Source: an uncultured delta proteobacterium
GTDB taxonomy: Bacteria > Desulfobacterota > Desulfovibrionia > Desulfovibrionales > Desulfovibrionaceae
DNA: 64,000 nt
Direction of reading: 5' to 3'
NCBI GenBank assembly: GCA_903835685.1
Contig: CAILNX010000043.1
Location: forward strand, 1-64,000
A program made the position numbers and the translations under genes. This document shows, piece by piece, positions 1 to 64,000 of the stretch. Below the pieces are notes generated by a model, which saw only the letters and a program-made list of their open reading frames with translations, was not told where the DNA came from and searched no databases. Each line of letters begins with the position of its first letter. Positions within the stretch are counted from its first letter, which is position 1.

Positions 1-122
1 CACCCAAACAAAGTGGTACTCGATTTTATACTTGGTATGACTGCCTCGACGGTATTCCATACCAGGGACCTTAATCCAACGACTAGCTGAAAGCTACCCG
101 GCTAAAGCCGGGGGTTTTAACC
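1..122. mobile_element. possible right end of an IS200/IS605-type element
   Basis: This AT-richer segment has no convincing gene. It ends in a compact hairpin CCCGGCT-AA-AGCCGGG (about 98-113), preceded by GAAAGC and followed by GGGGTTTTAAC. From memory, that arrangement resembles the right ends of IS200/IS605 and TnpB-only elements, where the terminal hairpin is also the 3' part of the guide (omega) RNA. No tnpA or tnpB coding sequence lies inside the window, so only the last ~120 bases of such an element could be present. It could equally be an ordinary hairpin terminator of a gene to the left. Confidence 0.3.
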
Positions 123-129
123 TTTTGTT

Positions 130-166
130 CGGACGAATAAATTCTTATTCTTACGCGCGCACCCGA
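130..166 (+). repeat. interspersed AT-rich repeat, damaged copy E
   Basis: This short stretch carries GAATAAattCTTATTCTTaCGCGC. It matches the 3' half of the repeat found intact at 7765, 10896, 31614 and 44964, with the central AATAATTATTT deleted. It sits directly after the hairpin that may end a mobile element and upstream of the thioesterase gene. Confidence 0.5.
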
Positions 167-199
167 GACCAAACCGCCGCCGCTGAAAGAGGACCCGTC

Positions 200-643
200 A
201 TGGATTTCGCAAAACTCAAGGACCTCATTGAGAACGGCATCCCCTTCAACCGCATGCTGGGCATCTCCGTGGCGGAACTGGACGAAGGTCTGGCCCGGCT
301 GTACATCCCCTTCCGGCCCGAACTCATCGGCGACTCGCGCAGGCCCGCCCTGCACGGCGGGGTCATCTCCACCCTGGCCGACGTGTGCGCGGGGTTCGCG
401 GTGTGGACCCGCTGCCGCCTGGACGACCGCATCGCCACCATCGATCTGTCCGTGGATTATCTGCGCCCGGCCTCGGCCTGCGACCTCTACGCCCAGGCCA
501 CGGTCCGGCTCCTGGGCAACCGGGTGGGCAACGCCCATGTGGTGCTCTGGTCGGCCGACGAGCCTGGGGTGCATGTGGCCGAGGGACGGGGGGTGTACAA
601 TATCCGGAGGGGAAAGACCGAGCCCTGGCCGCTGTCGGAATAA
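200..643 (+). CDS. PaaI-family hotdog-fold thioesterase
   Basis: The 147-residue product has the size and layout of single-domain hotdog acyl-CoA thioesterases (PaaI/YbgC/YdiI group). The segment HGGVISTLADVCAGFAVW at about residues 53-70 is the typical motif, in which His-Gly-Gly starts the central helix and the Asp/Glu of the helix acts in hydrolysis. The ATG at 200 is chosen because AGAGGA lies 7 bases upstream and the family begins here; an in-frame extension to 125 would run through repeat sequence. It is convergent with the PAP2 gene, ending one base from it. The acyl-CoA substrate cannot be told from sequence. Confidence 0.85.
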   Translation: MDFAKLKDLIENGIPFNRMLGISVAELDEGLARLYIPFRPELIGDSRRPALHGGVISTLADVCAGFAVWTRCRLDDRIATIDLSVDYLRPASACDLYAQATVRLLGNRVGNAHVVLWSADEPGVHVAEGRGVYNIRRGKTEPWPLSE

Positions 644-1231
644 TCAGGGAACGACCCCGGGCCAGCGTTTCCTGGCCTGGCCCAGGACCCAGGCCACGGC
701 CATACCGGCCAGAGCGCCCACGGCCCAGCCCGCCAGCACGTCCGTGGGGAAATGCTTGCCCAGGTACACCCGCGAATACCCGATGATGAGCGGCAGGATG
801 AGCGCCCAGGGCTTGAGTCCCGGCCAGAGGAACATGGCCGCCAGGGCCACGGCCATGCTGTTGGCCGCATGGGCCGAAGGCAGGCTGGACCCCTTCTCCC
901 GGGTCTGGACGAAATCGGCCGGAAGCCGCTGCCACTGGCCCTCGGCCCGATAGAAGACCCCGGCCACGCTGTCCTCGGGCCGCACCCGGCCCGCCAGGTT
1001 CTTGATCGGCTTCACGCTTAAGTCGGACAGTCCGGCGGCCAGGAGCAGGACCACAAAGCCCAGGGCGATCCGCTTGCCCTGGCGGCGCATGGCCAACAAG
1101 GCCAGAAAGCATCCCAGTCCCCACATGAACAGGCTGTTGGACGCGAGCGGCATGGCGTAGTCCAGGAACAGGCAACGCCAGTCCTGGTTGATCCAGACGG
1201 ACAGGGTGAGATCGGCTCCGGGTGCGGGCAT
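644..1231 (-). CDS. PAP2-family membrane phosphatase
   Basis: This 195-residue membrane protein carries the three acid-phosphatase motifs of the PAP2 superfamily: KPIKNLAGRVRP (C1), PSAHAANS (C2, with Ser in place of the usual Gly after Pro-Ser) and SRVYLGKHFPTDVLAG (C3, nucleophilic His). Such proteins dephosphorylate lipid phosphates such as undecaprenyl pyrophosphate, phosphatidylglycerol phosphate or lipid A at the periplasmic face. Its start lies 17 bases after the stop of the glycosyltransferase at 1249-2379, so it is the last gene of the minus-strand polysaccharide operon. A role in recycling the lipid carrier of that pathway, or in trimming lipid A, is inference. Confidence 0.85.
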   Translation of the reverse strand: MPAPGADLTLSVWINQDWRCLFLDYAMPLASNSLFMWGLGCFLALLAMRRQGKRIALGFVVLLLAAGLSDLSVKPIKNLAGRVRPEDSVAGVFYRAEGQWQRLPADFVQTREKGSSLPSAHAANSMAVALAAMFLWPGLKPWALILPLIIGYSRVYLGKHFPTDVLAGWAVGALAGMAVAWVLGQARKRWPGVVP

Positions 1232-1248
1232 GTCCTGCTTCCTCTCCT

Positions 1249-2379
1249 CTAGCTCTTGGCCAGAAGCTCCAGATACCGCGCGAACACCACCTCATTGTCC
1301 TCCACCTGGGCCAGGACGTCCAGCCCCAGTCCAGCGGCCCGGACCACCGCCCCGGCCAGGGCGGCCGTGTCCAGGGGATCGGCCAGGAATCCGTTCTCCC
1401 CGGGCTGGACCAGATCGCTGGCCCCCACCCGGGAGGTGGTCACCACCGGCCGCCCCATGGCCAGGGCCTCGGCCAGCACATTGCCGAAGGTGTCGTAGAA
1501 CGAGGGATGGCAGAACACGTCCAGGGCCGCGTAAAAGGCGGGCATGTCCTGCACCCGGCCCAGGAAACGGACCCGGGGGCCGATCCCAAGGGCCTCGGCC
1601 TGACGCTTATACCGGGAGGGGTCCCGCTGACCAGCCACCAGCAGCTCGAAGTTCTCGGGCATTTGGGCCAGAGCCTTGATAAGCGGGGAGAGCCCCTTGA
1701 GTTCAAAATTCGTGGAGCAGAATCCCAAGGCCGTGTGCCCGGGGCTCAGTCCCAGGGCGGCGCGGGAGGCCTCACGCAGTTCCCGGGCAATCTCGCGGTT
1801 GAAACGGGCCGTGTCCACCCCGTTGGGGATCACGGCCACCCGCTCCGGGGCCAGAGAGAAGCGGCGGCGCACCTCTTCGGCCACCAGGCCGGACACGGCG
1901 ATGATTTGGCGCGTGTCCGGATGATGATAGATGATCCGGTCCAGCACGGGCTGGAGCCAGTTGACCGGGTTCGCGGCCCGGCGCAGGGCCTTCCAGAGGC
2001 GCGCGGCCCGGGTGGGATACCCGGCCAGGGTGCCCAGGACGAAGTCCAGATGCGCCCCGCCCGAACGGAACACCGTGCACCCGGCCATTGTGGCGTAGGA
2101 CAGGCTGGCCGTGCCCGGGGCCAGGCCGCGCACCGCCCGCCCGGCCGCGAGATAGAAGCTCAAGGTCTTCAGGAACCGCCCCGGCCGCCACAGGGGGAGA
2201 AGATGGATATGCGGCCCGGTCTCTTCGGAATCGTTGCGGCCGCAGTACACCTGCACGGAAACGCCCCGGCCGCGCAGGTAGTGATAGAATTGCCAGCAGG
2301 ACCGCTCCACCCCGCCGTAGGGCGAGAAAGTGCGCACGAAAAGGGCCACGGCGGGCAGGGTCCTGGGGTTAGGGCTCAT
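1249..2379 (-). CDS. family 4 glycosyltransferase (WaaG-like)
   Basis: The 376-residue protein has the GT-B fold layout. The N-terminal acceptor domain begins RTFSPYGGVERS, the glycine-rich start seen in LPS core glycosyltransferases such as WaaG. The C-terminal nucleotide-sugar domain contains DTFGNVLAEALAMGRPVV, the family 4 EX7E-type signature. It probably adds a hexose or heptose to an LPS-type core on the cytoplasmic face of the inner membrane. Its ATG overlaps the 3' end of the family 2 glycosyltransferase gene by 11 bases, so the two are translationally coupled. Donor and acceptor are not predictable. Confidence 0.85.
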   Translation of the reverse strand: MSPNPRTLPAVALFVRTFSPYGGVERSCWQFYHYLRGRGVSVQVYCGRNDSEETGPHIHLLPLWRPGRFLKTLSFYLAAGRAVRGLAPGTASLSYATMAGCTVFRSGGAHLDFVLGTLAGYPTRAARLWKALRRAANPVNWLQPVLDRIIYHHPDTRQIIAVSGLVAEEVRRRFSLAPERVAVIPNGVDTARFNREIARELREASRAALGLSPGHTALGFCSTNFELKGLSPLIKALAQMPENFELLVAGQRDPSRYKRQAEALGIGPRVRFLGRVQDMPAFYAALDVFCHPSFYDTFGNVLAEALAMGRPVVTTSRVGASDLVQPGENGFLADPLDTAALAGAVVRAAGLGLDVLAQVEDNEVVFARYLELLAKS

Positions 2380-3247
2380 ACCGCCCCATCCGGCCGCGCA
2401 AAAAATCCCACGCGCCCCGGGCCATCATGGCCAGCTTGGCCCCCTTGTCGCTCTCGAAGCACAGGACATTGCGCACTTCCTTGAACAGCTCTTTGCGGCT
2501 GCTCCGGCAATAGTCCGGGAAGGCCTCCCGGTAGCGGCGCATCATCCACAGGCGGTTGCGGAAAATATAGTAGCGCCGCAAGGGGGAGTGGTTGGTGGTG
2601 TATTTCACCCGGCCGAACTGGCGATGGGCGGTGATCTCTCCCAGTTCGTGCTCCAGAAAGGCGTCGTTGACCCGGACCACCAGATACCCGGCCAGGCGCA
2701 GCCGCAGGCAGAACTCGTGGTCCACGCAGTCGATGAACAGGCCCTCGTCGAATGGTCCGACTTCCTTCCAGGCCGCCAGGTCCACCAGATTGCCCGAGGT
2801 CATGATGGTGGTCTCCTCCTGCCAGGGCCGCTTGACCACCGGCCGGGGATCGTCCCGAGTCACCTGCCGGGCGGAGATGACCCCAATCCTGTTCATACCC
2901 TGCCCCGTAAGCTCGGCCAAAACCTCCAGGAGCCGGGGAACCATGCCCGGCCGGGCCTTGCTGTCCTGGTCCAGGGTCAGCAAATGGGTGTACCCGTCCT
3001 CGATGGCCATGCGGGCGGCCATGTTCATGGCCCCGGCCGTGCCCAGGTTGGCCCCGGCCCGGAGGTAGACCACCTTGGGCAGGGCCTGGAGCAGATGCGG
3101 CAGGGAATCGGGAGCGTCGGAATCAGGGCCGGGCGGGGAATTGTCCACGGCGTAGAGCCGGTCCAGGCCCGGCAGGCAGGCCTGGATGTTGTCCAGGACC
3201 TCTCGGGTCGGGTGAAAGAGGACCACGCATCCGGCTGGAAGAGTCAT
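2369..3247 (-). CDS. family 2 glycosyltransferase, rhamnosyltransferase-like
   Basis: This is a 292-residue GT-A enzyme. The sequence LLTLDQDSKARPG near residue 90 is the DxD-type nucleotide-sugar site in the form typical of bacterial rhamnosyltransferases (WbbL/RfbF type). The ATG at 3247 is preferred to an in-frame extension upstream because GAGAGG lies 7 bases before it and the N-terminus (MTLPAGCVVLFHPTRE) starts the Rossmann-like fold. It is second to last in the polysaccharide operon, and a hairpin at 3275-3296 separates it from the radical SAM gene. Confidence 0.85.
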   Translation of the reverse strand: MTLPAGCVVLFHPTREVLDNIQACLPGLDRLYAVDNSPPGPDSDAPDSLPHLLQALPKVVYLRAGANLGTAGAMNMAARMAIEDGYTHLLTLDQDSKARPGMVPRLLEVLAELTGQGMNRIGVISARQVTRDDPRPVVKRPWQEETTIMTSGNLVDLAAWKEVGPFDEGLFIDCVDHEFCLRLRLAGYLVVRVNDAFLEHELGEITAHRQFGRVKYTTNHSPLRRYYIFRNRLWMMRRYREAFPDYCRSSRKELFKEVRNVLCFESDKGAKLAMMARGAWDFLRGRMGRYEP

Positions 3248-3274
3248 TGCAAACCTCTCTCCATAAAAGGGGTT

Positions 3275-3296
3275 CCAAGGGGGCGAGCCCCCTTGG
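3275..3296 (-). terminator. perfect hairpin inside the polysaccharide operon
   Basis: CCAAGGGGGC-GA-GCCCCCTTGG is a perfect 10-bp stem with a two-base loop. On the minus strand it is followed by AACCCCTTTT, a weak U tract. It lies between the radical SAM gene (upstream) and the glycosyltransferase (downstream), so it could cause partial termination or stabilise the 3' end of a processed mRNA. Confidence 0.5.
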
Positions 3297-3333
3297 CCCC
3301 CGGAGGGGTTCTTTCCACCACCATGCCCGCCCC

Positions 3334-4338
3334 TTACTTGATCTTCCCGGCCAGCTTGCGCAGCATGCCCCCCAGGGTGAGCTGGCGGCTGGTCTGCACC
3401 AGGCGGCCGAGTTTCGAGGGCCTGGACTGGGCGATGCCGGGCACGTGCGGGTTGTGCGTCCACCAGGCCACGCCCGCGCACAGGCATTCCTTGCAGATGC
3501 CCTGGGAGACCTTGCGGGTGCGGATATCCTCGGCGGACAGGTCGAAGACCGAGCCCAGGGCGTAGTCCGGGTGGTTCTTGGGGGCCACGCAGCAGGTCAG
3601 CACCTGGCAGTTTTCGTCCAGGGTCAGTTGGGAGAACTGCTGGCAGACGTAGTCCGAGGGCTGGGCGGCCAGAAGGTCGTCCAGGTAGAAGAGCAGGAGT
3701 TCCTGGGACACCCGGCGCAGCAGGGCGTAGTCCATCTTGCCGTTCAGGTAGGACAGGGCCTGGTTGTAGTCGTTCAGATAGGCCGCGTAGGGGGAGAAGA
3801 GGATGTGCTTGTCCTGGCAGAAGCGCCGGGCCAGGGCGATCTCGTCCAGGTTGAACTGGTAGATGTGATAGAGCATCTCCCGCTTGCCGGTGAAGGCCGA
3901 GACCCTGAGGGAGGCCAGGAGCCCCTCGATGTTCTCCAGGACGGTCCCGAACTGAAATCCGTGGATGCGGTCGTAGGAGGCCTGGCTGAAGCCCGGGGCG
4001 GAAATGAAGATGTGCTTCAGAAAGGGCAGGCTCTCCCGCTCAAAGGACATGGGCCGGGAGGCGTTGGTGCTGATGATGAAGCGCAAATTCCGCCGGGCCA
4101 GGATGCGCAGGATGCCGGGCAGGTCCGGGTGCAGGAAGGGCTCGCCCCAGTTGTAGAGGTGGGTCACGGTTTTCGGGCCGATGAGCCCCTGGGCCAGGAG
4201 CCGGTCGAGGGCGCCCTCGAACCGGGCCGGGTCCAGGAAGCGCTCCTGGCCCGTGCCGCCCGAACGGTTGCCGGTGATGCAATAGGGGCAGCGCGCGTTG
4301 CACACCCCGGAAATCTCGAAAACAAGGGTCTTGAACAT
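3334..4338 (-). CDS. radical SAM protein with SPASM-like C-terminus
   Basis: Residues 13-20 read CNARCPYC, the CxxxCxxC motif that binds the SAM-cleaving [4Fe-4S] cluster. The C-terminal third has further cysteines (CQQFSQL, CQVLTCC, CKECLCAG) in the arrangement of SPASM or twitch auxiliary-cluster domains. The total of 334 residues is usual. Similar proteins occur in LPS and capsule clusters, where they are thought to modify a sugar or lipid, but the substrate here is unknown. ATG at 4338 follows GGTAGGAC. The gene begins 3 bases after the stop of the glycosyltransferase at 4342-5265. Confidence 0.8.
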   Translation of the reverse strand: MFKTLVFEISGVCNARCPYCITGNRSGGTGQERFLDPARFEGALDRLLAQGLIGPKTVTHLYNWGEPFLHPDLPGILRILARRNLRFIISTNASRPMSFERESLPFLKHIFISAPGFSQASYDRIHGFQFGTVLENIEGLLASLRVSAFTGKREMLYHIYQFNLDEIALARRFCQDKHILFSPYAAYLNDYNQALSYLNGKMDYALLRRVSQELLLFYLDDLLAAQPSDYVCQQFSQLTLDENCQVLTCCVAPKNHPDYALGSVFDLSAEDIRTRKVSQGICKECLCAGVAWWTHNPHVPGIAQSRPSKLGRLVQTSRQLTLGGMLRKLAGKIK

Positions 4339-4341
4339 GTC

Positions 4342-5265
4342 CTACCCCAGGCTTTTGAGCAGCCTGATCCAGATGCGCGGTGAACACACGGCCCGTACGG
4401 CCAGCCCCCGGTCCAGGTTCCAGAGTCGGCCCCAGAACTCCCGAAGCGCCCGGCGCTCGCCGTGGCGGATGAGCTTGGTCATGGTCCCCCGGGCCAGCTT
4501 GCGCACGGCCCTGGTCCGGAAACGCCGGATATCCGCCTCGGGCAGGGCCGCCTTGGCCCGGGCCAGTTCGCAGGGGGCCAGGACCGAAAAGAGGTCGGCC
4601 CACAGGGTCTCCACGTCCAGGCTGCCGGAATAGCCCCCCCGGTGGATGCGGTGGGTGCAGGCCACCTGGGGCGCGTAGCCGATGTTGCCCAGGATGGCGG
4701 CGGTGAATCCCACCAGTTCGTCCAGGCTGATCATGCGCGCGGGCGGCGAGAGGCGCCGCACCTCGTCCATGACCTCCCGGCGCACCAGCATGCGGGTGAA
4801 CAGGGTGGCCGCGTTGTCCGCCCAGCAGCGAGTCAGAAAATCCCGGCCGAGCACGCAGGCAGGCAGGTCGTGCACCATATCCCGGAAGTCCCCGTTCTCC
4901 TCCAGAAAGCGCACCCCGCTGATGACCAGCATCGCGTCCGGGCAGGCCTTGGCCCCGGCCAGGAGCACGGAGATGGCCGAAGGCTCCAGGATGTCGTCGT
5001 CGTCCAGGTATTTGAGCCAGGGCGCGGCGGTCATCTCGGCCAGGCGCAGGTAGTTCCCGGCCAGGCCCAGGGCCGGGGTGTTGCGCTGGTAGGTGATCCG
5101 TCCCGCCTCAACGAGGTCGCGCACCACCTGGTACACGGCCCCGTCGGGGCAGTCGTCGGAGAGGATGACCTCCACCGCCGGATAATCCTGGGCCAGGGCC
5201 GTTTCCACGGCCTGCCGGATGTGCCCGGCCTTGTAGGCCGGGATGAGGACAGCGACCTGCTCCAA
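4342..5265 (-). CDS. family 2 glycosyltransferase
   Basis: The 307-residue protein begins EQVAVLIPAYKAG, the usual start of a GT-A fold, and has LKYLDDDDILEPS near residue 90, the DxD metal and nucleotide-sugar site. It belongs to the minus-strand polysaccharide operon, 36 bases downstream of the UDP-glucuronate decarboxylase. The start is uncertain: the only in-frame candidate that keeps the conserved N-terminus is a TTG at 5265 with no clear ribosome-binding site, so translation may depend on ribosomes arriving from the upstream gene. The sugar transferred is not predictable, though the neighbour suggests UDP-xylose as one possible donor. Confidence 0.8.
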   Translation of the reverse strand: MEQVAVLIPAYKAGHIRQAVETALAQDYPAVEVILSDDCPDGAVYQVVRDLVEAGRITYQRNTPALGLAGNYLRLAEMTAAPWLKYLDDDDILEPSAISVLLAGAKACPDAMLVISGVRFLEENGDFRDMVHDLPACVLGRDFLTRCWADNAATLFTRMLVRREVMDEVRRLSPPARMISLDELVGFTAAILGNIGYAPQVACTHRIHRGGYSGSLDVETLWADLFSVLAPCELARAKAALPEADIRRFRTRAVRKLARGTMTKLIRHGERRALREFWGRLWNLDRGLAVRAVCSPRIWIRLLKSLG

Positions 5266-5301
5266 AACGTTGGCGACACTCTGGCGTAAAAGGCCTGAGC
5301 C

Positions 5302-6249
5302 CTATTTGCCGAGCACCCTGCGGAAGTAGTCGATGGTGGACACCAGGCCCTCCTCGAGCTTGACCTTGGGCACCCAACCGAATTTCGAGGTGGCCAGGCT
5401 GATGTCCGGCTTGCGGCGGATGGGATCGTCCTTGGGCAGGGGCTCGTGGATGATCTTGGACTTCGACCCCGTGAACCGGATGACCGTTTCGGCCATCTCC
5501 AGGATGGTCATCTCCGCCGGGTTGCCCAGGTTCACCGGGCCGGTGAAGTCGTCCGGGGTGGCCATGAAGCGGATGAAGCCTTCGATCAAGTCCGAGACGA
5601 AGCAAAACGACCGGGTCTGGTCGCCAGCGCCGTAGACCGTGATGTCCCGGCCTTCCAGGGCCTGCACGATGAAGTTGGAGACCACCCGGCCGTCGTTCAA
5701 ATCCATGCGCGGGCCATAGGTGTTGAAGATGCGGCCCACCTTGATTTTGAGCTTGTGCTGGCGGTGGTAGTCGAAGAACAGGGTCTCGGCGCAGCGCTTG
5801 CCCTCGTCGTAGCAGGCCCGGATGCCGATGGGGTTCACGTTGCCCCAGTAGCCCTCGACCTGGGGATGCACGGCCGGGTCGCCGTAGACTTCCGAGGTGG
5901 AGGCCTGGAAGATCTTGGCCTTCACCCGCTTGGCCAGGCCCAGCATGTTGATGGCCCCGTGCACCGAGGTCTTGGTGGTCTGCACCGGATCGAACTGGTA
6001 GTGCACCGGAGAGGCCGGGCAGGCCAGATTGTAGATCTCATCCACTTCCACGTAGAGGGGGAAGGTGATGTCGTGGCGCAGGAACTCGAAATACGGGTTG
6101 GACATGAGCCCACGGATATTGTCCTTGGTCCCGGTGTAGAAATTGTCCAGGCACAGGACCTCGTAGTCCATGGCCAGCAGACGCTCACACAGATGCGATC
6201 CCAAAAATCCGGCGCCGCCGGTGACCAGAACTCGTTTCTTCAGACCCAC
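5302..6249 (-). CDS. UDP-glucuronate decarboxylase (UXS family)
   Basis: This extended short-chain dehydrogenase of 315 residues makes UDP-xylose from UDP-glucuronate with bound NAD+. Visible features are the NAD motif [11 protein letters not shown], the DNFYTG segment after strand 2, the [10 protein letters not shown] motif, the catalytic YDEGK (YxxxK) and the GPRM segment, all as in UXS proteins. The GTG at 6249 is chosen because GAGGGT lies 6 bases upstream and the encoded [14 protein letters not shown] matches the family start. It heads the minus-strand polysaccharide operon, divergent from the diguanylate cyclase at 6413, so UDP-xylose probably feeds the glycosyltransferases downstream. 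Confidence 0.88.
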
Positions 6250-6412
6250 GGATGTACCCTCGTGTCTTTTAATTTCGGCCGGACCAACGGGTCGGCCGCG
6301 CGACAGCCTATAGATAGCCCGGATGATAAAAATGCACAAGATGGCCGCCCAAGCTTTGACTGCGCCGAAAAAAAAAGGCATGTGTCGGAACAGCCATCTA
6401 CGGGGAAAAGGC

Positions 6413-7759
6413 ATGTCCGAACCCAAAAAGCTGACCATACTCGTCGTGGACGACAACCGCGTGAACCTCATGCTCATGCAGCGCATGCTGGACAACTGCG
6501 GGGCTGAGATCGTGTCCACGGACAACGGGGTCAAGGCCATTGAGATCGCCCGGACCCAGGAGTTGGCCCTGATTCTGCTCGACGTGCAGATGCCGGGCAT
6601 GGACGGGTTCGAGACCGCCGAGCAAATCAAGAAGATCGAGCGGGCCAGGCACACGCCCATCATCTTCGTCACGGCCATCAGCCAGGAGCGCGAGCACGTC
6701 CAGCAGGGCTACGACGTGGGGGCCGTGGACTATCTGTTCAAGCCCGTGGACCCCAACACCCTGCTCAAGAAAGTCCAGGTCTTCCTGGAGTTGCACAGCC
6801 AGAAGCAGGAACTGGAGCGGGAGATCACCCGCCGTATCCAGTCCGAAAAGGCCCTGCGCCAGGCCGAGGAAAAATACCGCAATATTTTCGAGAACGCCGT
6901 GGAAGGCATCTTCCAGGCCTCTCTGGAAGGCCAGTTCATCGAGGTCAATCCGGCCCTGGCGGCCATCTTCGGGTATGGGACCCCAGCCGAGCTGGTGTCC
7001 TCCATCACGGACATCGGGGACCAGATCTTCGACGACAAGGAAGAAATGGACCGCTTTGTGGAGACCCTGCGGCGCAAGGGCTCGGTCTCCAAATTCGAGT
7101 ACCGGGGCCGCCGCCGGGGGGGCCTGCCCCTGTGGATATCGATGAGCGCCCGCCTGGTGGTCGGCCCGGATTCCGAGCCTTTGTACATCGAGGGACTGCT
7201 GGAGGACGTGTCCGACCGCAAGGCCAGCGAGCTGGACCTCCAGCACCGGGCCACCTACGATGTCCTGACCAACATCCCCAACCGCTTCCTGTTTTTCGAC
7301 CGCTTGAACCAGTCCGTGATCCGGGCCAAACGGTTCGGGAACAAGCTGGCCATCCTCTTCGTGGACCTGGACCTGTTCAAGGCCGTGAACGACACCTACG
7401 GCCATCTGGCCGGGGACCTGCTGCTCAAGGAGGTGGCCACCCGCCTCGCGGAACGGGTCCGGGAGTCGGATACCCTGGCCCGTCTGGGCGGGGACGAGTT
7501 CGGGGTCATCCTGCCCCAGATCGAGATGGCCGAGAGCGCGGCCATCGTGGCCCGGGACATCGTGGACTCCATGAAGCGGCCCTTCCACGTGCTGGGACGG
7601 GACGTGACCATCGGGGCCAGCGTGGGCATCAGCCTCTATCCCACGGACGGGGCCCATCCCGACGAGCTTCTGACCAAGGCCGACGCGGCCATGTACAAGT
7701 CCAAGAAGGGCGGCGGCAGCGCCTTCGCCTTTGCCGACCCCTTGCAGCCGCTGCTCTAA
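6413..7759 (+). CDS. response regulator with PAS and GGDEF domains (diguanylate cyclase)
   Basis: The 448-residue protein has a receiver domain (residues ~8-125, acidic pair D13-D14, phosphoacceptor D57 in [11 protein letters not shown]), a PAS domain (~145-270, starting [16 protein letters not shown]) and a GGDEF domain (~275-440). The active site is the canonical GGDEF, with a product-inhibition RxxD site (RESD) five residues before it, so it should make cyclic di-GMP when phosphorylated and be feedback inhibited. ATG at 6413 follows GGGGAAAAGG. It is divergent from the polysaccharide operon, and a PilZ protein at 41199 is a possible c-di-GMP receiver in this window. Its sensor kinase is not adjacent. 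Confidence 0.9.
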
Positions 7760-7764
7760 AATAA

Positions 7765-7843
7765 GATCCGACAAGAACGAAGAATAAGAATAATTATTTC
7801 TTATTCTTGCGCCGCACAGGAAGACTGGATAATTCTGGACCGT
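7765..7843 (+). repeat. interspersed AT-rich repeat, copy A
   Basis: About 79 bp with a central palindromic core GAATAAGAATAATTATTTCT followed by TATTCTTGCGC, then GAAGACTGG and AATTCTGGACCGTG. The same order of elements recurs at 10896, 31614 and 44964. It lies just after the diguanylate cyclase stop in the convergent gap with enolase and would be transcribed as the 3' end of the upstream gene's mRNA. Confidence 0.75.
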
Positions 7844-7867
7844 GGTCCCCGGATTGCCTCCGCAAAA

Positions 7868-7905
7868 TGAAAAAGGCCGCCGGATCGCTCCGACGGCCTT
7901 TGTTG
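7868..7905 (-). terminator. rho-independent terminator of eno
   Basis: Read on the minus strand, AAAGGCCGtCGGA-gcga-TCCGgCGGCCTTT forms a stable stem followed by TTC and an AT-rich stretch. It begins 18 bases after the eno stop codon. Confidence 0.85.
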
Positions 7906-7922
7906 TTTCTGAATCCGAAGCG

Positions 7923-9260
<1,338 letters not shown>

Positions 9261-9426
9261 TCAAACATAAGCCTCTTACTCCAATTTTACCTGAGCGGCA
9301 ATGACCCATACCGAAGCCGATCCGGGGCAAAAGAGGTTGCCAATCGGCCCGGCCCGCGCTAGGACGGCCCAACCCGGTTCAAGTCCGGGACAAAAAGACA
9401 GAGCCGTCATTTGAGGAGCCAAAGCC

Positions 9427-10356
9427 ATGATGCGAGTCGGGGTCATCGGACTGGGTTGGATGGGCAAGGTCCATCTGCGCTGCTACACCGAGATGCCAAA
9501 GGTGCAGGTGGTGGGCGTGGTGGACACGGACCAGGCCACCCTGGCCGCAGTTCAGGAAAAGTACGAAGTGCCGGTGTTCACCCGGGTGGAGGACCTCCTG
9601 GACCTGGGCCTGGACGCGGTGAGCGTGTGCGTGCCGACCATCCACCACGCCGAGACCGGCCGCAAGGTCCTGGCCCGGGGCATCGCCCTGCTCATGGAAA
9701 AGCCCCTGGCGGCCACGGCCGCGGAAGGGGCCGAACTGGTGGCCATGGCCAAGGCCGGGAACATCCCCCTCATGGTCGGACACATCGAGCGCTTCAATCC
9801 GGCCGTGCGCCGGGTGAAAGATCTGCTCACCCCGGACAACCCGCCCATCTCCATCCAGATCGAACGGGTGGGACCGTACCCCCCGCGCATCCAGGACGTG
9901 GGCGTGATCAAGGACTTAGGCTCCCACGACATCGACCTGATCCGCCATCTCTCCGGCTCGGAGTTCAAGAAGGTCTTTGCCGTGACCTCGCGCACCATGG
10001 GCAAGCACGAGGACTCGGCGCTGATCACGGCCGAGATGGAGAACGGGGTGCTGGCCCACATCAACACCAACTGGGTCACCCCGTACAAGGCCCGCTCCAT
10101 CCAGGTGGCCACGGCCTCGGGATACATAGAGGCCAACCTGGTCACCCAGCAGGTCAAACAGTACAGCCGGTTCGTGGACTATGAAACCGGCTATTCCGTG
10201 GTGGAGTGGCCGGTTCTGTACAAGGAGCCGGTCAAGGAAGAGCTGACCCATTTCCTCGCGGCCGTGAAAGGCCGTGCGCCCGTGCCTATTCCTGGAGAAG
10301 ACGGCCTGGCCGTGCTTCAGGTCATTGAACGGATTTTCGCTTCCCTGACCGAATAA
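9427..10356 (+). CDS. Gfo/Idh/MocA-family sugar oxidoreductase
   Basis: The 309-residue protein has an N-terminal NAD(P)-binding Rossmann domain (VIGLGWMGKVH, residues 6-16), the family motif MEKPLAAT near residue 95 and an alpha/beta substrate domain. The HIERFNPAVRR segment after it is typical of the branch containing UDP-N-acetylglucosamine 3-dehydrogenases and related UDP-sugar oxidoreductases. A role in making a keto- or amino-sugar for surface glycans is likely but the substrate is inferred only from that resemblance. ATG at 9427 follows GAGGAGCC. No aminotransferase or acyltransferase partner lies next to it. Confidence 0.8.
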   Translation: MMRVGVIGLGWMGKVHLRCYTEMPKVQVVGVVDTDQATLAAVQEKYEVPVFTRVEDLLDLGLDAVSVCVPTIHHAETGRKVLARGIALLMEKPLAATAAEGAELVAMAKAGNIPLMVGHIERFNPAVRRVKDLLTPDNPPISIQIERVGPYPPRIQDVGVIKDLGSHDIDLIRHLSGSEFKKVFAVTSRTMGKHEDSALITAEMENGVLAHINTNWVTPYKARSIQVATASGYIEANLVTQQVKQYSRFVDYETGYSVVEWPVLYKEPVKEELTHFLAAVKGRAPVPIPGEDGLAVLQVIERIFASLTE

Positions 10357-10358
10357 AA

Positions 10359-10388
10359 AAGCGAGGACTCCCCAGGGAGCCCCCGCTT
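10359..10388 (+). terminator. hairpin after the oxidoreductase gene
   Basis: AAGCGaGGaCTCCC-CA-GGGAGcCCcCGCTT is a strong stem starting 3 bases after the stop codon, but it lacks a U tract. Its last bases overlap the -35 box of the next promoter. Confidence 0.5.
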
Positions 10389-10415
10389 GACAACATCATC
10401 AGAGGCGACTATAGA
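10387..10415 (+). promoter_or_regulatory. σ70-type promoter for the small Cys-rich protein gene
   Basis: TTGACA, 17 bases, TATAGA: a near-consensus promoter. Transcription would start near 10422, giving a leader of about 85-115 bases before the gene. That leader ends in TTCCC followed by eight T residues (10489-10500), which pairs weakly with AAGGGA at about 10450 and looks like a possible attenuator. Confidence 0.65.
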
Positions 10416-10505
10416 TTGCCCATCGGTATATTGGGCATTTTGGATGGGCCAAGGGAGAACATCGCGGGGGCGTGATGGTATCTCTATTTCCCTTTTTTTT
10501 GAGCC

Positions 10506-10823
10506 ATGCCCCTGGCCAGAAACGCGGACCAACGAATGAGTGGATGTAAACGTCTCCGCCAGTATCTTGAAATGCAGCTCACGGCTGTACGCGAGGACGA
10601 GCATTTCAAGCGCCATAAATGGTTCCGTAGTGAGGAAGCCAGCCGCGACATCGGCTTCCGGGACGCCCTGAACTCCTTCGCCCGCCTCCCCCACTACGAA
10701 CTCTTCGCCCAGACCTTCCGCGAACATTACTGCCAGGAACATTGCGACGCACGCAGCGAGTGCCCGGTCTGCGGCCACGTCTGCTCCGAGAAAGCCAGCC
10801 GCCGTTCGGTCTGCGCCGCCTAG
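10506..10823 (+). CDS. small Cys/His-rich protein of unknown function
   Basis: The 105-residue reading frame is basic and alpha-helical at first (RQYLEMQLTAVREDEHF) and ends with a cysteine- and histidine-rich segment HYCQEHC...CPVCGHVC, which could bind one zinc ion. I recognise no family. The start is uncertain: ATG 10506 comes 5 bases after a run of eight T, while an internal ATG at 10536 would give 95 residues; neither has a strong ribosome-binding site. It has its own near-consensus promoter. It may be a small lineage-specific regulator, but that is a guess. Confidence 0.55.
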   Translation: MPLARNADQRMSGCKRLRQYLEMQLTAVREDEHFKRHKWFRSEEASRDIGFRDALNSFARLPHYELFAQTFREHYCQEHCDARSECPVCGHVCSEKASRRSVCAA

Positions 10824-10851
10824 AACCCGCCTCCATATCCAGCCAAGCCAG

Positions 10852-10892
10852 AAAAGCAGAATAAGAATGGTGGGTTCTTATTCCCTCCGGTG
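10852..10892. repeat. short hairpin related to the interspersed repeat
   Basis: GAATAAGAAtggtgggTTCTTATTC forms a 9-bp perfect stem. The arms are the same GAATAAGAA/TTCTTATTC found in the core of repeat copies A-D, and the hairpin directly adjoins copy B. It may act as a terminator or be a remnant of another copy. Confidence 0.5.
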
Positions 10893-10895
10893 CTG

Positions 10896-10976
10896 CGTTC
10901 CCGAACGGATGCCTCGCTTTGCAGATGCGTAATAATAAGAAATAATTATTTTTATTTCTTTCTTGCTTGCGCTTCT
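10896..10976 (-). repeat. interspersed AT-rich repeat, copy B
   Basis: In minus orientation this reads CAAGAAAGAAATAAAAATAA then TTATTTCTTATTATTACGC, six bases, AAAGCGAGGC and TTCGGGAACG. It thus shares the core, the GCGC-like spacer and the conserved 3' block with copies A, C and D, though more diverged. It lies in the convergent gap before the PAP2-GT39 gene and is in sense with that gene's 3' end. Confidence 0.65.
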
Positions 10977-11005
10977 TGTGTGGAACACGGCGCGGGAATA
11001 CGACT

Positions 11006-13330
11006 TCACTCTCCGTCCGTAGCCTTTTTCTCCCCGACTTCAGTGACCACCAACACATAGGCCCGATCCGCGATCCACTGCTCGTGCACGGCCGTGAGTC
11101 CGTCCTTTTGCGGCCAGGCGGTCCAGTCCTTCAGGCGCATGATGGCCGCCACGGGCCGCCCCTGGGCCAGGATGTCGGCCAGTTCCTGGTCCGTGGCCGT
11201 CTCCCGGACCACGCCGCCCATATAATAGGAATAGATGCCCGAATAAGTCCGGTGCACCACCGGGACATAGCCCTTGGCCTCCCATCCCTTGAGTTCCTCG
11301 GCCCCGGCCCGAGGGCTCATGACCGGGTCCAGGCTGGGCGCAATGATCCGGGTGGCGGGCTGAACCCACAGGCTGACCACCAGGGCCAGGCCCAGGGCCA
11401 TACCCTTGCCCGTGACCGGGAACCGCCACAGCCAGTGCCCCAAGGCCGCAAAGACCAGGGCCGAGATCCAGGTCCCGCGCAACTCCAGGGGCTGCATGCC
11501 ATCCGGAGGCCCGGGCAGGCGCATGCCCTCGGGCAGGAAATACGGCGCGGCCAGGCAGCCCAGGGCCAGGACCACGAAGACCAGGGCCATGGTCCGGCTC
11601 ACCCGGCGGGCGGGCGGGCCCTGAAGGCCGGGCAGACTTTGGGCGCAAAGGGCGGCGGCCGGGGCCAAAAGGGGCAGGACATAGACAAAGACCTTGCCGC
11701 TCAAGATGGACAGCAAACCGAGACCGCTGAGCAGCATGGCCCAGAGCCAGGCCCGGCCTCCGGCCTGGCGGCGTCCGGCAACCAGATCGACCCAGAAGGC
11801 GGGCTTGGCCATCCGGGTCCAGGGTGCGGCGGCCAGCATCGCCGCCCAGGGCAGGAAGGCGGGCGGAAAGGCGATCAGATAGTAGTACCAGGGCTCCTTG
11901 TGGTGGAAGGTGTCCACGGCCCGGGCGTAGATCTGGGTGACCAGTATCTCGCGGATGAAGCCCGTGCCCTCCTTGACCACCGTGGCCGCAGCCCAGGCGA
12001 TAAGCAGGGCCAGGCAGGCCAGAAATCCCTGGCCCACGGCCCGGGTGAAGAAACGCCGGGCCTCTCCCCGCCAGGCCAGGAAGGCCAGGGTGGACAGGAT
12101 GGGAAAGGCCAGACCCAGGGGTCCCTTGGTCAGGGTGGCCAGGGCCATGACCACGAAGGCCAGGACCACCCGGCGTCCGTGCCCCGGATCGTCCGGCCCG
12201 GGTGAGGCAAAGGCCTGGAACAGGATGGCCTGGGCCAGCACGATGAGGGCGGCGAACAGGAGGTCCATGCGCGAATAATGGGTGATGGCCGCGAAGAATA
12301 TCGTGGAGAAGAGGATCAGCCCGGCGCCCAGGGCCGCGTCCCGGTCCTTCAGCACGGTCAGGGCCAGATATCGGGAGGCCAGGACGAAGAGGAGCCCGGT
12401 CACGGCCGCGCCCAGGAAGAACAGGGCCGGGGCGTGCACCTGGGTGACCTGCTCCAGACCGGCCAGGAGCCAGAAATACACCGGGGGCTTGTCCGGGTAA
12501 GGCACGCCGTTCAAGGACAGGACCAGCCATTTCCCGGCCTGGACCAGGAGCTGGTAGGCGTTGGCGTAGCGCACCTCGTCGGAAAACCACAGGGAGCGGG
12601 CGTCCAGGGTGAAGGCGGTCTGCACCGCCCAGATCAGGCCCAGACAGGCCCACCAGTAGCGTTTGCACAGGTCCCAAATCCGGTCGCACATGGGCAGAAT
12701 GTCTCCACGCTGAAGAAAATGGTGCAGGGCCAGGGCTGCGGCCGAGCCCAGGAGCCAGCCGCAGAACACGTCGGTCGGATGATGCCAGCCCAGGTACACC
12801 CGGGTGTAGGCCAGAAGCCCGGAATAGAGCCCCAGGCCCCAGATGCGGACGAGCCCGCCGCCCCAGCCCAGGGGCAGGGCCGAGACAAAGGCTTCGGTGG
12901 CATGGCCCGAGGGGAAGGAATGCCGACCCGGCTCCAGAGTCGGTCCCAGACTCGGTCCCAAGTCGGCGAGGGGCGAGTCCGGCCTGGGCCGCCCCACCCC
13001 GATCTTGAGCGCCCGGACCAGGACCAGGCTCACGGCCAGTTGGGCCAGAAGGTACAAAAAGACCAGGCGCAAGGCCCGGCCGTCGCCCTGTCTCCAGGCC
13101 CGGACCAGTATCCACAGATAGGCCGGATAAAAGAGAAAGAGGCCGTAGTCCGTGAGCAGGCGCATGAAAAGGGTCAGGTCCGGATGATCGGCCCGGAAGT
13201 CCGCGAAAAACCGGGCCACCCCGGCCTCGTCCGGGAAGCACAGGGCCGTCACTCCCAGGCCCAGGAGCAGGGGCAGGGAAGCGGCCAGCCAGGAATGGAG
13301 CCAGAAAGACCCCTCGCGCGGCAAGGACAT
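11006..13330 (-). CDS. PAP2 phosphatase fused to a GT39-type (ArnT-like) glycosyltransferase
   Basis: The 774-residue membrane protein has two parts. Residues ~1-215 are a PAP2 lipid phosphatase with motifs KIGVGRPRP, FPSGHATEAF and YTRVYLGWHHPTDVFCG. Residues ~230-774 are a GT-C transferase of the GT39/ArnT group: an acidic catalytic region in the first loop (FSDEVRYANAYQLL), PDKPPVYFWLL, about a dozen membrane segments and a soluble C-terminal periplasmic tail. ArnT-like enzymes move a sugar from an undecaprenyl-phosphate carrier to lipid A or a protein. The fusion suggests that removal of a lipid phosphate and glycosylation happen in one envelope machine. It stands alone between two repeats and the regulator at 13467. 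Confidence 0.85.
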   Translation of the reverse strand: MSLPREGSFWLHSWLAASLPLLLGLGVTALCFPDEAGVARFFADFRADHPDLTLFMRLLTDYGLFLFYPAYLWILVRAWRQGDGRALRLVFLYLLAQLAVSLVLVRALKIGVGRPRPDSPLADLGPSLGPTLEPGRHSFPSGHATEAFVSALPLGWGGGLVRIWGLGLYSGLLAYTRVYLGWHHPTDVFCGWLLGSAAALALHHFLQRGDILPMCDRIWDLCKRYWWACLGLIWAVQTAFTLDARSLWFSDEVRYANAYQLLVQAGKWLVLSLNGVPYPDKPPVYFWLLAGLEQVTQVHAPALFFLGAAVTGLLFVLASRYLALTVLKDRDAALGAGLILFSTIFFAAITHYSRMDLLFAALIVLAQAILFQAFASPGPDDPGHGRRVVLAFVVMALATLTKGPLGLAFPILSTLAFLAWRGEARRFFTRAVGQGFLACLALLIAWAAATVVKEGTGFIREILVTQIYARAVDTFHHKEPWYYYLIAFPPAFLPWAAMLAAAPWTRMAKPAFWVDLVAGRRQAGGRAWLWAMLLSGLGLLSILSGKVFVYVLPLLAPAAALCAQSLPGLQGPPARRVSRTMALVFVVLALGCLAAPYFLPEGMRLPGPPDGMQPLELRGTWISALVFAALGHWLWRFPVTGKGMALGLALVVSLWVQPATRIIAPSLDPVMSPRAGAEELKGWEAKGYVPVVHRTYSGIYSYYMGGVVRETATDQELADILAQGRPVAAIMRLKDWTAWPQKDGLTAVHEQWIADRAYVLVVTEVGEKKATDGE

Positions 13331-13399
13331 GGGGCCTTATATGCGCCTTGCGGCCTGGGGGCAATGGCCCAGAAAGATCGGCCTCGGAAAAGGCGGACC

Positions 13400-13441
13400 T
13401 TGACCCGACCGCAAACCCCGCGCTATGATTGAATCAATCAT
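13400..13441 (+). promoter_or_regulatory. σ70-type promoter with an overlapping palindromic operator
   Basis: TTGACC (13400-13405), 18 bases, TATGAT (13424-13429) form a good promoter. The -10 box overlaps a perfect 17-bp odd palindrome, ATGATTG-A-A-T-CAATCAT (13425-13441), which would cover the start site and could be a repressor or autoregulator site. Because the first in-frame ATG lies inside this -10 box, translation more likely begins at the GTG at 13467. Confidence 0.6.
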
Positions 13442-13466
13442 CCCCAACCCCTGCCTGGAGCCGCCC

Positions 13467-14717
13467 GTGCCGTCAGACCACGACCGCCTGGAAGCCCTCT
13501 TCGACCTCATTGTCAAGCTCTGCCACGACCTGTCCCTGGGCCGCCACGGCGGGGCTGACGCCCTGTTCGAACTGACCCGGGAGGGGGTCTACCCGGAGCG
13601 CATCACCACCCTGGCCGAGGCCTTCGGCATGATGCTGGTCAAGGTGGAGGCCCGGGAATTCCATCTGGAAGAGATCATCCGCAAGCTGACCGGCCGGACC
13701 CAGGAACTGGAGGAGGTCCGGCAGCGCCTGGCCAGCGAGAACCTGGGGCTCAAGCAGAGCATGGGCCGCATCTACACGCCCAAGCGCATCGTGGGCCACG
13801 GCAAGGCCATGCACGACATCTTCGACCAGATCCGGCGCATCGCGGACACCCCGGTGAACGTGCTCATCACCGGCGAGACCGGCACGGGCAAGGAGATCAT
13901 CGCCAAGGCCGTGCATTTCAACTCCTCCCGGCGGCAAGGCCCCTTCGTGGCCGTGAACTGCTCGGCCATCCCCGAGACCCTGCTGGAAAGCGAGCTCTTC
14001 GGCATCGAATCCGGGGTGGCCACGGGCGTGCGCCACCGGGTGGGCGTGGTGGAACGGGCCTCGGGCGGGACCCTGTTCCTGGACGAGATCGGCGACCTGT
14101 CCCTTCCCGGCCAGGCCAAGATCCTGCGCATGCTCGAGGAGCGGGAGATCACCCGGGTGGGCGGGAGCCGGACCATCCAGGTGGAGGTGCGGGTGGTGGC
14201 GGCCACCAACAAGGACTTGACGGCCGAGACCCTGGCCGGGAACTTCCGTGATGACCTCTACTACCGCCTGAAGGTGGTCCACCTGGACCTCCCCCCCTTG
14301 CGCGAACGCCGGGAGGACATCCCTCTGCTCATCAAGTCATTCCTGGACCAGCACGTGCGGGTCATGCGCCGCCATCCCATGACCTTGAGCCGCGCGGCGC
14401 TGGACTGCTGCCTGGCCTACCCCTGGCCGGGCAACATCCGGGAACTGGACAACGAAGTGGAGCGGCTGGTGGCCCTGGCCTATGCCGACCGCATCGAACC
14501 GGAGATGCTCTCGGCCCACATCCGGGAGCACGCGGCCGAGCAGGGCGGAACCTGTGCGCACGAGACCATGCCCGAAAACCTGGAACAGGCCGAGCGGTCG
14601 CTCATTCTGCGGGCGCTCCAGGCCACGGGCTGGAAGCGCATGGACACGGCCAAGCGCCTGGGCATCACCCGCCAGGGCCTGTGCAAGAAGATGAAGCGGC
14701 TGGAGATTTCGCGGTAG
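13467..14717 (+). CDS. σ54-type AAA+ regulator with degenerate GAFTGA loop and Fis-type HTH
   Basis: From GTG 13467 (GGAG 6 bases upstream) the product has 416 residues. An N-terminal helical, coiled region (~1-100) has no receiver Asp. The AAA+ domain (~105-340) has Walker A GETGTGKE, Walker [12 protein letters not shown] and sensor motifs, and a Fis-type HTH ends the protein (MDTAKRLGITRQGLCKKMKR). The loop that contacts σ54, normally GAFTGA, reads GVATGV, so the key Phe and final Ala are lost. The protein may work as an activator of an atypical type or as a repressor. An upstream ATG at 13425 lies inside the promoter -10 box and is disfavoured. Gene targets are unknown; the PAP2-GT39 gene is divergent. 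Confidence 0.82.
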   Translation: MPSDHDRLEALFDLIVKLCHDLSLGRHGGADALFELTREGVYPERITTLAEAFGMMLVKVEAREFHLEEIIRKLTGRTQELEEVRQRLASENLGLKQSMGRIYTPKRIVGHGKAMHDIFDQIRRIADTPVNVLITGETGTGKEIIAKAVHFNSSRRQGPFVAVNCSAIPETLLESELFGIESGVATGVRHRVGVVERASGGTLFLDEIGDLSLPGQAKILRMLEEREITRVGGSRTIQVEVRVVAATNKDLTAETLAGNFRDDLYYRLKVVHLDLPPLRERREDIPLLIKSFLDQHVRVMRRHPMTLSRAALDCCLAYPWPGNIRELDNEVERLVALAYADRIEPEMLSAHIREHAAEQGGTCAHETMPENLEQAERSLILRALQATGWKRMDTAKRLGITRQGLCKKMKRLEISR

Positions 14718-14852
14718 GGAGACGCCCGGAGACGGCTGATGTTTCTCTTTTTCGCGACGAAATTCTTGCCTGCACTCCCGAAGCCGCACGCAAGGCACAT
14801 TCAATGACCCGAGGGGCAGGCCTCGGTGAGTGCTCGGTATCCGGATATCCCC

Positions 14853-14881
14853 TTGACAGAATGCAATCATTGCATTACAAG
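14853..14881 (+). promoter_or_regulatory. promoter and palindromic operator of the DUF4160/DUF2442 module
   Basis: TTGACA (14853-14858), 17 bases, TACAAG (14876-14881), then 7 bases to the ATG. The spacer contains the perfect odd palindrome AATGCAAT-C-ATTGCATT (14860-14876), placed as an operator for the HTH partner of the toxin-antitoxin pair. The -10 match is poor, so the promoter call rests mainly on the exact -35 and the shared geometry with two other toxin-antitoxin operons in this window. Confidence 0.5.
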
Positions 14882-14888
14882 GAGAGGC

Positions 14889-15116
14889 ATGGGCACGATC
14901 CGAAGATTCGGCCGCCTTCGGGTCGTGATGCTGGCCGGGGACCATGCGCCGCCGCATGTCCATATTTTCGGGCCGGAAGGCGAGGTGGTCGTCCGACTGG
15001 ACAATATGGCCGTGCTTGGCTCTCCGGCGGCGATACGTGGAGCGGCCGAGCCCTTGTCCTGGATCAAGAACAACCTGGAACATTTGCTGGCGGACTGGAC
15101 GGAGGTGAACGGATGA
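14889..15116 (+). CDS. DUF4160 protein, probable toxin-antitoxin component
   Basis: The 75-residue protein has the DUF4160 pattern: RFGRLRVVMLAGDHAPPHVHIFG, where the conserved PPHxH and acidic strand follow. DUF4160 genes are usually paired with DUF2442 genes and are predicted type II toxin-antitoxin partners; which one is the toxin is not firmly established as far as I know. ATG 14889 has AAGGAG 4 bases upstream. Its stop overlaps the ATG of the next gene (ATGA), typical of such pairs. It lies beyond gspM on the opposite strand. Confidence 0.8.
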   Translation: MGTIRRFGRLRVVMLAGDHAPPHVHIFGPEGEVVVRLDNMAVLGSPAAIRGAAEPLSWIKNNLEHLLADWTEVNG

Positions 15117-15589
15117 AACGCAAGAACGGATGGCCGGACATCAGTCAGCGAAAGATTTTGAGCGTTCAGGTGGGAGCGGGACATTTCTTGCTGATCGGCT
15201 GGGAGGGTGGAACGGAGTCGGAAATCGATCTCACGCCCTGGCTCCGGGGAAACGCGCTTTTGTCGCCCTTGCTGGACCGGGAGCTGTTCGCCCGGGCCGA
15301 GATGGGCGAGTTCGGCGGGACCGTGGCCTGGGAAGGAGAGCGTTTTGAGATCGACGCCCTGCATCTGGGATATCTGGAGCTCGAACAGGAGGGTGTGCCG
15401 GTGACGCCGGAGGCCTTTCGGCGCTGGAGGGAACGGGGAGGCCTGACCCTGGACGGTGCGGCGGAAGCCTTGGGCGTGAGCCGGAGGATGGTGGCCTATT
15501 ACGAGGCGGGGACTCATTTTGTGCCGCGCCATATAGGGCTGGCCTGCAAGGGTTTCGATTCCCTGGCCATCCATCGCCGTGCGGCTTGA
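15113..15589 (+). CDS. DUF2442 plus XRE-type HTH protein, probable antitoxin/repressor
   Basis: The 158-residue protein has an N-terminal DUF2442 domain (~10-90, with ESEIDLTPWLRG and LLSPLLDRELFARAEM) and a C-terminal helix-turn-helix (~105-145, LDGAAEALGVSRRMVAYYEAG). It is translationally coupled to the DUF4160 gene through an ATGA overlap. The HTH makes it the likely binder of the palindrome at 14860-14876 and hence the autorepressor of the module. The 58 bases from its stop to the gspM stop (convergent) hold no clear feature. Confidence 0.8.
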   Translation: MKRKNGWPDISQRKILSVQVGAGHFLLIGWEGGTESEIDLTPWLRGNALLSPLLDRELFARAEMGEFGGTVAWEGERFEIDALHLGYLELEQEGVPVTPEAFRRWRERGGLTLDGAAEALGVSRRMVAYYEAGTHFVPRHIGLACKGFDSLAIHRRAA

Positions 15590-15647
15590 AATGGGGACGC
15601 CGATCCCGCCTTGCGCTTGAACGCGCCGCGCGCCCCAGGTCCGCCCG

Positions 15648-16235
15648 CTACTTCCGCAAAAACGCAGCCAGCGACACGGTCACTTCCAAGGGATTCTTGG
15701 ACTCCCCGGCTCGGATCTGGATGAGGATGTCCTTGACCGTCATGGGGGTCTGGAAATTGCGCAGGCTGTCCAGGAAGGCGTAGAGCCCCTGGATTTCCGC
15801 GCGGAAATTGAAGGTGTAGAAGACCTCGGTGTACCCGGGCTTGACCACGGTGTTCACGGGCTGGAAGCTGGCCTTGACCAGGCCCAGAGGCTCAAGGGAC
15901 GTCCATTTGCGGTTGAGCGACTCCTCCAGGGCCTGGGGATTGACCCCGGCCGGATAGCGGCTCCACAGGGTGTTCAAGCGGGCCTCCTGCACGGCCAGCT
16001 CCTTCTCGACCTCCTCCACGCCCACCAGCTTCTTCTGAATCTTCTCCACGGCCGCCCGGGTCTTCTCGATCTTGCCGGTGAGGCCTTCGGTCTCCTCTCC
16101 CACCGGGTCGAGCACCAGGAACTGGAACAGGGCCACCATCAGCAGCGAGCCCAGGACGGCCACCAGCAGGCTGCGCAGCCGCTTGGCCTCTTCGGCGCTC
16201 ATCTTCTTTCCGGGCTTCAAAAAGGGCAGTTGCAT
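15648..16235 (-). CDS. gspM: type II secretion inner-membrane protein GspM/PilO-like
   Basis: The 195-residue protein has a short cytoplasmic start, one membrane segment (~22-42, LLVAVLGSLLMVALFQFLVL), a coiled coil (~45-95) and a ferredoxin-like periplasmic domain, the layout shared by GspM and PilO. In the T2SS it pairs with GspL in the inner-membrane platform. It is the last gene of the gsp block and starts 13 bases after the gspL stop. The assignment rests on layout and position more than on strong motifs. Confidence 0.75.
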   Translation of the reverse strand: MQLPFLKPGKKMSAEEAKRLRSLLVAVLGSLLMVALFQFLVLDPVGEETEGLTGKIEKTRAAVEKIQKKLVGVEEVEKELAVQEARLNTLWSRYPAGVNPQALEESLNRKWTSLEPLGLVKASFQPVNTVVKPGYTEVFYTFNFRAEIQGLYAFLDSLRNFQTPMTVKDILIQIRAGESKNPLEVTVSLAAFLRK

Positions 16236-16248
16236 GGCTCTTTCCGCC

Positions 16249-17631
16249 TTAGTTCTGGTCCCGCAGCTTGAGCGGGTTCAGGGTGGCCTTGATCACGAAG
16301 CGGTCCTTGTTCTCCTGGGCCAGGTGGTGGACCGTGGAGGCGAACTGCACGTCCTCGAATCCGTCGATGGTGGTCAGGAGCGAACGATATTGCAGGGCGT
16401 CCCCGGACTCGCCGGTGATCTCCAGCTTGCGCTCCTTGAGGTAGACCTGCTTCAGATAGGTGTCCGGCGGGGTCTTGTCCGTGAGCACGGTCAAAAGCTT
16501 CAAGGCCGAAAGGGTGTCCGGGTCGCGCTCCATGAGGGCCTTTTCCTGGTCCAGCATGGCCTGGACCTTGTCCTGGCGCTCCTGGATGGGCTCCCATTTC
16601 TTGCGCAGGATCTGCATGCGCTCGCTCACCCGGGCCAGTTCCCCGGCCAGTTCCGAGCGCTCGTGGAGCTGCATGAAGGCGAAGCTCCCGTACAGGGCCA
16701 GGATCAGGAGGGCCACCCACAGGCTCTTGGGCATTTGCCGCCTTTTGAGCCGCAGGGAGGAGGCGAATCCCGAGAGCCGGTCCATCTTCAGCAGGGACTG
16801 GGCGAAATAATGCACCAGGGGCTTGTCCAGGCCGTGCACCACAAAGGTCAGCCCGGTCTTGCGCGAGGGCGCGGGCGGGGTCTCGTCCGGGGAATGGAAG
16901 AGATGCACCGCGGGCGGCGGCCCCTCGGCCCCACCGTGCAGGCCGAACATGGTCCAGGCCAGCATCTTCAAGGTCTCGGACCCGTCGATGCCCTCCACGG
17001 AATCCACCAGGGCTCCCCGGGCCAGGCGGTGGATGAACAGCCGGGCGCCCGCGGCCATGCGGCCCAGGACCAGGGGATGGACCTCGTCCGGGTCCGGGTC
17101 CAGGGGCTCGGGCAGGTCGGCCAGAAGCACCTTGTAACCCTTGCTGTCCGGGGCCATGGTGAAGCTGGCGAAGGCGTCCGCGTCCAGGGACTGGGCCAGG
17201 GCCAGGTACAGGTCCTTGTCCATGGAGAAGACCGGGACCTTGAGCACGCCCTCCACCAGGGAGGGGGCGTCCATGAAATAATGCGCGGCCGCCGCGTCCT
17301 GGATCAGGTTCTCGGCGATGGAGAAGCGCACCACCTTTTCCAGGTCCCCTTCCAGGCTTTCGGGATAGAGCCCCCGCGCGAACTGGTAGTAGGACTTGGC
17401 CAGGAACAGGACCAGGTCCGTGTCCTTGCGGCCCTCGGGGCAGATGTCCAGGCGCCTTAAGGTCTCGGGCAGGGGGTCGTCCTCGGGAAAGACCACGGCC
17501 CGGGCCGCCTCGCTCACCCACTGGCCCTTCTTCTGGCGCAGCATGAGATATTCCACCCGCCCGGGCTCCACCGAGACCACGGCCATGTTCTTGGCCCGGG
17601 GCCGGAAGGATTTCAGGGAAATGTTGCGCAT
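16249..17631 (-). CDS. gspL: type II secretion protein GspL with PilN-like periplasmic domain
   Basis: The 460-residue protein has an actin-like cytoplasmic domain (~15-270) related to GspL/PilM, one membrane helix (~310-327, SLWVALLILALYGSFAFM), a coiled coil (~330-385) and a PilN/GspL ferredoxin-like domain (LLTVLTDKTPPDTYLKQVYL) at the end. GspL links the ATPase GspE to the membrane platform. ATG 17631 is preceded immediately by GGAGAGAGG. The gap to gspK is 46 bases. Confidence 0.8.
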   Translation of the reverse strand: MRNISLKSFRPRAKNMAVVSVEPGRVEYLMLRQKKGQWVSEAARAVVFPEDDPLPETLRRLDICPEGRKDTDLVLFLAKSYYQFARGLYPESLEGDLEKVVRFSIAENLIQDAAAAHYFMDAPSLVEGVLKVPVFSMDKDLYLALAQSLDADAFASFTMAPDSKGYKVLLADLPEPLDPDPDEVHPLVLGRMAAGARLFIHRLARGALVDSVEGIDGSETLKMLAWTMFGLHGGAEGPPPAVHLFHSPDETPPAPSRKTGLTFVVHGLDKPLVHYFAQSLLKMDRLSGFASSLRLKRRQMPKSLWVALLILALYGSFAFMQLHERSELAGELARVSERMQILRKKWEPIQERQDKVQAMLDQEKALMERDPDTLSALKLLTVLTDKTPPDTYLKQVYLKERKLEITGESGDALQYRSLLTTIDGFEDVQFASTVHHLAQENKDRFVIKATLNPLKLRDQN

Positions 17632-17677
17632 CCTCTCTCCATCATCAGGTCATCACACCAGATCATCAGGGCGCGGG

Positions 17678-18571
17678 TCACAAAATCTTGCGGAAGAGCA
17701 CTTCGTACCCTGGCCCGCCGCCCAGGCGCACGATCATCCACAGGGTCACGGCCGGGGCCTGGTCCGAGACCTGCCCCACGGACACGATGCGGTACAGCTC
17801 TCTGCCTTGGAATCCCCCGGCTTTCTCGGCAGCCTTGCGGATCTCCTCGGGAGGAGCGAAGGGCAGGCTCTTGTCATCCTTGTTCTCAGGCAGCCGAGCC
17901 AGGCCGGTCTGGGCCGCGGTGAGCATGGTCCACAGAGGCCGGGACCTGCCGGGCGGACTCGCATCGCCGCTCTCGCCGGGCCGGGGCTGCCTGGGCCTCG
18001 CCCCGGTATAGAACAGGTCCGGGCTCACCCCGGGAACAAGCAATAATTGGTCCAGGGACTTCAGCGGCTCGTCCAAGGGGAAATAATCCAGACCCAGGGC
18101 CTTGTATTCCTCTTTTTCCGCCCCGTTGGGAAGCCGCACCTCATCGGGGTCCCGGAAATCCAGAATCCGGTCGGCAAGAATTTCCGGCAGGCCCGGCGTG
18201 AGCCCGGCCTTCTGAAAAACCTCGACCAGGGCGGCCACGTCGGCCGTGTTCACGTTCACCTTGGCCGATTCGGTCTCCACCCGCACCATGGCCCGGCCCC
18301 GGGGGTAACGCACCTCGCGGGCCACCCCGTCGGGCCGCCACAGGGCCTGCTCGGTCCCGGAAAGCCCAGCCCCGGCCTGGCCCACCATGCGGGCCAAGGC
18401 CTCGTAAGCCCCGCCCACGGCCAGGTGCAGGCCCTGGGTCCGGCCCATGGCCAGGATGTCCCCCTCGGCCTTGAGCTTCTGGTCCGCCGCGATCATGAAG
18501 GCCACCCACATGATCACCCCGCAGATCCACAGCACGGCCAGAAGGACGCTGCCCCGCTGCCCGGGCCTCAT
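17678..18571 (-). CDS. gspK: type II secretion minor pseudopilin GspK
   Basis: The 297-residue protein starts with a short basic leader ending QRG followed by SVLLAVLWICG, a prepilin cleavage site lacking the Glu at +5, which is the hallmark of GspK. The large globular region has the GspK SAM-like segment VNVNTADVAALVEVFQKAG and VPGVSPDLF. GspK caps the pseudopilus with GspI and GspJ. Its ATG overlaps the gspJ stop (ATGA). Confidence 0.88.
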   Translation of the reverse strand: MRPGQRGSVLLAVLWICGVIMWVAFMIAADQKLKAEGDILAMGRTQGLHLAVGGAYEALARMVGQAGAGLSGTEQALWRPDGVAREVRYPRGRAMVRVETESAKVNVNTADVAALVEVFQKAGLTPGLPEILADRILDFRDPDEVRLPNGAEKEEYKALGLDYFPLDEPLKSLDQLLLVPGVSPDLFYTGARPRQPRPGESGDASPPGRSRPLWTMLTAAQTGLARLPENKDDKSLPFAPPEEIRKAAEKAGGFQGRELYRIVSVGQVSDQAPAVTLWMIVRLGGGPGYEVLFRKIL

Positions 18572-19272
18572 GGCTTCACCTCGCCCTGGAAATCGAGAAA
18601 GCGCGGGTAAGCCACCAGGATGTCCGGGGCCTCGCCCTTGGCCGCCCGCCCTTCCACTCGGACCATGTCCAGCTTGGCCGCAAGCTCCTGCCAGGGCTTG
18701 GTCACGCCCTCCATGGTCTTTTCGCGGTAGCTGAAGGAAAAACTCTCGACCCGGGTGAAATAGAAACGGATCGGGGCCAGGCCGAACAGGTTGTTCCCCT
18801 TTGCCTCCTCCTGGGGCTCGGCCTTGAGGAAGGCCTCGGCCAGGTCCATGTGCAGGGTCCCGGGAATGGGGATCTCGGCGTAGGCCAGCCGACGGTGTTC
18901 GGGGTCGAACACGTAGCGGGCGATGACCGGAGCGCCCCCGTGCAGCCCGGACACCGAGCGCAGGGTGGTCAGGGCAAAGGAGCGCTCGTTGCCGGTAAAA
19001 AGGACCTGGTCCTTCTTGTCGATCTTCAAGGTCACAGGCCAGAAAGCGGCCACCTGTTCCTTGAAAAGCTCCATGAAAAATGGGAGTTCGCGCTCCTGGG
19101 TGTGCCGCTGGCGATCCCAGAGGCGCAAGGATTGGTTCAAGGCCGTGGCCACCATGAGGATGACCACCCCGCCGATGGCCGTGACCAGGAGCACCTCCAG
19201 GAGGGTGAAGCCTGACTGGCGAAGGGGCTGGCGAAGGGCCTGGCGCGGGGCTTGGGGGCGGGCCGCGCTCAT
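18568..19272 (-). CDS. gspJ: type II secretion minor pseudopilin GspJ with repeat-expanded leader
   Basis: From ATG 19272, which overlaps the gspI stop as ATGA and has AAGGAG just before it, the product has 234 residues. The prepilin site is G21/FTLLEV with the conserved Glu at +5. The leader is long (21 residues) and built of four tetrapeptides, ARPQ-APRQ-ALRQ-PLRQ, encoded by tandem 12-bp repeats. The remainder is the beta-rich minor pseudopilin domain. An in-frame Met at 19305 would add 11 residues. Confidence 0.87.
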   Translation of the reverse strand: MSAARPQAPRQALRQPLRQSGFTLLEVLLVTAIGGVVILMVATALNQSLRLWDRQRHTQERELPFFMELFKEQVAAFWPVTLKIDKKDQVLFTGNERSFALTTLRSVSGLHGGAPVIARYVFDPEHRRLAYAEIPIPGTLHMDLAEAFLKAEPQEEAKGNNLFGLAPIRFYFTRVESFSFSYREKTMEGVTKPWQELAAKLDMVRVEGRAAKGEAPDILVAYPRFLDFQGEVKP

Positions 19273-19658
19273 TTCTCCTTCCCCGGCACGATGAGGCTCA
19301 GCCAACTCGCGGCCCCGGCGTGGGTCAGCCCCACCCGAAAGAGCTGGGCCTGGTTCGGCAGCTTCAAATCCCCGGCCTCGGTGCGGTCCACGGCGGCCAT
19401 CTCGATCTTGACCACGGGCTTGTCCGGCAGGTCGGACAGGGTCATGGAGTCGGGCCGCTCCCGCAAAAAGCCCGGATGGGCGAGCAGGTACTGCCCGGCC
19501 GCGTCCAGGACCCGCACGGCCGAGACCTTACGCTTGAGCCGGGAGGCGAACTGCAGGTCCTGGGAGGTCAGGCCCATGACCGCGCCCACCACCAGGGAGG
19601 CGATGATGAGGGCCACCAGGACCTCCATGAGGGTGAAACCGGCCTGGCCGCGATTCAT
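19269..19658 (-). CDS. gspI: type II secretion minor pseudopilin GspI
   Basis: This 129-residue prepilin has a short leader (MNRGQAG) and the site G/FTLMEV, with Glu at +5 and a hydrophobic helix VALIIASLVVGAVMG. Size and place between gspH and gspJ identify it as GspI, which nucleates the pseudopilus tip complex. It overlaps both neighbours by ATGA. Confidence 0.87.
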   Translation of the reverse strand: MNRGQAGFTLMEVLVALIIASLVVGAVMGLTSQDLQFASRLKRKVSAVRVLDAAGQYLLAHPGFLRERPDSMTLSDLPDKPVVKIEMAAVDRTEAGDLKLPNQAQLFRVGLTHAGAASWLSLIVPGKEK

Positions 19659-20101
19659 GCCTTGCGCTCCCAGTGCACGGTCCCGAACAGCGGGTGGACG
19701 TGGATGCGGAAATCCCGGGACTTGTCGAAGCGGATCTGGAACTCCCGCTCGTTGGCGCTGCCATCCGGGTTGAAAACCACCACGACCTCCCCGGTGTCCG
19801 GGTCGCGGCTCACGTTGTCGGCGAAAATCTCGGCGTTGGCCGGAATGGAGGTGGACGGCTTGGGCCCGGCCCCGCAGAGCTTCTTGTCCGGCCGGATGAG
19901 GAACAGGGCCGGACGCCCGCTGCGCCCGGCGTCCAGGCGGGCGCGCTTTAAGCCCGAGGCAAAGGCCTGGACGAATTCGGTCTCCTTGTTGCGCCTGGCC
20001 CCGTTCTCCATGCCGGTGAAGACCAGGCCCACGGTCAGGGAGGCGATGATCAGGACCACCAGGAGTTCGATCAGGGTGAAGCCGGATAGTTTGCGGTCCA
20101 T
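19655..20101 (-). CDS. gspH: type II secretion minor pseudopilin GspH
   Basis: A 148-residue prepilin with leader MDRKLSG and site G/FTLIEL, the helix VVLIIASLTVGLVFTG and a C-terminal beta domain. Position after gspF and before gspI supports GspH, the minor pseudopilin joining the tip to the GspG fibre. It starts 4 bases after the gspF stop. Confidence 0.87.
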   Translation of the reverse strand: MDRKLSGFTLIELLVVLIIASLTVGLVFTGMENGARRNKETEFVQAFASGLKRARLDAGRSGRPALFLIRPDKKLCGAGPKPSTSIPANAEIFADNVSRDPDTGEVVVVFNPDGSANEREFQIRFDKSRDFRIHVHPLFGTVHWERKA

Positions 20102-20105
20102 GGCC

Positions 20106-21293
20106 TTACGTCCCGATCTCGTTCACCCCGAAGATGGCCGTGAACATGCTGATGACCAGAAGGCCGATGATCATGCCGGTGACGATGATGACCATGGGCT
20201 CGGCCATGGTCACGATGCGCCCGAGACTCTGCTGGAACTCGCCCCGGTAGTGCTCGCCGAGCTTGATGAGCCCCTCGGCCAGGCGGCCCTGCTCCTCGGC
20301 TATGTGCATCATGGACCCCAGACGGGGCGGGAACAGGTCGTCCTTGCGGAAGAATTCGCTCACCGGACGGCCGGACTTGACCTCCCGGGCCAGGGGCGCG
20401 ACGCGCTCCCGGATGGAGGCGTTGCCCAGCACGTTCTCGGCCAGGCGGATGGAGGTGAGCATGGGCACCCCGCTTTGCAGCATGATCCCCAGGGTGGAGC
20501 AGAAGCGGTTCAAATCGCTGTGCAAGATAAGGTTCCGGGCCACCGGCAGGCGCATCCACAGCCGGTCCAGGCGGGACTGCACCCGGGGGTCTTTCAAAAG
20601 GGCCTTGCCCCCCCAGTATATCCCGGCGAAGATGATCGGCAGCACGAAGCCCCAGTCGCTCAAGGCCTGGCCCGTGGCCAGGAGAAATTTGGTGATGGCC
20701 GGGGGTTCCTGGTTCATGTCGTGGAAGATCTGGCCGAATTTGGGCATGACGTAGACCAGGAGCACGACCACGGACACCGCGCTCATGCCCAGGAGGATGG
20801 CCGGATAGATGAGGGAGGAGATCAGGCGTTTGCGGAAATTGTGCAGCTCACGCAGATAGTCCGTGATCCAGGGCAGGATGAGCCCGATCTTGCCGCTGGA
20901 TTCGCCCGCGCGCAACAGATGCGGGGCCAGTTCGCCGAACAGGTCCGGGTAGGCGGACACGGACTCGGACAGGGTCTGGCCCTTCTGCACCCGCTCCAGC
21001 ATGTCCAGGAGCACGGTCTTGATCCCTTTCACGGTCTCGCCCGCAGCCATGAGCCCCAGGCCCCGGTCCACGGTCACGCCCGAGGCCAGGAGCCCGCCTA
21101 AGTCCTCGAAGATGGTGATGGCCGATTCCTTGGCCCCGCTGCTCCCCTGCCGGGCCTTCACCGGCTTGATGGACACGGGATAGAGCCCCTTGGCCGCCAG
21201 CTTCCGGGAGGCGTCCTCCACGCTGGAGGCGTCCATGGCCCCTTTGAGCTTCGCGCCCTTCTTGTCCCGAGCCAGGTATTCGTAGTGCGCCAT
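20106..21293 (-). CDS. gspF: type II secretion inner-membrane protein GspF
   Basis: The 395-residue protein is a polytopic platform component with two GspF/PilC cytoplasmic domains of about 110 residues, each followed by membrane segments. Typical features are the start MAHYEYLARDKKGAKLKG, the E/G-rich AGESSGKIGLILPW and the terminal MIIGLLVISMFTAIFGVNEIG. It heads the block gspF-H-I-J-K-L-M. Upstream, where gspE would normally precede it, two toxin-antitoxin modules lie on the opposite strand. Confidence 0.92.
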   Translation of the reverse strand: MAHYEYLARDKKGAKLKGAMDASSVEDASRKLAAKGLYPVSIKPVKARQGSSGAKESAITIFEDLGGLLASGVTVDRGLGLMAAGETVKGIKTVLLDMLERVQKGQTLSESVSAYPDLFGELAPHLLRAGESSGKIGLILPWITDYLRELHNFRKRLISSLIYPAILLGMSAVSVVVLLVYVMPKFGQIFHDMNQEPPAITKFLLATGQALSDWGFVLPIIFAGIYWGGKALLKDPRVQSRLDRLWMRLPVARNLILHSDLNRFCSTLGIMLQSGVPMLTSIRLAENVLGNASIRERVAPLAREVKSGRPVSEFFRKDDLFPPRLGSMMHIAEEQGRLAEGLIKLGEHYRGEFQQSLGRIVTMAEPMVIIVTGMIIGLLVISMFTAIFGVNEIGT

Positions 21294-21553
21294 GGTTCCG
21301 CCAGGGGTTCAAATCGTGTTCGCCGAGAGAGCGCCGGAAAGCCGACACCGGAAAATCCTTAAGCCCGCCACGCCTCCGGCCCTTGCGGACCAAGGACTCC
21401 GGGCGGCAGGAGGCTGCTTCATTCTAGCGCGGTCAGCGCGTCGGCACAACCGCCGGGAGGGGAGTTACAAGAAGCGTGCCTTGCGCTCTCGAAAACGTCC
21501 AAGGCCATGGCCGACATGCTTCATTGTCGTGATCGCGGGCATGGAAAGCCCGC
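21294..21553. other. intergenic region upstream of gspF
   Basis: This gap has no gene. It holds GCGGGC-atggaaa-GCCCGC (21535-21553), a 6-bp hairpin directly before the -35 box of the toxin operon that could act as an operator or insulator. The gspF promoter should lie here but no clear -35/-10 pair was seen. Confidence 0.4.
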
Positions 21554-21581
21554 TTGACATGTATCAAATATAATCTATATT
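21554..21581 (+). promoter_or_regulatory. σ70-type promoter giving a leaderless RelE/HigB-like toxin mRNA
   Basis: TTGACA (21554-21559), 16 bases, TATATT (21576-21581). The ATG of the toxin begins at 21588, where transcription should start, and no ribosome-binding site is present. The mRNA is therefore probably leaderless. Confidence 0.7.
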
Positions 21582-21587
21582 CACTCC

Positions 21588-21923
21588 ATGGGTTCATGGA
21601 CCGTTGAATTCGTCAGCGATGAGGCCCGGGCAGAGTTTGACACCCTGCCTGCGGATGTCCGAGCCTCCCTCGGCCGGGTGGCCGACCTCATCGAGGACTA
21701 TGGACTCCTCGGACTGTCCATGCCCTACGTCCGTCATCTGGATGGAAAGCTTTGGGAAATGCGCGGGAGGGGCAAGGACGGAATCGCCCGCAGCATCTAT
21801 GTGGCCGTCCAGGGCCGAAAGGTCGTTATTCTCCGGTCCTTCACCAAGAAGACCCAAAAGACCCCTCCGGGGGAAATGGCCATTGCCCTCAAACGGGCCA
21901 GGGAGAAGGGATATGTCGCTTAA
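21588..21923 (+). CDS. RelE/HigB-superfamily toxin (phage Gp49-like)
   Basis: The 111-residue protein has the layout of Gp49/HigB-like mRNA interferases: an N-terminal helical pair (EARAEFDTLPADVRASLGRV), the LDGKLWEMR strand and RSIYVAVQGRKVVILRSFTKKTQKTP, where basic and aromatic residues build the active site. It should cleave mRNA on the ribosome unless held by the HTH partner at 21913. The two genes overlap by 11 bases. The order toxin-antitoxin is that of higBA. There is no Shine-Dalgarno sequence. Confidence 0.85.
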   Translation: MGSWTVEFVSDEARAEFDTLPADVRASLGRVADLIEDYGLLGLSMPYVRHLDGKLWEMRGRGKDGIARSIYVAVQGRKVVILRSFTKKTQKTPPGEMAIALKRAREKGYVA

Positions 21924-22206
21924 GTGGCGCGATTACCACGACGAGCAGATGCAGAACGACCCGGAATACCGCCGGGAATACGACGCCCTGGAAGACGAAT
22001 TCGCCCTGGCTCGGCGGATGATCGAAGCCCGGGCCAAGGCCAATCTGACCCAGGCCCAGATCGCCGAACGCATGGGCGTCACCCAGCCCTCCGTGGCCCG
22101 CATCGAGTCCGGGAAGAACGTGAGCTTAAAGACCCTGGGCCGGTACGCCAAGGCCCTGGGGGCCGAGATCAAGGTGGAGATCGTGTTCAGACAAGCCAAG
22201 GCTTAG
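21913..22206 (+). CDS. XRE-family antitoxin (HigA-like)
   Basis: A 97-residue protein with a lambda-repressor-type helix-turn-helix (TQAQIAERMGVTQPSVARIE, residues ~46-65) followed by an LKTLGRYAKALG segment, the usual form of HTH antitoxins of RelE/HigB toxins. It neutralises the toxin and represses the operon. ATG 21913 is preceded by GAGAAGGG and overlaps the toxin gene. Confidence 0.87.
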   Translation: MSLKWRDYHDEQMQNDPEYRREYDALEDEFALARRMIEARAKANLTQAQIAERMGVTQPSVARIESGKNVSLKTLGRYAKALGAEIKVEIVFRQAKA

Positions 22207-22260
22207 CGGCGTCCACTGGGAAAATCGGCCCGGCCGCCCCTCCGTCCTGCCCCCTCCCTC

Positions 22261-22289
22261 TTGACCAATGGCCCCACATGCAGTACCAT
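22261..22289 (+). promoter_or_regulatory. σ70-type promoter of hicAB, probably leaderless
   Basis: TTGACC (22261-22266), 17 bases, TACCAT (22284-22289), then 7 bases to ATG 22297. No ribosome-binding site precedes the ATG. The geometry equals that of the other two toxin-antitoxin operons in the window. The -10 matches consensus at four of six bases. Confidence 0.55.
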
Positions 22290-22296
22290 GCTATTC

Positions 22297-22539
22297 ATGG
22301 GATCGGCCGAGAAAATCCTGGAGCGAATGCGCAACAATCCGCGAGACTGGCGGATTGAGGACCTGCTGGCCCTGGCCGAACGCCTGGGAGTGGGCGTGCG
22401 CAGGCCCGGAGGGAGCCACGTCATCTTCTCCTTCCCGGGCGGGATCGGCGAGGCCACTGTCCCGGCCCATCGGCCGATCAAGCCCATTTACGTGAAGAAA
22501 TTCCTGGCCTTGGTCCAGGCCATGCGCAGGGAGGAATGA
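22297..22539 (+). CDS. hicA: HicA-type toxin
   Basis: The 80-residue protein is a double-stranded-RNA-binding-fold mRNA interferase. The HicA signature is RRPGGSHVIFSFP (catalytic His in GSH) followed by TVPAHRPIKPIYVKKFL. ATG 22297 is chosen because the promoter would start transcription there; ATG 22288 in frame would add three residues. The partner hicB starts 3 bases after the stop. Confidence 0.87.
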   Translation: MGSAEKILERMRNNPRDWRIEDLLALAERLGVGVRRPGGSHVIFSFPGGIGEATVPAHRPIKPIYVKKFLALVQAMRREE

Positions 22540-22542
22540 ACC

Positions 22543-22905
22543 ATGAGCGATTTTCACGGGTATCCTTTCGAGCTTTCGCCCTTGGCCGAAGAGGATGGCG
22601 GGGGCTGGCTGATTCTCTTTCCCGATTTCCCGGGCGCGGTCATGTCCGACGGGGAGACGCCCGAGGAGGCCCTGGTGAACGGCCATGAGGCCCTGGAGGC
22701 AGTCATCGCCACGTACCAGGCCGACGGCCGTCCCCTGCCCGCGCCTTCGGGCCAGGGCGGGGTGTCCGGCAAATTCAATCTGCGCGCGCCCAAGCGGCTC
22801 CACGCCATGCTCTCCAAGGCCGCCGAGGCCGAGGGCGTGAGCATGAACACCCTGGCCGTGGCCCTTTTGGCCGAAGGATTGGGGAGGCGGGAAGGTCGGC
22901 CGTAA
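22543..22905 (+). CDS. hicB: HicB-type antitoxin
   Basis: The 120-residue protein has the HicB fold (GGGWLILFPDFPGAVMSDGETPEEALVNGHEAL, residues ~19-51) and a C-terminal ribbon-helix-helix DNA-binding domain (FNLRAPKRLHAMLSKAAEAEGVSMNTLAVALLAEGL). It neutralises HicA and autoregulates. GGGAGGAATGAACC precedes the ATG. It converges on gspE, with stops 6 bases apart. Confidence 0.9.
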   Translation: MSDFHGYPFELSPLAEEDGGGWLILFPDFPGAVMSDGETPEEALVNGHEALEAVIATYQADGRPLPAPSGQGGVSGKFNLRAPKRLHAMLSKAAEAEGVSMNTLAVALLAEGLGRREGRP

Positions 22906-22910
22906 GGCCT

Positions 22911-24614
22911 CTACGACAAGCTCGTCACCCGCAGAATCTCGGAAATGGTGGTGGTCCCTTCCATGACCTTGCGGTAGCCGTGCTCCAGCATGCTCCGGTA
23001 GCCGAAGGGCGCGGCCAGTTCGGCTATGGTCCCGGCGTCCTTGCCGGCCACGATGGCCGAACGCACGGCCTCGCCCACCAGCATGATCTCGAAGATGCCC
23101 TGGCGGCCCTTGTAGCCCGTGGACCCGCAAGCCTTGCACCCGGGGTCGCCGGGGCGGTGCAGGGTGATGGCCTCGGGCAGTTTGGGAAAGGTGGCGCGCA
23201 ACTGGGCCACCTCGGCCGCGTCGGCCTGGTAGGGCTTCTTGCACGCCGGGCAGAGCACCCGCACCAGACGCTGGGCCAGCACGGCCAGGAGCGAATCGGC
23301 GATGAGAAAGGACTCGGCCCCCAGGTCGCGCATGCGGGTGATGGCCCCGGGCGCGTTCTTGGTGTGCAGGGTGGAGAGCACCAGATGCCCGGTCAGGGCC
23401 GACTCGATGGCGATGCTCACGGTTTCCTGGTCCCGGATTTCACCGATGAGCAGGACGTCAGGGTCCTGACGCACCAGGGAGCGCAGGGCCGTGGCAAAGG
23501 TCAGGTTGATCTGGGGCTTGACCTGGATCTGGTTGATCCCGTCGATCTTGTACTCCACCGGGTCTTCCACGGTGATGATCTTCTTGCTCTCGTCCTTGAT
23601 CTTCTGAAGCACCCCATACAGCGTGGAGGTCTTGCCCGAACCCGTGGGGCCAGTGACCAGGATCATGCCATTGGCCTGGACGATGAGGCCTTCCAGGACT
23701 TGAAGCTGCTCCGGGCTCATGCCCAGGTATTCCAGCCCGTGGTCGGCGTGCTCCTTGGAGAGCAGGCGCAGGACCACGGATTCGCCGTAGAGCGTGGGCG
23801 CGGTGGACACGCGGATATCCACGGCCCGGTCGTCGAAGCGCCATTTGATGGCCCCGTCCTGGGGCAGCCGCCGCTCGGCGATGTCCAAATTGCTCATGAG
23901 CTTCAGGCGGCTCAAGATGGCGGCCTGCATGTTCTTGGGGATGGTGTCCAGGAGGTGCAGGATGCCGTCCACCCGGGTACGCACCACCAGATCGCCCTCA
24001 AAGGGCTCGAAATGGATGTCCGAGGCCCGCATGTCCAAGGCGCGGTTGATGAGAAAATCCACCCGGCGCACCACCGGGGCCTCGCGGGCGCGGTTCTTCA
24101 AGGTCTCCAGGTCCCCTTCCATGAGCGAGGTGTCCGTGGATCCCTGGCCTTCCCCGGCCTCCAGGTCCTCTTCCTGCTCGCGCGCGCCGTACATGCGGTC
24201 GATGGCCATGCTGATGTCGCTTTGCCGTCCCAGGCAAAAGGTCACCTTGCGACCTGGAAACCGGCTTTCCACGGCGCTCAAAAGCGGCAGGTCAAAGGGG
24301 TCATTGACGGCCACCTGGACCTGATTATCTTTCATGCTGATGGGCAGGACGAAATTCTTGTGCAGAAAGGGCACGGAAATGTTTTCCATGAGCAGGGGAT
24401 GCTCCGGATAATCCTTGCGCTCCAGGAGCTTGAGTCCGAGGTGCGCCGAGAGGATTTTCAGGACTTCGTTCTCGTTGCTCACCCCGAGCTTTTCCAGGGC
24501 CAGGCGCAAAGGCAGGGATTCGACCAGATAGAGATTCTTCAACCTCTTGATTTGGTCCTCCCCAAGGTGTAACTTTGTTTCCAAGGCGGAAAAGATGTCC
24601 GGTGCTTTGGCCAT
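22911..24614 (-). CDS. gspE: type II secretion ATPase GspE
   Basis: The 567-residue hexameric ATPase powers pseudopilus assembly. The N-terminal GspE N1 domain binds GspL. The C-terminal half has Walker A GPTGSGKT, the Asp box ITVEDPVEY, Walker B LLIGEIRDQET, the His box LSTLHTKNA and the zinc tetracysteine CPACKKPY...CKACGSTGYKGR. ATG 24614 follows GAGGACC. It is divergent from gspG and separated from gspF by two toxin-antitoxin modules on the opposite strand. Confidence 0.95.
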   Translation of the reverse strand: MAKAPDIFSALETKLHLGEDQIKRLKNLYLVESLPLRLALEKLGVSNENEVLKILSAHLGLKLLERKDYPEHPLLMENISVPFLHKNFVLPISMKDNQVQVAVNDPFDLPLLSAVESRFPGRKVTFCLGRQSDISMAIDRMYGAREQEEDLEAGEGQGSTDTSLMEGDLETLKNRAREAPVVRRVDFLINRALDMRASDIHFEPFEGDLVVRTRVDGILHLLDTIPKNMQAAILSRLKLMSNLDIAERRLPQDGAIKWRFDDRAVDIRVSTAPTLYGESVVLRLLSKEHADHGLEYLGMSPEQLQVLEGLIVQANGMILVTGPTGSGKTSTLYGVLQKIKDESKKIITVEDPVEYKIDGINQIQVKPQINLTFATALRSLVRQDPDVLLIGEIRDQETVSIAIESALTGHLVLSTLHTKNAPGAITRMRDLGAESFLIADSLLAVLAQRLVRVLCPACKKPYQADAAEVAQLRATFPKLPEAITLHRPGDPGCKACGSTGYKGRQGIFEIMLVGEAVRSAIVAGKDAGTIAELAAPFGYRSMLEHGYRKVMEGTTTISEILRVTSLS

Positions 24615-24731
24615 GGTCCTCGTGGGAAAAATCTGTCTGGTATGAACCTTGCTTGTCCTTTTGCGTTCTGCCGCCACGTCTAACCCATAACCGGTAGCCC
24701 GTCAAACCCGACCGGCCAACGGAGTCACGGA

Positions 24732-25196
24732 ATGAAACGGTTTTCCCTGTTCGCTCGCCAGTTCGCTCGCCAGTCCCCCCGCCAGTCCCGCCGCCAATTC
24801 GGCTTCACCATGATCGAACTGCTCATCGTCATGATCATCATCGGCCTGCTGGCCGCATTGGTCGGCCCCAAGCTCTTCCAGAAGGTGGGCGGGTCCAAGA
24901 TCAAGGCCACCAAGGCCCAGATATCCATGTTCGGCACGGCCCTGGACGCCTACCACCTGGACGTGGGCCGCTATCCCACCGGCGACGAGGGCCTGAAGGC
25001 CCTGCGGGACAAGCCCGAATCCGCCCGGGGCTGGGACGGTCCCTATTTGTCCAAGGCCGTTCCCCAGGACCCCTGGAGCCGGGACTATCGGTACAAGAGC
25101 CCGGGCGACCACGGCCCCTATGATCTCTATTCCCTGGGCGCGGACGGCGTCGAGGGAGGTGAGGGCGAAAACGCCGACATCAACAGTTGGGAGTAA
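24732..25196 (+). CDS. gspG: type II secretion major pseudopilin GspG with repeat-expanded leader
   Basis: The 154-residue prepilin has site G24/FTMIEL with Glu at +5, helix LIVMIIIGLLAALVGP, and the GspG calcium-binding C-terminus (DEGLKALRDKP, WDGPYLSK, DPWSRDYRYKSPG, LGADGVEGGEGENADI). The leader is 24 residues, far longer than the usual 6-12, and contains four tetrapeptide repeats FARQ-FARQ-SPRQ-SRRQ encoded by 12-bp DNA repeats. It starts the plus-strand arm gspG-gspC, divergent from gspE. Confidence 0.93.
   Translation: MKRFSLFARQFARQSPRQSRRQFGFTMIELLIVMIIIGLLAALVGPKLFQKVGGSKIKATKAQISMFGTALDAYHLDVGRYPTGDEGLKALRDKPESARGWDGPYLSKAVPQDPWSRDYRYKSPGDHGPYDLYSLGADGVEGGEGENADINSWE
24750..24797 (+). 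repeat. 12-bp tandem repeats in the gspG leader
   Basis: Four 12-bp units of the type TTCGCTCGCCAG, with decreasing similarity, encode FARQ, FARQ, SPRQ and SRRQ. The first two units are identical in sequence. Confidence 0.75.
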
Positions 25197-25262
25197 AGGC
25201 CCGGGCCTTTTTTGCCGATAAGACCGATGCACGGGCCTCTCAATAAGGAACCAGGACCAGAC

Positions 25263-26369
25263 ATGCCGACGCGTTTCTTCCCCATGATGCGGCAAGCAGG
25301 CCACGCGGCCAGGACAGCGCTTCTTGTCCTGGGCGCGGCCTTTTTCGCCGCCTCGGCCCTGGCCGCCGCACCGGCCGTGGTCGAGCACAACCTGTTTTCC
25401 CCGGATCGCAAACCCCCGGCCCCGCCTGCCCCGGTCGCCGCCCCCAAGGTCAATCTGGCCGGTCTGCAACAGATCAAGGTCAAGGGCATCATGGTGCTGG
25501 GCAATGACCGGCGGGCCGTGCTGGAGGGTCCCAACACGGTTCTGGGCACCACCTCGGCCAGCGAGCCCGGACGGATCACGGTCCTGGTCGGCGACGAGGT
25601 GGCCGGGTTCAAGATCGATGGCATCGACGGCAATGCCGTGACCTTCAAGGGCGAGGGCGTGACCCATACGGCCCCGATCTACGGCGAGAAAAAGAAGCCG
25701 GTCCCCCTGCCCAAGGCCGTGTCCACCGCCCCCGGGGGCCGGGGACGCGCGCCCATGGTCCTGCCCTGGCAGTCAGCCGCAAGCCCGGACCCCCTGTCCA
25801 AGGGTGCGCCAGGTCAAGGCGGAACCCAGGGCGCGACCGCACAGGCGGGCCAGGCCAAGACCGGAGTCCTGGGCAACCAGGCCTCCCTGACCCCCACCCG
25901 AACCGGGCGCACGCCGCTGGTGGTCGGCAGCGCCGCGGACCAGAGCGGCGCGGAGACCACGGCCCAGAACTCGGGAACGGATGAGACAGCGGCTTCGACG
26001 ACCTCGGTGGAAACCGTATACGTGAACGTGGGCGGCGGCACGGCCGCGTCCTCCTCGTCCGCGTCTTCCTCCTCCTCGTCATCTTCATCCTCTTCTTCGT
26101 CCTCCTCGTCCTCGTCATCCTCTTCAGGGACTTCGGGCTCTGGATCTTCAGGCACCACGACCGGCAGCGGCCAACTCACCTCGAACAGCGAGGATTTCAA
26201 CCCACCCACCGGCAGCAGCGGAGGCTCCTGTGCAGGCCTGGCCTGCCTGACCGGGAACGCCGCTTTTGGCGGGCAGAACGGCCAAGGCGCCGTGGGCGAA
26301 CTGTATGTCGCTCCGCCAGCGGCCTACACCCCCTTCAGCGCCTCGAACGGCAACCCGTTCGGTCTCTAG
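25263..26369 (+). CDS. gspC: GspC-like type II secretion protein with polyserine tract
   Basis: The 368-residue protein has an N-terminal membrane helix (TALLVLGAAFFAASALAAAP) and a GspC homology region (VVEHNLFSPDRKPPAP; VKGIMVLGNDRRAVLEG; VGDEVAGFKIDGIDGNAV), which in the T2SS links the inner-membrane platform to the secretin. After ~residue 150 comes low-complexity Pro/Gly/Ala sequence, then a run of more than 20 consecutive serines (DNA ~26064-26131, TCN codons) and a Gly/Ser tail with one CAGLAC pair. No PDZ domain is visible. The second GspC-like gene at 45064 shares the NLFSxDRKPPAPP motif. No gspD secretin gene is in the window. Confidence 0.75.
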   Translation: MPTRFFPMMRQAGHAARTALLVLGAAFFAASALAAAPAVVEHNLFSPDRKPPAPPAPVAAPKVNLAGLQQIKVKGIMVLGNDRRAVLEGPNTVLGTTSASEPGRITVLVGDEVAGFKIDGIDGNAVTFKGEGVTHTAPIYGEKKKPVPLPKAVSTAPGGRGRAPMVLPWQSAASPDPLSKGAPGQGGTQGATAQAGQAKTGVLGNQASLTPTRTGRTPLVVGSAADQSGAETTAQNSGTDETAASTTSVETVYVNVGGGTAASSSSASSSSSSSSSSSSSSSSSSSSSGTSGSGSSGTTTGSGQLTSNSEDFNPPTGSSGGSCAGLACLTGNAAFGGQNGQGAVGELYVAPPAAYTPFSASNGNPFGL

Positions 26370-26451
26370 CGCGACGCAGACTCCCCTGATCTCCCAGCCC
26401 CAGGCATCTTGGCTTGAAATACGCCCCGACCTGGGCTAGCCTCGTTTTTCC

Positions 26452-28812
26452 ATGAACTTAGGCCGCCTCCGCATTCCCGGCCGTTTCGCGGTCCTCCTGC
26501 TCCTGGTCCTCTGGCCCGGCCTGGCCCCAAAAGCCCAGGCCCGCCCCGTGGGCCAGGTCATGGCCCGTATTGTGGCCTCCAACTGGCTGACCTGGGCCGC
26601 GAAGCAGCAGGACAGCCTGGGCAACGCCTCCGTCCCCACCCTGGGAGAGGTCCGGCCGGTCACCTCCGGCGCGCGCCTGCTGGCCCACGCCTTCCGGGTC
26701 TTCCCGGCCGGGCAGATCGTGGTGGCGGACAACGACGACCTGACCCCGATCCTCTTTGTCTCCGAGGGGACCGGGTATTCCCTCGAACCCGCACAGCCGA
26801 CCCCGGAGCCTGGGACCCCTGGCCCGTCCCAGGCCGCCCTGCGTCTGAACCAGGCCGGACAATGGCTGCGGGGCCTGCTCCTGGCCGCGTCGGATGCGGC
26901 CGACAGCCTGGCCCTCTCCTCGGGCCGGGACCCGGAACTGCGCGCGGCCATCCGCGAACAGTGGAGCCTTCTGGGCCAGGACCCGGCCTGGTTCACCACC
27001 CGCCTGACCGATTACGCCGCCCGTTTCGGCCCAGGATTCGTGCCCCGGCTCCTGGCCTCGGACTGGTCCCAGAGGCCGCCCTACAACGACCAGACCCCCC
27101 GCCTGTCCCAGAACTGCACCCCACCGGCCGGGTCCTCGGCCCTGGCCCTGGCCCAGATCCTGCGTTTCCACGCCTTTCCCGAGCGCGGGACCGGCCTGGT
27201 CACCTATGACCTGCCCAGCGGGACGGATAGCGGGACGGGCAGCGTCACCCTGCGCCGGGACTTTGCCGAAAGCGCCTACGCTTGGCCGGACATGCCCGAC
27301 CGCCTGGACTTGGCCGGGCCGGAAAAGGCCCGGGAGGCCGTAGCCGAACTGGTGGTGGACGCCGGACTGGCCCTGCGCACCCAGTACGGATGCGAGGCCT
27401 CGGGCGACGACCTGAGCCTGGCCCCGGAGGCCGTGCGCCAGTTTTTCGGCTACCGGGAGCAGGTCGCCCTGCTCGACCGCGCCCTCTACGACAACGGAAG
27501 GGCCTGGGCCAAGCGCCTGACCGAGGAGATCAACGCCAAGCGTCCCGTGGCCCTGCGCATCGAGCCCAAGGGGGCCCCGGGACAGGCTCAAGGATTCACT
27601 CCAGGTCTGGCTCCAGGTCTGACTATAGTCCTGGACGGACTGCGGGACGGCCCGCCCCTGTTCCACGCCAACATGGGCCTGGGTCCGGGCAGCGGGGCCT
27701 GGCTCTCCCCGGACCTGCTCCTGGCCGGGTCCCCGGCCGCCAGCACCGTCCGCCAGACCGCCCTGGTTGGACTGGAGCCGCCCCGGCTCATCCCCCTGCT
27801 CCTGTCTCCGGCCGCCTCGGCCCAGACCATCGAACCAGCCCCCTTCTTTTCCTGGAAACCGGCCCAGGACGGGGACTACACCCATTACAACCTGTGGATC
27901 GGCCGCAAAAAAGACAGCCTGGTCATGGACTGGATGGAGACCGGTACGGCCTGCGCCGACGGGGTGTGCACGGCCCGGCCCTCGGTCCCCTTCGAGGCCG
28001 TGGGCAATGTGACCTGGGCCGTGCGCGGCGGACGGCAGAACACCGGGCCAGGCCCCTGGAGCGAAATCCGGACCCTGGTCGTGGCCGCCCCGCCCGCGCC
28101 CCAGGCCCTGGCCCCGCACGGCCCCCAGGGCAATCTCACGGCCCGCCTCTTCTGGAAGGAGACCCCCGGGGCCGTGGCCTACCGGCTGCACGTGGCCCTG
28201 CTCAACGGGACCGTGGCCTACGAGGCCTGGCATCAGCCGGAAAAGGTCTGCGACAGCCGCAACTGCTCCCTGATCCTGCCCGGGCTGCCGCCCGGGAACG
28301 CCACCTGGCAGGTCCAGGCCCTGGGCGCGGTCCCTGGCCCGGCCAGCCCGCCCCTGGCCTTTGCCCTGCTCAAACCCGCCCTGGCCGCGCCCGGGCTCAT
28401 GATCCCCGGCCCGGGCCGGGTGGTCCTGTCGCCGCCCGTGCGCTACGCCTGGACCGGGATGGCCAACGCCACCTCCTATCATCTGTTCGTGACCGAGGCC
28501 GGGGGCCGCAAGGTGCATGAGAATTTTTACGAGGCGGCCAACTTCTGCGCCCGGGGCAATTGTTCGGCCCAGCCCGGCCAGCCCCTGCCCCGGCCCGGCC
28601 TGTATTTCTGGAAGATGCGGGCCGTGGGTCCCCTGGGGCCTGGTCCCTGGAGCCCCACGGGCAATTTCACCTTCTCCCCCACCGAGCCGCCCAAGCCCGG
28701 CCAGCGCAACAGCGCTCCCGCCCCGGCCCCGGGTCCCTCGCCCGGCAACGCCCGGATGCCGGACATCATCGCCCACCTGCCCGGAAACCCCCTGCCGGAG
28801 AGCGCTGCGTGA
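26452..28812 (+). CDS. exported C10-peptidase-like pseudoenzyme with Fn3-like repeats
   Basis: The 786-residue protein has a signal peptide (~1-30), an N-terminal region like the C10 (streptopain) propeptide (NWLTWAAKQQ) and a C10-like domain (~195-420). Streptopain's GCVATA active-site segment aligns to G227-S-S-A-L-A before LAQILRFHAFPERGTG, so the nucleophilic Cys is Ser228. The catalytic His segment GHAxVxDG aligns to G389-L-T-I-V-L-D-G, so His is Leu390. The protease is thus probably inactive. Residues ~450-735 hold three beta-sandwich repeats, each with a CxxxxC pair (CADGVC, CDSRNC, CARGNC), followed by a Pro-rich tail. Directly after gspC, it may be a T2SS substrate. The next gene overlaps its stop. 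Confidence 0.75.
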   Translation: MNLGRLRIPGRFAVLLLLVLWPGLAPKAQARPVGQVMARIVASNWLTWAAKQQDSLGNASVPTLGEVRPVTSGARLLAHAFRVFPAGQIVVADNDDLTPILFVSEGTGYSLEPAQPTPEPGTPGPSQAALRLNQAGQWLRGLLLAASDAADSLALSSGRDPELRAAIREQWSLLGQDPAWFTTRLTDYAARFGPGFVPRLLASDWSQRPPYNDQTPRLSQNCTPPAGSSALALAQILRFHAFPERGTGLVTYDLPSGTDSGTGSVTLRRDFAESAYAWPDMPDRLDLAGPEKAREAVAELVVDAGLALRTQYGCEASGDDLSLAPEAVRQFFGYREQVALLDRALYDNGRAWAKRLTEEINAKRPVALRIEPKGAPGQAQGFTPGLAPGLTIVLDGLRDGPPLFHANMGLGPGSGAWLSPDLLLAGSPAASTVRQTALVGLEPPRLIPLLLSPAASAQTIEPAPFFSWKPAQDGDYTHYNLWIGRKKDSLVMDWMETGTACADGVCTARPSVPFEAVGNVTWAVRGGRQNTGPGPWSEIRTLVVAAPPAPQALAPHGPQGNLTARLFWKETPGAVAYRLHVALLNGTVAYEAWHQPEKVCDSRNCSLILPGLPPGNATWQVQALGAVPGPASPPLAFALLKPALAAPGLMIPGPGRVVLSPPVRYAWTGMANATSYHLFVTEAGGRKVHENFYEAANFCARGNCSAQPGQPLPRPGLYFWKMRAVGPLGPGPWSPTGNFTFSPTEPPKPGQRNSAPAPAPGPSPGNARMPDIIAHLPGNPLPESAA

Positions 28813-30368
28813 ACACCCTGGTCATCAACCTGACCCGCTTCGGGGATCTGCTCCAGACCCAGCCGACCATTGCCGGGCTCACGGCCGAAGGGCGAGAGGT
28901 GGGCTTGGTCTGCCTGGAGAATTTTGCCACGGCCGCGGATCTGCTTGAGGGGGTCTCGGCCGTGCGGCCCCTGCCCGGGGCCTCGTTCCTGGCCCGGTGC
29001 GACCAGAACTGGCGTCTGGCCCTTCAGGAGGTGGAGGCCTTCGTCCAGAACCTAGCCCAGGACATGAATCCGGACCTGGTCATCAACCTGACCCCTTCGC
29101 TTCCGGCCCGTATCCTGGCCCGGAGGCTGCCCGCCCGAGAGCGCCGGGGCTTTCTGGTGGACGAGTTCGGCTTCGGCCAATACCAGAACCCCTGGGCCGC
29201 CTTCCTGCAACTGTCCACGGGCCGCCGGGCCGCCAGCCCCTTCAACGTGGCCGACCTCTTCTGCCGCGCGGCCGGGCTGCGCGGGCCACGGCCGGTCTTT
29301 GCCCTGCGTCGGCCGGAAGCAGCGGCCCAGACCCAGGCCAGGGACCTCCTGGTCGCGAACCAGCCAGAGGGGACCACGGGTTTCGTGGCCATGCAACTCG
29401 GGGCCAGCGAAGACCGCCGCCGTTGGCCCCTGTCCCATTTCCAGGCCCTGGGCCGCCGCCTCTGGGATGAACGCGGGCTGTGCCCGGTGCTCCTGGGCTC
29501 GGATGGGGAAATTCCCCTGGGAAAACGCTTCGAGGAGAACGGCCCGCCCTGCGTGAACCTGGTGGGGGCCACGGACCTGTCCGGGCTGGCCGCCGTGCTC
29601 ACCCAGGTGCAGGCCCTGGTGACCAACGACACCGGGACCATGCACCTGGCCGCCGGGCTGTCCACGCCCATCCTGGCCCTGTTCCTGGCCACGGCCCAGC
29701 CCTGGGACACCGGCCCCTGCCAGGCGAACGCCCTGTGCCTGGAGCCGGACCTGGACTGCCACCCCTGCGCCTTTGGCCAGGCCTGCGCCCGGGAGCAGGA
29801 ATGCCGCCGGGCCATCAGGCCTGACCCGGTCTTCGACCTGCTCACGGGCTATCTGAAGACCGGCCGCTGGCCCACGGCCCGGGGCCTGGGGCTCAGGGCC
29901 TGGCTCACCCGGCAGGGAGCGGACGGGCTCATGACCTTAGGCAGCCTCTCGGGCCACGACCAGAGTGACCGGGGGATATGGATGCGCCTGCAGCACGACA
30001 TCCTGGGTCCCTTTCTGGACGGGGCCGAGCCGACTTCGCCGGATATGGGGGCGGATATGGCCTTCTCTCCGGAAACCCGGCAGGCCCTGGCCGCCACCCT
30101 GGACGAGGCCTCGGGCCTCCTGGAGCTGGCCGTGCAGCAGGCCACCCTGTTGGGGGTAAGTCCCCGTGGGGCGCTCAAGACCAAATTCCTGACCACCTGC
30201 CGCCGCATCGAGAGCACGCTCACGACCAATCCCCGGACCACGGCCCTGGCCTCCCTGTGGGCCTGCCAGTCCCAGGAGCAGGCCCGGACCGTGGCCGATC
30301 TGGCGATTCTGGCCGCCCGGCACCGCAGCCTGATCGCGGCCCTGGCCCAGGCCGTGGGCCGCGTCTAG
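28809..30368 (+). CDS. family 9 glycosyltransferase (heptosyltransferase-like)
   Basis: GTG 28809 overlaps the preceding stop (GTGA). The 519-residue product begins NTLVINLTRFGDLLQTQP, the GT9/heptosyltransferase N-terminus, and its nucleotide-sugar domain has VAMQLGASEDRRRWP and ALVTNDTGTMHLAAGLSTP, the family signatures. A Cys-rich segment (CHPCAFGQACAREQEC) follows, and an extra helical C-terminal region of about 150 residues is unusual for the family. The two genes after it may be flagellar, so it could glycosylate flagellin rather than LPS; this is inference. Confidence 0.82.
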   Translation: MNTLVINLTRFGDLLQTQPTIAGLTAEGREVGLVCLENFATAADLLEGVSAVRPLPGASFLARCDQNWRLALQEVEAFVQNLAQDMNPDLVINLTPSLPARILARRLPARERRGFLVDEFGFGQYQNPWAAFLQLSTGRRAASPFNVADLFCRAAGLRGPRPVFALRRPEAAAQTQARDLLVANQPEGTTGFVAMQLGASEDRRRWPLSHFQALGRRLWDERGLCPVLLGSDGEIPLGKRFEENGPPCVNLVGATDLSGLAAVLTQVQALVTNDTGTMHLAAGLSTPILALFLATAQPWDTGPCQANALCLEPDLDCHPCAFGQACAREQECRRAIRPDPVFDLLTGYLKTGRWPTARGLGLRAWLTRQGADGLMTLGSLSGHDQSDRGIWMRLQHDILGPFLDGAEPTSPDMGADMAFSPETRQALAATLDEASGLLELAVQQATLLGVSPRGALKTKFLTTCRRIESTLTTNPRTTALASLWACQSQEQARTVADLAILAARHRSLIAALAQAVGRV

Positions 30369-30469
30369 GACGGCCTTGGCCCCCTGCCCAAGTCGCGGCA
30401 CGCTTCTTGTATATCCTCCACCAAACCATCAGTTTTGGTAAAATGTTCACCCCACAGGAGGATACCCGG

Positions 30470-31075
30470 ATGATCGTCATCGATGGACGCGCCAGCGAGC
30501 TGGATATCAAAAATTTCGAGAACCTCGAGCAGTTGTTCAATAAAGTCGTGGAGCAGGGGTTTCTGACCGACCGCGTGGTCACCGACGTCCTGGTCAACGA
30601 CGAGCCTTTTTCCGAGATATACCCCAATCAGGCCGAGGACATCGACGTGCACGAGGTGAGCAGCGTGGAAATCCGCACCATGCCCTCGGACCAGATGGCC
30701 GTGAACATCACCAGCGAGCTGTACAAGGTGGTCAAGCTCATGGGCGACGGGGCCAAGGGTGTGGCCGACCTCTTCCGCCAGGCCGACGACGCCGAGGCCC
30801 TGGAGATGTACCAGGACCTCCTGGACGTGACCCGGGACTTCCTGAACATGATCGGGGTGCTCCACGACGGGTTCAAGCTGGAGGCCAATGTCGAGTTCAA
30901 CCAGGCCTCGCAGTCCCTGTCTTCCCTGTTCAGCGAAATGACCGAGGTCCTGGAGAACGAGGACTGGATTCTTCTGGCCGACCTTTTGGAATACGAATTC
31001 CTGCCCACGGTGGAGCTGTGGAAAAAGGTCATCACCAATTTGCGCGGCGAACTGCACAGCCCTGAACAGGCCTAG
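30470..31075 (+). CDS. conserved hypothetical, acidic helical protein
   Basis: The 201-residue protein starts at ATG 30470, with AGGAGG 8 bases upstream. It is acidic and mostly helical, with a short beta start (MIVIDGRASELD) and a motif-poor body (LFSEMTEVLENEDWILLADLLEYEFLP). No signal peptide or membrane segment is present. I do not recognise a domain. The following gene starts 2 bases after its stop, so the two form one unit and perhaps a complex. Confidence 0.7.
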   Translation: MIVIDGRASELDIKNFENLEQLFNKVVEQGFLTDRVVTDVLVNDEPFSEIYPNQAEDIDVHEVSSVEIRTMPSDQMAVNITSELYKVVKLMGDGAKGVADLFRQADDAEALEMYQDLLDVTRDFLNMIGVLHDGFKLEANVEFNQASQSLSSLFSEMTEVLENEDWILLADLLEYEFLPTVELWKKVITNLRGELHSPEQA

Positions 31076-31077
31076 CC

Positions 31078-31425
31078 ATGTCCGGCCCGGAACAGATCCT
31101 GGATCGGGCTCTGGCCCTGGGAGAACAGGAACTGGACCATCTTGAGGCCCGGGACGTGGACCAGGCCAGCCGGACTGCGGAGGAACGCTTCACCATCATG
31201 GAGCAGGTCCTGGGAATCAAGGCCGATCCGGACCAGAAGCATCTCATGGACAAGCTCATGCGGCTCAAGCAGCTCCAGGGACGGCTCACGGCCGAGGCCT
31301 GCAAGCTGCATGCGGCCCTGAAAGAGGACCTGGCCCGGGTCCAGATGGAAAACCGGCGCATGACCGGATACGCGGGCTCCAGGCCCCAACGGCCCACCAG
31401 CGTTTACGTGAACAAGCACGGCTAA
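31078..31425 (+). CDS. small coiled-coil protein, possibly FlgN/FliT-like chaperone
   Basis: The 115-residue protein is almost entirely helical (heptad-rich ~5-100) and ends MTGYAGSRPQRPTSVYVNKHG, a tail reminiscent of FlgN/FliT-type flagellar export chaperones. The resemblance is by layout only. It follows the 201-residue protein directly and is closed by a strong terminator at 31445. Confidence 0.45.
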   Translation: MSGPEQILDRALALGEQELDHLEARDVDQASRTAEERFTIMEQVLGIKADPDQKHLMDKLMRLKQLQGRLTAEACKLHAALKEDLARVQMENRRMTGYAGSRPQRPTSVYVNKHG

Positions 31426-31444
31426 TTTTTTCCGCAATCATCTC

Positions 31445-31476
31445 AAGGGGCTCTCCGCACGGAGAGCCCCTTTTTC
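31445..31476 (+). terminator. rho-independent terminator
   Basis: GGGGCTCTCCG-CAC-GGAGAGCCCC followed by TTTTT: an 10-11-bp perfect stem and U tract, 20 bases after the stop of the coiled-coil gene. Confidence 0.95.
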
Positions 31477-31613
31477 ATGCCCGGCTCCTGGCCTGGCCCA
31501 TGGCCGTCCCTCGGGGCAAAGCCCGGGCCGCGTCGCATCCGTCAAAAACCCGACGACACCGCTGATTCTTGATAACCGCCCGGCTTGGGTCTAAAATGAT
31601 GTTCCAGAAATAC

Positions 31614-31693
31614 GGCCAACCAAGATTGAAGAATAAGAATAATTATTTCTTCTTCTTGCGCACGGCCGAAAGCCTGGCCAATTCCGGAACGTG
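31614..31693 (+). repeat. interspersed AT-rich repeat, copy C
   Basis: This reads GGCCAACCAAGATT, GAAGAATAAGAATAATTATT, TCTTCTTCTTGCGC, six bases, GAAAGCCTGG, CCAATTCCGGAACGTG. The outer blocks (GGCCAA/TTGGCC-like and GTTCC.GAA/TTCCGGAAC) also form an imperfect inverted repeat with sequence from 31600. It is the best-preserved copy, lying after a terminator and 20 bases before the glutaminyl cyclase start. Confidence 0.75.
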
Positions 31694-31713
31694 ACACGAG
31701 GTAGGATCAGCTT

Positions 31714-32505
31714 ATGAACAACCCTCCCTTTTCTCGGTCCTGGGTGCTTCGCCTCCTGGTTCTGACCTGCCTGATCCTGGCCCCCATCCCGGCCCGGGCG
31801 GCCCCGCTCCTGACCTGGGAGCTTACGGCCGAATTGCCCCACGATCCCCGGGCCTACACCCAGGGTCTGGTGTTCGCGAAGGGATTTTTGTGGGAGAGCA
31901 CCGGGCTCAAGGGCCTCTCCTCCCTGCGCAAGGTGGAGGCCCGCACCGGCCGGGTCCTGGACCTGCGCCCCCTGCCCCGGGAGTATTTCGGGGAGGGCCT
32001 AGCCCTATGGAACGCCACCCTGGTCCAACTCACCTGGACCAGTGGGCAGGCCTTTGTCTACGACCTGAAGACCCTCGCGCCCAAGGGCCAACATCCCTAC
32101 AAGGGCGAAGGCTGGGGCCTGGCCACGGACCCGACCCGCTTCATCATGAGCAATGGCACGGACACGCTGACCTTCCGGTCGCCCAGGGATTTCCGGGTCC
32201 TGGGACAGGTGCGGGTGACAGAGAACGGCCGGGGGATCGACCGCTTGAACGAGCTGGAATATGCGGAAGGGTTCGTGCTCTGCAATGTCTGGCACGAAGA
32301 CCAGGTGCTGGTGGTGGACCCGCGCAGCGGCCAAGTGGCCGCCCGGCTGGATTTCTCCGCCCTGCGCAGCCGGGTCCCGGCCGGGGCCGAGACCTTGAAC
32401 GGGCTGGCCTGGGACCCCGAGGCGCGGCTTCTCTACGTCACGGGCAAGCTCTGGCCGCGCATGTTCGTGGTGCGCATCCCGGCCTGGCCCGCCCGGCGGC
32501 CCTGA
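31714..32505 (+). CDS. exported glutaminyl-peptide cyclotransferase (plant/bacterial type)
   Basis: The 263-residue protein has a signal peptide (VLRLLVLTCLILAPIPARA, cleavage near residue 29) and the five-bladed beta-propeller of PF05096-type glutaminyl cyclases: HDPRAYTQGLVF, LWESTGLKGLSSLRKV, EGWGLATD, IMSNGTDTL, LNELEYAEGFVLCNVW, LNGLAWDPEARLLYVTGKLWP. It converts N-terminal Gln of periplasmic or secreted proteins to pyroglutamate. AGGTAGGATCAGCTT precedes the ATG. It is a single gene, convergent with the chemoreceptor. Confidence 0.9.
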   Translation: MNNPPFSRSWVLRLLVLTCLILAPIPARAAPLLTWELTAELPHDPRAYTQGLVFAKGFLWESTGLKGLSSLRKVEARTGRVLDLRPLPREYFGEGLALWNATLVQLTWTSGQAFVYDLKTLAPKGQHPYKGEGWGLATDPTRFIMSNGTDTLTFRSPRDFRVLGQVRVTENGRGIDRLNELEYAEGFVLCNVWHEDQVLVVDPRSGQVAARLDFSALRSRVPAGAETLNGLAWDPEARLLYVTGKLWPRMFVVRIPAWPARRP

Positions 32506-32514
32506 AAGGCCGGA

Positions 32515-34542
32515 CTACCCGGCCTTGAATTCGTCCACGATCTTGCGCAACTCGGCGGCCATCTCGGCCAGTTCACCGATGGCCATGGCCGACTGGTGCA
32601 TGCCGTCAGCGGTTTCGCTGGCCACCTTGTGCACCTCGCCCACGCTGCGGTTGATGCCCTCGGCGGCCTGGGTCTGCTCCTTGGCCCCGGTGGCGATGCG
32701 CTGCACCTGGAGGTTGTTGGAATCCGAAAGCTCCACGATCTGGCGCAGGGCGTCTCCGGACTCCGAGGACAGTCCGGTGGCCTTGGAGATGTCTCCGGAC
32801 GCGATGTCCATGTCCTTGATGTTCCGGCGGGTGGTCTCCTGGATGGCCCGGATGCTGTCGCCCACCTCCTTGGTCGCGCCCATGGTCTTTTCCGCGAGCT
32901 TTCTGACCTCGTCGGCCACCACGGCGAAACCGCGTCCGGCCTCGCCAGCCCGGGCGGCCTCGATGGCCGCGTTCAGGGCCAGCAGGTTGGTCTGGTCCGC
33001 GATGTCCGTGATCACTTCGATGACCCGGCCGATGTTCTCGGCCTGCTTGCCGAGTTCCGAGAGATTGCCCTTCATGGTCTGGGCCTGATTCTGCACGGCC
33101 AGGATGGAGGAGTTGACCTGCTCCACGGTGCGCGCGCCCTCCTGGGCCTTGTGCTTGGCCTCCTCGGCCTTGTGGGCGGCATCCTCGGCCCCGCGGGCCA
33201 CCTCGATGATGGTGGCGCACATCTGCTCCATGGCGCTGGCCACGTCCTGCACGCTGGTCTTCTGGACCTCGGAGCCCTTGCTGATCTGCTCGGCCTGGGC
33301 CGAAAGCTCCTCGGAAGAGGCGGTGATGCGCTCCACGATGCCCTCGATGCGCCCGGCGGCCGTGAGCATGCCCTCCAGCTTGGCCCGCTCGGCCTGTTCC
33401 TTGGCCTCCAGGGCTTCCAGGGTGGCTTGCTGGGCCTTCTGGGACTCCTCGGCGGCCTTGCAGGTGTTGGCCTCGGCCTCGAAAATCTTTTCCTTCAGGG
33501 TGCCCACCATCTTACGCAGGGAGTCGGCCAGGGTTCCGATCTCGTCGGCGCGTTGCACGTCCAGGGACCCGTCCAGATTCCCGGCCGCCACCTGATTGGC
33601 AAAGGTGATGTTCTTCTTGATGGGGGTGACCAGGACCCGGCTGAAGATGAAGCCCACGGTCATCATGATCACGCCCACCACCAGGGTGGAGAGCAGGTTG
33701 GCCACCAGGGTCTCGAACAGAACCTTCTCGATGAAGTCCCGCTTCTTGCCGATGAAGAACATGCCCGCGACCTTGGTGTTCACGTCGATGATGGGCCAGT
33801 AGGCCGTGTCGTAGTCCGCTCCGAAAATGACGTTGCGGCCCAGGTACTTCTGGCCACGGGTGAGCACGGCGTCGATGATCTTGGGGTTGTCCAGCTTGGT
33901 CCCGACGGCCCGCTTGCCTTCCTTGACGATGGTGGTGGATACGCGGGTGTCCGCCTGGAAGATGGTGCACTCCAGGTTCAAATCCTTTTTCACCTGGTCC
34001 ACGAAGGAGTCCGAGGACAGGGTCAGGCCCGGGGTGACCGAGCCCACGATCTTGTCCCCCTGGCGCACCGGATACCCGGCCCGCAGGGAGAACTTGACCA
34101 CCGTGCCCGCCTCGACCCCCACGCTCACCTCGCCCTTCAAGGCCTTTTGCACATTGACCTGGCTGAGCACGCTGTCGCCGAACTTGTCCGAATGGCCGCG
34201 GGCCACGCATTTGCCCTCGGCGTCGGCCACGGTGACAGACTCAAGGCCCGTCTCCTTGATGACCAGGCGGGAGAAATCCTGGAGCCACTGGGTATCGCCA
34301 GCCACCAGTTTCTCCGCGAAGACCTCGTTGGCGGCCATGAGATGGGCCAGGGCCACCAGTTGGGCCTTTTGCTTGTCAAAATTGGACTGGACCAGGTCGG
34401 CCCGCTCTTCCACGTCCTGCTGGTCCTGTTGGTTGATGGTCTGGGTGAGAAAATATCGGTTGGCCAGGAAGTTTCCGCCAGCCACAAAGGCCACGGAGAT
34501 GAAAATCATGCCCAGCATCTTGACGAACAGGGTGAGCCGCAT
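32515..34542 (-). CDS. methyl-accepting chemotaxis protein with periplasmic Cache-type sensor
   Basis: The 675-residue receptor has a first membrane helix (~7-29), a periplasmic sensor domain (~30-275) of Cache type ([40 protein letters not shown]), a second helix (~280-305), a HAMP domain and a long signalling coiled coil with the hairpin [20 protein letters not shown]. It passes ligand signals to CheA/CheW. No C-terminal CheR-binding pentapeptide is present. ATG 34542 follows GGAGGGATGAC. The ligand is not predictable. Confidence 0.93.
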
Positions 34543-34814
34543 GTCATCCCTCCTGGAGCCCGGGCCAGGACCGCGCCCGGATACAATCGCTTGATAATAA
34601 GTACAAAAACAAGGTGCAAGCGCCCTAGACTTTCCATGTATCGTCTTTGGCGGAGTAGCCCGCTCCCGAGAGTGTGTCAAGCCGCAAGGGCCGAGATACC
34701 CCCCCTTGCCGCGTTTTCATCTCATCGGAATTTTTCCTGATAAGCTTATGGATGTCCGCGACATTTTCAGCCTCTCTGTTTGCCTTTCCCAGGCTCTTGT
34801 GTCAGGTGCGGTCC

Positions 34815-35891
34815 ATGGACACCAAGCGCATCCGGGTCCTGCACGTGGTCAAGGGCCTGGGACTGGGCGGGACCGAAAAGGTCATGCAGCTTTTGGCCCT
34901 GGGGCTGAACGCCGCGCGTTTCGAAGTCGCGGTGTACAGCCCGGCCGACGGCGAGCGCAGGCGGTTTCTGGCCGAGGCGGGCCTGCCGGTCTTCATCGGC
35001 GGGGACCTGCTCTCGGTCCTGACCCGTTTTGCGCCCCACCTGGCCCACATCCACCGGGCCGGGTGGCCCGAGCCCGAAATCCTGCGGCCCTTCAAGCTGG
35101 CCCGGACCCCGGCCGTGGTGGAGACCAACGTCTTCGGCCGCCACGACCCGAGCCCCTCGGCCGCGCTCATCGACCGGCACCTCTTTGTCTCGGAGTTCTG
35201 CGCCCGGCGCTTTGAACAGACCACGGGCCTGCCCTTCGGCCCGCCCCTGTATCAGATGCTGTATAATCCGGTGGACACGGATTTCTTCGCCCAGGCCTGC
35301 CCCAAGGATCGGGACTTCTCCCGGCCGGTCCTGGGCCGCATCTCCCGGCCCGACCCGGGCAAATGGTCGGCCCTGGCCCTTGACATCCTGCCCATCCTGG
35401 CCCGCCGCCTGCCCGGGGTGCGCTACCACATCATCGGGGCCCTGCCCGAGGCCCTGGACTTCTTCCGCGGCCAGGGACTCATGGATCACGTGCGCGTCCT
35501 GCCCCCGGCCCTGGACGAGGCCGATCTGGCCGCCTTCTTCTCCCCGCTCTCGGTCCTGGCCCACGCCAACGACACGGGCGAGAGCTTCGGCCTGGTCATT
35601 GCCGAGGCCATGGCCGCCGGGCTGCCCGTGGTCACCCACCCCTGCCCGGGGCTGAAAGACAACGCCCAACTGGAGCTGGTGGAGCACGGGATCACCGGCC
35701 TGCACGCGGCCACGGCCGAGGAGTACGCCGGGGCCGTGGCCTGGCTCTTCGAGAACCCGGACCAGGCCCGGGAAATGGGCCGCCGGGGTCAGGAAAAGGC
35801 CGCCCGGCTCTACCGGGTCCAGAATATGGCCGCCCAGTTGGAGGACATCTACCTGGACGTTCTGAGCCGCAAGGGGGTGACCCTCCCATGA
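34815..35891 (+). CDS. family 4 glycosyltransferase
   Basis: The 358-residue GT-B enzyme begins IRVLHVVKGLGLGGTEKVM, the glycine-rich acceptor loop, and has SFGLVIAEAMAAGLPVVTHP, the EX7E-type donor site. ATG 34815 follows AGGTGCGGTCC. It overlaps the next glycosyltransferase gene by 4 bases (ATGA), so they act in the same glycan pathway. The 272 bases between it and the divergent chemoreceptor hold only promoter-type sequence. Confidence 0.85.
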   Translation: MDTKRIRVLHVVKGLGLGGTEKVMQLLALGLNAARFEVAVYSPADGERRRFLAEAGLPVFIGGDLLSVLTRFAPHLAHIHRAGWPEPEILRPFKLARTPAVVETNVFGRHDPSPSAALIDRHLFVSEFCARRFEQTTGLPFGPPLYQMLYNPVDTDFFAQACPKDRDFSRPVLGRISRPDPGKWSALALDILPILARRLPGVRYHIIGALPEALDFFRGQGLMDHVRVLPPALDEADLAAFFSPLSVLAHANDTGESFGLVIAEAMAAGLPVVTHPCPGLKDNAQLELVEHGITGLHAATAEEYAGAVAWLFENPDQAREMGRRGQEKAARLYRVQNMAAQLEDIYLDVLSRKGVTLP

Positions 35892-37135
35892 CCCAGCACC
35901 CCTTGAAGGCCTACACCCGGGAGGTCCTCTCCTTTTCCCTGGGGCCGGAGCGTCCCGGGACACGGGCGGCCGACCCCGGGCCGGAGATATCTTCGGAACA
36001 GGCCCAAAACGTGGCCCGGCGTCTGGCCGAAAGCCTGGCCCGTTCGGGGCATGGCGGCCTGATCCTGCTCGGCCTGGGCTCGGGCCGGGTGGCCCTGGCC
36101 CTGGATCGCCTGCTGCCAGCCACGGCCCGCCTCATCGTCTGCGAACCGGACCCGGCCCTGGCCCGCCGGGTGCTTTCCCGGGCGGACCGCGCCCCCTTGG
36201 CCGGAAACGGCCGGACCCTGGTCCTGGCCGACACCTCGGCCTGGGCCATGCTCCTGCTCCTCAACCTGCACGGCCCGGGCCAGGGCGCGGCCCTGATCCT
36301 GGACAACCCCGAGCTGACGCCCGAGGCCAAGAAAGGCCTGCGCCCCCTGCGCCGCCTGCTGACCCAGACCCGCTGCGAGGAACTGGCCACGGCCCACCAG
36401 ACTGTGCCCGGCCCTGGCCCGAGCCTGTCCTTTGCCGCCATCCTGCGGCCCGGGGAGCCGGACCTCGCGGACTTTCTGGCCCGCATCCCGGCCCAGGCCC
36501 AGGAGGTGGTGCTGGTCTGGGACAGCCCGGACCTGCCCGATCCCTTGCCCAGTATCTCGGACATGGTCCCGGATATGATCCCGGGCTTGCCGCAGGAAAG
36601 GGTCCGCCATCTGGCCCGGCCCCTGGCCGGGGATTTCGCCGCCCAGCGCAACGCCATGCTGGCCGCCTGCCAGGGGGACTGGGTCCTGACCCTGGACGGG
36701 GACGAACGCCTCTGCCCCCGGCTGGCCGCGCAGCTCCCGGCCCTGCTGGCCCGTACCGACGTGAACGGATACTGCTTCCAACGCCGCACCCTGTACCCGG
36801 ACCCCGGACGCTGCAAGATCGGCTACGGCCTGTGGCCCGATCCCCAACTGCGGCTCTTCCGCCGCGTCCCGGGCTTGCGCTACGAACGGCCCGTGCACGA
36901 GGTTCTGACCGGCCTGGCCCCGCCCCTGGGCCTGCCCCTGGGCGGGAGCATCCTGCACTTCAACCATCTCGCCCGTCAAAGCGAGGACTTGGAGCGCAAG
37001 CTCAAGCTCTTTGACGCGGCCTCGGGCGGGGGGGTCAGCCACACCTTGAGCGTTGAATACCCCAGCCTGGCCCTGGGCCTCCTGGACCCGGCCAGCGGCC
37101 CCGACCGCCTGCTCCTCCTTGATCAGGGAATCTGA
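35888..37135 (+). CDS. glycosyltransferase family 2 domain fused to a Rossmann-like N-terminal domain
   Basis: The 415-residue protein has an N-terminal nucleotide-binding-like domain (~45-150, LILLGLGSGRVALALDRLL ... IVCEPDPALARRVL) that recalls the start of Maf/DUF115 motility-associated proteins. The C-terminal GT2-like half (~190-400) has GDFAAQRNAMLAACQGDWVLTLDGDERL, the WaaE/SPS-type DxD region. It is coupled to the upstream family 4 enzyme. A flagellin- or LPS-glycosylating role fits, but neither substrate is visible. Confidence 0.7.
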   Translation: MTQHPLKAYTREVLSFSLGPERPGTRAADPGPEISSEQAQNVARRLAESLARSGHGGLILLGLGSGRVALALDRLLPATARLIVCEPDPALARRVLSRADRAPLAGNGRTLVLADTSAWAMLLLLNLHGPGQGAALILDNPELTPEAKKGLRPLRRLLTQTRCEELATAHQTVPGPGPSLSFAAILRPGEPDLADFLARIPAQAQEVVLVWDSPDLPDPLPSISDMVPDMIPGLPQERVRHLARPLAGDFAAQRNAMLAACQGDWVLTLDGDERLCPRLAAQLPALLARTDVNGYCFQRRTLYPDPGRCKIGYGLWPDPQLRLFRRVPGLRYERPVHEVLTGLAPPLGLPLGGSILHFNHLARQSEDLERKLKLFDAASGGGVSHTLSVEYPSLALGLLDPASGPDRLLLLDQGI

Positions 37136-37206
37136 CCGGCCTTGCTTCCACGGCCCGGAAGCGGTATGCTCCGCAGGATTTATTCCGGTCTGGCCAAGGA
37201 CGCCCC

Positions 37207-38226
37207 ATGCACATCAAATGCCCTGAATGCCTTTTCAGTCGCGAGATCCCGGACGAGACGCTCCCGTCCCGGGCTCAACTGGCCACCTGCCCGAAATGCG
37301 GGCATAAATTCCAGTTCCGGGAACTGCCCCCGCCCTCGATTTTCGATGCGGCCAAGTCCCTGTCCCCGGCGCAGGCCGAGACTGGCCAGGCCGAGACTGG
37401 TCAGGCCGAGTCCGGGGAGGCCCAACCGCCCAGGCCCGGCAGCCCGGGCATCTGGGAGAGACTTCAGGACCGGCCAGGCCCTGTCGAGGCCCCAGCCCAG
37501 GAGACCAGCCCCGAGACCCCGGCCCCGGACCAGGCCCCGGAACAGAATCGGCCCGAGTTCCAGGACCACGGCTGGATCCGGGCCATGGAGGCCGAGGACA
37601 CGGCCCTGCCGCCGGTGGAGCCGCCCTTTGAGCGCCTGGAGGATTTCGGCTTTTTCCCCGGACTGTGGCAGACCATCCGCCGGGTCCTGACCTCGCCCCG
37701 GCTGTTCTTCCAGGCCATGCCCTTGAACCGGGGGATCATGAAGCCGCTCATCTTCTATCTCCTGCTCTCGGAATTCCAGGCCGTGACCGAATTTCTCTGG
37801 GGACTGGCCGGGTTCACGGGCATGTCCGGCCTGGGCGACGCCCCGGTGGACGGCGCGGCCGGGCCTGTGATGATGGGCCTCAGTTCCATGGCCATGCTGG
37901 TGCTCTACCCCCTGCTGCTCAGCGGGCTGCTTTTTGCGGCCGCCGGGCTCAACCATCTGTTCTTGAGCGCGGTCAAGGCCGCCCAGGGCGGGTTCGAGGC
38001 CACCTTCCGGGCCATGGCCTATTCCAGCGCCCCGTTCATCCTGTGCCTGGTGCCTGTGCTTGGCCCCATGGCCGCGGCTTTCTGGAGCATGACCCTGTCC
38101 TTCATCGGCTACAAATATCTGCACCGGACCACCTATTCCCGGGTCCTTTTGGCCTCGGCCATCCCCCTGGTCCTGATCATGGTCCTGGCCCTGGTGCTGC
38201 TGCGTTCCAAGACCCCCACCATCTGA
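37207..38226 (+). CDS. zinc-ribbon and Yip1-type membrane protein
   Basis: The 339-residue protein has an N-terminal MJ0042-type zinc ribbon (CPECLFSREIP ... CPKCGHKFQF, residues ~5-38), a long Pro/Glu/Ala-rich linker with ETGQA repeats (~45-135) and a Yip1-family membrane domain of about five helices (~150-339). Similar ribbon-Yip1 proteins are common in deltaproteobacteria; their role is unknown. It appears to form a unit with the small gene 19 bases downstream. Confidence 0.78.
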   Translation: MHIKCPECLFSREIPDETLPSRAQLATCPKCGHKFQFRELPPPSIFDAAKSLSPAQAETGQAETGQAESGEAQPPRPGSPGIWERLQDRPGPVEAPAQETSPETPAPDQAPEQNRPEFQDHGWIRAMEAEDTALPPVEPPFERLEDFGFFPGLWQTIRRVLTSPRLFFQAMPLNRGIMKPLIFYLLLSEFQAVTEFLWGLAGFTGMSGLGDAPVDGAAGPVMMGLSSMAMLVLYPLLLSGLLFAAAGLNHLFLSAVKAAQGGFEATFRAMAYSSAPFILCLVPVLGPMAAAFWSMTLSFIGYKYLHRTTYSRVLLASAIPLVLIMVLALVLLRSKTPTI

Positions 38227-38245
38227 CCGGCGCCGGAGAGAGAAC

Positions 38246-38587
38246 ATGGGCCTTTTGTCCTGGATCACCAAGCGCTGGCAGGGTCTGTGGGCCAGGCGCG
38301 CGGACAAGGCCAGCTTGAAGGCCGGGGAGTTCACCCGCCTGGCCGCCGAGGTGGCCGAACTGGCCCGGCTGGCGGCCCGGGTCTGCCCGGGCGAGGAGGC
38401 CTTTCTGGACCGGCTGGGGGCCATGGAAAAGGAGATGGAAGAGCTGACCCGCATGGCCCTGTCCCCGCGCTTCCGCCTGGTCTCCCCGGAGAGACGCCGC
38501 TTCCTGCGCAAGTCCCTGTTGCGCTCCCGGGACCAACTCATGGCCTCGGTCTCCGAGATTCCCGCGCCCACCCGGCTCCCCCAATAG
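38246..38587 (+). CDS. small basic helical protein, unknown
   Basis: A 113-residue protein with heptad-like helices (EFTRLAAEVAELARLAARV; MEKEMEELTRMALS) and a basic arginine-rich end (PERRRFLRKSLLRSRDQL). AGAGAGAAC precedes ATG 38246. No family is recognised. It follows the Yip1 gene closely and may be co-expressed. Confidence 0.6.
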   Translation: MGLLSWITKRWQGLWARRADKASLKAGEFTRLAAEVAELARLAARVCPGEEAFLDRLGAMEKEMEELTRMALSPRFRLVSPERRRFLRKSLLRSRDQLMASVSEIPAPTRLPQ

Positions 38588-38707
38588 GGCTGGAACGGAA
38601 CTTGCTTTTCCCCCTGGAAACGGCCCGGCCGCTTCTCACGGCGTCAAATCCCTGGCGGCCGTCCGGCCAGGGGCCAGGACCAACCTCAATTTTTGGCGGG
38701 AAACAGC

Positions 38708-39373
38708 ATGAACCGGACCCTTCGCCTTTTCTCCCTGGCCATCCTCTGCCTGGGGCTTTACGCCTGCGCCAGCATTGACGCGCGCCTGCCCCCGGATGCG
38801 GTGTACTACAACGACGCCCCGGTGCGCCTGTCCAACTTGAACATCTACGTCCGCCCCACCTCGGACCATCCCCACGAGGTATCGGCCGTGTTCTTCCCCT
38901 TCCGGGTGACCCAGAGCACGGACAAGCCCGAATCCCTGGGACCCCAGTTGGCCCGGCTGTTCTGGCACAACTGGAGCGGCAACCAGGTCTTTTCCGGCAT
39001 GTTCTTTGACGAAACCCTCTACTACCGCAATCCCCAACAGGCCGCGGCCGTGGCCCGGCAGATGGGCGCGCAACTGGCCGTGGTCGGGTACGTGCCCTTC
39101 TTCTTCATGGGCGGAACCGCCGGGCACACCTCGCTGACCTTGCAGATCAAGATCCTGGACGCGGCCTCGGGCGAGACCCTGGTGTCCATGGAGCAGTCCG
39201 GCCGGGTGGAGGTGGAGTTGGACAAGGATTACGTGGTGCTCAAGCAGAAGACGCGCACCACCGAGTCCCCCCTGGGGTCCATCGTGGCGGGCATTGCCCA
39301 GGAGATGTCCGTGCCGGTGCGCGAATGGGCTCCGGCTGCCCAGGAAGGCAAGGGCGGCCCGGCCAAGCCTTAA
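38708..39373 (+). CDS. outer-membrane-type lipoprotein, unknown function
   Basis: The 221-residue protein has a lipoprotein signal peptide with lipobox LYAC (Cys at residue ~20). The mature part has an alternating alpha/beta pattern (AVARQMGAQLAVVGYVPFFFMGG; LTLQIKILDAASGETLVSMEQSG) like that of FlgO/TolB-N-type lipoproteins that assemble at the outer membrane; this is a fold-level impression. GGCGGGAAACAGC precedes the ATG. It converges on the M23 peptidase. Confidence 0.7.
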   Translation: MNRTLRLFSLAILCLGLYACASIDARLPPDAVYYNDAPVRLSNLNIYVRPTSDHPHEVSAVFFPFRVTQSTDKPESLGPQLARLFWHNWSGNQVFSGMFFDETLYYRNPQQAAAVARQMGAQLAVVGYVPFFFMGGTAGHTSLTLQIKILDAASGETLVSMEQSGRVEVELDKDYVVLKQKTRTTESPLGSIVAGIAQEMSVPVREWAPAAQEGKGGPAKP

Positions 39374-39380
39374 ACCGCCC

Positions 39381-40286
39381 CTAACGAATGATGTAGTTGA
39401 GCGGGTTCACCGGATCGCCCTGGACCTGCACCTCGTAGTGCAGATGGGGACCGGTGGCCCGGCCCGTGCTGCCCACCAGCCCCAGGGTGTCGTAGCGGGC
39501 CAGGGTCTGGCCCTCGCGCACCAGTATCTTCAGCAGGTGCCCGTATCTGGTGACGATGCCCCCCCCGTGGTCGATATCCACCACCCAGCCGTACCCGGAC
39601 ATCCATCCGGCGTAGATGACCGTGCCCGCGGCCGCGCAGGCCACGGGCGTGCCCGGCGGGGACTTGATGTCCAGCCCGCTGTGGAACTCGCGCTTGCCGC
39701 TGAAGGGGTCGATGCGGTGGGCGAATTCCGAGAGGATCTCCCCGCGCACGGGCCAGATGCAGGGAATACGCGACAGGCTTTTCTTCTGCAGGGACAGGGC
39801 GATGACCACTTCCTGCTGGGCGGTCTCCTCGCGCAGGATCTCGGTCCCCAGGGTGTCCAGGAGCCGGGAGAGGGAACGGAACGGTCCCTTGCGCAAGGAG
39901 ACGGGCAGGGCCAGAATCTGGGGGAGGCGGTTGTCCAAGGTGTCCACCAGGCCCACATTGGAGCGGACCCCGGGACCCAGATTGAGCATGATGCGCAGCT
40001 TGGGGGTGATGTCCGCAATGCCCCGGAAGGACTGGCCCAGGCCTTTGAGCTCCAGGCCCGAGGACAGAAGCTGGTCCTTCTGGGCCACGATCTCCCGATC
40101 CGCGGTGCGCAGCTTGGCCTGGGACCAGAGCATGCCCTGATAGCCCATGACGAAGAACAGGTTGAGCCCCACCAACAGCGCAAAGGCCAGGGCCGTGCCC
40201 ACCAGCATCCAGCCCTTGAGCTGAAACATGGGTCCCGAGGCGTCGGCCTCGTTGAACACATAGACCCGGTAATTTTCCAGAAGCAT
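39381..40286 (-). CDS. M23 (LytM-type) metallopeptidase, membrane anchored
   Basis: The 301-residue protein has one N-terminal membrane helix (~27-48), a coiled periplasmic stalk and a LytM domain (~175-295) with the zinc ligands in HSGLD, a tyrosine- and glycine-rich loop and GPHLHYEV (HxH). All active-site residues are present, so it can cleave peptidoglycan cross-links or act as an amidase. It starts 4 bases after the TPR gene stop. Confidence 0.9.
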   Translation of the reverse strand: MLLENYRVYVFNEADASGPMFQLKGWMLVGTALAFALLVGLNLFFVMGYQGMLWSQAKLRTADREIVAQKDQLLSSGLELKGLGQSFRGIADITPKLRIMLNLGPGVRSNVGLVDTLDNRLPQILALPVSLRKGPFRSLSRLLDTLGTEILREETAQQEVVIALSLQKKSLSRIPCIWPVRGEILSEFAHRIDPFSGKREFHSGLDIKSPPGTPVACAAAGTVIYAGWMSGYGWVVDIDHGGGIVTRYGHLLKILVREGQTLARYDTLGLVGSTGRATGPHLHYEVQVQGDPVNPLNYIIR

Positions 40287-40290
40287 GGAG

Positions 40291-41097
40291 CTAGTATCCG
40301 AAGATGTGCCGCTCGACGGCGCGCAGCGCCTTGCTGGCAGGCTCGAAGCCCGGGTCCAGGGCCAGGGCTTTTTTCAGCAGGTCCTGAGCCTGGTTCCATT
40401 TGTGTCCGTCAATGAAATTGCGGGCCGCGTTGAACAGCAGGGTGGGATTTTCCGGATCGATGTCCAGGGCCTGGGAAAAAAAGCGGGCGGCGAAATCGTA
40501 TTTGCCCATCTGGCGCAGGCAGGAACCCATGAGATTGAGCAGCACGACGTCTTCAGGCCGGATCTTCTGGGCCAGTTCGTAGATGTCGTAGGCCTCGGAA
40601 AAATGCTTGGCCGCGTAGAGCATCTGGCCGAGCTTCATGATGAAATCAAAGTTGGCGGCCTGCTCCTTGGCGCTTTTGCGCAAGAACACCACGGCCTTCT
40701 TGACGTCCTCGCCCTCCAGATAGGCCTTGGCCTTGTCCAGGATGTCCTGGAGTCTTGAGGCCTGGGCCGCGCGCTCCTCGGCCTCCAGAGTATGCCGGGT
40801 GGTTTCGATGGACCCTTCGAGCTGGACCAGGGTCTGGACCAGGCGCTTCTCGTCTCCGCTGGAATAGATCACACCCGAGGGGCAGACCTGCCGGAAGACC
40901 GGGTCGAAATTGAGGACGTACACGACTTTTTCCAGGATGCGGCGCAGATCGGCCAACTCGCCCTTGGACAGGGCCGGGGACAGGGCGGCCTGGGCGGCCT
41001 GGCAGGCGCTGCGCACGGCCTGCCCCAACTGGCCGTCCCGAAGCAGGGACTTCACATCCAGGGCCTGTTGCCGGGCCTGGACAAATTCATTGGCCAT
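40291..41097 (-). CDS. TPR-repeat protein
   Basis: The 268-residue cytoplasmic protein has helical N-terminal sequence and three to four TPR repeats (~150-265, e.g. AYDIYELAQKIRPEDVVLLN and AARFFSQALDIDPENPTLLF). It probably scaffolds a complex, perhaps with the adjacent M23 peptidase, whose gene follows by 4 bases. Partner identity is not visible. Confidence 0.8.
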   Translation of the reverse strand: MANEFVQARQQALDVKSLLRDGQLGQAVRSACQAAQAALSPALSKGELADLRRILEKVVYVLNFDPVFRQVCPSGVIYSSGDEKRLVQTLVQLEGSIETTRHTLEAEERAAQASRLQDILDKAKAYLEGEDVKKAVVFLRKSAKEQAANFDFIMKLGQMLYAAKHFSEAYDIYELAQKIRPEDVVLLNLMGSCLRQMGKYDFAARFFSQALDIDPENPTLLFNAARNFIDGHKWNQAQDLLKKALALDPGFEPASKALRAVERHIFGY

Positions 41098-41198
41098 GTC
41101 CGCCTACCTCGTTGCCGTCGTCGGTCCAGGGCCGTCCGGCCAGTGCCCGGAAAGACTGGCCCTTAACGGACCACAAAAACACGTCTCGGTTGCGCCGG

Positions 41199-41567
41199 TC
41201 ATTCCGTGGGGTGGACAAAGGCCGGGAACCTGAGTTCCTGGTCCACGGCGTCAGGGTCGGACGCATGCAGTTGAACGATGCGGCGCAGGTGGTAGAAGCT
41301 GTCCGGGTCCATGCTGGTGAAATCCACGGCCGCGCGGCCGCCGTCAGATCGGACCACGACGCCCTCCACGGCCACCTCCACCCCAGCCCCCAGGGTCAGA
41401 CGCACGGTGCAGGCCTGGCCGAGTTCAAGCCCCGCATGCCCAGTACATCCAAGGCCCTTGAGACTCAAATTGCCCAAACGCACCGGAAAGGACCCTGCCT
41501 CGGTATCGATCACAGCGGAGAAGTCGCCGACCTCCACCCGCATGCGCCGTCTTTTGTCCTCACCCAT
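41199..41567 (-). CDS. PilZ-domain protein
   Basis: The 122-residue single-domain protein has the PilZ pattern: basic start EDKRRRMRVEVGDFSAVI (RxxxR), then GNLSLKGLGC (the (D/N)xSxxG motif), and strands LTLGAGVEVAVEG. It should bind cyclic di-GMP. ATG 41567 follows GGGAGGCAG; a longer in-frame start would have no ribosome-binding site. The effector it controls is unknown; neighbouring TPR and M23 proteins are candidates. Confidence 0.82.
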   Translation of the reverse strand: MGEDKRRRMRVEVGDFSAVIDTEAGSFPVRLGNLSLKGLGCTGHAGLELGQACTVRLTLGAGVEVAVEGVVVRSDGGRAAVDFTSMDPDSFYHLRRIVQLHASDPDAVDQELRFPAFVHPTE

Positions 41568-41679
41568 ACTGCCTCCCTGGGAGTGAAGGGGGATAGTAGA
41601 CGCGCGCCTCCTGAAAATCAAGGGGGAGACGCCCTCATGCTCATCCAAAGGCGATCTTTCCGCTTGTGGGCTTGTCTCC

Positions 41680-42078
41680 ATGCGGCAACCCGGGTATCAG
41701 GGCCAAGTGAACCCCTTGATAGCAGACATCGAGCGGACCATCGCCCGCCTGACTGGCGTCCTGCAAGGCTCCGCCCCCCGCCCCGCAAGCGCCCCGGACG
41801 ACCCGCGCTGGCAGGTGGTGGTGGTCGGAGAGCCCTTGAACGCCGAGGACTTCCAGGCCCGGGAATCCGCCCGGGAACACTTGCGCCTCAAGGTGCAGTC
41901 CATGGGCATCCGCATGGTGGAGCACATCTGGCTCTGGGACGAGACCGGCCGCGCCCAGTTGGTGGTGGCGGCCTTTGTCGAGGAGGAACGGGCCCTGCGC
42001 CTGGCCCAGGCCATCCGCGACAAGGGCCTTGAAGTCCGGGTGGTCCGGGAGCAGCCCCGTCCCGACGAGCCGAACTGA
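41680..42078 (+). CDS. conserved hypothetical protein
   Basis: The 132-residue protein has a short helical start and an alpha/beta core (WQVVVVGEPLNAEDF ... RMVEHIWLWDETGRAQLVVAAFVEEERALRLAQAIRDKGLEVRVV). No domain or catalytic motif is recognised. The start is uncertain, as ATG 41680 has no clear ribosome-binding site; GTG 41709 would give 122 residues. It is divergent from the PilZ gene. Confidence 0.55.
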   Translation: MRQPGYQGQVNPLIADIERTIARLTGVLQGSAPRPASAPDDPRWQVVVVGEPLNAEDFQARESAREHLRLKVQSMGIRMVEHIWLWDETGRAQLVVAAFVEEERALRLAQAIRDKGLEVRVVREQPRPDEPN

Positions 42079-42134
42079 TCTTTCGCCCCTGGCCCAGTCT
42101 GGCGTCCGTCCTGGCGCGGGAGAAGGCCAGGGTT

Positions 42135-42152
42135 ATTTTATCCGAATAAAAT
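42135..42152. promoter_or_regulatory. AT-rich palindrome upstream of the NarL-type regulator
   Basis: ATTTTAT-CCGA-ATAAAAT is a perfect 7-bp inverted repeat in an otherwise GC-rich sequence, 87 bases before the regulator gene. A second short repeat, TTCGAATTTCGAA, follows at about 42197. Either could be an operator; the first could also end the upstream transcript. Confidence 0.4.
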
Positions 42153-42238
42153 GGAAATAATACTTTGCCGCTCCATTGAACTGTGGCATGTTTTTTTCGA
42201 ATTTCGAATGAATCAGCACTCGCGTGCCTGGAGGCTCC

Positions 42239-42901
42239 ATGAAACGACATCGCATCCTTTTGGTGGAGGACAACACCCTTTTCCGTGAGGCGCTCCGCCT
42301 GCTGCTCAGGGAACGCGAGGATCTTGAGGTGGTCGGCGAGGCGGGCGACGGGGCCAAGGCCATCGAGATGCACACCAAACTCAAGCCGGACCTGGTGCTC
42401 ATGGACCTTTCCCTGCCCGATCTCTCCGGAGCCCAGGCCATCCACCGCATCAAGATCCAGGACCCCCAGGCCAAGGTGCTCGTGCTCACCGTGCACGGGA
42501 CCGACGACAGCGTGTTTTCGGCCTTCAGCGCCGGGGCCGACGGCTATCTGGTCAAGGACGCCGACTCCCAGGAATTCTTCCTGGCCATCGAGTCCGTGCT
42601 CAAGGGCCATATGTACGTCTGCCCCAACGTGTCCCGGCTGGTGGTCAACGGCTACCTGGCCGCCCGCCGCCAGACCGGCCCCCTGCCGCTTTTAAGCATG
42701 CTCACCCCCAGGGAAAAGGAAATCCTGGGCCTCATCGCCCGGGGCAAGCGCAACAAGGAAATGAGCCAGCTCTTGTCCATCAGCACCAAGACCGTGGAAA
42801 AGCACCGCTCCAACATCCTCAAGAAACTGAACCTGGACAGCCCCAAGAGCCTGCCCGCCCTGGCCCGCAAGGCCGTGATCCTCCTCGAACTGCACGGCTG
42901 A
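42239..42901 (+). CDS. NarL/FixJ-family response regulator
   Basis: The 220-residue regulator has a receiver domain (RILLVEDNTLFREAL, phosphoacceptor in DLVLMDLSLPDLSG at ~D58, Lys in YLVKDAD) and a LuxR-type HTH (LTPREKEILGLIARGKRNKEM ... STKTVEKHRSNILKKLNL). ATG 42239 is preceded by TGGAGGCTCC. It is an orphan: no histidine kinase is adjacent. Confidence 0.92.
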   Translation: MKRHRILLVEDNTLFREALRLLLREREDLEVVGEAGDGAKAIEMHTKLKPDLVLMDLSLPDLSGAQAIHRIKIQDPQAKVLVLTVHGTDDSVFSAFSAGADGYLVKDADSQEFFLAIESVLKGHMYVCPNVSRLVVNGYLAARRQTGPLPLLSMLTPREKEILGLIARGKRNKEMSQLLSISTKTVEKHRSNILKKLNLDSPKSLPALARKAVILLELHG

Positions 42902-42972
42902 CCGCGCCCCGGACCGCCTTTTCCCCCAACGCCGCCCCGCCCCTCTCCGGACGTAATATCCCGGAGGGACGA

Positions 42973-43002
42973 CTCCCGGCAGCCCTGACCGGGCTGCGGG
43001 AG
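42973..43002 (+). terminator. strong hairpin after the NarL-type regulator
   Basis: CTCCCgGCAGCCC-TGACC-GGGCTGCGGGAG forms a long GC stem 71 bases after the stop. It lacks a U tract, so it may terminate poorly or protect the mRNA end. Confidence 0.5.
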
Positions 43003-43141
43003 CCGACGTTGCGCCGCCTTCCCGGCCCGAAGCCGTCCCCTCTTGACAGCCCCCTGATATTGCCTTCTGCTCGCGGCGGGGGACGGCCGTCCCTGCCCTG
43101 CCGGGCCGCGCTCCGGCCTCCCCGAAACCAGGGGGACAGAC

Positions 43142-43687
43142 ATGACCGAATTTCCGCTGGACAAGGCCTTTCATTTCCTGGAGCCCGGACCCGTGGTCCT
43201 TTTGACCACCGCGCAGGGCGGCAAGGCCAATGTCATGACCATGAGCTGGCACATGCTCATGGATTTCACGCCCCAGATCGGGTGCGTCGTCAGCCCCGGC
43301 AACCACAGCTTCGCCGCCCTGAGCCAGACCGGGGAATGCGTCATCGCCATCCCCACCGTGGACCTCATCGAAACCGTGGTGGACATCGGCAACTGCTCCG
43401 GCCGGGACGTGGACAAGCTCCAGGCCTTCGGCCTCACCGCCCGGCCAGCCGAAAAGGTCCAGGCCCCGCTCATCGCCGAGTGCCTGGCCAACCTCGAATG
43501 CCGGGTGATCGACGACAGCCTGGCGGACCGGTACTGCCTCTTCGTGCTGGAGTGCGTACAGGCCTGGATCGACCCCGGCCGCACGGAGCGGCGGACCTGC
43601 CACGCCGTTGGCGACGGCACCTTCGTGGTGGACGGCCGCACCCTGGACCTGAAGAAGCGCATGGTCAAATGGCCGCAGTTCATCTGA
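43142..43687 (+). CDS. flavin reductase-like, FMN-binding split-barrel protein
   Basis: The 181-residue protein belongs to the flavoredoxin/flavin-reductase group: FLEPGPVVLLTTAQGGKANVMTMSWHMLMDFTPQIGCVVSPGNHSF covers the FMN-binding strands and GECVIAIP follows. Such proteins pass electrons to flavins or iron-sulfur partners; in sulfate reducers flavoredoxin-type proteins are common. AGGGGGACAG precedes the ATG. The physiological partner is unknown. Confidence 0.85.
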   Translation: MTEFPLDKAFHFLEPGPVVLLTTAQGGKANVMTMSWHMLMDFTPQIGCVVSPGNHSFAALSQTGECVIAIPTVDLIETVVDIGNCSGRDVDKLQAFGLTARPAEKVQAPLIAECLANLECRVIDDSLADRYCLFVLECVQAWIDPGRTERRTCHAVGDGTFVVDGRTLDLKKRMVKWPQFI

Positions 43688-43841
43688 CGGCGGCCGCTTT
43701 TGCCTCCCAGGCCCGCTCCTGACCCCCCGGTCCCCCTGGCCCGATGAACCTTTTCCTTGGCATCCCGCACACCCTGGGCTACAGATGAGCCCAGGATACT
43801 TCCCTCATCCCCGGCAGCCCGAACGGTCCTGGAGAAAAGCC

Positions 43842-44942
43842 ATGTCTTGGTCAACCAAAGCCAAAGTCGCCAGTGGTCTGGCCGCTGCCGCGATCATCGC
43901 GGCCGCAGCCTATTTCCTGTTCCTGCCGAAAAGCGAGGCCCCGGGCCCTGATTCCGGGGGCGCCAATTCCTCGGTGCGGGGCCAGGTCGGCCAGGCGGAA
44001 ACGGTCCCGGCCCCGGCGGCCCTGGCCTCTTCGGCGGAAACCCCGGCCGAGCCCAAGGCCGCGTCCCCGGCAGCCCAGACCGGGGCCAACGCCTCCCAGT
44101 CCCCGGCCTCGGGGCTCATCAACGAAGACAAAACCGTCACCTTTGATTTCGTGGAGGACGTGGCCCGCTTCCTGCTGGAGAAATACCGCCCGGCCCTGCC
44201 CGGCGGCCAGGGAAGCCTGGCCCTGACCTTCTCCAAGCTGAACGCCCGGTACGGCATTTCGCCCACGGGCATGGCCCAGGTCCCGGACTCCATCCAGAAG
44301 ACCCGTCAGGCCCTCCTGGACTACATTCTGGCCCCGGAGCGCCTGTCCCATCTCTTTCAGACCTATGCCGACCCCTTTGTGACCATGCTCATCTGGTGCT
44401 CCGAGAACATCGAGAAGGACTGCCCGGCCCCGGGCGGCGGCCAGGTCCGGCGGCTGCTCACCCCGGCCGAGACCGCGGAGATGCTGCGCCTGTACGCCGG
44501 GCTGGCCCGCCGCTCGGCCGTCGTGCTCTCCACCCTGGCCGCCCACCCGGAGATGGGCAAGAAAATGGCCGAATACGACCTGGCCGACCGGAAAGCCCAG
44601 AAGGGCAACACGGCCTACCAGGATATGTTGAACGAATACAGCCACGACAGCGCCCTGCGCCACGAGCACGCCGTCGAACTCCAGCAGCGCGCCGACCAGC
44701 TCAAGGCCGACATCGCCATCCGCGAGGGCCTGCGCAAGGACATCCAGCAAACCGTGGCCAAATGGTGCGAGGCCTGCCGCTCCGAAGACCCGACCGAACT
44801 CTTCTCCATGGCCCAGTGGGTGCATCGCCGCGCGCAGCCCGCGCCCGGGCGCGTGGAGTCCGTGGCTGCCGGGGCCGGGCTGCTGGAGGAACTGGCCCGC
44901 AAGCTGGACGGCCGGGCCGGAGGGACTGGACCGCAGAGTTAA
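43842..44942 (+). CDS. membrane-anchored hypothetical protein
   Basis: The 366-residue protein has an N-terminal membrane helix (VASGLAAAAIIAAAAYFLFL, ~9-28), an Ala/Pro-rich linker to ~90 and a helical periplasmic domain (FDFVEDVARFLLEKYRPALPG ... EMGKKMAEYDLADRKAQKGN) with cysteines in ENIEKDCPAPG and WCEACRSED. No family is recognised. ATG 43842 follows TGGAGAAAAGCC. It converges on the GspC-like gene, with repeat copy D between. Confidence 0.65.
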   Translation: MSWSTKAKVASGLAAAAIIAAAAYFLFLPKSEAPGPDSGGANSSVRGQVGQAETVPAPAALASSAETPAEPKAASPAAQTGANASQSPASGLINEDKTVTFDFVEDVARFLLEKYRPALPGGQGSLALTFSKLNARYGISPTGMAQVPDSIQKTRQALLDYILAPERLSHLFQTYADPFVTMLIWCSENIEKDCPAPGGGQVRRLLTPAETAEMLRLYAGLARRSAVVLSTLAAHPEMGKKMAEYDLADRKAQKGNTAYQDMLNEYSHDSALRHEHAVELQQRADQLKADIAIREGLRKDIQQTVAKWCEACRSEDPTELFSMAQWVHRRAQPAPGRVESVAAGAGLLEELARKLDGRAGGTGPQS

Positions 44943-44963
44943 AGAGAAGAGGGGGAATGGGTT

Positions 44964-45042
44964 CGCGTTTCGCGAACTGGACCGGCTTTCAATGGCGCGC
45001 AAGAATAAGAAATAATTATTCTTATTCTTCCTTCTTGGCTGG
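44964..45042 (-). repeat. interspersed AT-rich repeat, copy D
   Basis: In minus orientation it reads GTCCAGCCAAGAAG, GAAGAATAAGAATAATTATT, TCTTATTCTTGCGC, six bases, GAAAGCC, GGTCCAGTTCGCGAAACGCG. Core, spacer and outer blocks match copies A-C. It lies in the convergent gap between the hypothetical and GspC-like genes, in sense with the latter's 3' end. Confidence 0.75.
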
Positions 45043-45063
45043 ACATGGGTCCCGAAGACCAGG

Positions 45064-45489
45064 CTAAGGGGCGGGCGGGGCAGGCCGGGAGACCCGGCCC
45101 AGGCGCTTGTCCCGGACCCTGGCCTCCAGCACGCAACTCTCCTCGCCCCGGCGCAGGACCACCCGGCCGGGCTCGATCTTGTCCACCACGAATTCGCCGA
45201 TCATCTCCTTCTCCCGCACCCAGACCTTGATGGGCTGGGCCGAGCTGGACCCCAGGTCAAAGACCGTGCCCGGGGCCTCGACCAGGGCGGCCTTGTCCCC
45301 GCTCATGGAGAAAATCCCCAGGACCTTGGCCTTGCGCACCTCGTCCAGGCTCTGGCGCTTGCTCGGGGCGGCCTGGGGCGGGGCCGGGGGCTTGCGGTCG
45401 GCCGAGAACAGGTTCTGGTTCACCACGCTCTGGGCCTGGGCCGGTCCCCCGGCCTCGGGTCCGACGGCCAGAACCAGGGCCAGGGTCAC
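45064..45489 (-). CDS. second GspC/PilP-like protein (paralogue)
   Basis: The 141-residue product has a hydrophobic start (VTLALVLAVGPEAGGPAQAQ) and a GspC homology region: VVNQNLFSADRKPPAPPQ, KVLGIFSMSGDKAALVEAPG, VWVREKEMIGEFVVDKIEPGRVVL. It shares VVxxNLFSxDRKPPAPP with the gspC product at 25263. No ATG is available; GTG 45489 or TTG 45495 are the likeliest starts, and CTG codons further upstream cannot be excluded. It follows malQ by about 100 bases. It may serve a second secretion or pilus assembly, or regulate the first. Confidence 0.6.
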   Translation of the reverse strand: MTLALVLAVGPEAGGPAQAQSVVNQNLFSADRKPPAPPQAAPSKRQSLDEVRKAKVLGIFSMSGDKAALVEAPGTVFDLGSSSAQPIKVWVREKEMIGEFVVDKIEPGRVVLRRGEESCVLEARVRDKRLGRVSRPAPPAP

Positions 45490-45590
45490 TATCAAGGTCC
45501 GACCGGCCGAGGGCAGGAACGAGCCACCGGCCAGGCAAAAGCCCTTCCGGCTGGCCGCTCCCCAGGCTGACGACAGGGACTCCGGGCGGA

Positions 45591-47135
45591 TCAGGGCTTC
45601 ACCCCCAGGGCTGTGGCCCCCCTCTCCTCCGGCACGGCCCGGAAGCGGCCGTAGAGCTTGATCTGGGCCAGGAGGCGCTCGGCCAGGGCCGCGTCGAGCT
45701 GGCCCGGGACCAGACGCCAGCCCCAGTTGCCCTTGGCCTTGCCCGGGGTGTTCATGCGGGCCGATGCGTCCAGTCCCAGGAGATCCTGGGCCGGGACCAC
45801 GGCGGTCTCGGCCACGCTCATGAGACACAGGCGCACGAAATCCCAGGCCACCCCGGTCTCGTCCACCCGGCGTCCCAGGTAGTCGCGGACCAGGCGACGG
45901 TCGGCCGCAGTGGTCTCGGTGCGGTACCAGCCCCGGGTGGTGGCGTTGTCGTGGGTCCCGGTATAGACCACGCAGTTCTTCTCGTGGTTGTGAAAGGCGT
46001 TGTCGTTCTCGGCCAGGTCCCCGCCCCAGCCGAACTGGAGCACGCGCATGCCCGGGAACCCGAAGTCCTCCTTCAGGGCCTTCACGTCCGGGGTGATCAC
46101 CCCCAGGTCCTCGGCCACGATGGGCAGCCGCCCGATGCGCTCCCGGGCCAGGCCGAACAGCTCCCGGCCCGGGGCGCGCACCCATTGCCCGCGCACTGCG
46201 GTCTCCTCCTCGGCCGGAATCTCCCAATAGCCCGCGAATCCCCGGAAATGGTCCAGGCGCACCCGGTCGAACAGGCCGAAATGGTGCCAGAGCCGGGCGA
46301 TCCACCAGTCGTACCCCCGGGCCTGGCAGGCCTCCCAGTCAAAGACCGGGTTGCCCCAGCGCTGGCCGGTCTTGGAGAAATAGTCCGGGGGAACCCCGGC
46401 CACGCTCCTGGGCATTCCGTTCCGGTCCAGCTTGAATAGGCTCCGGTTGACCCACACGTCCGAGGAGTCGTGGTTCACGTAGATGGGCAGATCGCCCATG
46501 AGCTCCAGGCCGTGCTCCCTCAGCATGTGCCGGAAGGCCCCCCACTGCTGGAAGAACAGGTACTGGAGGTGCTTCTGATACAGAATCTCCTCGGCCAGGA
46601 CCGCGCCCCAGCGGGACAGGGCCAGGGCCTCCCGGTCGCGCAGGTCCTCGGGCCAACTGGTCCAGGCGAACCCGCCAAAACGGTCCTTCACGGCCACGAA
46701 CAGGGCGTAGTCGTTCAGCCAGGCCGCGTTGTCCCGGCAGAAGGTCACAAAGGCCGTGTTCTCCATCAGCCCCCGGCGCACCCGGGAAAAGGACTGGCGC
46801 AACAGCCTGGTCTTAAAGGCCAGGGCCGCCTCGAAATCCACCCGGCCCTTGGGCCAGGCCGGTTCCTCGTCCAGATGCTTGCGGGTGAGCAGCCCGTCCT
46901 CGACCAGAAGCTCCGGACTGATGAGCAGGGGATTTCCGGCAAAGGCCGAGAAGCTGGAGTAGGGGGAGTTGCCCAGGCCCGGCCCGGTGGGGGTCACCGG
47001 CAAAATCTGCCACAGGCGGCCCCCGGCCGTGGCCAGCCATTTGGCGAACTCCGCGGCGGCCGGTCCCAGATCGCCCACGCCGAAGCGCGAGGGCAGGGAG
47101 GTTACGTGCAAGAGGACTCCAGCAGTGCGCGGCAT
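45591..47135 (-). CDS. malQ: 4-alpha-glucanotransferase (amylomaltase, GH77)
   Basis: The 514-residue enzyme transfers glucan chains between maltodextrins. GH77 hallmarks are the start LLHVTSLPSRFGVGDLGP, DRVRLDHFRGFAGYWEIP (nucleophile Asp), IVAEDLGVITPDVKAL (acid/base Glu) and YTGTHDNATTRGWY (third acidic residue). ATG 47135 has AAGGAG 8 bases upstream. Length fits bacterial amylomaltases. Glycogen or maltodextrin partners are not in the window. Confidence 0.95.
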   Translation of the reverse strand: MPRTAGVLLHVTSLPSRFGVGDLGPAAAEFAKWLATAGGRLWQILPVTPTGPGLGNSPYSSFSAFAGNPLLISPELLVEDGLLTRKHLDEEPAWPKGRVDFEAALAFKTRLLRQSFSRVRRGLMENTAFVTFCRDNAAWLNDYALFVAVKDRFGGFAWTSWPEDLRDREALALSRWGAVLAEEILYQKHLQYLFFQQWGAFRHMLREHGLELMGDLPIYVNHDSSDVWVNRSLFKLDRNGMPRSVAGVPPDYFSKTGQRWGNPVFDWEACQARGYDWWIARLWHHFGLFDRVRLDHFRGFAGYWEIPAEEETAVRGQWVRAPGRELFGLARERIGRLPIVAEDLGVITPDVKALKEDFGFPGMRVLQFGWGGDLAENDNAFHNHEKNCVVYTGTHDNATTRGWYRTETTAADRRLVRDYLGRRVDETGVAWDFVRLCLMSVAETAVVPAQDLLGLDASARMNTPGKAKGNWGWRLVPGQLDAALAERLLAQIKLYGRFRAVPEERGATALGVKP

Positions 47136-47262
47136 GAGGGGCTCCTTGAGGTTCGGGTTCCAAGCACTATGGCAGACTTTTGGCGGCCCTGTAAAGGCCG
47201 GACGGCTCCCGGGAGGGCGGCCCGCATCTTGCAAAATCCCCCGTACAAACAGGGGGTGGACC

Positions 47263-47601
47263 ATGAACCTGCAGAATCTGCACGGTCGGGTGATTCCGAA
47301 ATCCGGCCTGAACCAGGGCAACGGGGCCCTGCACGAGATCGATTTCGAGGACGTGAGCATTTCGGCCAAGGCCGTGACCATCATCCGCCGGGCGGTGCGC
47401 ACGGTCATGGAGCAGCACATGCCCGGGTCCCGGCCCGAAGGGATGACCGCCGCCCAGGCCATCGCCATGTTCCTGGACCGCCTGTACTGGGATTCGGCCA
47501 ACGGCGGCCTGCTCATGTGCATGGAAGTGGCGGACAAGACCTTCTGCCTGCCCATTCCCAAGGAACACTGGAGCATACGACCCACGGGCCTGGTCCAGTA
47601 G
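47263..47601 (+). CDS. conserved hypothetical protein
   Basis: The 112-residue protein has strand-helix sequence SISAKAVTIIRRAVRTVMEQHMPG, helix AAQAIAMFLDRLYWDS and a strand pair LLMCMEVADKTFCLPIPKEHW. No motif or membrane segment allows a function. GGGGGTGGACC precedes the ATG. It is divergent from malQ and followed after 164 bases by the K+ channel gene. Confidence 0.6.
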   Translation: MNLQNLHGRVIPKSGLNQGNGALHEIDFEDVSISAKAVTIIRRAVRTVMEQHMPGSRPEGMTAAQAIAMFLDRLYWDSANGGLLMCMEVADKTFCLPIPKEHWSIRPTGLVQ

Positions 47602-47765
47602 ACCCGCCGCCGACTCTGGCCTCCCAGGGCGGGACGCGTCCCAGCGGTCTCCGCAGCCCTCGCCGTCATGTTTTCATTTGACTGCGGGGCATTGTGTGCT
47701 ACCGTCCGGCTTGGGCATGGCCCGATCCCGGGCTCCCCGCCCTCACCAGGAAACCCCGGACGCTC

Positions 47766-48911
47766 ATGATCCAGTGGCTTCTGTCTCTCTTTCAAAAGCC
47801 GGTCGTACGGATTCTCCTCCTGCTGGCGGCCACGGTCTGCCTCGGGACCGTGGGCTTCTATCTGCTGGAGCTGCACGGCACGGATCGGCAGGACCTGCTG
47901 GCCGCCCTGTACTGGACCGTGGTGACCATGACCACGGTGGGCTACGGGGACTTGACCCCGGCCACGAACCTGGGCCGCATCCTGGCCATGGTGGTCATGG
48001 TCTCGGGCCTGTTCCTCATCTCCGTGCTCACCGGCAGCCTGGCCTCCATCCTGGTGGAGCACAAGGCCCAAAAACGAAAGGGGTTGCTCACCGTGAAACT
48101 CACCGGACACGTGGTCATCGCGGGCTGGAACGGGCACGGGCCGGGCCTGGTCAAGACCCTGCAGGAAACCAAAATGCTGGCCGACCGCAGCCTGGTCCTG
48201 ATCAACGACCTGAGCGAGGAGGCCCGGGACGAGGTGGCCCAGGTCCTGGACCTGGGCGAGCGTCTCCAGTTCGTCAAGGGCAGCACCAGCCAGGAAGCGG
48301 TCATGCGCAAGGCCCGGCCCGAGGAGGCCACGGTGGTCTACATCCTGCGCCAGGGCTCCCTGCCCAGCAAGGAGGCCGATCAGCAGAGCATCTACACCGC
48401 GCTCACCGTGCGCAGCCTGGCCCCCAAGGTCCCGCTCTACGGCGAGGTGGCCCTGACCGAGAACCGCGCCCACCTCCTGCGCGCCGGGGTGAACGAAATC
48501 ATCATCGGCGGGGAGCTGGCCGGGCGCATCCTGGGGGTCATGGGGGCCAACCCCTCCATGTGGACCCTGCTCCAGAGCTTGATCGGCATGAGCGGCCCGG
48601 AGCTTCTGGATTTCCATGCCCTAAAGCCCGAGGAGAAACGCTTCAAGTGGCGGGAGTTCAGCGCGGCCCTGCGCCAGCGAACCGGGGCCCTGCCCCTGGC
48701 CCTGTGCCTGACCAGCAAGACCATGTCCCTGGAGGACGTGTTGGACGAGGGCTCGGGCCTGGACCGCTTCATCCTGGAGCTTTTCGAGTCCGCCGGACAA
48801 AAGACCCAGCTCGGCCAGCAGGGTCCCCAGGTCCTGGTCAATCCCCCGGACGGGGAATCCCTGGAAGCCTATGACGGGGTGCTTCTGCTCAAGCCCCATA
48901 CCCAGGCGTAG
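47766..48911 (+). CDS. two-TM potassium channel with cytoplasmic RCK/TrkA-N domain
   Basis: The 381-residue protein has a first helix (~12-34), the pore loop with the selectivity filter TTVGYGD (~60), a second helix (~72-95), an RCK/TrkA-N domain (HVVIAGWNGHGPGLV ...) and a second regulatory half. This is the MthK/YugO layout, giving K+ flux gated by ligand. It is followed 12 bases later by a cyclic-nucleotide-binding protein that may gate it or act with it. Confidence 0.9.
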   Translation: MIQWLLSLFQKPVVRILLLLAATVCLGTVGFYLLELHGTDRQDLLAALYWTVVTMTTVGYGDLTPATNLGRILAMVVMVSGLFLISVLTGSLASILVEHKAQKRKGLLTVKLTGHVVIAGWNGHGPGLVKTLQETKMLADRSLVLINDLSEEARDEVAQVLDLGERLQFVKGSTSQEAVMRKARPEEATVVYILRQGSLPSKEADQQSIYTALTVRSLAPKVPLYGEVALTENRAHLLRAGVNEIIIGGELAGRILGVMGANPSMWTLLQSLIGMSGPELLDFHALKPEEKRFKWREFSAALRQRTGALPLALCLTSKTMSLEDVLDEGSGLDRFILELFESAGQKTQLGQQGPQVLVNPPDGESLEAYDGVLLLKPHTQA

Positions 48912-48923
48912 GGGGGTGATGGC

Positions 48924-49436
48924 ATGAACGACGTGGACTGGACCAAAATCCCCATGTTCGACGGGTTTACCAAGACCGAACTGGAGTCGGTGAAGCCCAT
49001 TTTCTTCAGCGTGTCCAAACCGGCCGGGGCCGAACTCATCACCGAGGGCCAGGAAGGGGACGACATGTTCGTGCTCATCCAGGGCCGGGTGCAGGTGACC
49101 AAGGCCATGCTCATCAAGGGCATGAGCGTGCCCATCCCCGAACTTCAGAATCCCAGAAAGGTCCTGGCCACCCTGGACGGGGCCATCTATCCGGCCTTTG
49201 GCGAGATGGCCCTGATCGACCGGGACACCCGCTCGGCCACGGTCACTCTGCTCACGGACTGCGACTTTCTGGAAACCACCCGGGAGCGTTTCTTCGACCT
49301 GGTCAATTCCAATCCAGCCCTGGGCCTGTGCCTGCTCTTTGCCATCTGCCGCAGGCTTACGGCCACGGTGCGCCGCAACAACGCCGAGTTGGTCAAGCTG
49401 ACCACGGCCCTGGCCCTGGCCTTAAGCCGCAAATAA
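48924..49436 (+). CDS. cyclic-nucleotide-binding-domain protein without HTH
   Basis: The 170-residue protein is a stand-alone Crp-like beta-roll (MFDGFTKTELESVKPIFFSV; GDDMFVLIQGRVQV; AFGEMALIDRDTRSATV), where the GEMALIDRDTRSATV segment is the phosphate-binding cassette with the conserved Arg. There is no DNA-binding domain, so it acts through a protein partner, probably the K+ channel encoded just upstream. AGGGGGGTGATGGC precedes the ATG. Confidence 0.85.
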   Translation: MNDVDWTKIPMFDGFTKTELESVKPIFFSVSKPAGAELITEGQEGDDMFVLIQGRVQVTKAMLIKGMSVPIPELQNPRKVLATLDGAIYPAFGEMALIDRDTRSATVTLLTDCDFLETTRERFFDLVNSNPALGLCLLFAICRRLTATVRRNNAELVKLTTALALALSRK

Positions 49437-49445
49437 GGATTTCCC

Positions 49446-50174
49446 ATGCCGGTGAAAGCAATGCGCGTGGAGCTTTTGTCCACGACCCCCAACGCCCTGG
49501 CCCTGATCTACGCCGCCTTCCGCCAGTGCTACCACGCCGGGTTCGTGGCCGACATGTGGCCCAGGCTCCTGTCCGGGGAGATCGAGCGCACGGCCCAGGC
49601 CGATTTCGTGGCCAAGGTGCTCGAATCCGGCCACGACAGCCCGGTGGAGCACGTGTCCTTCTCCTTTGCCGTGGAAGGAGTGTCCCGGGCGCTCACCCAC
49701 CAGTTGGTGCGCCACCGCATCGCCTCCTACTCCCAGCAGAGCCAGCGCTACGTGGACGCCTCGAACATGGACTACGTCCTGCCCCCGGCCATCGCCAAGA
49801 TTCCCGAGGCCAAGGCCCGGTTCGAGGCCTTCATGGACCAGGTGGGCGAGACCTACCGGGAACTCCAGACCATGCTCAAGGCCCACGGCCGGGGGGACAA
49901 GGCCAACGAGGACGCCCGCTTCGTCCTGCCCCAGGCGGCCGAAACCAAGATCGTGGTGACCATGAACTGCCGCAGCCTCATCCACTTCTTCCAGCTGCGC
50001 TGCTGCCTGCGCGCCCAGTGGGAGATTCGGGCCATGGCCGAACGGATGCTGGCCATCTGCCAGGCCGAGCTTCCGGCCATCTTCCAGACCGCCGGAGCCA
50101 AATGCGAGGCCCTGGGCTTCTGCCCCGAGGCCGAGCGCTTCACCTGCGGCAAGTACCCCACCCGCAGCGCGTGA
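49446..50174 (+). CDS. thyX: flavin-dependent thymidylate synthase
   Basis: The 242-residue enzyme makes dTMP from dUMP with FAD, NADPH and methylene-tetrahydrofolate. The ThyX motif RHRIASYSQQSQRY (RHRx7S) is at ~80-93, with HDSPVEHVSFSF before it and CRSLIHFFQLRCCLRAQWEIR near the end. It starts 9 bases after the cNMP-binding gene and overlaps the UPF0280 gene (GTGA). Confidence 0.96.
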   Translation: MPVKAMRVELLSTTPNALALIYAAFRQCYHAGFVADMWPRLLSGEIERTAQADFVAKVLESGHDSPVEHVSFSFAVEGVSRALTHQLVRHRIASYSQQSQRYVDASNMDYVLPPAIAKIPEAKARFEAFMDQVGETYRELQTMLKAHGRGDKANEDARFVLPQAAETKIVVTMNCRSLIHFFQLRCCLRAQWEIRAMAERMLAICQAELPAIFQTAGAKCEALGFCPEAERFTCGKYPTRSA

Positions 50175-50920
50175 GCGAAGGCCTCTTCCTCTCCCCCCAC
50201 CGTCAGTACCGGGAAACCCTGGCCCCCCAGGAAGGGGAGACCTCCTTTCAGGTGGTGGTGGAGCAGTCGGACCTGCGCATCACGGCCGAACGGGACATAA
50301 GCGCTGAAATCCTGCCCTATCTCCAGGAGATTCGCGGCCAGCTCAAGGCCTATATCCTGCTCCACCCGGAATTTCGGGCCAGCTTGGTCCCGGTGGAGGT
50401 CCCGGACGGGGTCCCGGACCTGGTGTCGGACATGGCCCGGGCGGCCAAAGTCTGCGGGGTGGGACCCTTCGCGGCCGTGGCCGGGGCCGTGGCCCAGGCC
50501 GTGGCCGACCGCTTCGTGGGCCTAAGCCCCAACCTGCTGGTGGAGAACGGCGGGGACATCTTCCTGCACTCCACCCGACAGCGGGTGGTCAGCTTTCTCT
50601 CGGACCCCAAGTCCAAGGCCCGACTGGGCTGTCTCATCCCGCCCGAAGAGTTCCCGGTCTCCTTCTGCGCCTCGTCGGGCCGCATCGGGCCGTCTTTAAG
50701 CCTGGGCGTGGGCGACCTGGTAGCGGTGCGGGCGGCCACGGGCAGCCTGGCCGACGCGGCGGCCACGGCCCTGGGCAATGTCCTGCACTCCCCCCGGGAC
50801 CTGCGCCGGGTCACGGGCCTGGCCGAAGAGCTGGCCGTGCACGGGGTCCAGGGCGTGTTCGCCCAGTTCGACGACAAGATCGCGGTCTGGGGCCGCATCG
50901 AACTCACGGTCATCGAATAG
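50171..50920 (+). CDS. UPF0280 / ApbE-like family protein
   Basis: GTG 50171 overlaps the thyX stop. The 249-residue protein matches the UPF0280 pattern: FLSPHRQYRETL, VGPFAAVAGAVAQAVADRFV, PNLLVENGGDIFLHS and CASSGRIGPSLSLGVGDL. The family is distantly related to the FMN transferase ApbE, but its reaction is not established. The next gene starts directly after its stop. Confidence 0.85.
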   Translation: MSEGLFLSPHRQYRETLAPQEGETSFQVVVEQSDLRITAERDISAEILPYLQEIRGQLKAYILLHPEFRASLVPVEVPDGVPDLVSDMARAAKVCGVGPFAAVAGAVAQAVADRFVGLSPNLLVENGGDIFLHSTRQRVVSFLSDPKSKARLGCLIPPEEFPVSFCASSGRIGPSLSLGVGDLVAVRAATGSLADAAATALGNVLHSPRDLRRVTGLAEELAVHGVQGVFAQFDDKIAVWGRIELTVIE

Positions 50921-52237
50921 ATGAAAAATTTCAAAATATTGGCCGGAGCCGCGCTCTGGGTCCTGGCCCTTTTCCTGACCCTGGCCCCTCTCGCGGCCCG
51001 CGCCGCCGAGGCCGTCCCCGATGGGCCCGAGGGTCCCGAGACCGTGCGCCGCCTGGCCAAATCCGGAGACGCCCTGGCCCAGGCCCGGCTGGGGCTCATG
51101 TACCTGCGCGGCGCGCTCCTGCCCCAGGATTCGGCCAAGGCCGCCCAGTGGTTCCGCAAGGCAGCGGATTCGGGCCTGCCCACGGCCATGCTGGCCCTGG
51201 GACATCTCTTTCGGGACGGGAACGGGGTGGCCAAGGACCCACGCCAGGCCACGTCCTGGTTCAAAAAGGCCGCCCTGGCCGGAGAACTGGAAGGGGCCTT
51301 TGAGCTGGGCCTGGCCTATGAAAAGGGGCTGGGGGTTCCGGCCGACCGGGAGGCGGCCCTGTCCTGGTACGAAAGCGCGGCCCTGGCCGGATCGGACCAG
51401 GCCATGTTCCGCCTGGGCACCCTGTATTTCCAGGGCCAGATCGTGCGCAAGGACCTGGCCGAAGCCGCCCGCTGGTTCGGTCTGGCTGCCGAGCGCGGCA
51501 ACGCTCAGGCCCAGTGCGATCTGGGCGGGCTCTTTGCCCTGGGTCTGGGCGTGTCCCAGAACACCCGCGAGGCCCGCCGTCTCCTGGGCCTGGCCAGCCA
51601 GGCCGGTGAGCCCCGGGCCATGTACAACCTGGGCCGCATGATCGAGTCCGGCCAGGGCTCGGCCCCAAGCCCCCGGGAAGCGGCCAGTCTGTACCGGCAG
51701 GCCGCCGAACTGGGCCACGCCGAGGCCGCCTTCAGCCTGGGGGCCATGCTCCTGGAAGGCCGGGGGATTCCGGCCGACGGCCGGGCCGCGGCCCTGTGGC
51801 TGCGCCGGGCGGCCAGCCTGGGCCATGCCGAGGCCGCCTATCATTACGGGACCATGCTCTGCGCGGCCGGACCGGACGGGGGGGGCCAGGCGGGCCAAAA
51901 GGAACAGAAGGATCAGAAGAGTCAGCCGGGCGATGGAAGCGGGCTCAAATGGATGCGGCGCTCGGCCGAGGCCGGGTACGGCCCGGCAGCCCTGTTCCTG
52001 GCCCGGTCCTATCAGGAAGGCCTGTGCGGCCCCCTGGACCGGATCCTGGCCTATTACTGGGCCGAGCTGGCCGTGCAGGCCGGGGAGCTCAAGGCTGCGG
52101 AGACCCGCGACGCTCTGGCCAGAAGCATGCCGCCCCCCTACCTGGCCAAGGCTCGGGCCATGCTCAAGACAGCCGGGACTGCCAGGGGAACCCCGGGGGG
52201 CACTCGAGAGGCAGGACCCACCAGGGGCGGAGAATAA
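50921..52237 (+). CDS. exported Sel1-repeat protein
   Basis: The 438-residue protein has a signal peptide (LAGAALWVLALFLTLAPLAARA, cleavage ~residue 28) and about nine to ten Sel1-like repeats of 36 residues (e.g. AQARLGLMYLRGALLPQDSAKAAQWFRKAA). Such solenoids act as protein scaffolds in the periplasm. A low-complexity insert (GGGQAGQKEQKDQKSQPG) interrupts the array at ~325-345. It starts immediately after the UPF0280 stop. Confidence 0.88.
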   Translation: MKNFKILAGAALWVLALFLTLAPLAARAAEAVPDGPEGPETVRRLAKSGDALAQARLGLMYLRGALLPQDSAKAAQWFRKAADSGLPTAMLALGHLFRDGNGVAKDPRQATSWFKKAALAGELEGAFELGLAYEKGLGVPADREAALSWYESAALAGSDQAMFRLGTLYFQGQIVRKDLAEAARWFGLAAERGNAQAQCDLGGLFALGLGVSQNTREARRLLGLASQAGEPRAMYNLGRMIESGQGSAPSPREAASLYRQAAELGHAEAAFSLGAMLLEGRGIPADGRAAALWLRRAASLGHAEAAYHYGTMLCAAGPDGGGQAGQKEQKDQKSQPGDGSGLKWMRRSAEAGYGPAALFLARSYQEGLCGPLDRILAYYWAELAVQAGELKAAETRDALARSMPPPYLAKARAMLKTAGTARGTPGGTREAGPTRGGE

Positions 52238-52359
52238 AGACAAGGGGCACGACGGACAGAGCAAGGGGCCACTCAACCAGGAACGCGTTTGACTGAAACT
52301 CACTCTTCAAAGAGTTATAACTTGAATACGTGCCCGTCTGAACCTCACATCAAATACGG

Positions 52360-53634
52360 CTACCCCACGTAGGTATGCTTCAGCTTCATGACATCACGGT
52401 AGGGTACGACCCCTTGGATGATGTCGTTTTCGTTGAGCACCGGGATGGCGCGGAAGCCATAGCGTTCAAACATAGTGGCGGCGTCCTTGAGGGTATCGCC
52501 CAGGGTGAGGGTCTTGACGCTGGTGGTCATGATGGCGTCCAGACGTAAGGCAGGGTCTGAGCGCAGGATGGTATGGTAGTTGACCACGCCAAGCAAACGG
52601 TTGTCGCCAGAAAGGACGTAGATGTACCAGATGACATCCTTGTCCCGGGCGACCTCCCGGAACTGCTGAAATACCTCGTCCACCTTGGTTTCGGGCGGAA
52701 AAGTGATGATGCTGTCCGTGGCGAAGTCGGAGATGTCTTTGTCATGGTCGTCCATGAGCGACTCGATCTTCTCGACATGCTCCTTTTCGTCCATGAGGGC
52801 CAGGATGTCGTCGGCGTCGGCAGCAGGCAGGGCGGAAAGAACGTCGGCGGCCTGGGCGGGGGTCATTTCCTCGATGAGCTCGGCGGCCTTCTCATCGCCG
52901 ATGCTGTGAATGATCTCCCGCTGCACGCGGGGTTCGATCTCCTCCAGGGTGTCCGAGGCCTGCTCCACGTCCAATTCGTTGAAGATGGTCAAGCGATGGT
53001 CATGCTCCATCTCCTCCAGAATGTCGGCCAAGTCCACGGGGTGGATCTCATGGACCTTCTCCTTGAGAATGTTGAGCTTCAGGCTGCCAGTGAAGCGGCC
53101 AAGCTCATGCGAGAGCGGCTGCACGTACTTCCAGGAGATGGGTTCGTCCTGGAGCGTGGCGGCCAACTTGCTGATATAGTCAGCGAGACGCCTCAAACCG
53201 ATACGGCGCAGGAAGCTGTGACGGGAGCAATCCACGTCGCTGACATAGAGCTTGCCACTGCGCAGGCATAGGCGCACGTCATAGACCACTTCGACCTCGT
53301 GATCTTCCAGGTCCACGATCTTTTTGTCCAAAATATGATCCCGCAAAAGCACCAACCCGTCGAAATGGTCCTTCTCGCGGCTTTCAAGGCTCTCCATGCG
53401 AACGGTCACCTCCCGTTCGCCGAACTTGACATCGACCCACGGAATCAAGAGCGACTTGTAGCCAAAGGAACGGCTGACGATGATGTCGGTGACCTCGGGC
53501 ACTACCCCGGTCTCCCGGATGGCGATGTCATCGAGCTTGCCGACCTTCTTGCCGTTCCAGACCACCTTTCGGCCGAGGAGTTCGGAAAGGTTGAAGAATT
53601 GCTCGACGCACGCGGAAGTGATTTCTTGGGTCAT
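52360..53634 (-). CDS. soluble PRC-barrel, MgtE-N and CBS-pair protein
   Basis: The 424-residue protein has two PRC-barrel-like segments (~15-75, GRKVVWNGKKVGKLDDIAI; ~95-150), an MgtE N-terminal superhelical domain (~180-295, LKEKVHEIHPVDLADILEEM) and a CBS pair (~300-424). These are the cytosolic Mg2+-sensing modules of the channel MgtE, but the membrane pore is missing. It is last in the operon with an Nramp-related transporter, so it probably senses Mg2+ and gates that transporter or another partner. GGGGGATACC precedes the ATG. Confidence 0.85.
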   Translation of the reverse strand: MTQEITSACVEQFFNLSELLGRKVVWNGKKVGKLDDIAIRETGVVPEVTDIIVSRSFGYKSLLIPWVDVKFGEREVTVRMESLESREKDHFDGLVLLRDHILDKKIVDLEDHEVEVVYDVRLCLRSGKLYVSDVDCSRHSFLRRIGLRRLADYISKLAATLQDEPISWKYVQPLSHELGRFTGSLKLNILKEKVHEIHPVDLADILEEMEHDHRLTIFNELDVEQASDTLEEIEPRVQREIIHSIGDEKAAELIEEMTPAQAADVLSALPAADADDILALMDEKEHVEKIESLMDDHDKDISDFATDSIITFPPETKVDEVFQQFREVARDKDVIWYIYVLSGDNRLLGVVNYHTILRSDPALRLDAIMTTSVKTLTLGDTLKDAATMFERYGFRAIPVLNENDIIQGVVPYRDVMKLKHTYVG

Positions 53635-53654
53635 GGTATCCCCCTTGGCGTCGG

Positions 53655-53834
53655 CTATGCCGTCAGCACGGTGATGAATTTGTAGAGAAGCAGCCCTACC
53701 AATAACACCAGGTAGCAGCGCAGCAACAGCAGACAGAACTTGACCGGACCGGACATGACCAGTCGCGGGTGGGCGTATTTTTCGTTGATCTCGTGGATCT
53801 TCCGGAAATGCTTTTGGATGAAGTTCTTGAGCAT
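53655..53834 (-). CDS. 59-residue single-pass membrane protein
   Basis: This short gene codes MLKNFIQKHFRKIHEINEKYAH... and ends LLLYKFITVLTA. It has a basic amphipathic N-terminus and one hydrophobic segment (~33-57, FCLLLLRCYLVLLVGLLLY). GGGAGAAGG lies 4 bases before ATG 53834. It sits 15 bases after the transporter stop and 20 bases before the MgtE-N gene start, so it is the middle gene of the operon. It may be a small regulatory subunit of the transporter. No family is recognised. Confidence 0.75.
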   Translation of the reverse strand: MLKNFIQKHFRKIHEINEKYAHPRLVMSGPVKFCLLLLRCYLVLLVGLLLYKFITVLTA

Positions 53835-53849
53835 GATCCTTCTCCCTGG

Positions 53850-55121
53850 CTATTTGAACAGGTCTGGGAATAACGTGCTGGCCGCATAGAGCGTGGAAAG
53901 CACGACAATAACCGAGACGATGGTGATGTTGATGATGTTTTCAAAGAGCGTGTTCTTGTACTCGCCCATGGTCTTCTCATCGTTGAGGAGCAAGAGGAGA
54001 AAGACCAGAGCCGCAGGCAGAAGGGTCACAGCCACCACCTGCACAAAGAGTGTGATGAGTACGAGCGGCGCGCCGGGGATGAGCACCACGGCTCCCGCAC
54101 TGACGAGGGCGAAGAAGTAGGCGGCGTAGAACCAGGGCGCTTCCTTGATCTTGTTGTTGAGCGAATGGGCCCAGCCGAAGATTTCACCAAGTGCCCAGGA
54201 ACTGGCCAGGGATATGCAGATGGCCCCAAGAAGCCCGGCATCAAAGAGCCCGATGGCCATGAACGTGCCCGCGTAGCCGTGGTTGGACTCCATGAGCATC
54301 TTCGAGGCCTGGGCCGCGTCGTCGATGTCCACCCCGGGCAGCACCGTGCCCACCACGATGATGATGAAGGTGGCCACCACAACGGTCAGGATGGAGCCAA
54401 GCAAGGTGTCAAACTTGCCGAAAGGGATGTCCTTTTCGGTCATGCCCTTGTCCACCACGGCGCTCTGCTGGAAGAAGATCATCCAGGGGGCGATGGTGGT
54501 GCCGATGTTGGCCATGAGGAAGAAGAAGAGTTGGTTGTCGAAGTGGCCGCCTGGCAGATTGGGGATAAATCCCTTCATCACCTCAGCAGTCGAGGGGTTT
54601 ACCCAGAACGCGGCCGGGATGTAAATAAGGTTGAGCAGGCAGAAAGCCATGGTGATCTTTTCCCAGGTCCAGTAACGACCATTAAGCACCATGAAGCCCA
54701 TGACACAGATGACGCCGAGGATGGTCAGCCAGGGTGGTACCCCGAAGATGCCCATGGCCGCAGTCATACCGATAAACTCGGTGATGAGCGTCAGCCAGTC
54801 GCAGAAGACCAGGTCCACCAGCGAGAACCAGCCCCAGAAGGCCCCGAAGTTCTCGAAGATGGCCTCGGCGTGTCCGCGTTTCGTCACAGCCCCCAGGCGT
54901 ACGGTCATCTCCTGGACGTAGTAGGCCACAGGCACCAGGATGATGAGAAACCAAATGAAATTGTAGCCGTATTTTGCTCCGGTGGCGGCATAGGTGGTGA
55001 TGCCACCCGCGTCGTTGTCCGCGATCATGACCACCAGACCGGGGCCTGAAAGGATGAGGAAAAGCCGGATGGCCTTCCACCAGCGCCTGAAAAGATAGAA
55101 AAGATAGGTGAAGAAGCTCAT
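53850..55121 (-). CDS. Nramp-related (NRMT-type) divalent cation transporter, probably Mg2+
   Basis: The 423-residue protein has the 11-helix Nramp layout beginning ILSGPGLVVMIADNDAGG. The canonical helix 1 motif DPGN reads DAGG, and the helix 6 motif MPHN reads APWM (TTIAPWMIFFQQS). Thus the metal-coordinating Asn and the Met that selects transition metals are replaced by Gly and Ala, the pattern I recall for Nramp-related magnesium transporters. The downstream MgtE-N/CBS gene supports Mg2+. ATG 55121 follows GGAGGGAAAC. Base composition is visibly less GC-rich than that of neighbouring genes, which suggests acquisition by transfer. Confidence 0.85.
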   Translation of the reverse strand: MSFFTYLFYLFRRWWKAIRLFLILSGPGLVVMIADNDAGGITTYAATGAKYGYNFIWFLIILVPVAYYVQEMTVRLGAVTKRGHAEAIFENFGAFWGWFSLVDLVFCDWLTLITEFIGMTAAMGIFGVPPWLTILGVICVMGFMVLNGRYWTWEKITMAFCLLNLIYIPAAFWVNPSTAEVMKGFIPNLPGGHFDNQLFFFLMANIGTTIAPWMIFFQQSAVVDKGMTEKDIPFGKFDTLLGSILTVVVATFIIIVVGTVLPGVDIDDAAQASKMLMESNHGYAGTFMAIGLFDAGLLGAICISLASSWALGEIFGWAHSLNNKIKEAPWFYAAYFFALVSAGAVVLIPGAPLVLITLFVQVVAVTLLPAALVFLLLLLNDEKTMGEYKNTLFENIINITIVSVIVVLSTLYAASTLFPDLFK

Positions 55122-55751
55122 GTTTCCCTCCATAAGTGGGCATGCCTAGCATTATTCCAGGCAGAAAGCCCATTCGTCGTGTGACGTTTTGGTGTACACC
55201 GTTACAGAAGTCCCGGCCAAAACGCTTACACAGGGGGAGGTTCGAGGGGAGCCGAACGGCTGACGGTCCACAACCAGGGTCTGGGCGAACCCAAAGGGGC
55301 GGCATCAAATACCGGGCAATACGCCGAGAGGGACTGGATATCCCAAAACCGGGTGATGGTGTGGTTCATCGGCCACCTCCTGCATGCGCTGCCCACTCTC
55401 GAGGCGGCGCGTGGAGGCGGCCCGGCCCGGCTCACCGGGGGGACGCCACGAACAATCGCGGCCTAGAAGGCGGGTGACTCGCTTCGAAAAATTTTGTTGG
55501 CAAGGCGTCGGCTTTCGCGCCAACTGCCGCAAGGATCGTCCATGGCTCCCCTCAAGGATGTTTTCTCGACTCCGGGCCAATAGACCCCGAGCCAGCGGCT
55601 TGTCAAGCGGGAAAATGGCCCCGGGGACGTCCTCCATTCTGGCCTTTGGCAACGTTCCGGTACCAAAACGTCACCCGGCCGTCTTGCTCCGGCCCTGGCC
55701 CTGGGCTTCATCTGACAGGGCTTGGGGAACTCGTGCGCTTACGACAAGCCG
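55122..55751 (-). promoter_or_regulatory. long structured leader region of the transporter operon
   Basis: These 630 bases hold no gene except a small possible leader peptide (55226-55369). GTGACGTTTTGGT at 55181-55193 and its exact inverse ACCAAAACGTCAC at 55662-55674 frame the region, with a third CCAAAACG at 55218. A stem of GGCaGTTGGC-gcgaaa-GCCGACGCC lies on the minus strand near 55515. The length, structure and position suggest an RNA- or peptide-based control of the transporter, though a small mobile remnant is also possible. Confidence 0.45.
55226..55369 (-). CDS. possible 47-residue leader peptide of the transporter operon
   Basis: ATG 55369 has a consensus AGGAGG 6 bases upstream, the strongest ribosome-binding site in this region. 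The peptide starts MNHTITRFWDIQS, contains four Trp and ends RSAPLEPPPV. It lies 104 bases before the transporter start. Acidic/proline stretches destabilise ribosomes at low Mg2+ and are used by the MgtL-type leader peptides of enterobacteria, so this could be a Mg2+-sensing leader. The protein has no recognised family and expression is not shown. Confidence 0.4.
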   Translation of the reverse strand: MNHTITRFWDIQSLSAYCPVFDAAPLGSPRPWLWTVSRSAPLEPPPV

Positions 55752-56165
55752 TCAGGCCGGTTTTCGCGAAGCCGTGCCCCTTACGGCCAGGACCATCTTG
55801 AGATCCATATCGCGGATATGGGTGTTCAGCCACTCGGCCACCATGGTCTGGATCTCCTCGAAGGTCAGGGCGCCAACGGCCATCTTCTCTTCCACGGCCT
55901 TGATGGTGTTGACAAAGCCCTCGTGTTCCTTCAGATGCTCCTCCATTTCCGTGTACTTATGGAGGGCCATGAACTCTTCTTCATGGGCGAAATGATTGGT
56001 GGCGTGGGTCTTCAATATGTTCACATAGGTGCGCAGGCCCACTTCCAGGGACCCGCCGTACACGCTCCCCTGCATGTTGTTGACCAGGAAGAAGATAAGC
56101 CGGTGCTCATTGTCGATGCCCTCGTCGCCAGTGAGCAATTCGTCGCTGAAATGGATGGCTTCCAT
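55752..56165 (-). CDS. bacteriohemerythrin
   Basis: The 137-residue four-helix protein has the di-iron ligands in order: DNEHRLIFFLVNNM (H, E-region), HATNHFAHEEEFM, HLKEHEGF and NTHIRDMDLKM (H...D). It binds O2 reversibly at a non-haem di-iron site and may serve as an oxygen sensor or store in an anaerobe. GGAGGGGAC precedes ATG 56165. It is a single gene divergent from shikimate kinase. Confidence 0.92.
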   Translation of the reverse strand: MEAIHFSDELLTGDEGIDNEHRLIFFLVNNMQGSVYGGSLEVGLRTYVNILKTHATNHFAHEEEFMALHKYTEMEEHLKEHEGFVNTIKAVEEKMAVGALTFEEIQTMVAEWLNTHIRDMDLKMVLAVRGTASRKPA

Positions 56166-56354
56166 GTCCCCTCCGTTTAAATGACGGGCCGGTCCTGGTC
56201 TGATCTGGGGGGCCAGGGTCCTGGCCCGCTCACTTTGGCTCCTGTACTCCCATCCGCCCGCAGGGGCAAGGCTGCCCCGAGGTCCAGCCCTGGCCCAGCC
56301 CTGGCGAAGCCCGCTGATGTGGTGTATCCTCAGGCCCGAATCAAGGAGCAGGGA

Positions 56355-56885
56355 GTGGCGAACATCTATCTCATCGGCCCCCGGGCCAGCGGCAAGACCA
56401 CGGTAGGCCGCCTGGTGGCCCAGGTCCTGGACCGGACCTTCCTGGACGCGGACCAGGTCCTGGCGGAACGCCTGGGCACGTCCGTGGCCGAGGCCGTGGC
56501 CGCCCACGGCTGGCCCTGGTTCCGGGACCAGGAGGCCGAGGTCCTGGCCGGACTGGCCGTCCAACACGGCCTGGTGGTGGCCTGCGGCGGGGGCGTGGTC
56601 CTGGCCGAGACCAACCGCGGGCTTCTGGGCCAGGGCTTTTGCGTGTATGTGCAATGCCCGGCGGAAATTCTGGCCGCGCGGCTCACGTCCGATCCCCTGC
56701 CCGGGCAACGGCCCTCGCTCACCGGCCGCCCCCTGGACCAGGAAATCGCCGAGGTTCTGGCCGAACGGGAGCCCCTGTACCTCTCCTGCGCCCACCTGGT
56801 CGCGCCCGGGGCCGAGCCCCCGGATCGGGTGGCCGCCTTCATCCTGGCCGCCCTGGGGACAGCCGAAAATCCCGTCCAGCCCTAG
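56355..56885 (+). CDS. aroK: shikimate kinase
   Basis: GTG 56355 has AAGGAG 7 bases upstream. The 176-residue product has Walker A GPRASGKTT, the shikimate-binding FLDADQVL and WFRDQEAEVL segments, the CGGGVVL glycine motif and an LID-type LTGRPL region. It phosphorylates shikimate in the aromatic amino-acid pathway. It overlaps the convergent zraR-like gene by 4 bases. Confidence 0.88.
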   Translation: MANIYLIGPRASGKTTVGRLVAQVLDRTFLDADQVLAERLGTSVAEAVAAHGWPWFRDQEAEVLAGLAVQHGLVVACGGGVVLAETNRGLLGQGFCVYVQCPAEILAARLTSDPLPGQRPSLTGRPLDQEIAEVLAEREPLYLSCAHLVAPGAEPPDRVAAFILAALGTAENPVQP

Positions 56886-58279
56886 CCCTCCCCCCCGTCC
56901 TCCCGGCCCCGGCGGGGGTCGGACAGCCCGTATTTCTTGAGCTTGTATTGCAGGGTGCGGCGGCTCATGCCCAGGGCCTCGGCCGTGCGCTCCCGGTGCC
57001 CGCCCTGCTGGCGCAGGACCTCCACCAGCACCTCGCGCTCGGCCCGCTCCAGGGAGGGGGCCTGATCCGATGACGCGGCCGCAGCCGGGGGGCAATTCCC
57101 GGGCCGGGCCGCCCGGGTCACGATCTGGGGCGGCAGGAGGTCCGGGGTCAGGGAATCCGTGCGGCAGAGAATCAGCGCCCGCTCCAGGACGTTCTCCAGC
57201 TCCCGGACATTGCCCGGCCAGGCGTAGTCGCTTAAGCCCTCCATGAAGGCCGGAGAGAGATTGCGGATTTCCTTGTTGTTCTTGCGGCCGAGCTTGCGCA
57301 AGAGGTGCCCGGTCAGCACCGGCAGGTCCTCCAGGCGCTGGCGCAGGGGCGGGATGGCGATCTCCAGCACGCTCAGGCGGAAAAAGAGGTCCTCGCGGAA
57401 GCGCCCGGCGGCCACCTCCTCGCGCAAATCCCGGTTGGAGGCGGCCACGATGCGGGCGTCCACGGCCCGGGTGGCCACGGAACCCAGGGGCTCCACGGTC
57501 TTTTCCTGCAGGGCGCGCAACAGCTTGGCCTGGAGCGCCGGGGGCAATTCCCCGATCTCGTCCAGAAACAGGGTGCCGCTGTCGGCCAACTGGAAGCGGC
57601 CGGGCTTGTCCTTGACGGCCCCGGTAAAGGCCCCTTTGACGTAGCCGAACAGTTCGCTTTCCAGGAGATCGGCGGGCAGGGCCGCGCAGTTCACCTTGAC
57701 CAGAGGCCCCTTGCTGCGCATGGAGGCCTGGTGCAGGGCCTCGGCCACCAGCTCCTTGCCCGTGCCCGACTCGCCCAGGATGAGAATGGTGGCCTCGCTG
57801 GGTCCGGCCTGCTCGATCATCTCCTTGACCCGGCGCATGGCCGGGCTGTCGCCGATGAGCCCCCGGCCCTCCCCGGCCGCGAGCTTGAGCCGCTGGTTCT
57901 CGTCCAGAAGCCGCCCGAAGGCGTAGGCCTTGTCCAGCACGGCCACCAGTTCGTCGTTGTCCGTGGGTTTGGTCAGGTAGTCGAAGGCCCCCTTTTTCAT
58001 GGCCTGCACGGCCGAGCCCACGCTCCCGTAAGCCGTGAGCATGACCACCGGCAGATGGGCGTGGCGCTGGCGCAGCTCCCCAAGCAGGGTCTCGCCGTCC
58101 ATGCCCGGCATGTTCACGTCCACCAGGGCCACCTGGGCGGTCTGGCTGCCCAGGACCGTGAGGGCGGCCTCGCCCCGGTCAGCCTCCAGCACCCGCCACC
58201 CGGCGTCCTCCATGATGGCCCGGACCATGAGCCGATGCCCGGCCTCGTCATCCACCACCAGAACGGTTTTCTTCACCAC
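56882..58279 (-). CDS. NtrC-family σ54 response regulator (ZraR-like)
   Basis: The 465-residue regulator has a receiver domain ([13 protein letters not shown]; phosphoacceptor in [13 protein letters not shown]), an AAA+ domain with GESGTGKE, an intact σ54-contact motif [18 protein letters not shown], and a C-terminal Fis-type HTH ([23 protein letters not shown]). GTG 58279 is chosen because GAGG lies 5 bases upstream; two other GTG codons are close. It follows the sensor kinase by 11 bases and probably activates the σ54 promoter at 60880 through the upstream palindromes at 60958. Confidence 0.9.
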
Positions 58280-58290
58280 AGGCACCTCGA

Positions 58291-60051
58291 TTATCCGGTT
58301 GTCGGCTCGGTCTGAACAGCCCGGGGAAAATACAGCCGCACCAAGGTTCCCCCGCCTTCCGGGCAGTCCAGAAGGATGCGCCCGCCATGGGCGCGCACCA
58401 CGGCCTGGGCAATGGCCAGCCCTAAGCCCGTGCCCTTGGCCTTGGCCGTGAAAAAGGGCTCCAGGGCGCGGCGGCGGACCTCCTCGGTCATGCCCGGGCC
58501 ATTGTCCCGGACCTCGATCCACACCCCGCCCGCCGCCAGGACCGAGACCAGTCGCACCCGGCCGCCCGTGGCCGGAACCTCGTCCAGGGCGTTGACCAGC
58601 ACGTTCAAGAGCACCTGGCGCAACCCGTCGGGATCGGCCCAGACCGTGGGGGCCTGGACCTCGGTGTCCAGAGAGGCCTGGCGGTGCTCCAGATCAAAGC
58701 GCAGGAGCCGGGCCAGGCTGGCGAACAGCTCGGCCACGTCCACGTCCGTCGGGCAGGGCTCCTTGGGCCTGGACAGATAGAGCAGGTCGCCCACCACCCG
58801 GTTCAGGCGGTCGGCCTCCTGGACCATGGTCCGGGCAAAGGACTCAAACGGGTCCTGCCCGGCCAGCTTGTCCGCGAAAAACTGGGCGAAACCACGCAGG
58901 GAACTCAAGGGATTGCGGATTTCATGGGCCACGCCAGCAGCCAGGGACCCGATGGCGGCCAGACGCTCGGCCTCGTTTAAGCTCTGCTCCAGCTCCCGGA
59001 TGCGGGTGCGGTCGCGGATCAGGGCCAGACGCTCGGTCTCCTGGCCCGAGGCGTCGCGCACCGGCAGGGAGAGTACCTCCATGGACCGGCCCCGGCACTG
59101 GTACTGCTTCCAGGTCACCTCGCCCTCGGAGGCGGTCTGATCCGAGTCGGCCTCGGCCCGGCCCAGAGGCAGGTCGGCGAAACGGCGGCCCACCAGGCCG
59201 CCCTCCCCGCAGTCCAACATGTGCAGGGCCGAACGGTTGGCGGTCAAAATCTCCCCGTCCGGGCTGGTGGTCACCAGTCCGTCGGGCATGTGGTCCAGGA
59301 GGCGGGACTGGAAGCTCTCCAGCTCCCGCACCCGGCGGGCCTGTCCGCGCCTGCGGGAATAGGCCGCGGCCAGACCCCACAAGGCCAGGCCCGCGCCCAG
59401 GACGTAGCCGGTCTGGAGGATGGCCGCCCGGCGGAACTCTGCGGACCTGGCCAACTGCCCTTCGGCGTCCAGGACCGCCACCAGATACACGGGCACGTCC
59501 TCGGCCGGGGGCAGGCCGTGCATGCCATGGCCAGGGCCGCGCCAGGACTCCCATCCGGCCCGGAGCATCCCGGCCCGGACCCGCAGGCCGACCACAAAGC
59601 CCTGTTTGCCCCGGAACACGGCCATGGCGCTGAAACGACCTTGGCTGCGCAGGGACTCCAGGGTCTCAGGGGCCAGGAAGGCCTCGGGCGGGGCCTCGAC
59701 CCCGGGCGGGATCGGCGGGTCCGAGGTGGCCAGAGACTGCCCCTCCAGACCGAAAAGACCCAGGAACAGCAGGTCCTCCTCCCCCACCCTGGCCCGGAAC
59801 AGTTCCGAGGCCAGGCCCAGGAGGATGGATTCCCCGCCGGGCCGCTGGAAGCGGCGCAAGCCGTGCAGGAGATCGATCTCCACCCCGCGCAAGGCCATGT
59901 TTCCGGCCAGGAGCAGGTGCTCCTCGACCCCCTCCTCCTGGTGCCGGATGCTGCGCCAGGTGAGGGCCACGCTGCCCGCGCCCAGGATGATGAGGGCCAG
60001 GATGCCCGCCAGAAGGGGCCAGGTGTCCTTGTGCCGAAATTTGAGTTCCAT
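58291..60051 (-). CDS. sensor histidine kinase (ZraS-like)
   Basis: The 586-residue kinase has a first membrane helix (~12-33), a periplasmic sensor domain (~35-200), a second helix (~205-225), a PAS domain (~235-345), the phospho-acceptor helix AAGVAHEIRNPLSSLRGFAQFF and an HATPase domain (RQVLLNVLVNALDEVP; DNGPGM; GTGLGLAIAQAVV). Its gene order with the regulator and the metal-binding periplasmic protein matches zraP-zraS-zraR. The stimulus is likely zinc or another envelope stress; this is inference. Confidence 0.9.
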   Translation of the reverse strand: MELKFRHKDTWPLLAGILALIILGAGSVALTWRSIRHQEEGVEEHLLLAGNMALRGVEIDLLHGLRRFQRPGGESILLGLASELFRARVGEEDLLFLGLFGLEGQSLATSDPPIPPGVEAPPEAFLAPETLESLRSQGRFSAMAVFRGKQGFVVGLRVRAGMLRAGWESWRGPGHGMHGLPPAEDVPVYLVAVLDAEGQLARSAEFRRAAILQTGYVLGAGLALWGLAAAYSRRRGQARRVRELESFQSRLLDHMPDGLVTTSPDGEILTANRSALHMLDCGEGGLVGRRFADLPLGRAEADSDQTASEGEVTWKQYQCRGRSMEVLSLPVRDASGQETERLALIRDRTRIRELEQSLNEAERLAAIGSLAAGVAHEIRNPLSSLRGFAQFFADKLAGQDPFESFARTMVQEADRLNRVVGDLLYLSRPKEPCPTDVDVAELFASLARLLRFDLEHRQASLDTEVQAPTVWADPDGLRQVLLNVLVNALDEVPATGGRVRLVSVLAAGGVWIEVRDNGPGMTEEVRRRALEPFFTAKAKGTGLGLAIAQAVVRAHGGRILLDCPEGGGTLVRLYFPRAVQTEPTTG

Positions 60052-60130
60052 GGCCGTCCAGGTGCAAGAGAAAGTGGCCCCCAATGGGCCAGGGCTGTTC
60101 GGTTCAAGCCATACGGGGTTTCCGGACAAA

Positions 60131-60167
60131 GAAAAAGGGGGAAGGCCCGTCACAGGACCCTCCCCCT
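60131..60167 (-). terminator. terminator after the ZraP-like gene
   Basis: On the minus strand GGGGGAgGG...CCtTCCCCC forms a stem followed by TTTTTC. It separates the zraP-like gene from the kinase gene, so the two-component genes probably need read-through or a second promoter. Confidence 0.75.
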
Positions 60168-60196
60168 GTCGGGATTCCTATCAAAAAACCAGGGGG

Positions 60197-60733
60197 CTAC
60201 TGGGACTGGCCGCCGAGCACCGGGCAGTTCGGGGTCCCGGCCAGGGGGCAGTCGCCCGGGCCGCGCCCGGCCCCAGGTCCCTTGCCCATACCCTTGCCGC
60301 CAGGTCCGCCCTGGCCGTCGTCACAGCAGGAGGCCCCGCCCATGCCCCGGAAGGTCAGGGATATTCCGGTCTCCTTGGAAATCTCGTCGTGCAGGGCCTT
60401 GAGTTCCACGTTCTGCCTGGTGCGCAGGTCCACGATCTGAGTGGTCAGGGCGCGCACGGAGGTCTCCTCGGCCTTGCCCGAATCCATGAGGGCCGAGAGT
60501 TCGGTGTTGCGCGCCCAGAGCTGCTGGCGCAGGTCAAAGAGCGTCTGCTCGTGGCCCTCGAAAATCTTGTCCACGGCCTGGCGCTTTTCCGGGCTCAACT
60601 GGCTGTAGAAGGCCCCGAAACCGCCGCCAGAGCCGGGACCAGGACCATTGCCAGGACCGGCCAGGGCCTTGCCGCCGAGGAACACCACGGCCGCCAAGGC
60701 CAGGATCGCGAACAGGGGGAACATGCGTTTCAT
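60197..60733 (-). CDS. periplasmic ZraP/CpxP-like metal-binding protein
   Basis: The 178-residue protein has a signal peptide (MKRMFPLFAILALAAVVFLGGKALA), a helical hairpin with LSPEKRQAVDKIFEGHEQTLFDLRQQLWARNTELSAL, the LTxxQ-like core of Spy/CpxP/ZraP chaperones, and a Gly/Cys-rich C-terminus (SCCDDGQGG ... CPLAGTPNCPVLGG) likely to bind metal. ATG 60733 has GGAG 8 bases upstream. A σ54 promoter at 60880-60895 drives it. It should buffer periplasmic zinc and tune the neighbouring kinase. Confidence 0.85.
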   Translation of the reverse strand: MKRMFPLFAILALAAVVFLGGKALAGPGNGPGPGSGGGFGAFYSQLSPEKRQAVDKIFEGHEQTLFDLRQQLWARNTELSALMDSGKAEETSVRALTTQIVDLRTRQNVELKALHDEISKETGISLTFRGMGGASCCDDGQGGPGGKGMGKGPGAGRGPGDCPLAGTPNCPVLGGQSQ

Positions 60734-60879
60734 GGAAATGTCTCCAAAGGGTTCAAGGTGTCGTGGCCTTCTTCCCAGAGAGCCGGGCCGGAAAATTCCG
60801 ACCCGGCTGCTCAAGGGAGGAGTGAAGGGCTGAGCTTGGAAACGGGTGCTGCAATCCGTCCGCACTCGAAAGGGACAAT

Positions 60880-60910
60880 AGCAGCATGCGTGCCAAAGAC
60901 AATTGTCTTT
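60880..60910 (-). promoter_or_regulatory. σ54 promoter of the ZraP-like gene with adjacent palindrome
   Basis: On the minus strand TGGCACG-CATG-CTGCT has GG and GC exactly 10 bases apart, the σ54 -24/-12 spacing. Transcription would start near 60868, 135 bases before the ATG. A perfect 16-bp palindrome AAAGACAATTGTCTTT (60895-60910) abuts the -24 element. Confidence 0.8.
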
Positions 60911-60957
60911 TGAATCCGGTAAGTTGGGAAATCGGCAGGGAAACGACGCGCTGGACT

Positions 60958-61008
60958 TGTGCAATAAAATGCACATGATGTGCAGGCAAATCTGCACAAA
61001 CCTGCACA
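60958..61008 (-). promoter_or_regulatory. upstream activator sites for the ZraR-like regulator
   Basis: TGTGCA-N6-TGCACA (60958-60975), TGTGCA-N8-TGCACA (60979-60998) and a further TGCACA (61003-61008) lie 63-113 bases upstream of the σ54 -24 box. Such spaced palindromes are the usual form of binding sites of σ54 activators. Confidence 0.7.
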
Positions 61009-61016
61009 CATCCGGC

Positions 61017-62408
61017 CTAGTTCAGGCGTTCGATGACGTTTTCCAGATGGCGTCCCAGGGGGGTCTGGATGGAGATTTCCCGCTCGATGTTGGTGATGCC
61101 CTTGAGCACCGTGGAGTGCTTGCGGCCGAAATGCCCGCCGATGTCGGCCAGGGAGAGATCGGTGTGTTTGCGCACCAGATAGAAGGCCGTGTTGCGGGCG
61201 ATGACCAGGTTGCGCTTGCGGGTTTTGGAGCGCAGGTCGGCCTCCTTCAGGTTGAAGGCCCGGCAGATGAAGTCCGTGATGTGGCAGAGGTCCGGGGAGG
61301 GGTGGTCCAGGGCGTAATTGTCCAGGACCTGCCAGGCCAGATCCAGGCTGATGACCCGGTTGAGCAGCCGGGCTTTGAGCACCAGGTTGCTCAGGCAGCT
61401 TTCCAGTTGGCGCACGTCCGAGGTCACCCGCTCGGCCAGCAGGGCGGCCACGTCGTCCGGGACCTGGGCCGAGAGGTTCTTGGCCTTGCACTCCACGATG
61501 CGCCGCCGGGTCTCAAAATCCGGGCGGTCAATGACCGCCAGAAAGCCCGAGGAGAAACGGGACATGAGCTGGGTGTCCATGTCCGCGAATTCCTTGGGCA
61601 GGAAAGAACTGGTCAGGACCACCTTGCAACCCCGGCTGTTCAGGCTTTTGAGCGTGGACAAAAGCTCGTCCTGGGTGCGGGCCTTGCCCTGGAAGAAGTG
61701 CACGTCCTCCAGGAGCAGCACGTCCACGCCGTCCCGCACCGAGGCCTTGAAACGCTCCACCTCCCGGCCCTTGATGGCTAGGATCAGCCGGGTGGTGAAC
61801 TCCTCGGCCGTGAGGCACACGATCTTGGACTGACGGCGGTTGGACTCCTGGGACAGGGTCCGGCCGATGGCGTGCAGCAGATGGGTCTTGCCCAGGCCAG
61901 GAGTGGAGCTCAAGAACAGGAGCCCAGGGGAGTTGGCGTCGCGGCACACGGATCGGGAGGCGGCTGCGGCCAGCTCGTTGCAGGGGCCAACCACGAAATC
62001 GTCAAAGGAGAAGCGCCAGGTCGCGGTCCTGCGGGGCAGGGGCAGGTTCAGGGGCAGGCCCAGATCCTGCTGAACCGGGACAGGAGTCCCTTTGGCCGCC
62101 AGGGAGGCCAGGCTGACCTGGGCCGCCGAAGAGGCCGAAGAGGCGGATACGGCTCCCTCGCCCTTGACCTGGGCCCTGGCTTCAATGCGTACATTCGGGG
62201 TCTGGCCCAGGACCTGGGTCAGGGCCTCGCTGATCTGGACCGTGAGCTTGTCCCGGACCCAGGCGGCCACGAACTCGTTGGGAGCGAAAAGCTGTGCACA
62301 GTTTCCCTTGATTTCAGCCCGCAAGGGCTTGATCCAAACCTGGAAAAGTCCGGGATTGAGCATTTTTTCGAGGAGGGAGAGAACTTGGCTCCAGGCATCG
62401 GTCAGCAT
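61017..62408 (-). CDS. dnaA: chromosomal replication initiator DnaA
   Basis: The 463-residue protein has domain I (MLTDAWSQVLSLLEKMLNPGLFQVWIKPL), a Ser/Ala-rich linker, the AAA+ domain III with Walker A TPGLGKTHLLHAIG and DVLLLEDVHFFQGK, and domain IV with the DnaA signature FGRKHSTVLKGI. The box-VII Arg-containing SDVRQLESCLSNL is present. ATG 62408 gives the usual N-terminus but has no Shine-Dalgarno sequence; TTG 62426 would add six residues. It binds DnaA boxes and opens the origin. Confidence 0.96.
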   Translation of the reverse strand: MLTDAWSQVLSLLEKMLNPGLFQVWIKPLRAEIKGNCAQLFAPNEFVAAWVRDKLTVQISEALTQVLGQTPNVRIEARAQVKGEGAVSASSASSAAQVSLASLAAKGTPVPVQQDLGLPLNLPLPRRTATWRFSFDDFVVGPCNELAAAASRSVCRDANSPGLLFLSSTPGLGKTHLLHAIGRTLSQESNRRQSKIVCLTAEEFTTRLILAIKGREVERFKASVRDGVDVLLLEDVHFFQGKARTQDELLSTLKSLNSRGCKVVLTSSFLPKEFADMDTQLMSRFSSGFLAVIDRPDFETRRRIVECKAKNLSAQVPDDVAALLAERVTSDVRQLESCLSNLVLKARLLNRVISLDLAWQVLDNYALDHPSPDLCHITDFICRAFNLKEADLRSKTRKRNLVIARNTAFYLVRKHTDLSLADIGGHFGRKHSTVLKGITNIEREISIQTPLGRHLENVIERLN

Positions 62409-62760
62409 GAGAGCAGGATTAATCAAAAACGACGGTCAGACACAAGGACGGATTTCCCAGGGACTCGCCACCGGAGACTGGGATTTTATCTACAGGTTAA
62501 CACACTATAATAAATGCATATATTCGAAACGTAACAATTTCCTTCCCTTCTCCGTGGCCTGCCCTTAACCAGCCTGAAACAAGGGTTCCCAGCCAGGTCA
62601 ACCGTTGTTTTAAACATTCGGAAAAAAAAATTTCAACATGCTGATTTTTGATTTACTCAATATTACTAAAAATTCCTCAAAAAAAATTCATCGTGCCAAA
62701 ATTTGCCACATGCAAAATACTGCCAGGAACACGGAAAAAAGCCTTGCTCTTCACAAAGGC
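62409..62760. other. AT-rich region upstream of dnaA, possible origin
   Basis: This is the most AT-rich stretch of the window, with TTATCTACA (62486-62494, one mismatch to the DnaA box) and long A/T runs between 62600 and 62700 that could serve as the unwinding element. Only one near-consensus DnaA box was found on inspection, so the origin itself may lie outside or use diverged boxes. Confidence 0.45.
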
Positions 62761-62823
62761 TCCATCCGGTGCGGTCTCCAGGCAGAGGCCCTGGTCCAGT
62801 GCGCGCGTCCTGAATAAGAGACC

Positions 62824-62881
62824 AAAAAAACCGGCCCCCGAAAAGCGCGGCCCCAGGCCGCTCCCCTGGGAGCCGGTTTTT
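62824..62881 (-). terminator. long-stem terminator of the LUD gene
   Basis: On the minus strand AAAAACCGGC...GCCGGTTTTTTT pairs over a long, GC-rich, imperfect stem. A and T tracts on both sides let it work in both directions, so it could also stop transcription entering the dnaA region. Confidence 0.75.
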
Positions 62882-62974
62882 GAACAGGTACAACACTCTG
62901 AAATAGATCGTTATTATTTTGTTGACCCAGGCCGATCCAAGCCCGGCCTGGACTCCGCGTCATTCCAGGTTTCC

Positions 62975-63628
62975 CTAGAAACCCAAATCTTCATTGATGA
63001 GAATCACAGTGATCCGGCCCTTGGGGAAGGACTTTTCGGTCAGGGTCCACACTGAGCAGATCCGCTCCGGGGAATCGCAGTCGTGACAGTGCCCGGTCTT
63101 CACGCAGGGGGTCTTCTTGCTCAGGCGGATGGCGTTGGCGGGCGCGGCCAGGGTCTTGACCCGGTCCATGGCCTGCTGGGCGTCGCCCGCGATCTTGTTG
63201 CGGCCAGCCAGAACCACCACATTCCGGGGTCCGAAGCACAGGGCGGCTACCCGGTTGCCTGACCCGTCCAGGTTGACCAGGACCCCGTCCTCGGTCAGGG
63301 CGTTGGTGCTGGTGATGAACAGGTCCGTGAGCAGGGCCTGGCGCCTGATCTCGATGCGCTCCTCAGGGCTGGGGGTCAGGTCGTAGGTGTCCAGGACGGT
63401 CAGGCCCGGGGTGTCCTTGACGGCCTGGTAGACCCCGCTGTCCACCACGGTCATGGACCCGCCAAAGGCCACGGACTCGGGCTTGATCCCGGGCACCAGT
63501 TCCTCGAGCAGCAGACGCCGGGCCGCGTCCCGATCGGCCACCACATGGCAGGTGAACCCGTTGCCTTCCAGGGCCTTTTTCACGGACTTGAGCTTCAAAT
63601 CCCAAAATTTCTGCAAAGGCTTGCTCAT
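62975..63628 (-). CDS. LUD-domain protein (LutC/YkgG-like)
   Basis: The 217-residue protein begins FWDLKLKSVKKALEGNGF and has VAFGGSMTVVDSG, LFITSTNALTEDGVLVNLDGSGNRVAALCFGPRNVVVLAGRNKI, the LUD-domain core. LUD proteins are subunits of lactate-utilisation enzymes or stand-alone proteins of unclear role. A Cys-rich tail (CVKTGHCHDCDSPERIC) may bind a metal cluster. GGAGGATGCC precedes ATG 63628. Confidence 0.88.
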   Translation of the reverse strand: MSKPLQKFWDLKLKSVKKALEGNGFTCHVVADRDAARRLLLEELVPGIKPESVAFGGSMTVVDSGVYQAVKDTPGLTVLDTYDLTPSPEERIEIRRQALLTDLFITSTNALTEDGVLVNLDGSGNRVAALCFGPRNVVVLAGRNKIAGDAQQAMDRVKTLAAPANAIRLSKKTPCVKTGHCHDCDSPERICSVWTLTEKSFPKGRITVILINEDLGF

Positions 63629-63795
63629 GGCATCCTCCAGATTCTAGGTTGACAACCCGCCAATTATGCCCTCCTCCGATCCAAAGGGCAAGAAGGCCCC
63701 TTGGACCCCAAAGGCCCGAAGGTTTTGCCATTTGCCGCGAATCGTCCTATATCCCACCCAGACCGCACGACCCCCTCAAACGCCAGGAGGACACC

Positions 63796-64000
63796 ATGAC
63801 CCAGCCCACGCCCGGCGCCCTGCTCGGCCTTTCCGGCAGCTACTGGCAGGTCTGCGCCCTGCACGCCGCAGCCGCCCTGGACCTTTTTTCGGCCTTGCAG
63901 TCCCAACCCAGGACCAAAGCCGATCTGGCCGCTCAGCTCAAGGCGGACCCCCGGGCCCTGGGCATGCTCCTGGACGCCCTGGTGGCCATGGACCTGGCCC
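63796..64000 (+). CDS. O-methyltransferase-type protein, N-terminal part
   Basis: The gene runs off the right edge of the window. The visible 68 residues (LLGLSGSYWQVCALHAAAALDLFSALQ, then TKADLAAQLKADPRALGMLLDALVAMDL) are the helical dimerisation domain of SAM-dependent methyltransferases of the plant-OMT/hydroxyindole type. AGGAGG lies 6 bases before ATG 63796. The catalytic domain is outside. Confidence 0.75.
   Translation, partial: MTQPTPGALLGLSGSYWQVCALHAAAALDLFSALQSQPRTKADLAAQLKADPRALGMLLDALVAMDLA

Follow-up and report, generated by a model that had tools for sequence, protein, structure and literature searches.

A three-gene NRMT locus with a detached MgtE-type sensor encodes a conserved single-helix micro-protein, a candidate subunit of the permease

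On the minus strand of a 64,000-nucleotide stretch of DNA from an uncultured delta proteobacterium (contig CAILNX010000043.1; hereafter the window), the gene for an Nramp-related metal transporter is separated from that for an MgtE-like cytosolic protein by a short open reading frame. The pairing of sensor and transporter is already known: Shin et al. (2014; PMC4072509) described NRMT genes next to MgtE-N-like genes and advanced the idea of feedback control, so that the main point of the original prediction, gating of an Nramp-fold transporter by the detached sensor, is a published hypothesis. In the same study, the NrmT of C. acetobutylicum carried Mg2+ without a sensor; that of A. capsulatum rescued Mn but not Mg uptake and looked Mn-specific, and in the one test made, Mg rescue was no better when its sensor was co-expressed. 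The closest relatives with transport tests thus give a mixed picture. Transport of Mg2+ as well as of Mn2+ is reported for EleNRMT (PMC8806188). The micro-protein encoded between the two genes, which the original prediction passed over, is a previously undescribed component and a new part of the system.

Locus, operon types and horizontal spread

The three genes lie head to tail in the order permease, micro-protein, sensor (Table 1), with gaps of 15 nt between the nrmT stop and the 59-aa ORF and of 20 nt between this ORF and the sensor gene. Shine-Dalgarno-like sequences precede the starts of both downstream genes, GGGAGAAGG for the micro-protein and AAGGGGGAT for the sensor. For nrmT, the start at 55121 implied by the original prediction (423 aa) is likely the true one, because GGAGGG directly precedes it; our residue numbers follow the longer form (P0001, start 55133), and 4 is to be subtracted from them for the start at 55121.

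Table 1. Features of the NRMT locus, in window coordinates
Feature	Coordinates	Strand	Basis
nrmT, NRMT-type (Nramp-related) divalent metal transporter, 427 aa from 55133	53850..55133	-	PF01566; EleNRMT 7qia; structure model
TM1 metal-site codons, D41-A-G-G44 (DxxG)	55002..55013	-	Alignment to EleNRMT
Asp107 codon, cytosolic start of TM3	54813..54815	-	Conserved in micro-protein-linked transporters
TM6 metal-site codons, T212-T-I-A215 (TxxA)	54489..54500	-	Alignment to EleNRMT
Single-helix membrane micro-protein, 59 aa, predicted N-terminus inside; new family	53655..53834	-	Profile search; dN/dS; linkage
Arg39 codon of the micro-protein LRxYL motif	53718..53720	-	LRxYL in 79 of 83; R and Y invariant in nine fused versions
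Separate MgtE-type sensor protein, cytosolic, 424 aa, without membrane segment	52360..53634	-	PRC, MgtE_N and 2 CBS; TtMgtE 2yvy; Foldseek
Sensor PRC-barrel domain, aa 12-79	53398..53601	-	PF05239, E 1e-5
Sensor MgtE_N domain	52756..53046	-	PF03448, E 1e-22
Sensor CBS pair	52381..52737	-	PF00571, two stretches; nucleotide-site residues partly retained

Searching 84,980 species genomes with a four-relative alignment turned up 80 loci at 53-91% identity, and a 297-genome sample of the window's phylum added further ones. Type A operons, that of the window included, have the order NRMT, micro-protein, sensor; type B operons the order NRMT, sensor, micro-protein; and in type C, the distant canonical NRMTs (about 35% identical), the sensor gene comes first. 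The sensor gene adjoins that of the transporter in nearly all loci of the window clade and in 21 of 24 canonical NRMT loci; the neighbour survey that the original prediction called for thus found a conserved NRMT/MgtE-N linkage in other genomes. No natural fusion of sensor and permease occurs in the loci examined. One candidate (L122, genome G241) has a long open frame, yet its sensor is separate and lies on the other strand. The M-box riboswitch, present upstream of four canonical loci, gave no Rfam match (RF00380) in the window or in 13 loci of its clade, and M-box control of nrmT in this clade was dropped on that account.

Hosts of type A and B operons span at least a dozen bacterial phyla together with Methanomicrobiales, Methanosarcina, Methanothrix and Thermoplasmata, and they are mixed in the permease tree; many of the records are metagenome bins, so that individual archaeal placements could be mis-binned, although several of them lie on contigs of more than 100 kb. 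The sampling of 22 other genera in the window's own family turned up a relative (42% or above) in just two. The loci L013 and L005 have the three genes in common with the window and differ from it in their flanks, and the cassette is also present, with a permease identity of 77%, on conjugative IncHI plasmids of Citrobacter and Serratia. In two enterobacterial plasmid records examined the micro-protein is without annotation, and in two others it is labelled "hypothetical". Distances between permeases and between sensors correlate within type A (r 0.69, a value reached in none of 2000 permutations), which indicates that the genes move together, except in L068 with its type B-like sensor. The cassette spreads horizontally. 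The low G+C content on which the original prediction had based such a gain is weak proof of it: the operon is at 0.57 versus 0.67, while its GC3 of 0.80-0.81 compares with a window median of 0.86, and the dip arises mostly at codon positions 1 and 2, i.e., from protein composition. Patchy occurrence, differing flanks in close relatives, a tree that mixes bacteria and archaea and the conjugative-plasmid copies are the better evidence.

The permease and its probable substrate

The NRMT signature originally predicted for the transporter is confirmed. The nrmT product matches PF01566 (Nramp/SLC11 family; E 2e-75), among solved structures it is closest to EleNRMT (7qia; E 8e-66), and its structure model aligns with EleNRMT over 381 residues at a Z score of 43.7 and an rmsd of 2.5. 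The metal site reads DNDAGG, with Gly44 in place of Asn, and GTTIAPWM, with Ala215 in place of Met, which is an exact match to the DxxG-TxxA signature that defines NRMTs (Ramanadane 2022; PMC8806188). Among 87 clade members, DNDAGG is present in 84, and the TM6 motif is TTIAPWM in 80 and TTITPWQ in six. Both TM6b histidines are absent, their positions being taken by Trp217 and Gln222 (Trp and Asn in EleNRMT; PMC8806188), and Glu119 of TM3 is retained. The permease tree places the window clade on the NRMT side with 100/100 support, as a branch separate from EleNRMT and the canonical proteins in a topology whose basal split order is not fixed. The window system resembles NrmT/NRMT (PMC4072509, PMC8806188) in permease family, metal-site signature, MgtE-N-like sensor neighbour and proposed feedback, and it departs from the canonical systems in its separate branch, in having the NRMT gene first, in the M-box not being found and in its conserved micro-protein.

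Judged from these features, Mg2+ is probably the main substrate of the window permease. The rival reading, import of Mn2+ or another transition metal to which the sensor would then respond, draws on the Mn rescue by A. capsulatum NrmT with its MgtE-like neighbour, on the transport of Mn2+ besides Mg2+ by EleNRMT, on the DtxR- or CsoR-type metal regulators of sister operons and on the heavy-metal ATPase, ArsR and cation diffusion genes that adjoin plasmid copies. However, the DxxG-TxxA site is exact, the MgtE-derived sensor keeps its Mg6 and Mg7 ligands, and where other regulators are present, the carriers either show altered sites or sit in other subclades. The genomic setting argues in the same direction, since the MgtE pore domain is found in just two of 22 carrier genomes (drafts, and incomplete) and is thus lacking in 20, CorA is found in eight, and 13 have neither; the window genome itself encodes CorA. 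This count, which leaves P-type Mg2+ pumps aside, suggests that carriers may rely on the NRMT system for Mg2+. On the whole, we regard a transition metal as an unlikely main substrate and retain Mg2+ as the preferred one.

The detached sensor

The third gene was expected to encode PRC-barrel, MgtE-N and CBS modules without a pore, and so it does: the MgtE pore domain PF01769 has no match in this protein, nor elsewhere in the window genome. The best solved match is the cytosolic domain of TtMgtE (2yvy, E 8e-22), and in Foldseek searches the model of the sensor resembles MgtE cytosolic domains. Sites were mapped on TtMgtE (PMC5882242, PMC5529423). The ligands E59 (Mg7; here Asp), D95 (Mg6) and D247 (one of Mg4) are retained, those contributed by D91 (Mg4) and by D226 and D250 (Mg5) are lost, and the nucleotide site keeps Tyr170 and Phe227, with His and Thr at the Arg187/Asp188 positions, which are basic and acidic in most relatives. 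The likeness to MgtE (TtMgtE 2zy9/2yvy) extends over the MgtE_N and CBS module, the ligands of Mg6 and Mg7 and a portion of the ATP site. Unlike MgtE, the window sensor has no plug helix or pore, carries an added N-terminal PRC barrel (found in 32 of 34 sensors, also in those of canonical loci) and is a separate protein encoded beside an Nramp-fold permease. In MgtE, Mg4 and Mg5 connect to the plug helix; as this helix is absent here, the loss of these ligands fits a sensor freed from its channel. One relative (G005) encodes two sensors in tandem.

We consider it reasonably probable that this sensor exerts feedback on the permease; gating, as previously published by Shin et al. (2014), is a plausible reading of the homology and linkage. 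Alternatively, the sensor may not act on the permease at all, and serve as a Mg2+/nucleotide buffer, as a chaperone or with another partner, in an operon that merely co-expresses functions of Mg2+ homeostasis. The lack of effect in the sole published co-expression test speaks for this possibility, as do the type B-like sensor that stands beside a type A permease in L068 and our structure modeling. AlphaFold predictions of two pseudo-fusions, obtained by in-frame read-through of the intergenic stops of L013 (type A) and L100 (type C), reproduced the expected domain folds (mean pLDDT 86.8 and 81.5) and gave no confident docking of either sensor or micro-protein (pTM 0.57 and 0.51). Nevertheless, linkage of the sensor to one permease family is very wide, the two are co-inherited through horizontal transfer, and exactly those Mg sites that face the plug helix have been lost, as expected of a pore-freed sensor. 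A sensor without action on the permease therefore appears doubtful to us, and feedback remains the favored reading.

The micro-protein as a candidate subunit of the permease

The core of the micro-protein opens with P-[RK]-[IV]-x-M-[ST]; behind it comes a hydrophobic helix that contains the LRxYL motif and, near its end, [YF][KR]F. Most type A loci encode a micro-protein of 54-84 aa and most type B loci one of 36-40 aa, with long tails in three planctomycete or verrucomicrobial type B loci, and start codons and ribosome-binding sequences are generally clear across loci. Related pairs with usable dS gave dN/dS values of 0-0.37; the micro-protein is under purifying selection. Net charge is higher before than after the helix in 66 of 83 micro-proteins and equal in nine, and an N-in orientation is predicted on this basis. 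The tails of the planctomycete proteins are rich in Pro and Ala, consistent with a C-terminus outside.

An HMM built from 26 seeds located the micro-protein in all other type A and B loci whose contig extends far enough, and did not find it in the canonical type C loci (L098-L121). Two type B sensor loci that at first appeared to lack it (L149, L152) have it further downstream. Strong matches (E<1e-11) among the 297 genomes were confined to the six with this NRMT clade, with none in about 60 genomes that have canonical NRMTs, and another 20 genomes also encode the micro-protein at nrmT, with a second copy in one of them. Weak matches (E 1e-3 to 1) were discarded, the six examined being unrelated, sulfite/nitrite-reductase-like proteins. 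A scan of 51 members gave no credible Pfam or NCBIfam match, and no such small protein is reported in the literature searched, a body of work outside which most subscription papers and supplements lie, including Fig. S5 of Shin et al. (2014).

The distribution also separates the micro-protein from the sensor. A second copy in an Acidobacteriaceae genome (G336, locus L140) lies behind an Nramp whose metal site is altered (GENDGPS, ATVTPW); three loci of this kind retain the micro-protein with no MgtE_N sensor nearby in any of them, and upstream of two of them lies a gene for a DtxR-type regulator that combines iron-dependent repressor domains with FeoA. Likewise, a branch around L168, with members on plasmids of Acidithiobacillus caldus and Acidiphilium, encodes NRMT and micro-protein without a sensor, and a CsoR-family repressor is encoded upstream in two of three cases. 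The most telling cases are plasmid-borne transporters of about 540 aa, in which the permease is extended by a further hydrophobic segment and ends in a C-terminus that resembles the micro-protein. Such fused transporters come from Rhodococcus, Mycolicibacterium, Streptomyces, Cellulomonas, Arthrobacter, Alicyclobacillus, the Burkholderia group, Mesorhizobium and Methylobacterium. Of the controllers encoded in their operons, the CBS sensor is the one present in Rhodococcus, Mycolicibacterium, Cellulomonas and Arthrobacter, whereas Mesorhizobium and Methylobacterium have a metal-sensing repressor. When 18,656 ORFs were searched with an HMM built from nine of the fused C-termini, 77 micro-protein ORFs came out at the top and 87 of 89 were recovered; hhalign of these C-termini against the micro-protein profile gave 93.9% (E 1.5e-7). 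Across operons, the micro-protein is constant and the controller variable, and on the permease tree a single trait change suffices to account for the micro-protein linkage.

Taken together, clade-wide linkage, purifying selection, retention without a sensor and natural fusion to the permease make a role of the micro-protein as the permease's dedicated small subunit quite likely. That it is instead a membrane anchor or adaptor of the sensor that docks the PRC barrel, comparable to the reaction-centre H subunit helix preceding a PRC barrel, is distinctly improbable: the sensor itself lacks a membrane segment, type A micro-protein genes immediately precede the PRC-containing sensor gene and their products have a conserved, positively charged cytosolic extension, yet canonical sensors have the PRC barrel and no micro-protein, the micro-protein persists in operons without a nearby sensor, type B versions have just 36-40 aa, and the fusions seen are always to the permease and never to the sensor. 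As a permease subunit, the micro-protein would have counterparts in KdpF and MgtS, small single-helix regulators that are likewise short single-pass proteins encoded with, and presumably bound to, a transporter. Unlike these, it is linked to an SLC11-type permease and fused to it elsewhere, and no common sequence family was found. The fused versions resemble 12-TM Nramps (DMT1, EcoDMT) in having additional C-terminal helices after TM11, and differ from them in that these are one extra helix plus the micro-protein helix; the extra helix is what would be needed to return the micro-protein N-terminus to the cytosolic side. For the separate micro-protein, the predicted orientation is opposite to that of TM12 in the 12-TM proteins. 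A modeled placement of the micro-helix at the TM12 position was rejected, as the short artificial linker forces the orientation.

A candidate contact site is found at the cytosolic end of TM3, where micro-protein-linked permeases have in common a block of W100, G101, F103, S104 and D107. Asp107 is present in 33 of 33 such permeases versus none of 14 others (canonical NRMTs, EleNRMT and classical Nramps). Among 84 permease/micro-protein pairs, Asp107 occurs with Arg in 80, Lys in one and Gln in two, and the lone Asn107 occurs with Lys. A salt bridge between Asp107 and Arg39, the near-invariant arginine in the LRxYL motif of the micro-protein, would be our guess, drawn from conservation and not from covariation or structure; common descent within the clade accounts for much of this pattern.

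These considerations lead us to favor, with due reserve, a three-part import system for divalent metal, most likely Mg2+, made up of NRMT permease, micro-subunit and cytosolic sensor. The NRMT is the permease, with Mg2+ as its probable main substrate, and the micro-subunit would pack on it near TM3 with Arg39 facing Asp107, its N-terminus cytoplasmic and its C-terminus outside. The MgtE_N and CBS domains of the sensor would close on Mg2+, perhaps on nucleotide as well, and the closed sensor, as homology and linkage suggest, would throttle the permease either directly or via a cytosolic face to which the TM2-TM3 loop and the micro-subunit both contribute. In sister operons, transcriptional metal control of the DtxR or CsoR type takes the place of the sensor while the micro-subunit stays. 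More tentatively, the micro-protein may be the obligate beta-subunit of a large mobile SLC11-type branch, held by the Arg-Asp contact at TM3 and docking, together with the TM2-TM3 loop, interchangeable controllers, here an MgtE-type sensor.

As a possibly missing third part, the micro-protein may explain why the co-expression of permease and sensor by Shin et al. (2014) had no effect, and their question about the role of the MgtE-like fragment becomes directly testable. For structural studies, the natural fusion of permease and micro-protein is a construct ready to use. Members of the Nramp/SLC11 family are regarded as monomers that need no partner, a view that would have to be revised if a conserved micro-subunit accompanies a single branch of permeases in bacteria, archaea and conjugative plasmids. 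If our reading is true, no dedicated subunit of an Nramp-fold metal transporter had, to our knowledge, been described before this one.

Genomic and plasmid settings of the cassette

Three Nramp-related loci reside in a single genome of the Acidobacteriaceae, G336 (L056, L140, contig C167): a canonical locus with an MgtE_N match immediately upstream, a type A cassette (transporter, micro-protein, sensor, as in the window), and a DtxR-linked locus (L140) in which the micro-protein is present and the sensor absent. The cassette is also carried by the conjugative IncHI plasmids NZ_LR881935.1 and CP068396.1 (L174 and L175), where its neighbours are genes for a heavy-metal P-type ATPase, an ArsR-family regulator and transposases, and where the micro-protein is left without annotation. 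The record titles of L013-L092 place the carriers mainly in stratified lakes, peat, groundwater and sediments, as well as at what seem to be mine-impacted sites.

Micro-protein tails

In L084, L090 and L091, the planctomycete and verrucomicrobial micro-proteins end in a Pro/Ala-rich C-terminal tail 20-50 residues long, a feature that an extracytoplasmic segment would be expected to show.

Apparent exchange of the sensor, and a tandem sensor pair

At L068, a type B-like sensor is found together with a type A permease and micro-protein; the sensor gene has apparently been swapped. In G005, which is closely related to the window (identity about 50%), the first sensor is followed immediately downstream by a second, more diverged one, and this tandem MgtE_N/CBS pair suggests that sensor hetero-dimers are possible.

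Coordinates of cassette variants and neighbouring genes
Feature	Locus	Position	Strand
MgtC/SapB-family gene near transporter, plasmid	L177	5584-6300	
MgtC/SapB-family gene near transporter, plasmid	L179	4644-5354	
Mixed cassette, Bacteroidetes	L068	2579-3811	
MgtE_N/CBS sensor	L141 (G005)	1975-3255	minus
MgtE_N/CBS sensor	L141 (G005)	3349-4614	minus
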